A stretch of 18,181 bases of DNA from Gemmatimonadota bacterium (lineage in GTDB: Bacteria; Latescibacterota; UBA2968; UBA8231), in assembly GCA_002712305.1 (NCBI GenBank), contig PATE01000015.1, positions 1 through 18,181 on the forward strand, given 5' to 3'. The notes beneath the pieces are model-generated. The model saw only the letters and a list, made by a program, of their open reading frames with translations. It ran no database searches and had not been told where the DNA came from. The position numbers were made by a program, and so were the translations under genes. Shown piece by piece: positions 1-18,181 of this stretch (positions are counted from its first letter, which is position 1; every line of letters begins with the position of its first letter).

Positions 1-835
1 AGCTGCGGGGACCTTCCTCATGGATATACAAGGTCCGTCCCTGGCCTTGTCTCCCCCACATGGGCCAATCGATCTCGCCAAGATCTCCGCGAATCGTCAG
101 GCCAATGTCTCCGTAGCGTTGCCGCAGGACATAACCCGCGTGGAGCGAGCCCACAGCCCCGCCGCTCAGCTGAAAACTGCAGGCCGCCATGTCCTCGACA
201 TCAATCCCGGTTCCTGACAGTGTTCCAATGTGAGCCCCCACATTCGTGTATTCGAGGCCTGTGAGATACCGAATCAGATCGATCGTGTGGATAGCGAGCC
301 AGTGGAGGATTCCTCCCCCAGCAACCTGCTTGTCGAAAAGCCAATGTTGCGGATTACGCTGCTCGACGGTGCTGGTCACCATTCTCCCTTCCACGGACAC
401 CACCCGACCGATTCCGCCTTCTTCTACGATAATGCGTCTTGCATGTCGGGCGACGGGCAACATGCGATTCATGAACGCCGGTGCCCAGAGTGTCTTGCCT
501 TGGCTGGCTGCGTCGTTTAGTCGAGACAGTTCAGCGCTGGTGCGTCCACAGGGCTTTTCGATGATGCAGGCAATCCCCTCGCGTAGAAAACGCTCGCCGA
601 TCTGGGGTGACTGGTCATTTCGCGCTGAAATCAGCGCCAGCTGTGGACGAAGATCTCCCTGCAACAACTCGTCCATGGAACGGACCCATTCGGCATCATC
701 GGGCATATCCTCTTGACCCTCTGAGTCAGGATCGGCAATCAGCAGCCGTTCGCATTCCGGCAGATGCTGCAGAGTGGTCAACCAGCCCTTCGAATGCGGC
801 GCCGTCAGACCGATGAGAGCAACCGTCATGGTCAT
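1..835 (-). CDS. Gfo/Idh/MocA family oxidoreductase, C-terminus cut by window edge
   Basis: The frame is open from an ATG at 835 to the window edge, giving 278 residues without a stop. This is a probable NAD(P)-dependent dehydrogenase of the Gfo/Idh/MocA family, which typically acts on sugars, inositols or similar polyols. Seen directly: an N-terminal beta strand (VALIGL, residues 5-10), the family EKP motif (93-95) whose lysine is normally catalytic, and GGGILHWLAIHTIDL (173-187) carrying the His and Asp (H183, D186) typical of the active-site helix. The usual GxGxxG nucleotide loop is replaced by GLTAPHSKG, so cofactor binding may be atypical. The start overlaps the stop of the upstream dehydrogenase by 4 bases (ATGA), implying translational coupling. 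A second in-frame ATG lies at 829. The substrate cannot be told. Confidence 0.88.
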   Translation of the reverse strand, partial: MTMTVALIGLTAPHSKGWLTTLQHLPECERLLIADPDSEGQEDMPDDAEWVRSMDELLQGDLRPQLALISARNDQSPQIGERFLREGIACIIEKPCGRTSAELSRLNDAASQGKTLWAPAFMNRMLPVARHARRIIVEEGGIGRVVSVEGRMVTSTVEQRNPQHWLFDKQVAGGGILHWLAIHTIDLIRYLTGLEYTNVGAHIGTLSGTGIDVEDMAACSFQLSGGAVGSLHAGYVLRQRYGDIGLTIRGDLGEIDWPMWGRQGQGRTLYIHEEGPRS

Positions 836-1821
836 GAGCTCTGTCCCAGGGAGAGAGTTTTTCGCGCCTTAGAGGATGCGTAGATCGTCTCCAGCAATGC
901 CACCGTTCGGCGTCCCTCAAGCCCATCGACGCGCAGCTGCGTCCCATGGGTTACGGCGGACACGACATCTTCCACGATATTGTGGATCGGGTTGTCGATG
1001 GCGGCCAGTTTCTGCTCCAGATCATCGCCGAAGTAGCGTGCTGATCCGTCTAGCGCACCGTCGATCAGAACCCCACCATCCGTACCGTGGACTTCGGCGC
1101 TGAAGTAGGCGTTGGTGGGAAACGTCGTCGTACCGACGATCACGCCACGAGCGCCATTGCCGTATCGCAGCAGCGCAAGACCCACATCTTCGGTTTCGAT
1201 GTCGTGGTTCATGATCGACGCATCGCCAAAGACTTCATCGGGATCGCCCATGAACCACAACAGCAGATCGATCAGGTGCGACCCCTGGTTGGCCAGTGAC
1301 CCCCCCCCGTCCATGGCCCAGGTTCCACGCCAGCCGCCGCCATGCTGGAAATACTCATCAGATCTGAACCATTTGAATCGGACTTCTCCAAGCAGCGGAC
1401 GCCCGAAAAGCCCCTGCTGCAAGGCGCTGGCGACGCGGAAATTCGTATCCACATATCGACTCTGGTAATCGATTCCCAGCAGCACACCCGTACTTGCGGC
1501 GGCCTCGATCAACTCATCGCAGGCGGCGGTAGAGACATCCATCGGTTTGGTCGTAATGACATGTTTCCCCGCATGGGCCACCTGCACACCGATCTTGGCG
1601 TGCAGCCCACTGGGGGTCATCACGAGCACGGCGTCGACATCATCTCGTGCTAAGGCATCATCAAGAGAACTCGTCCAATCGCAGGACAACTCTTCTCCCA
1701 CCTCACGGGCAAGCTCGTCTCGCAAATCGCAGACACAGGACAGTCGTGCACCTTCTGTTTGTGTAATCAGTTTCGCCCGGCCCCGTCCCATCCCGAGACC
1801 TACAACCGCGAATCCTACCAT
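832..1821 (-). CDS. Gfo/Idh/MocA family dehydrogenase
   Basis: A 329-residue protein of usual length for Gfo/Idh/MocA oxidoreductases. The N-terminal Rossmann fold is clear: VVGLGMGRGRA (residues 6-16), then a VMTPSGLHA segment (67-75) and the catalytic-type TKP motif (91-93; often EKP). The C-terminal substrate domain shows GGGSLANQGSHLIDLLLW (172-189) with H182 and D185, the expected pair in this family. The ATG at 1821 is preceded by AGGAG with 8-base spacing (1830-1834). The gene sits 27 bases downstream of the TIM-barrel isomerase and overlaps the next dehydrogenase by ATGA. Isomerase plus two dehydrogenases is a common layout for oxidation and epimerisation of sugars or inositols. The specific substrate is unknown. 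It is expected to act in the cytoplasm, as no signal peptide is seen. Confidence 0.93.
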   Translation of the reverse strand: MVGFAVVGLGMGRGRAKLITQTEGARLSCVCDLRDELAREVGEELSCDWTSSLDDALARDDVDAVLVMTPSGLHAKIGVQVAHAGKHVITTKPMDVSTAACDELIEAAASTGVLLGIDYQSRYVDTNFRVASALQQGLFGRPLLGEVRFKWFRSDEYFQHGGGWRGTWAMDGGGSLANQGSHLIDLLLWFMGDPDEVFGDASIMNHDIETEDVGLALLRYGNGARGVIVGTTTFPTNAYFSAEVHGTDGGVLIDGALDGSARYFGDDLEQKLAAIDNPIHNIVEDVVSAVTHGTQLRVDGLEGRRTVALLETIYASSKARKTLSLGQSS

Positions 1822-1848
1822 GGTGTCATCTCCTGATGTTATGAAGGG

Positions 1849-2727
1849 CTAGTCATCGTCTGCATCTGCCTTGAGAAACTGCCCCACATAATCTCGAGAT
1901 CGAATCAGTCCTTCCTGCTGAAGCTCAGGCGTGGCCCAGAAGTGATGGTCCTCGAGCTCCACACTCAGAACACCGTCGTAGCCAGCCTCTTCGAGTCGAC
2001 GGATGATCAGTTGCCAGTCGACGATTCCCTCTCCGGGGATCGTATACCGCCACCAGCCCTCGCCGAATCCGTAGGAGCGGGAATAACTCTCACCGGCGAT
2101 GCCGCTCTCGTAGAGTTTCTCCTGATTGATCTCGGTGTCCTTCAGATGGACATGGTGGACACGATCGGAGAATTCGTGCAGCAATCGAACGTGGTCGATC
2201 TGCAGGCGGGCGAAATGAGAAGGATCGTAGCAGATGCCCAGATTCGGAGATGGAATCGCCTCAAAAATGCGACGCAGACTCTCGGGGGAACAGCCGAGAT
2301 TCGGCAAGTGTGGCGACCCACCTGGCCACGGCTCGATGGCGATCTTGATGCCCACCTTCTCGGCATGCTCAACGACCTTAGGGTAGATCTTCTTGAAGAT
2401 CTCGAAGGTCTCTGCACGCGGCATACTCCCATCATCAGGCCCCAGGACGGTGAAATACGTGTGTCCACCGTGTTTCGCCATGGCCGTGAGTTGCTTTTTG
2501 AGTTCACTCAGAGCCTTGCGACGCTTCGCCGCATCCCTCGAGAGCAGTCCCCCGGCGCCTGCGTCACAGGTTCCGATGGCCAGCCCGTATTGCGCACATG
2601 TCCTGGCGATTTGGGCAGTGAGCGGTGGTGTGTCGACGGCGTCGAACTCGTTGTCTGCCAGCCACGCGCAGTACCCATCAAAACCGATGTCTCCGGCGAA
2701 CCCGGGCAACCTCGTACCGATCTTCAT
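1849..2727 (-). CDS. Sugar phosphate isomerase/epimerase-like TIM-barrel protein
   Basis: A 292-residue protein of the xylose-isomerase-like (AP endonuclease 2 type) TIM-barrel family. Candidate divalent-metal ligands are visible in the expected order: E132 in IEPWPGG, D168 and H171 in ICYDPSHFA, H194 in HHVHLKD, and E257 in SVELEDHH. A conserved-looking PGEGIVDW segment (231-238) precedes the last strands. Members isomerise or epimerise sugars, ketoses, inosose or hydroxypyruvate, and some are dehydratases; the sequence does not say which. The ATG at 2727 has AGGA seven bases upstream (2735-2738). Upstream lies an 82-base gap after the MFS gene that contains a hexanucleotide repeat. A Gfo/Idh/MocA dehydrogenase follows after 27 bases, suggesting a shared catabolic pathway. 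No signal peptide is seen, so it is probably cytoplasmic. Confidence 0.9.
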   Translation of the reverse strand: MKIGTRLPGFAGDIGFDGYCAWLADNEFDAVDTPPLTAQIARTCAQYGLAIGTCDAGAGGLLSRDAAKRRKALSELKKQLTAMAKHGGHTYFTVLGPDDGSMPRAETFEIFKKIYPKVVEHAEKVGIKIAIEPWPGGSPHLPNLGCSPESLRRIFEAIPSPNLGICYDPSHFARLQIDHVRLLHEFSDRVHHVHLKDTEINQEKLYESGIAGESYSRSYGFGEGWWRYTIPGEGIVDWQLIIRRLEEAGYDGVLSVELEDHHFWATPELQQEGLIRSRDYVGQFLKADADDD

Positions 2728-2742
2728 TTATCCATCCTGTTC

Positions 2743-2766
2743 TGTTGCTGTTGCTGTTGCTGTTGC
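2743..2766. repeat. Four tandem copies of hexamer TGTTGC
   Basis: Four perfect head-to-tail copies of TGTTGC (GCAACA on the coding strand) lie in the 82-base gap between the MFS stop (2810) and the isomerase start (2727). The repeat ends 15 bases before that start codon, just upstream of its AGGA ribosome binding site. Copy changes would alter the length of the untranslated leader but not any reading frame of a likely gene. Confidence 0.9.
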
Positions 2767-2809
2767 TTCTCGACAAGAAAGCGTTGGGGGCATTTGCAGG
2801 ATGTCAGTC

Positions 2810-4057
2810 TCACGATTCCGAACCCCCTTGCACGCGAGGCTGAATCCATTGGGTGACGATGAGCGACACTACAGCCAGCGCTGAACCGCTGAGGAAGATC
2901 ACCCGGTGTCCGAAGTAGTGCCATGCGAGCCCGCCAATCAAGGGGGCAGCCACGGCAGCCAGATGATTCATGGTGACCCCCATGGAGAGGGTTGGTTTCA
3001 GATCGGCTGCGTCGGCGATGCGGTGTACGTATGTCGTGAGGGCGATGCTGCCGAAGAAAATGAGATTGTCCACACAATACAGGACATAGAGCGTAGGACG
3101 ATGGTCGATCAGAGCATATCCGGCGAAGACGAAAACGAGTCCGATGTAACTGGCACTCAACATGACGCGTTCGCCAAAGCGGTCGACGAGGCGGCCCAAC
3201 AAGGGCGCTGTGAGCGTGATCAGGACCTGGTTGACGAAGACGAGAATCATCGTCGTCTCCACCGGCATTCCATGAACCTTCACGAGGGCGAAAATGGCGA
3301 AGGTGATGAACATCTGCTTGCGGCAGCCCTGCAGGAAGTTCAGAGCATAGTAGAGGTAGTATCTGCGACGAAAAACGAAGCGCTCCGAATCGGCGTCCAC
3401 GACTTCCCGACGGATCAGCAGCAGGGCCATCCCACCGACTACGGTCACGAGCCCGGCGATCGTGAACATATCCTCGTAGAAGCCTTGCAGACCACTGCTG
3501 GATGCTGAATCGATGTACTCGAACAAGAGCATGCACGCACCGATCGCTAGCAGCCAGCTGAAGCTGCTGACCGCCCGCAACTGGCCCAGCCACCTCCCTT
3601 TATTTCCGGATGGCGAAAGACTCAGTCCCATCGCCTGCTCGAGAGGGACCCAACAATGAAAGCCGATGCTCCAGACGAAAGAGAAGATCGCGAGGGACGT
3701 GACCGAATCGGTATATCGATAGGCGGCCAAGCCAAGCCCCATGACCGTAAGTGAAAGGGCGGCAATACGGGAAGGAATCCAGCGGATCATCGCCGCGATG
3801 AAGAGGACATTCAGGAAACCGGGGACCTCTCGCAGCCCTTCGACCATGCCCAGTTCGTGGGGTTCGATCCCCAAACGGCTGACGATGAAGTTGTTGAATA
3901 CCGTCAGTTGCACGCCAAAGAAGAACCCAACCCCACCGACAGCGATCGCCAGCAACGTGAAATTCCGCGTCCATCCTTCGAACAACCGACCGATCCATCG
4001 TATCCGTGTGAGTCTCAAATGGATCTCGAACCCACCGCCCGCCTTGCGATCGCTCAT
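2810..4057 (-). CDS. MFS transporter
   Basis: A 415-residue integral membrane protein with about 12 hydrophobic segments, of the major facilitator superfamily. The N-terminal half begins with a charged cytoplasmic stretch and a first helix around FTLLAIAVGGVGFFFGVQL. The C-terminal half carries a clear MFS loop motif, LLGRLVDRFGERV, between two helices. The start is taken at ATG 4057, which overlaps the TGA of the methyltransferase gene by ATGA. The open frame extends upstream to 4369, but there it only runs antiframe through the methyltransferase, so the longer start is rejected. No strong SD is visible, consistent with coupling to the upstream gene. The position directly after a betaine-forming methyltransferase permits, but does not prove, export or uptake of betaine or a precursor. 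Sugar transport is an alternative given the downstream dehydrogenases. Confidence 0.9.
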   Translation of the reverse strand: MSDRKAGGGFEIHLRLTRIRWIGRLFEGWTRNFTLLAIAVGGVGFFFGVQLTVFNNFIVSRLGIEPHELGMVEGLREVPGFLNVLFIAAMIRWIPSRIAALSLTVMGLGLAAYRYTDSVTSLAIFSFVWSIGFHCWVPLEQAMGLSLSPSGNKGRWLGQLRAVSSFSWLLAIGACMLLFEYIDSASSSGLQGFYEDMFTIAGLVTVVGGMALLLIRREVVDADSERFVFRRRYYLYYALNFLQGCRKQMFITFAIFALVKVHGMPVETTMILVFVNQVLITLTAPLLGRLVDRFGERVMLSASYIGLVFVFAGYALIDHRPTLYVLYCVDNLIFFGSIALTTYVHRIADAADLKPTLSMGVTMNHLAAVAAPLIGGLAWHYFGHRVIFLSGSALAVVSLIVTQWIQPRVQGGSES

Positions 4058-4899
4058 GCGGGGGAAGGCTTCCGGAAGACGAAGATCCCCCAGACGAGGT
4101 AGCCTCGCTCGCCACCGTCGACCCAGTGGGACAGGCCCTTCTTCATCCGCTCCAGGTAATCGCTGCTGACCCGGTGCTTCAGGGCCGCCTCCCACAGCTC
4201 GGTCTCCGTCAGGACGCGGCCGTAGTGCGTGCTCAGGTGGGGTGAGAGGTCCCGGAAGGCGACCTCCTCCAGTCCTTGCACGGACGCCGCCGACCGGTAG
4301 AAGGCGGGGGAGCCGAGATCGCTCAGGTGGATGCGGTCCAGGATGGGCTGCAAGACACCGTCGGGGCAATCGTCGGCCTGCATGATGTCGGTGAAGGCGA
4401 AGACGCCGCCCGGCTTGAGCACCCGAGCTGCCTCGGAGACCACGCGGAGTCGCTCGCCACTGTGCAGGAACGCATCCTGCGAGCAGACGGCGTCGAAGCT
4501 CTCGCCCGGTGAGTCGACGGCCTCGAAGCTGCCGTCGACGATGGTCACCCGTTCCTGGAGGCCGCGATCCTCGTTCAGCTGTCGGGCGCGCTGGTTCTCC
4601 ACCTCACTCAGATTCAGCCCGGTGACACGGCATCCCGTCGTCTCGGCCAGGTAGCGGGCGGTGCCCCCGTAACCGGAGCCCATGTCCAGGACGTGCATCG
4701 AGTCGTCGAGACGGCCCAGCTGCTGGGCGAGCTGCTCGACGGTGCGGCGGCTGGCCTCGGCGATCGTGTCCTCGTCGGACTCGTAGAGGCCGATGTGGAT
4801 GTCCTCCCCACCCCACACGGTGGAGTAGAAGGTCTCGGCGTCTTCGCTGTTGTAGTAATCGCGCGCCGTCTGCACGACATCGGTGTAGTTCGCCGTCAT
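4054..4899 (-). CDS. bsmB: Sarcosine/dimethylglycine N-methyltransferase (SDMT type)
   Basis: A 281-residue SAM-dependent methyltransferase closely resembling the dimethylglycine N-methyltransferases of halophiles (EC 2.1.1.157 type), which methylate sarcosine and dimethylglycine to the osmolyte glycine betaine. Seen: the N-terminal YYNSEDAETFY and WGGEDIHIGLYE (29-40) signature of this family; SAM motif I in VLDMGSGYGGTARYLA (70-85); SQDAFLHS (140-147); and MQADDCPDGVLQPILDRIHL (173-192), then RMKKGLSHWVDGG and YLVWGIFVFRK at the C-terminus. The length is typical for the family and all major motifs are present, so it looks functional. The start overlaps the end of a glycine/sarcosine methyltransferase remnant by ATGA, and its stop overlaps the MFS start the same way. 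The assignment rests on motif recall, not an alignment. Confidence 0.9.
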   Translation of the reverse strand: MTANYTDVVQTARDYYNSEDAETFYSTVWGGEDIHIGLYESDEDTIAEASRRTVEQLAQQLGRLDDSMHVLDMGSGYGGTARYLAETTGCRVTGLNLSEVENQRARQLNEDRGLQERVTIVDGSFEAVDSPGESFDAVCSQDAFLHSGERLRVVSEAARVLKPGGVFAFTDIMQADDCPDGVLQPILDRIHLSDLGSPAFYRSAASVQGLEEVAFRDLSPHLSTHYGRVLTETELWEAALKHRVSSDYLERMKKGLSHWVDGGERGYLVWGIFVFRKPSPA

Positions 4900-5141
4900 G
4901 CACTCTCGCTGTCGCTGTCGATGTAGGCCTTCTCGGCGACGTGGACGAGAAAGTCCGGCTCGAGATCCTCGAAGTCCGCCTGGAAGTCACAGTAGGTCTG
5001 GATCCGCTGGAATCCGACCTCCGTCATCAGGCGGCGCGTGTAGGCCTGCCGCAGGGGGAACATGTTGAGGTGGAAGATCGTGATGATCGGTTGGAGTGGG
5101 TGTGGTTCACACATTTCACAGGCCCACGCGCACAAAGACAC
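4896..5141 (-). pseudogene. C-terminal remnant of glycine/sarcosine N-methyltransferase (GSMT)
   Basis: Only about 65 residues look homologous to the end of a GSMT: a FHLNMFPLRQAYTRRL segment, EVGFQRIQTYCDFQ, then EPDFLVHVAEKAY. This resembles the F-L-YP/YGDF/HVVEK end of halophile GSMTs (EC 2.1.1.156 type), which are about 265-280 residues long. The SAM-binding N-terminal two thirds are absent. Homology fades upstream of about 5093, where the frame holds a Cys- and Trp-containing stretch unlike the family. The frame stays open to 5207 without an ATG; a GTG at 5141 is the only listed start and has no convincing ribosome binding site. The remnant ends with an ATGA overlap into the intact SDMT gene, the natural GSMT-SDMT order. 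It is either a true deletion or an assembly error near the G-rich run at 5177-5191. Confidence 0.72.
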
Positions 5142-5176
5142 ACATAAAAGGCAGCCTGTTACTTTCGAACCCGCTA

Positions 5177-5191
5177 GGGGGGCCCGGGGGG
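5177..5191. other. G6-C3-G6 run at the truncated GSMT edge
   Basis: The bases read GGGGGG CCC GGGGGG. The run lies in the 69-base gap between the OPT-like transporter stop (5211) and the methyltransferase remnant. Such runs are prone to polymerase slippage and sequencing or assembly error, and this one sits where about 200 codons of the methyltransferase appear to be missing. No gene function is assigned. Confidence 0.85.
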
Positions 5192-5210
5192 TGTTGCCAA
5201 TGAGACCTCA

Positions 5211-7205
5211 TCAGTAGCCGGTCTGTGTTACGGACTTTGAGATCAGAGCAATGGCAACCGCCGACATTCCGATCAACCCCATACCGCAGGCATATCCGGC
5301 CAGCAGCACTGGCGCATACTGCCGCCAGACGCGCTGGCCGAAGCGCTTCTCCAGGTAGTATCTGGCCAGTAGAGCGCCAACCATTTCAGGGATCAGCAGA
5401 TGTGGCAAGGCCGATAGTCCGCGGACGAAGCCGTAGATGAGGGAAACCGGCAGTTGCATCCAAGACAGCAATAGGAAGGAGCCTCCTGCGAAGGCGAATC
5501 CACCACCCACCCACGCAGCCTTGATCGCCTCGTGGAACAGACTGTCCCCGCCCAACGTCGCCGAGTACCAAAGGCACTGACGCAGTGCGATCAGATGCCA
5601 GTAGGTCTGAGCATACTGGAAGGTGGGTGACGGAATAGGCCCCATCTTCCAGATGAGGGACCAGAAGATGAAACCACAGATCAGACTCAGTGGCAAGACA
5701 AGCAGTTCTGCCTTGATGAGACTGCTGAACTTCGTTCCCGTCAGTTCCACCTCACGGAACAGCTGAGCCCGACGTCCATGATCGGCATAGGGAATCGGGA
5801 CGAACCAGATGTCGATGCCACGGTAGCCGGACAGGATAAAAGCACCCTCCCGCACCATGGGAATACTGACCAATTGACCTGTGAGACCCACCATGCGCGC
5901 ATTGACATACGACAGCAGTGGCGTCAACAGAACGCCGAAGGCAAGCATGAAGACGAAGGGAAACTCGTCATCCTCGAGCAGATACACACACAGCAGAATC
6001 ATGGCGAGCGTCGACATGAGATAGACACCGATCGCCGCGAGTAAGGGCGCGTCTCCCCTGCCCTTAGGCACCTGTGTCAGTCGCGAACGCCAGCCGCCCT
6101 CAGCCGTTCTCGACGAGCGGACCGAACGGATGGCGTGCACGATGCCGATGATGCCGACAGCCAGACCTGCCCCGATGTAAACACTCAACCAAACATCCAC
6201 ATCGTTGGAGAAATTCGTCAGGATCGTGTCCATTCCCGGACGCCAGTGTGTAAGCACACCGGCGTGGTATAGCACCGGTGACCCCAGCGCGTGCAGCATG
6301 GCAGAGGCGAAGCTGCCAACGACAACCCAGAAAGGCAGGACGGTCCCCAGCAATACGAGGCCCAGATCCGTGCCGATCCCCAGAGGAGCAGCCGGCAGAA
6401 AAGACTCCGTCGTGCGAGTCAGATCAATCCAGGGAATCGGTAGCAGTGAGATGGGTTCACTGGCGATCAGTCCCGTGAGCGCAGGCAAGCCGATATACAC
6501 CGAACCGAACAGCAGGCCGATTCCCATGCCGATGGCGAAGACCCGCCACCGCCAATTGCCCTGGCCGTCGTCCTCGGCGTCGGCCAAGGCCGTGGCGCCC
6601 TGCGCGGCAACCGGGGCCAGGGGGAAAGGCAACCGTTCCACATCCGACGTGATCCTGAACAGGAAATAACCGAGGCAGAACCATTCGGCCCGCGCCAAGA
6701 TTTGGGAGATGACGAGGACGGTGAGCGGAGGAATCCATGCACGATGCAGGAATGTCCGCTCAAGCAGCGCTTCGGACCCGGCCGGTGGTGACACCCATCT
6801 CGGGATGTGTTCCGTCAGCCCAAAGCCAGCTGCCGCCTGGGACTGCACCAGATATTGATTCCAGATCAGTTGTCCAAAGGGTCCGCCGGCCAGCATTGTG
6901 CCACCAATTACGCCCGCCAGCCCCCCAGCGATGTAGTAGATGACGTAGATCTCCTGGCGCGTCAGCGACGAGAACGACCGCCGCGCCAGCTCGGAGAAAA
7001 GGATGATCGTCACCCACTCCGCCGCCGAGCCGAGACTGACCCCTGCGATCAGGCCCATGTAGATGGCGCCAGGCATCATGATGAAGCCAACGAAGAACGC
7101 CCCGAGCACGGTTCGAAACGTAAACCCGTCCTCGAACTGATCGGGTGGTTCCATCAAGCCGCGATAGGCTTCCAGTTCCACGTCCGGGGCTCTGGCCTGT
7201 AGCAA
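5211..7205 (-). CDS. OPT-like multi-spanning membrane transporter (first of a pair by sequence type; DUF6785-like)
   Basis: A 664-residue membrane protein with more than ten hydrophobic segments. Its FRITSDVERLPFPLAP segment (183-198) resembles the charged-residue-plus-LPFP motif of oligopeptide transporter (OPT) superfamily proteins. The N-terminal EPPDQFEDGFTFRTVLGAFF and AEWVTIILFSELARRSF segments are typical of uncharacterised OPT-like (DUF6785-type) proteins of uncultured bacteria. No signal peptide is seen. The start is taken at TTG 7205, with GAGAGA a few bases upstream; ATG 7154 is an in-frame alternative, but the residues before it look family-like. It lies 66 bases downstream of a second, differently sequenced OPT-like gene, and the two may form a heteromeric transporter. 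The substrate could be peptides, metal chelates or something else and is not shown by the sequence. Confidence 0.82.
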   Translation of the reverse strand: MLQARAPDVELEAYRGLMEPPDQFEDGFTFRTVLGAFFVGFIMMPGAIYMGLIAGVSLGSAAEWVTIILFSELARRSFSSLTRQEIYVIYYIAGGLAGVIGGTMLAGGPFGQLIWNQYLVQSQAAAGFGLTEHIPRWVSPPAGSEALLERTFLHRAWIPPLTVLVISQILARAEWFCLGYFLFRITSDVERLPFPLAPVAAQGATALADAEDDGQGNWRWRVFAIGMGIGLLFGSVYIGLPALTGLIASEPISLLPIPWIDLTRTTESFLPAAPLGIGTDLGLVLLGTVLPFWVVVGSFASAMLHALGSPVLYHAGVLTHWRPGMDTILTNFSNDVDVWLSVYIGAGLAVGIIGIVHAIRSVRSSRTAEGGWRSRLTQVPKGRGDAPLLAAIGVYLMSTLAMILLCVYLLEDDEFPFVFMLAFGVLLTPLLSYVNARMVGLTGQLVSIPMVREGAFILSGYRGIDIWFVPIPYADHGRRAQLFREVELTGTKFSSLIKAELLVLPLSLICGFIFWSLIWKMGPIPSPTFQYAQTYWHLIALRQCLWYSATLGGDSLFHEAIKAAWVGGGFAFAGGSFLLLSWMQLPVSLIYGFVRGLSALPHLLIPEMVGALLARYYLEKRFGQRVWRQYAPVLLAGYACGMGLIGMSAVAIALISKSVTQTGY

Positions 7206-7271
7206 GTGTCTCTCTCTTGTTTCTCGTGCAGTTCCAGGTGGCGGATAGGCGCCGCTACATGGCCCAGCCTC

Positions 7272-9173
7272 CTACATTCCGTAACCCATGCCCAGTTCGC
7301 CCTGCCACAGCGCTACGATCGCCCACAGAACACGCATGCAGATCTCACCGAAGATCAGACCGAGGAACAGGGGTCGAATCTGTCGATACGTCGTCGCACC
7401 GCCATAGCGGACCGTCAGCCACTTGGCGAACCAGCCCAACAGGGCCGGTCCCCACAGCCGCCAGCCGAAGCCGATTCCGAAGACAAATCCCATCGGGTGA
7501 AAGGGCCACCGGAGAAAATGCTGACGCAGCGCAGCCAGGCACCACGTAGATGCGGCACCGATGCCGTGGAAGGTTAGCCGCAGCCAGTCGGTCCCTCCCT
7601 CCACCGTGCCGGCATCTTTTATCAGATACAGGTAGAAGCGTCCGATCCGGGCCTCGTCACGTGCCCCTCCCTGCTCCTGCAGAGCGAAGATTCCGTATTC
7701 GTACATCGTCTCCAGCGAAAAGACAGTACCCGAGACCAGCCCGATCAGAAGGCCGAGGCTCATGGCCCATATCATCCGGCCTTCGCCTACACCTGTCTGT
7801 TCGGCCAGTTTGAGGCCCTCAAACTGCATTGCCGGCCACATGCCAATGATGGTGAAACCGAGGACTGCCAGGAATCCGAAGCCGACGTAGGTCTCGTCGG
7901 CAAACAGACCGGGACCCGTTCCGATAGTGACGAAGAACAGATATCCCATGATCTGGTGTACCGTCGTGATCGGCAGACCTCCGTCCACCCGCATTCGTAC
8001 AAAGGCCAGTGACAACAGGAAAAAGAGCAGGAGGCTCAAGGCTGCCAGTAACGGCGGCACCCCGATGGCGACAATCCACAGACACAAGCCGATGCAGCCG
8101 ATCAGGAAACCCCAGACAGCGCGATGCCTCAGGCTAAACATCTGCCCCAGTGACTTGCGGGCCGCCCAGAGGCTGAAACCGGCCAGAAAGAAGAGACCGC
8201 CGCGGGCCTGGCACATGAAGAATGGAAAATGACCGGGCCAGTCGAGCCAGGGCGAGCCATGGCCGGTGATGTATTCACCCCGCTCTTCCATGCGCCCCAT
8301 CATCTGCGTCAACAGTAACTGCAAGCGAGAGAACAGGAAGAAGACCCAAGTGGAGAAGGATATCTCCACGGGCGCCAGATAAGCGACACCGATCAACAGC
8401 GGCGAAAACTGAAAGACGAATGCCGACTCAAAAGGGGCCATCGATTTCCATGGTTCCTCGAGCAGGAAGTGCCCCACATCGAGGATGGTAGACAGCTCAC
8501 CCACGGCCGGATGGTAGTGATGGAGACCATTCACACCGAACAGAATTGCGGGAATCAAGCATCCCCACCAGAACAGGGGCCGGCCAAACAGCTCGTTGCG
8601 GAGTATGCCCAGCGGCAGCTCAAGAAGTGGGAATCCAACGCGCTCTACCTCCATCCAGCGGCGTCGGAGAATCAGGACCAGGCAAAGACCCGTGCCGAAG
8701 AGGAGGACGAAGAACAAGCCCCACCCAAGCAACGGTACCGTCCAGGCCTCCCACGGCACCTCGACACCCCCTTCAAAAGCGCCGACGGCAGGGGGGTCGT
8801 TTAAAGAACCAGGAACGAGCCACGAGGGCACCACCTGCAGGAACTTGTAGTACTGTCCGGTAGGTGTGGCGAAGCCGCCGTAGTAGCCCGTAACGAGACC
8901 GGGCAGGAATCGGTGTAGGAACGCAGCGCCCGTAGCGGACACGCCGATGGCGAGGGCGGCGTAGAGCGTGGCCCTCTCGCCAGGTGACACCCATCGTCGC
9001 AGAAGGGACGTCAGCGCCAGAATAAGAATGGGGATGGCGATGAAGACCTGGCCTAAGGGTGACGTGCCGCCGGCCAGGGCGGGACCGTTGAAAAGCAGTT
9101 CCGAACGCTGGATCAGCCAGGCCGATCCCGTCGTGATGGTCACGATAAGGAAGATGAGCCTCAGACTCGCCAT
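7272..9173 (-). CDS. OPT-like multi-spanning membrane transporter (DUF6785/DUF6784-like)
   Basis: A 633-residue membrane protein with about 14 hydrophobic segments beginning immediately at the N-terminus (LIFLIVTITTGSAWL). MEVERVGFPLLELPLG (174-189) parallels the ERLPFPLAP segment of the neighbouring transporter, and the C-terminal FHPMGFVFG, LGWFAKWLTVRYGG and YRQIRPLFLGLIFGE segments match what I recall of the DUF6784 end of OPT-like proteins. RVDGGLPITTVHQIMGYLF in the middle carries polar residues inside a membrane region and could line a substrate path. The ATG at 9173 lies one base after the TGA of the M28-FtsX fusion gene, so the two are translationally coupled. The second OPT-like gene follows after 66 bases. 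The role is probably import of an organic solute such as a peptide; this is inferred from family resemblance only. Confidence 0.82.
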   Translation of the reverse strand: MASLRLIFLIVTITTGSAWLIQRSELLFNGPALAGGTSPLGQVFIAIPILILALTSLLRRWVSPGERATLYAALAIGVSATGAAFLHRFLPGLVTGYYGGFATPTGQYYKFLQVVPSWLVPGSLNDPPAVGAFEGGVEVPWEAWTVPLLGWGLFFVLLFGTGLCLVLILRRRWMEVERVGFPLLELPLGILRNELFGRPLFWWGCLIPAILFGVNGLHHYHPAVGELSTILDVGHFLLEEPWKSMAPFESAFVFQFSPLLIGVAYLAPVEISFSTWVFFLFSRLQLLLTQMMGRMEERGEYITGHGSPWLDWPGHFPFFMCQARGGLFFLAGFSLWAARKSLGQMFSLRHRAVWGFLIGCIGLCLWIVAIGVPPLLAALSLLLFFLLSLAFVRMRVDGGLPITTVHQIMGYLFFVTIGTGPGLFADETYVGFGFLAVLGFTIIGMWPAMQFEGLKLAEQTGVGEGRMIWAMSLGLLIGLVSGTVFSLETMYEYGIFALQEQGGARDEARIGRFYLYLIKDAGTVEGGTDWLRLTFHGIGAASTWCLAALRQHFLRWPFHPMGFVFGIGFGWRLWGPALLGWFAKWLTVRYGGATTYRQIRPLFLGLIFGEICMRVLWAIVALWQGELGMGYGM

Positions 9174-9174
9174 C

Positions 9175-12100
9175 TCACGCTTCCCCGTGCGCTTTGGGGA
9201 TCAACCAATCCGACAGTCGGGCTACATAGATCTCTCGATCGGTGTCGGACAGAGCACGCCACATCAGAAACTGTTTACGCAGATCGTCGAGGAAAGTGCG
9301 ACTGACGCGGGTCCATGTATCCTGATCCCCCGACACCAAATTCAGCGTAACATCGATATCGCAGTACCGGGGATCGATTCCGGGTGCCATCAGTAGTGAG
9401 ACCTCCTGTACGACACCCTGATCGAAAGGGGCCAGCCAGGTTCGTGCCTCGACACAGATACGAGCGGCGGCATCGTGGTCCCCCTCGGTTCCACCGCACA
9501 CGGCCAGCGATTCCACGTAGAATCCGGCCCCGATCGACTGTTCCTGATGAGCCGCCCAGAATTCGGCCTGAAAGACAGCCATTCCCATGGCGTCCCGGCG
9601 GTTCAGCGTGAAGGGCAGTCGCATCTGCAGACAATGGCCTTCGGGTGCTGGTGGACGCCAGCGGCGCTCCACGCCGGGTGTGCAGATACGACCCGCCATG
9701 TGGGCAGGGTACAGAGCCGACAACACGACCAGGACTATCACCAGTCCCAAGGTCATGACCGCCGACATGGAGGAATAGTTCAGCTGCAGTCCCGGGAACA
9801 GTCCCAGGGCGCCCATACCCTGTGCCGCCGCCTGTCCGAGCAGATAGCCGAGGACGGCGCCGATCACGGCGAAGGCCACCGCTTCCGACATGAACAGACC
9901 ACTCACGTGATTGGGCGCCAGACCCACGGCATTGAAGGTGCCGATTTCGCGAGTTCGCTCGTACACGGCGCCCAGCATTGTGTTCAAGACGACGAGGGCG
10001 GCAATACCCACGGGGACGACGAGGGCCCCCAGTCCCGAGACGGAGGCGACTCCTACGGTGTTGACGAGATACCGGCGGCCCTCAAAACCGACGAAAAGAT
10101 TCAGATCGAGGGTTTCAGACAGCTCTGTGAGCACCTGGTGTGCATCGTCGTCGGAGACGACGATCCCCACCGATGCCAGGGTCGCTTTCTCCCAACGCAG
10201 TAACGACGCAAAGGGTAACACCGCCACCTGGGCCCCGGGCAGGTGTGTGAAAGCCGGCAGACGACCGGAGCTGGTGCCCATCTCCGACTCCACTGGCTTC
10301 TGAGCTTCTGGATCCAAGGGCGTCAGCGGCTCGCCGTTGAGATCCGGGCGATCCAGGGCCTGGGGAGCCAGCAGACCGATGACACGGAAAGACTCGCCGA
10401 AGATCCGCACCTGCACCGATCCCAGATCAGCTGCAGCGATCCCAAGAGAATCGGCGACTCCCGTGGGCAGCAGGCAGACGTCCTGCTCCCCGACGGCCAA
10501 CCAGCGACCTGCCACCAGATCCTGCTGCGGGGCGACCAACTCCGCTTCCCTTGCCGTTAGACCTGCAAACCCAAGAACCCCAGCTGACCGACGTGACACC
10601 TCGCCGGGCCCCTGCTCAAGATCGAGCCGGAAACTGCTGGACAGATTCGTCACGGACATCCATGCCCTGGGCACCGTGCGCTCAGGGCCGAAACGGTCTC
10701 GCAGCGCATCGTAGGCGTTCATCTCCATGGTCCGCCACGATCGCATCCGCACCAGAGCGCCTGAGTAGGGTGCGGTTTGCTGCGTGTCGACCCAGTTGGC
10801 GCGCAGTGACTCCTGGATCGATGTGAAAGAGAGGACGACGAAGGTGAGCAGGACCAGTGTCGAGCAGGTCAGGGCAGTTCGCAACGGACGCCGTCGCAGA
10901 TGAGCCAGCCCCACAGACACGGAGGTCAGCATGGTCCCTGCCCGCCCCGTGTCACCACGGCCGTGGCCACCCGCCAGATCGACCAATTCTCGATTCAGGC
11001 GGGAGATCCCGATGCCCGTCACCAGCAATCCGAGAGACAGAATGACGAAACCCAGCAGGATGATGACGGGAGAGATCGACAATTCGAAGGCCGGGTGCAG
11101 GTATCGCAGTGCGAGAAAACCGGCAAGAAAGAAAGCGAAGTAGGCGATCACCTGACGCCGCACGTCGGAGAAGCCGAACAGCAACCGTTCCATGAAATGG
11201 GCGAAGGGCAGCAGCGCCGCCAGCAGAAAGAGAGCTCCCTTGATGACTCCGGCCTGCGTCCGTTCCACATCACGATAGGCGCTGATGGCATAAGCCCACG
11301 CCCGGCGCGAGCGTTCGATGAACGCCTGGTGGCGGTTCTGTGCGCGGGCCAATTCAGCCGCGGACAGGTGATCTCGCGCCTTCTCCGAGAAGCTGCTCAA
11401 GCGGCCATTTCGAACACCGTGGCGTCGCAGGTTGCCGATACGCTGTTCGTTCAGGGACTGCACGTCATGGGCTACCCGGTAGATGGAATGAGTCAGGCGC
11501 CCCTCACCTTCCACGATGTAGCCGTGGCCTGTGGGTTTTCGTGAATCAGAGTTGAGCAGCAACAGTCGACGACCCAGGCCAAAGGTGCCCGTCGTCATGA
11601 CCACTTTGACCCGCGTGTCGGCCGGCGCGAAGGCCACAGCTGCCGGCTCAATCCAGGAACCGACACGGTTCTTGTATCCGAACAGGTCCATCTCGACCGG
11701 TGTCAGGGGTAGCGTTCCACCCAGGACGGGCAATTCCGCTTCGGTGATCGCGTCGATCAGTTCCAGTCGTTCGGGTGTGATCAGATTGCGAGGGTCGAAG
11801 ATGTCGGGCAGGGCCAGCCCCTTCATCTCAGCCGTGACGATCTGTACCTCTTTGTCGAAGTCGTCCATCTGCACTGTGAGTCTGCGGCCGGGTAGCCGCC
11901 GTTCACCGTGTAGTCCCCAATCCGATACAGCCGTCACTTCGCCCGTCAGCGAATCGAGGCCATACGCCTCGATCCGCACGGGTCGCGTATAGATGATACG
12001 AGTCTCGATACCCGGGATCTCGAACCGACCCGAATCATCCGCTACCGCCCAGACGTCCGGTCTCACACCGACCATCGTCGGCTCGCGCAACCTCACCCGT

Positions 12101-13650
12101 ACCAGGGCCCCCGCCGTCGGCTGATCGGGCAGATAGCTACGCGGGCCAAAGTGAACGACCTGCCCTCGAAGCGTACCGAAGACGTCATTCCCCCATTCCC
12201 AGGCCTCAAGGTCTTCATCCTCCCACAGCCGTGGCAGGAGCCAGGTAAGCAGCTGGACCTGCCTGCTGAGTCGGATGAGTCGGTCCTCGTCCAAATCGGA
12301 GAACCGGTCCAGGGGCATGTCGGTCAGCGGGCGGCTATCGTTGAAGGTTTGGAAGATGAGGGCAGGACATCCTGCCAACGCCGCCACCGAGGCCCCCACA
12401 GGCAGCACGTGGGGCAGCCCACCCAGATCGAGCCGGGATAGATCCTGTCGCAGCCCGTTGCCGAGAATCCTGCGCCCCCCAAGCACGGAGTCCTCGTAGG
12501 CGACGGCCAGACCCATGAGCCGCTCGGTGAGCGGTGGCGCTATCAGGGGCGTACGGAAGGGTGCCGCTGGTTTGCCCACACCGAGGATGTCGCTGCCCGT
12601 CGACAGATCCAGGCCGACGAACATCCGCAACTCAAACTGTCCGAGACGATCGACCAGGGCGGCGTCGCCAGGCGAGAGATCTGCCTCTCGTGGGCGGCGT
12701 CCGGCAGCCTGTTGCAGCAGGGGCACCAGATGTCGCATACCCGCCAGATTGTGGTAGTGGCCATCGGACAGCACGAGCGCCACACTACGGCGCGGTGGAC
12801 GGATCTGCAGCGCGCGTGCCAGCTCCAGCAGGGCGGCGGCGCTGCTGGCCTGTTCTGCGCCGGGGGCCAGGGCAGGCACGCTCGACATGGCATCGTAGTG
12901 GGCGCCGGCCATGACGAGTTCCGATCGCAGGTCTGGGTCGGATCCCTCGATGATGCCGATGAGGTTCGTCGCCGTCACATTCACCCACGACATCCGGCCT
13001 TCGATCAACACATTCGAACCGGACTTAGCCAGTTGGCGCAGGTCGTCGGCGATCGGCGCGGCAGCGTAGAGGCGGGGAAAGGCAGCGGGCACTCCAAGAA
13101 ACTTCTGCGCCGCCTCTTTCCGGTGGGCCGGGCCTGTCTCGAGAAAGATGACGGCGCTGGCGCCGAGAAGGAAGGCATCCATCCACGCAGTACCACTGTC
13201 GTAGTCGAGCAGGACAATCCGATCCTCGATATCCTGTCCATCGAGTCCAGACAGAACATCGCCACCCGCATCGATCAGGCGGCCCCGCAAGCCGGCCACC
13301 GGCAGTGTGGATGTACGCACGAGATTCGGCCACACCGAATGCAGACGATACTGAAGTCCTGATGCCGACAGCGTGAATCCCTCATCGACGGGAACCGGCA
13401 CGGCAAATGACTGCCTGTGGATCTCCGTCACGCCGCTGTGTCCCAGCGCCTGGATGAGATACTCAGCCGCTTCGGCGGCACCCGCGTAGCCAGTGACTCG
13501 CGACTCCACAGCAGACAGAGCAGCGACAACATCGCGCAGACGCTCATCTGACTCAACCGACACCGCCCACGCAGACGGGGCCAGGATGCTCATCAGCAGA
13601 ATGACGACGGCGAAACGCAGGACTGACACTCCACTCGGTGGGGGGCACAT
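9175..13650 (-). CDS. Degenerate M28 peptidase domain fused to FtsX/MacB-type permease
   Basis: A 1491-residue protein. The order is: signal peptide or anchor (1-29, ending APSAWA); M28-like domain with PA-type insert (about 35-475); carboxypeptidase-regulatory-like beta region (about 488-597); uncharacterised region (600-760); three or four membrane helices (about 801-885); an FtsX/MacB-like unit with helix 925-945, periplasmic domain 950-1190 and three helices (about 1200-1320, containing VYERTREIGTFNAVGLAP); and a soluble C-terminus. M28 metal sites look broken: HYD (251-253) is present, but GADDN is GAEQA, the usual GEE is DGHYHN (296-301), and the last His region reads TFNDSRP. It is therefore probably a binding or scaffold domain. 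ATG 13650 is preferred over 13701 because AGGGA (13657-13661) and the signal peptide fit. No ABC ATPase gene is in the window. Confidence 0.85.
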   Translation of the reverse strand: MCPPPSGVSVLRFAVVILLMSILAPSAWAVSVESDERLRDVVAALSAVESRVTGYAGAAEAAEYLIQALGHSGVTEIHRQSFAVPVPVDEGFTLSASGLQYRLHSVWPNLVRTSTLPVAGLRGRLIDAGGDVLSGLDGQDIEDRIVLLDYDSGTAWMDAFLLGASAVIFLETGPAHRKEAAQKFLGVPAAFPRLYAAAPIADDLRQLAKSGSNVLIEGRMSWVNVTATNLIGIIEGSDPDLRSELVMAGAHYDAMSSVPALAPGAEQASSAAALLELARALQIRPPRRSVALVLSDGHYHNLAGMRHLVPLLQQAAGRRPREADLSPGDAALVDRLGQFELRMFVGLDLSTGSDILGVGKPAAPFRTPLIAPPLTERLMGLAVAYEDSVLGGRRILGNGLRQDLSRLDLGGLPHVLPVGASVAALAGCPALIFQTFNDSRPLTDMPLDRFSDLDEDRLIRLSRQVQLLTWLLPRLWEDEDLEAWEWGNDVFGTLRGQVVHFGPRSYLPDQPTAGALVRVRLREPTMVGVRPDVWAVADDSGRFEIPGIETRIIYTRPVRIEAYGLDSLTGEVTAVSDWGLHGERRLPGRRLTVQMDDFDKEVQIVTAEMKGLALPDIFDPRNLITPERLELIDAITEAELPVLGGTLPLTPVEMDLFGYKNRVGSWIEPAAVAFAPADTRVKVVMTTGTFGLGRRLLLLNSDSRKPTGHGYIVEGEGRLTHSIYRVAHDVQSLNEQRIGNLRRHGVRNGRLSSFSEKARDHLSAAELARAQNRHQAFIERSRRAWAYAISAYRDVERTQAGVIKGALFLLAALLPFAHFMERLLFGFSDVRRQVIAYFAFFLAGFLALRYLHPAFELSISPVIILLGFVILSLGLLVTGIGISRLNRELVDLAGGHGRGDTGRAGTMLTSVSVGLAHLRRRPLRTALTCSTLVLLTFVVLSFTSIQESLRANWVDTQQTAPYSGALVRMRSWRTMEMNAYDALRDRFGPERTVPRAWMSVTNLSSSFRLDLEQGPGEVSRRSAGVLGFAGLTAREAELVAPQQDLVAGRWLAVGEQDVCLLPTGVADSLGIAAADLGSVQVRIFGESFRVIGLLAPQALDRPDLNGEPLTPLDPEAQKPVESEMGTSSGRLPAFTHLPGAQVAVLPFASLLRWEKATLASVGIVVSDDDAHQVLTELSETLDLNLFVGFEGRRYLVNTVGVASVSGLGALVVPVGIAALVVLNTMLGAVYERTREIGTFNAVGLAPNHVSGLFMSEAVAFAVIGAVLGYLLGQAAAQGMGALGLFPGLQLNYSSMSAVMTLGLVIVLVVLSALYPAHMAGRICTPGVERRWRPPAPEGHCLQMRLPFTLNRRDAMGMAVFQAEFWAAHQEQSIGAGFYVESLAVCGGTEGDHDAAARICVEARTWLAPFDQGVVQEVSLLMAPGIDPRYCDIDVTLNLVSGDQDTWTRVSRTFLDDLRKQFLMWRALSDTDREIYVARLSDWLIPKAHGEA

Positions 13651-13653
13651 GAT

Positions 13654-13661
13654 CTCTCCCT
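13654..13661 (-). promoter_or_regulatory. Ribosome binding site that decides the M28-FtsX start
   Basis: On the minus strand AGGGAGAG is followed by ATC and the ATG at 13650 (AGGGA to ATG spacing 6). The frame also contains an upstream ATG at 13701, but that start would place 17 charged residues before the signal peptide and has no comparable SD. Confidence 0.75.
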
Positions 13662-13745
13662 GCTGAAGGTAGTGTATCCTCTCGTGGCGGTCTTCCCTCA
13701 CTCCACCTCTGCCACCTTCATGACACCGCTTTCCGCGACGGGTTC

Positions 13746-13757
13746 ACCGAAAACGGT
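13746..13757. promoter_or_regulatory. Short palindrome ACCGAAAACGGT, possible operator
   Basis: A perfect 4-bp inverted repeat, ACCG and CGGT, around AAAA. It lies 96 bases upstream of the M28-FtsX start codon in the divergent region. It could be a regulator half-site pair, but repeats this short also arise by chance. Confidence 0.2.
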
Positions 13758-13824
13758 AAGCCCACAACGGGGAATCGGCGTGTCACACTCGATGCTGGAC
13801 ACACTGCAGCCGGGACTGACCCGA

Positions 13825-13857
13825 TTGCCCGCGAGAGACGCCCTGCCCATATTGGGC
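13825..13857 (+). promoter_or_regulatory. Weak sigma-70-like promoter candidate with overlapping palindrome
   Basis: TTGCCC (13825-13830) and CATATT (13848-13853) are separated by 17 bases and each matches consensus at four of six positions. The -10 candidate is embedded in a perfect palindrome, GCCCA-TAT-TGGGC (13845-13857), which would suit repression by a dimeric regulator. The pair points toward the aminotransferase at 13964. The match is weak and the organism's sigma-factor preference is unknown. Confidence 0.2.
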
Positions 13858-13963
13858 CCTGACGGAACCGAACCACCCACGAGACAACGAGGGTCGTCGG
13901 AGACGATTCTCGCTCAGGCGGAATTTCACCCATCAACCGACGTCACCACCAGGAGATCGAGAA

Positions 13964-15265
13964 ATGGAGCGGCGCGGGTTCCTCAGAGGTGCAAGCAGTG
14001 TCGTGGGTGCCTCCTTGCTAAGCGGGAGCTGGTCGGCCGCACAGAGTGCAGGGGGCCCGTCCGTACCACCCATGGGGATGACCAATCTGGGGGGAGGTGC
14101 ACCGACGGATGAAGCATTCTGGACACAGATCCGCCAGCAGTTCCGACTGAGCCACGACCGGATCTATCTGAACACGGCCGGCCTGGGCCCGTCGCCACGG
14201 CGCGTCATCCGTGCCGTAAGCGAGATGATCGAGGATCTGGAAGATCGCTGTGAATCCGGCCACAGCCACGATCTATGGGAGACGGCCAAGGGCCGCGCCG
14301 CCCGCATTCTCGGCTGCGATCCGGACGAGATCGCCTACACGCGCAATACGACCGAAGGCGTCAACATCGTCTGCAATGGCCTTCCCCTGGAAACCGGCGA
14401 TGAGGTCATCACGACGACGCACGAACATGTAGGCAATACCATCTCCTGGTTGGCTCGGCAGCGACGTGACGGGATCAGGATGCGCGTATTCGAGCCGTCC
14501 ATGACCTCGGCAGCGGAGACCCTACAGCGGCTGACGGATCTCATCACCCCCCGGACACGGGCCATCTCCATCTCCCACATCACCACCGCCACGGGGCAGG
14601 TCCTGCCACTGGAGCAGATCGGCAAACTTGCAGCTGAGCACGATCTCTACTACTTCGTCGACGGTGCCCAGTCAGCGGGACACATCCCCCTCGACATGCG
14701 GGCCATCGGCTGCCATGCCTACGCCACATCCGGTCACAAATGGCTCTTGGGTCCGAAGGGCACGGGATTGCTCTATGTGCGCAAAGATGCTCTGGATTTG
14801 GTCGAGGCGCGCTGGGTCGGCGCCTACTCGGGCGGCGGCGACTTCGACATGTCCACCGGTGAGTTCTCCTTCGCCACCACGGCGCAACGTTACGAATTCG
14901 GCACCGTCCCCGTCAGTCTCTTCCACGGCCTCAGTGAGGCCATGGGATTCCTGCTGGATCTGGGCATGCATCGCGTCTGGGATCGCTCCCACTATCTGGG
15001 AACCCGTCTGATCGAAGGTTTGGATTCAGCCGGGGCCGAGGTCATCTCCCCCAGAGCCGCCGATGAACACAGTGGTATCGTCACGTTCCGCGTGGAGGGG
15101 ATGTCGCGCGCAGATCTGCAGGGATATCTGGCGAAGGACTTCAAGATCCGCTCGCGTGGCATCTATGAAGGAGGGCTGGATGCGGTGCGGGTCGCGCCTC
15201 ACATCTACAGCGCCGCCACAGACGTGGACCGCGTCATCGAGGCCGTTGAGGCTCTGAAACTGTAG
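13964..15265 (+). CDS. Tat-exported class V aminotransferase-fold PLP enzyme
   Basis: A 433-residue protein beginning with a twin-arginine type leader (ERRGFLRGASS, hydrophobic core, then an Ala/Ser-rich stretch to about residue 30). The rest is a class V aminotransferase fold related to cysteine desulfurases and isopenicillin-N epimerase: YLNTAGLGP (68-76), TRNTTEG (126-132) for phosphate binding, THEHVGN (152-158), FVDGAQSAGH (231-240) with the PLP-pairing D233, and SGHKWLLGPKG (256-266) with the Schiff-base lysine K259. All key PLP residues are present, so it is probably active. Export by Tat fits a cofactor loaded before translocation. AGGAG lies 8 bases before the ATG. The gene is monocistronic by position, divergent from the M28-FtsX series and convergent with a TPR lipoprotein. 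The substrate is unknown; a desulfurase, epimerase or lyase role is possible. Confidence 0.9.
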   Translation: MERRGFLRGASSVVGASLLSGSWSAAQSAGGPSVPPMGMTNLGGGAPTDEAFWTQIRQQFRLSHDRIYLNTAGLGPSPRRVIRAVSEMIEDLEDRCESGHSHDLWETAKGRAARILGCDPDEIAYTRNTTEGVNIVCNGLPLETGDEVITTTHEHVGNTISWLARQRRDGIRMRVFEPSMTSAAETLQRLTDLITPRTRAISISHITTATGQVLPLEQIGKLAAEHDLYYFVDGAQSAGHIPLDMRAIGCHAYATSGHKWLLGPKGTGLLYVRKDALDLVEARWVGAYSGGGDFDMSTGEFSFATTAQRYEFGTVPVSLFHGLSEAMGFLLDLGMHRVWDRSHYLGTRLIEGLDSAGAEVISPRAADEHSGIVTFRVEGMSRADLQGYLAKDFKIRSRGIYEGGLDAVRVAPHIYSAATDVDRVIEAVEALKL

Positions 15266-15284
15266 TCGGCACACGCTGAAACAA

Positions 15285-15297
15285 GCGGGGGCCCCGC
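15285..15297. repeat. GC-rich palindrome after the aminotransferase
   Basis: GCGGGG-G-CCCCGC is a perfect inverted repeat in the 122-base gap between two convergent genes. It could form a short 4-bp stem with a 5-base loop. It has no T tract, so it is a weak candidate for transcription termination on its own and may act with the hairpin at 15329-15354. Confidence 0.4.
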
Positions 15298-15328
15298 GGT
15301 GGTGCGGACGGCCCGACCATTCCAGGCG

Positions 15329-15354
15329 AAACTTGGAGGAGGATCCTCAAGTTT
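15329..15354. terminator. Hairpin between convergent genes, probable bidirectional terminator
   Basis: AAACTTG and AGGA pair with TCCT and CAAGTTT to form an 11-bp stem with one bulged G and a GGA loop. The A-rich left end and T-rich right end give short U runs in both directions. It lies 63 bases after the aminotransferase stop and 33 bases beyond the stop of the minus-strand TPR lipoprotein gene, the expected place for a shared terminator. The U tracts are only three bases, so efficiency is uncertain. Confidence 0.55.
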
Positions 15355-15387
15355 GTATGGCAGACAGATCCTGTTGTCTGATCCGGC

Positions 15388-16392
15388 CTACTGGTCGCGC
15401 AGACTCTCCGCCAGATCGTAGGCCGCCTGCCCTTCCATGATACGATCGGCCCGCAGATACAACTGGCTGAGCAATGCCCAGCCGTCGGCAAACTGGTCGT
15501 CATTGGCCACAACCGCCTCCAGGACCTCCAACGCCCTGGGCTCATCTTTGATCCGCATCAGGCTGATGGCATAGTTATAGCCCAGCAGATTGTCCTCTGG
15601 ACTCAATGCGAAGGCCTTCTCCAGATAGCCTGATGCGGTCGAGTAGTCATCACGACGCAGATAGATACCGGCCACGTCGCCGAGTAACTCGGCGTCTTCG
15701 GGTTGCAGTTCGATTGCGCTCTTGAGTGCCAGCAGAGCGTCGTCCGGCTGATCAAGATGATCATAGGCGCTGGCCAGCACCCGATAGTAGCCAGCATCCT
15801 GCGCGGCGCCCGCGAGGGGGGCAATCCACTCCACGGCCTGCGTCCAGCGAGCCTGCTGATAATGGACGTAACCCAACTGTAGTGCCGTAGATGCGTCCTC
15901 CGGATCCAGAGAGACGGCGGTTTCGTAGGCGGCGATCGCCTCGTCCGGACGCTCTTGACGCTCGTGGATGATCCCGAGATTGCGATACGCCATCGCTCCT
16001 TGGGGGTCGATGACGGTGGCTTTCACGAAATGGTCCGCCGCTTCGTCGTAGGCACCGTCGTTGAGCGCCCCAAGACCGAGATTGAATGTCTCCACCCAAA
16101 ACTTCCGCCGCCACTTGGAGGCCTCCTCGAAACGCGCCGAATCGGCTTCTGCCGCATCAAAGGCAGCAGCCGCCTCGGCCAGATTCCCCGCTGTCGCTTC
16201 GGCGACACCTAGAAGCATCTGGGCCTCCGTATCCTGTGGCGTGGCGGCCACAGCCAGCAACAACTGTTCGCGCGCCTGGGCCCAATTATTCTGTTGGATG
16301 TAGACCTTCGCCGAGGTCATGGCCGTGCTTTGACAGCCGACGATCACCATAGAGGCGACAACAGTCAGTCCTGCCATCAGTGTTCTGCACAT
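15388..16392 (-). CDS. TPR-repeat lipoprotein
   Basis: A 334-residue protein starting with a lipoprotein signal: hydrophobic MAGLTVVASMVIVGC with a lipobox I-V-G-C and lipidated C20. The mature part is about eight tetratricopeptide repeats (roughly residues 26-330), recognisable by alternating A/G/Y positions and repeated segments such as AYRNLGIIHERQERPDEAIA and LDPEDAS. TPR proteins scaffold protein complexes; many envelope TPR lipoproteins assist secretion or assembly, but no partner is evident here. Starts: ATG 16392 has AGGTG 8 bases upstream, while TTG 16398 has AGGAG 9 bases upstream; either gives the same signal peptide. The open frame runs to 16638, but that part overlaps the S9 peptidase remnant antiframe and is not used. 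The gene is 59 bases downstream of the S9 remnant and convergent with the aminotransferase. Confidence 0.88.
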   Translation of the reverse strand: MCRTLMAGLTVVASMVIVGCQSTAMTSAKVYIQQNNWAQAREQLLLAVAATPQDTEAQMLLGVAEATAGNLAEAAAAFDAAEADSARFEEASKWRRKFWVETFNLGLGALNDGAYDEAADHFVKATVIDPQGAMAYRNLGIIHERQERPDEAIAAYETAVSLDPEDASTALQLGYVHYQQARWTQAVEWIAPLAGAAQDAGYYRVLASAYDHLDQPDDALLALKSAIELQPEDAELLGDVAGIYLRRDDYSTASGYLEKAFALSPEDNLLGYNYAISLMRIKDEPRALEVLEAVVANDDQFADGWALLSQLYLRADRIMEGQAAYDLAESLRDQ

Positions 16393-16451
16393 TCTCAATG
16401 CACCTATCTCCTGCTGTGGCCCCTTTGTCTGGGGCGTCTTGTTGACAGATC

Positions 16452-17565
16452 TCAGTCGACCGGATCCAGTCCCAGGGTCTGCCCTTTGCGAGTTGCCGGG
16501 ATCCCCTCCACCATCCATCTCGGAGCGCGTTCGCCCTTCAGATAATGATCGAAGAATTGCTGCATACGGGTGGCGAAGTCGCGTTGCGCCGCCTTCGTCG
16601 TCACCCAATGCGGTTGGCCATTGTAGTTGAGCATCCACACGGGACGCCCCAGCCGCCGCAAGGCTAGAAAGTATTCAATCCCCTGGTACCACGGAACCGC
16701 CCCGTCCTGATCATTGTGCATCATCAACAGCGGTGTGTTCACCTGATCGGCGAAAAACAGGGGAGAATTGTGAGGTAGCGATGGGTCTCCTCCCATAAGG
16801 TGCCCCCGATTCGGCTCTGTGATTTCTCGCATTTGTACATGCGGCTCACACCTGTCGCCCAGCGAATCCCACCGTAGGCACTGGTCATATTGGAGACCAC
16901 CGCGCCCGCCACGGCACAGGCAAACAGGTCGGTCTGGGTGATCAGGAATGCAGCCTGATAGCCAACCATTTTCCGTGGCGGCTGAGTGAATAGCTCAGAA
17001 CGTGCTCGAAACGACGCTCAGCCCCATGGCGCAGGTTGCGTAGAACGAGCGGCGCCCCCTCCTTCTCCTCAACGCCAGCGTCGCCGTAAGTCGAATCGGT
17101 CGTCGAATCGGGGGCAACAGGATGGAGCCAGACAACGACGTCTCCGCTGGCGCGCGACAGCGCGTACGATTCGACGCTTTCGATGACACTGAGATCGTCA
17201 GCGCCCAGTGTGTTGCCCAGTCTCAGGAGACCGAGATCTGCCACTTCGGCCCCGGAGGTATCTGGACCGATTCGACAGACGAGCCACTCCTCATCGATTT
17301 CTACACGCCCTTCTCTGCCCTGGGGAATAGCGTATCGAGTCTCACTCGAGAGGGATTGAATGACCAGTTGCGGATCGGCGCCGTTCTCAGGCATTAGACG
17401 ATAGAGGACCCATCCTCCGCGAGCCGATATGCTCTGCGATCCGATGGCCGACCACCGATCGTAGTCGCCGTGATCCAGCGACTTCAGGGCAGACTCTGCA
17501 ACCGCCGACCGATCCGTCAAGACAACGCCGAGCAGGACGACCACCGTCAGAACCCGTACAATCAC
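16452..17565 (-). pseudogene. Broken S9-family (prolyl oligopeptidase type) secreted peptidase
   Basis: Three collinear pieces of one gene. Piece 1 (17565 to about 16968) has a signal peptide (IVRVLTVVVLLGVVL) and the start of the propeller: SLDHGDYDRWSAIGSQSIS, LVLRNLRHGAERRFEHV, SLSRHGKWLA. Piece 2 (about 16969-16772) restarts in another frame at VGYQAAFLITQTDLFA, AVVSNMTSAYGG and SRIGGTLWEE, just after the position of the GxSxGG nucleophile motif. Piece 3 (16771-16452), in a third frame, has NSPLFFADQ, HNDQDGAVPWYQG with the catalytic-type Asp, NGQPHW with the His, and MQQFFDHYLKG. Several hundred residues, including the serine, are gone at 16961-16970, and one base is missing near 16770-16772. 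The start is GTG 17565 with AAGG upstream. Intact relatives are about 900 residues or more. The product cannot be an active peptidase. Confidence 0.88.
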
Positions 17566-17714
17566 ATCGACGCCTTCGTAGTGATTTCAAAAGAGAGGAA
17601 GGACGAAACAGAGCCGAATGCCAGCAAGACAGTCCCTTCATCATCATCAACGACACTCCGCGACAAGAGACTAACAGCGTCAACGTATTTTGCGACGCCG
17701 AGGTGTGTCCACCC
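17566..17714. other. Divergent intergenic region between S9 remnant and M28 peptidase
   Basis: A gap of 149 bases with upstream regions of two divergent genes. It contains a short ATC/TCA triplet run near 17639-17652 and the GAGGTG ribosome binding site for the plus-strand peptidase (17700-17705). No clear consensus promoter or palindrome is seen. Confidence 0.6.
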
Positions 17715-18181
17715 ATGACCATGCGAAAGGCGTTGACGATCGCCGTGGCAACTCTCTCAAGCACAACCGCCCCGCAAGCGCAACATGACGACACCCGTCT
17801 GCTGATCACTGGCGATGCCATCCTTGGCAACCAGGGCTTCGAACTGCTACAGGACATGACGACGCGATTCCAGGCGCGCCTGGCCGGCACACCTGGCAAC
17901 GCAAAGTCCATGGACTACCTGGAGGCGAGACTACAGGAACTTGGCATCCGCACTCACCGCGAGCGTTTCGATATACCCGGTTGGCGCCGGGGTACGGACC
18001 GGGTGACGGTCATGGCGCCAGCGAAGCGTAGCCTGCGGGCAGCGGCGCTCGGGTATGTGTCTGCCCATTCCCCCTTGGAAGCCGATCTGGTCCGTGTGGA
18101 GAGCATGAACTTCGATCAGTTGGACCCCGCCATGACGACAGGTCATATCGCGCTGGCGGCACCCAATCTTCGCTTCAGCCA
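17715..18181 (+). CDS. Secreted M28-type peptidase, N-terminal part (runs off window)
   Basis: The frame is open from ATG 17715 to the window edge (155 codons). It begins with a short signal peptide (MRKALTIAVATLSSTTAPQAQ). It is followed by a segment typical of the start of M28 aminopeptidases: FQARLAGTPGNAKSMDYLEA and LQELGIRTHRERF, in which a Gly-rich turn precedes a helix and the first strand. The residues after about 105 (ADLVRVESMNF, GHIALAAPN) look like the beginning of an inserted PA-type domain. The zinc-binding motifs would lie beyond the window, so activity cannot be judged. GAGGTG lies nine bases before ATG 17715; ATG 17721 is an alternative. It is divergent from the broken S9 peptidase. 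The family assignment rests on a short region. Confidence 0.75.
   Translation, partial: MTMRKALTIAVATLSSTTAPQAQHDDTRLLITGDAILGNQGFELLQDMTTRFQARLAGTPGNAKSMDYLEARLQELGIRTHRERFDIPGWRRGTDRVTVMAPAKRSLRAAALGYVSAHSPLEADLVRVESMNFDQLDPAMTTGHIALAAPNLRFS

Follow-up and report, generated by a model that had tools for sequence, protein, structure and literature searches.

What does a peptidase fold without its canonical catalytic residues do as part of the same polypeptide as an FtsX-type permease? This question is raised by a gene on the minus strand of the window, i.e., the whole stretch of 18,181 nucleotides that was analyzed. Its reading frame is open over 1508 codons from GTG 13701 and over 1491 from ATG 13650, the latter being the start behind the length of 1491 residues given in the first-pass annotation. 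In the product, Pfam places Peptidase_M28 at residues 246-326 (E 9e-8) and FtsX at 1229-1336 (E 3e-13), and MacB_PCD, at residues 942-1113 (E 7e-5), falls under the cut-off. The fusion protein is composed of a putative signal peptide, an M28 fold with a PA-like insertion, a beta-rich region, three transmembrane (TM) helices and a permease of the MacB/LolC/FtsX type, and it ends in a domain resembling Bet v 1, with the following coordinates:

9175-13701, minus strand: pseudo-M28/FtsX fusion gene (single open frame and homologs)
13564-13650, minus strand: signal-peptide-like N-terminus, residues 18-46 (hydrophobic run LRFAVVILLMSILAPSAWA, read from the sequence)
12202-13575, minus strand: M28 aminopeptidase fold, residues 43-500, into which a PA-like domain is inserted (Pfam, AF2, VIA)
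12319-12900, minus strand: remodeled active-site pocket (118-sequence alignment; profile alignments to 2ek8, 2anp and nicalin)
11512-12180, minus strand: beta-rich region, residues 508-730 (AF2; without a Pfam match)
10972-11487, minus strand: residues 739-910, forming helical hairpins and the three additional TM helices (AF2)
10822-10887, minus strand: TM1 of the FtsX fold, residues 939-960, with an amphipathic helix ahead of it (AF2, VIA)
10051-10806, minus strand: MacB-like extracytoplasmic domain, residues 966-1217 (VIA, Pfam)
9685-10041, minus strand: FtsX TM2-TM4, residues 1221-1339 (Pfam FtsX in 45/45 members; conservation)
9241-9639, minus strand: C-terminal Bet v 1-like helix-grip domain, residues 1355-1487 (VIA; conservation)

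The joining of the M28 fold to the permease in one polypeptide is confirmed by the open frame, Pfam, the AF2 models with their VIA matches, and the homologs. Chance is excluded because full-length homologs are known from hundreds of genomes. An error of assembly is likewise ruled out, and with it the joining of two separate genes by mistake that the first-pass annotation had named as a refutation of its reading; both are excluded by hundreds of single-frame homologs, including those in single-contig genomes; the fusion is genuine. A scan of named genomes yielded at least 515 relatives, and the best 80 of these include Armatimonadota, Gemmatimonadota, Omnitrophota, Elusimicrobia and others. Among Latescibacterota, the fusion is found in 59 of 64 genomes, in one to nine copies each. 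Four intact copies are present in the home genome, i.e., the window copy and full-length paralogs on contigs C85, C66 and C69. There is also a broken fifth copy on C60 (7714-9242), in which fragments of the C-terminal half lie in two frames with a stop and adjoin a DUF6785 remnant. A search for plasmid context returned no plasmid match.

The N and C halves of the protein were modeled with AF2. The N half (46 sequences; pLDDT 89.9, pTM 0.91) belongs to the M28 fold both by its Pfam match (E 9e-8) and by its model, for which the best VIA matches (Z ~27) are M28 aminopeptidases, namely YwaD and the Vibrio enzyme (1amp/2anp). In the family, Peptidase_M28 is matched in 41/46 members and PA in 15/46; in the N half of one homolog there is, in addition, a galactose-binding domain of the F5/8 type C family. 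The carboxypeptidase-regulatory-like region that had also been described is without profile support, no Pfam match of that kind occurring in any of the 46 members, although the model is beta-rich at that place. The C half (pLDDT 84.7, pTM 0.66) comprises three long helices, an amphipathic helix, FtsX TM1, the MacB-like domain and three further TM helices. The extra TM helices lie at about 810-841, 847-868 and 878-909, and the VIA matches to permeases (HrtB, MacB, LolCDE and FtsX, Z 14-18, and also YtrF) start at residue ~126 of the C-half model. Residues 966-1217 match the periplasmic region of MacB (3ftj, VIA Z 13.2), and MacB_PCD is matched in 21/45 family members. Pfam, AF2 and VIA together place in the fusion both the FtsX/MacB permease fold and the MacB-like periplasmic domain of Type VII ABC systems, and the earlier reading of an FtsX-type permease with a large extracytoplasmic domain is borne out by Pfam FtsX and by the VIA matches to MacB, LolCDE, FtsX and HrtB. 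The coupling segment VYER.REIG....VGLAP (1246-1263, within FtsX TM2-TM4) is invariant. Overlooked in the first-pass annotation was the Bet v 1-like domain (residues ~1355-1487), which matches 1ifv/4bk6 with VIA Z ~8 over ~120 aligned residues and contains the motif WLAPFD.GV.Q, conserved to ~96-97% at most positions. Judging from the topology, this domain presumably lies in the cytoplasm next to the ATPase, whereas the M28 and beta-rich regions should be extracytoplasmic.

Could the M28 head still act as a peptidase? We aligned 118 full-length members of the family, with divergent ones deliberately fetched, and took equivalences to the canonical site from profile alignments with 2ek8, 2anp and nicalin (Vibrio aminopeptidase numbering). 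The motifs that had been quoted are all present: GAEQA aligns to the D116/D117 loop, one residue short, DGHYHN aligns to E151-E152, and the final His of M28 (H256) is missing. The canonical set of ligands and catalytic Glu (H97, D117, E151, E152, D179 and H256) was found in 0/118 members, with E151, E152 and H256 absent in all, so that the suspected loss of these residues holds throughout the family. D99 corresponds to D270 in 118/118 members, and the position of H97 is occupied by Y in 95/118 and by H in 10/118, the window protein retaining H268. The shortened bridging-Asp loop has E283 in 106/118, the general base E151 is replaced by H315 in 117/118, and at the position of E152 there are F, H, Y or other residues but never E (Y316 in the window protein). 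D179 corresponds to D365 in 113/118 and to E in 5/118, H256 is replaced by D461 in 115/118, and R457 is found in all 118. To call the site "lost" is correct for the canonical residues, but the word understates what has happened. Because the replacement residues are themselves nearly invariant, D270 and R457 being found in every member, the pocket is rebuilt and under selection, not decaying. On homology, these residues would be grouped in one pocket, and the alignment indicates that the canonical peptidase chemistry of the head is gone.

It should be noted that the near-invariant replacements, being acidic or His, might form a new metal site (E283, D365, D461 and H315). The head would then be a non-canonical metallo-hydrolase cleaving material extracted by the permease, much as YbbAP is proposed to feed TesA. 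We consider this quite improbable: in E. coli YbbAP, a hydrolase is indeed linked to a Type VII permease (PMC12646458), and the top, tied fold matches include 2anp, a solved Vibrio aminopeptidase with the mutation E151H and the word "functional" in its title, but the H97 ligand is gone in 108/118 members, no member has the general base E151, E152 or H256, and the bridging-Asp loop lacks one residue. The resemblance to YbbAP-TesA (PMC12646458) is that a periplasmic protein of hydrolase fold works with a Type VII permease; however, TesA is a separate, active esterase, whereas the M28 module of the fusion is built in and has no canonical catalytic residues. Similarly, the head shares with aminopeptidases of the YwaD/2ek8 type the M28 fold and the PA-like insertion (Z ~27, E down to 2e-20), but in the family H97 (mostly), E151, E152 and H256 are replaced, and the module is anchored in the membrane as part of a permease. 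A further likeness is to the eukaryotic nicalin and nicastrin, which are non-canonical M28 folds in membrane complexes, nicalin having the same VxPxLxxGA loop; these complexes are not known to contain an ABC permease. The profile of the head matches nicalin with E 5e-10, and the Pfam Nicastrin family is matched by 2/46 members; enzymes of the YwaD type score better.

The next question is which genes accompany the fusion. In the window, these are the two genes downstream of it:

7272-9173, minus strand: DUF6785+DUF6784 polytopic membrane protein (Pfam E 6e-88 and 1.3e-25)
5211-7205, minus strand: MemB, a 664-aa membrane protein (neighbor counts; hhalign)

A single nucleotide separates the DUF6785 gene from the end of the fusion gene, and its product scores 296 bits against a Pfam gathering cut-off of 25. 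MemB fails the DUF6785 gathering score and has no Pfam family, and its distant homology to DUF6785 was detected by hhalign alone (probability 95.6, E 1.3e-8, 548 columns). An identity of either protein as an OPT transporter was dropped, having no Pfam or PDB sequence support. The most constant neighbor of the fusion is MemB, which lies directly downstream in 52 of the 69 loci with sufficient downstream sequence; MemB or DUF6785 adjoins the fusion in 55 of the 61 loci with both flanks, and DUF6785 does so in 34/61. MemB also stands alone, with no fusion beside it, on C43 (L165, 4459-7116). The home genome has ~15 full-length DUF6785 genes, far above the number of cassettes, so DUF6785 also works elsewhere. 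A small TPR protein is encoded directly upstream of the fusion in about six loci (L029 9453-10022, L096 878-1411), and positions 4054-4899 of the window encode a methyltransferase near sarcosine/dimethylglycine N-methyltransferase (386 bits, below the cut-off of 550).

In many Armatimonadota loci, and in other phyla, the fusion heads a longer same-strand run, fusion-MemB-X1-X2-X3-X4. Complete cassettes with one fusion each are also found in the early-branching Latescibacterota G010, G012 and G015 (L173-L175). X1 is a protein of about 245-357 aa without a family, and X2 is PqqD-like (E 9e-12; L033 17460-17873 and relatives). In RiPP pathways, domains of the PqqD type are binders of leader peptides, so X2 may hint at a peptide substrate. 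In the home genome, X1-X2 adjoin the C66 fusion copy only. Our literature search, which covered few subscription papers, found no function for DUF6785 or MemB and, for DUF6785 and for M28 with FtsX, no account of the cassette; nor did it find a described system of such a layout, in agreement with the first-pass annotation.

The last two genes of the run bear on the permease. X3 is an FtsX permease of roughly 210-250 aa without a periplasmic domain (Pfam FtsX E 6e-18), and X4 is an ABC ATPase for which the closest models are LolD, MacB and YbbA. As the cassette often ends in this short FtsX protein and LolD-like ATPase, we read the fusion as one half of an ABC permease. A search for an ATPase within the window found none near the fusion. 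The home genome has X3 next to X4 on contig C41, away from all four fusions, and the link between fusion, X3 and X4 is here one of homology, not of position; the X4 of this genome is 70% identical to an Armatimonadota cassette ATPase. The genetic linkage of X4 is strong, in the cassettes of other genomes and with X3 at C41 at home. X3 adjoins X4 in 12/12 sampled Latescibacterota genomes as well as in the home genome.

Fusion and X3 also tend to be present or absent together. The 151 genomes of the Armatimonadota group comprise 115 with both, 31 with neither, 4 with the fusion only, i.e., without a strong X3 match, and 1 with X3 only (Fisher p about 1e-26, uncorrected for kinship); in 73, the two lie within 13 kb. 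For the 64 Latescibacterota genomes, the numbers are 56 with both, 5 with neither and 3, all incomplete, with the fusion only, again uncorrected for kinship; family f7 accounts for four of the five genomes that have neither gene. Both were present in 15/15 genomes reached through loci. Strong X3 matches number one per Latescibacterota genome, even beside 3-9 fusions. This ratio is not an artefact of assembly, because it is seen in four single-contig genomes (G038, G039, G050 and G051), with one X3 against 3-7 fusions.

We consider it probable that the fusion is the permease half of an undescribed Type VII ABC variant, in which it works with an X3-X4 pair, carries the pseudo-M28 module as a binding head and shares its energizer. 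The observations at hand are the architecture, the family-wide replacement of the site, the cassette, the co-occurrence and the one-to-many copy ratio; a physical complex, its coupling to ATP, the ligand of the pocket and the direction of any transport are predictions. The FtsX-type helices of the fusion would pair with X3, giving an asymmetric permease powered from the cytoplasm by two copies of X4, and helix movement driven by ATP would be transmitted to the extracytoplasmic parts, namely the MacB-like domain and the large pseudo-M28/PA head. In Type VII ABC systems, ATP-driven helix movements do extramembrane work, usually with a periplasmic partner (PMC5985334, PMC12646458). Here the head would be a built-in partner with an invariant rebuilt pocket for a substrate or another partner, most plausibly the end of a peptide or protein, and it would hold or present the substrate, perhaps jointly with MemB and DUF6785. 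Alternatively, the head possibly gates or docks these two polytopic proteins. In genomes with several fusions, including the home genome with its four intact ones, a single X3-X4 unit would serve all of them. Weighing against this reading are the separate contig of X3-X4 in the home genome, the kinship among the genomes counted for co-occurrence and the four Armatimonadota-group genomes that have a fusion but no strong X3 match.

An unlikely alternative, though one deserving real weight, is that the fusion forms a MacB-like homodimer with X4 or another LolD-like ATPase, with X3 as partner of one paralog, perhaps that on C66, and the remaining fusions as independent machines. MacB and FtsX permeases are homodimeric (PMC5985334), there are many ABC ATPases in the home genome, some of them near X4, and X1-X2 are found beside the C66 copy only. 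The joint presence or absence of fusion and X3 in two phyla argues against it, as does the X3 protein, which has no periplasmic domain of its own and would suit a heteromeric partner.

Rather improbable, in our judgment, is a purely structural head, i.e., a scaffold of the nicalin/nicastrin kind that docks or gates MemB and DUF6785, with the ABC coupling secondary. Among the PDB matches of the family profile, nicalin ranks third (E 5e-10), with the Vibrio aminopeptidase below it, yet active enzymes of the YwaD/2ek8 type outscore it; the common VxPxLxxGA loop and the Nicastrin match in 2/46 members point the same way as nicalin itself. MemB, for all its constancy as a neighbor, is missing beside some fusion copies and is also found alone, and the invariant FtsX coupling segment with the co-occurring ATPase makes incidental ATP coupling unlikely. 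We give very little credence to a BceAB-like sensory device, in which a peptide outside the cell would be detected by the head and reported to a kinase by the permease: BceAB-S, a Type VII relative with a sensing function, is among the fold matches, but about 80 fusion neighborhoods show no recurrent kinase or response regulator. The first-pass annotation had offered the M28 module as a sensor or a docking part; binding or docking fits, whereas the sensor is disfavored, as no signaling gene recurs.

Read as one half of a permease energized through X3-X4, the fusion resembles known Type VII ABC systems (MacAB-TolC, LolCDE, FtsEX and HrtBA) in its four-helix permease fold, MacB-like domain, coupling segment and the LolD-type ATPase of the cassette. 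Unlike them, it bears a pseudo-M28/PA head, three extra TM helices and a Bet v 1-like C-terminus; moreover, the other half, X3, is minimal, and one ATPase unit appears to be common to several paralogs. In ECF transporters, one energizing module is common to several substrate-specific membrane subunits. The copy ratio of 1 to 3-7 in single-contig genomes suggests a like arrangement here, with the difference that the components are an FtsX-type permease and a LolD-type ATPase, so that the likeness is in logic, not in fold. More tentatively, and with slightly less than even confidence, we propose a modular Type VII platform, in which interchangeable pseudo-peptidase halves operate on one minimal FtsX/LolD-like energizer, with the invariantly remodeled M28 pocket as receptor and dedicated polytopic partners; it would be a counterpart, of FtsX type, to ECF transporters.

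To our knowledge, no shared energizer has been described for Type VII ABC systems; if the energizer is shared, the arrangement would be new to them, as far as is known. The fusion is also a bacterial example of how an M28 fold has come to provide a membrane machine with a conserved pocket of non-canonical make-up, to be compared with nicalin and nicastrin. These results suggest a testable role for a large family found in almost all Latescibacterota and in most of the sampled Armatimonadota-group genomes, as well as for its DUF6785 and MemB partners.
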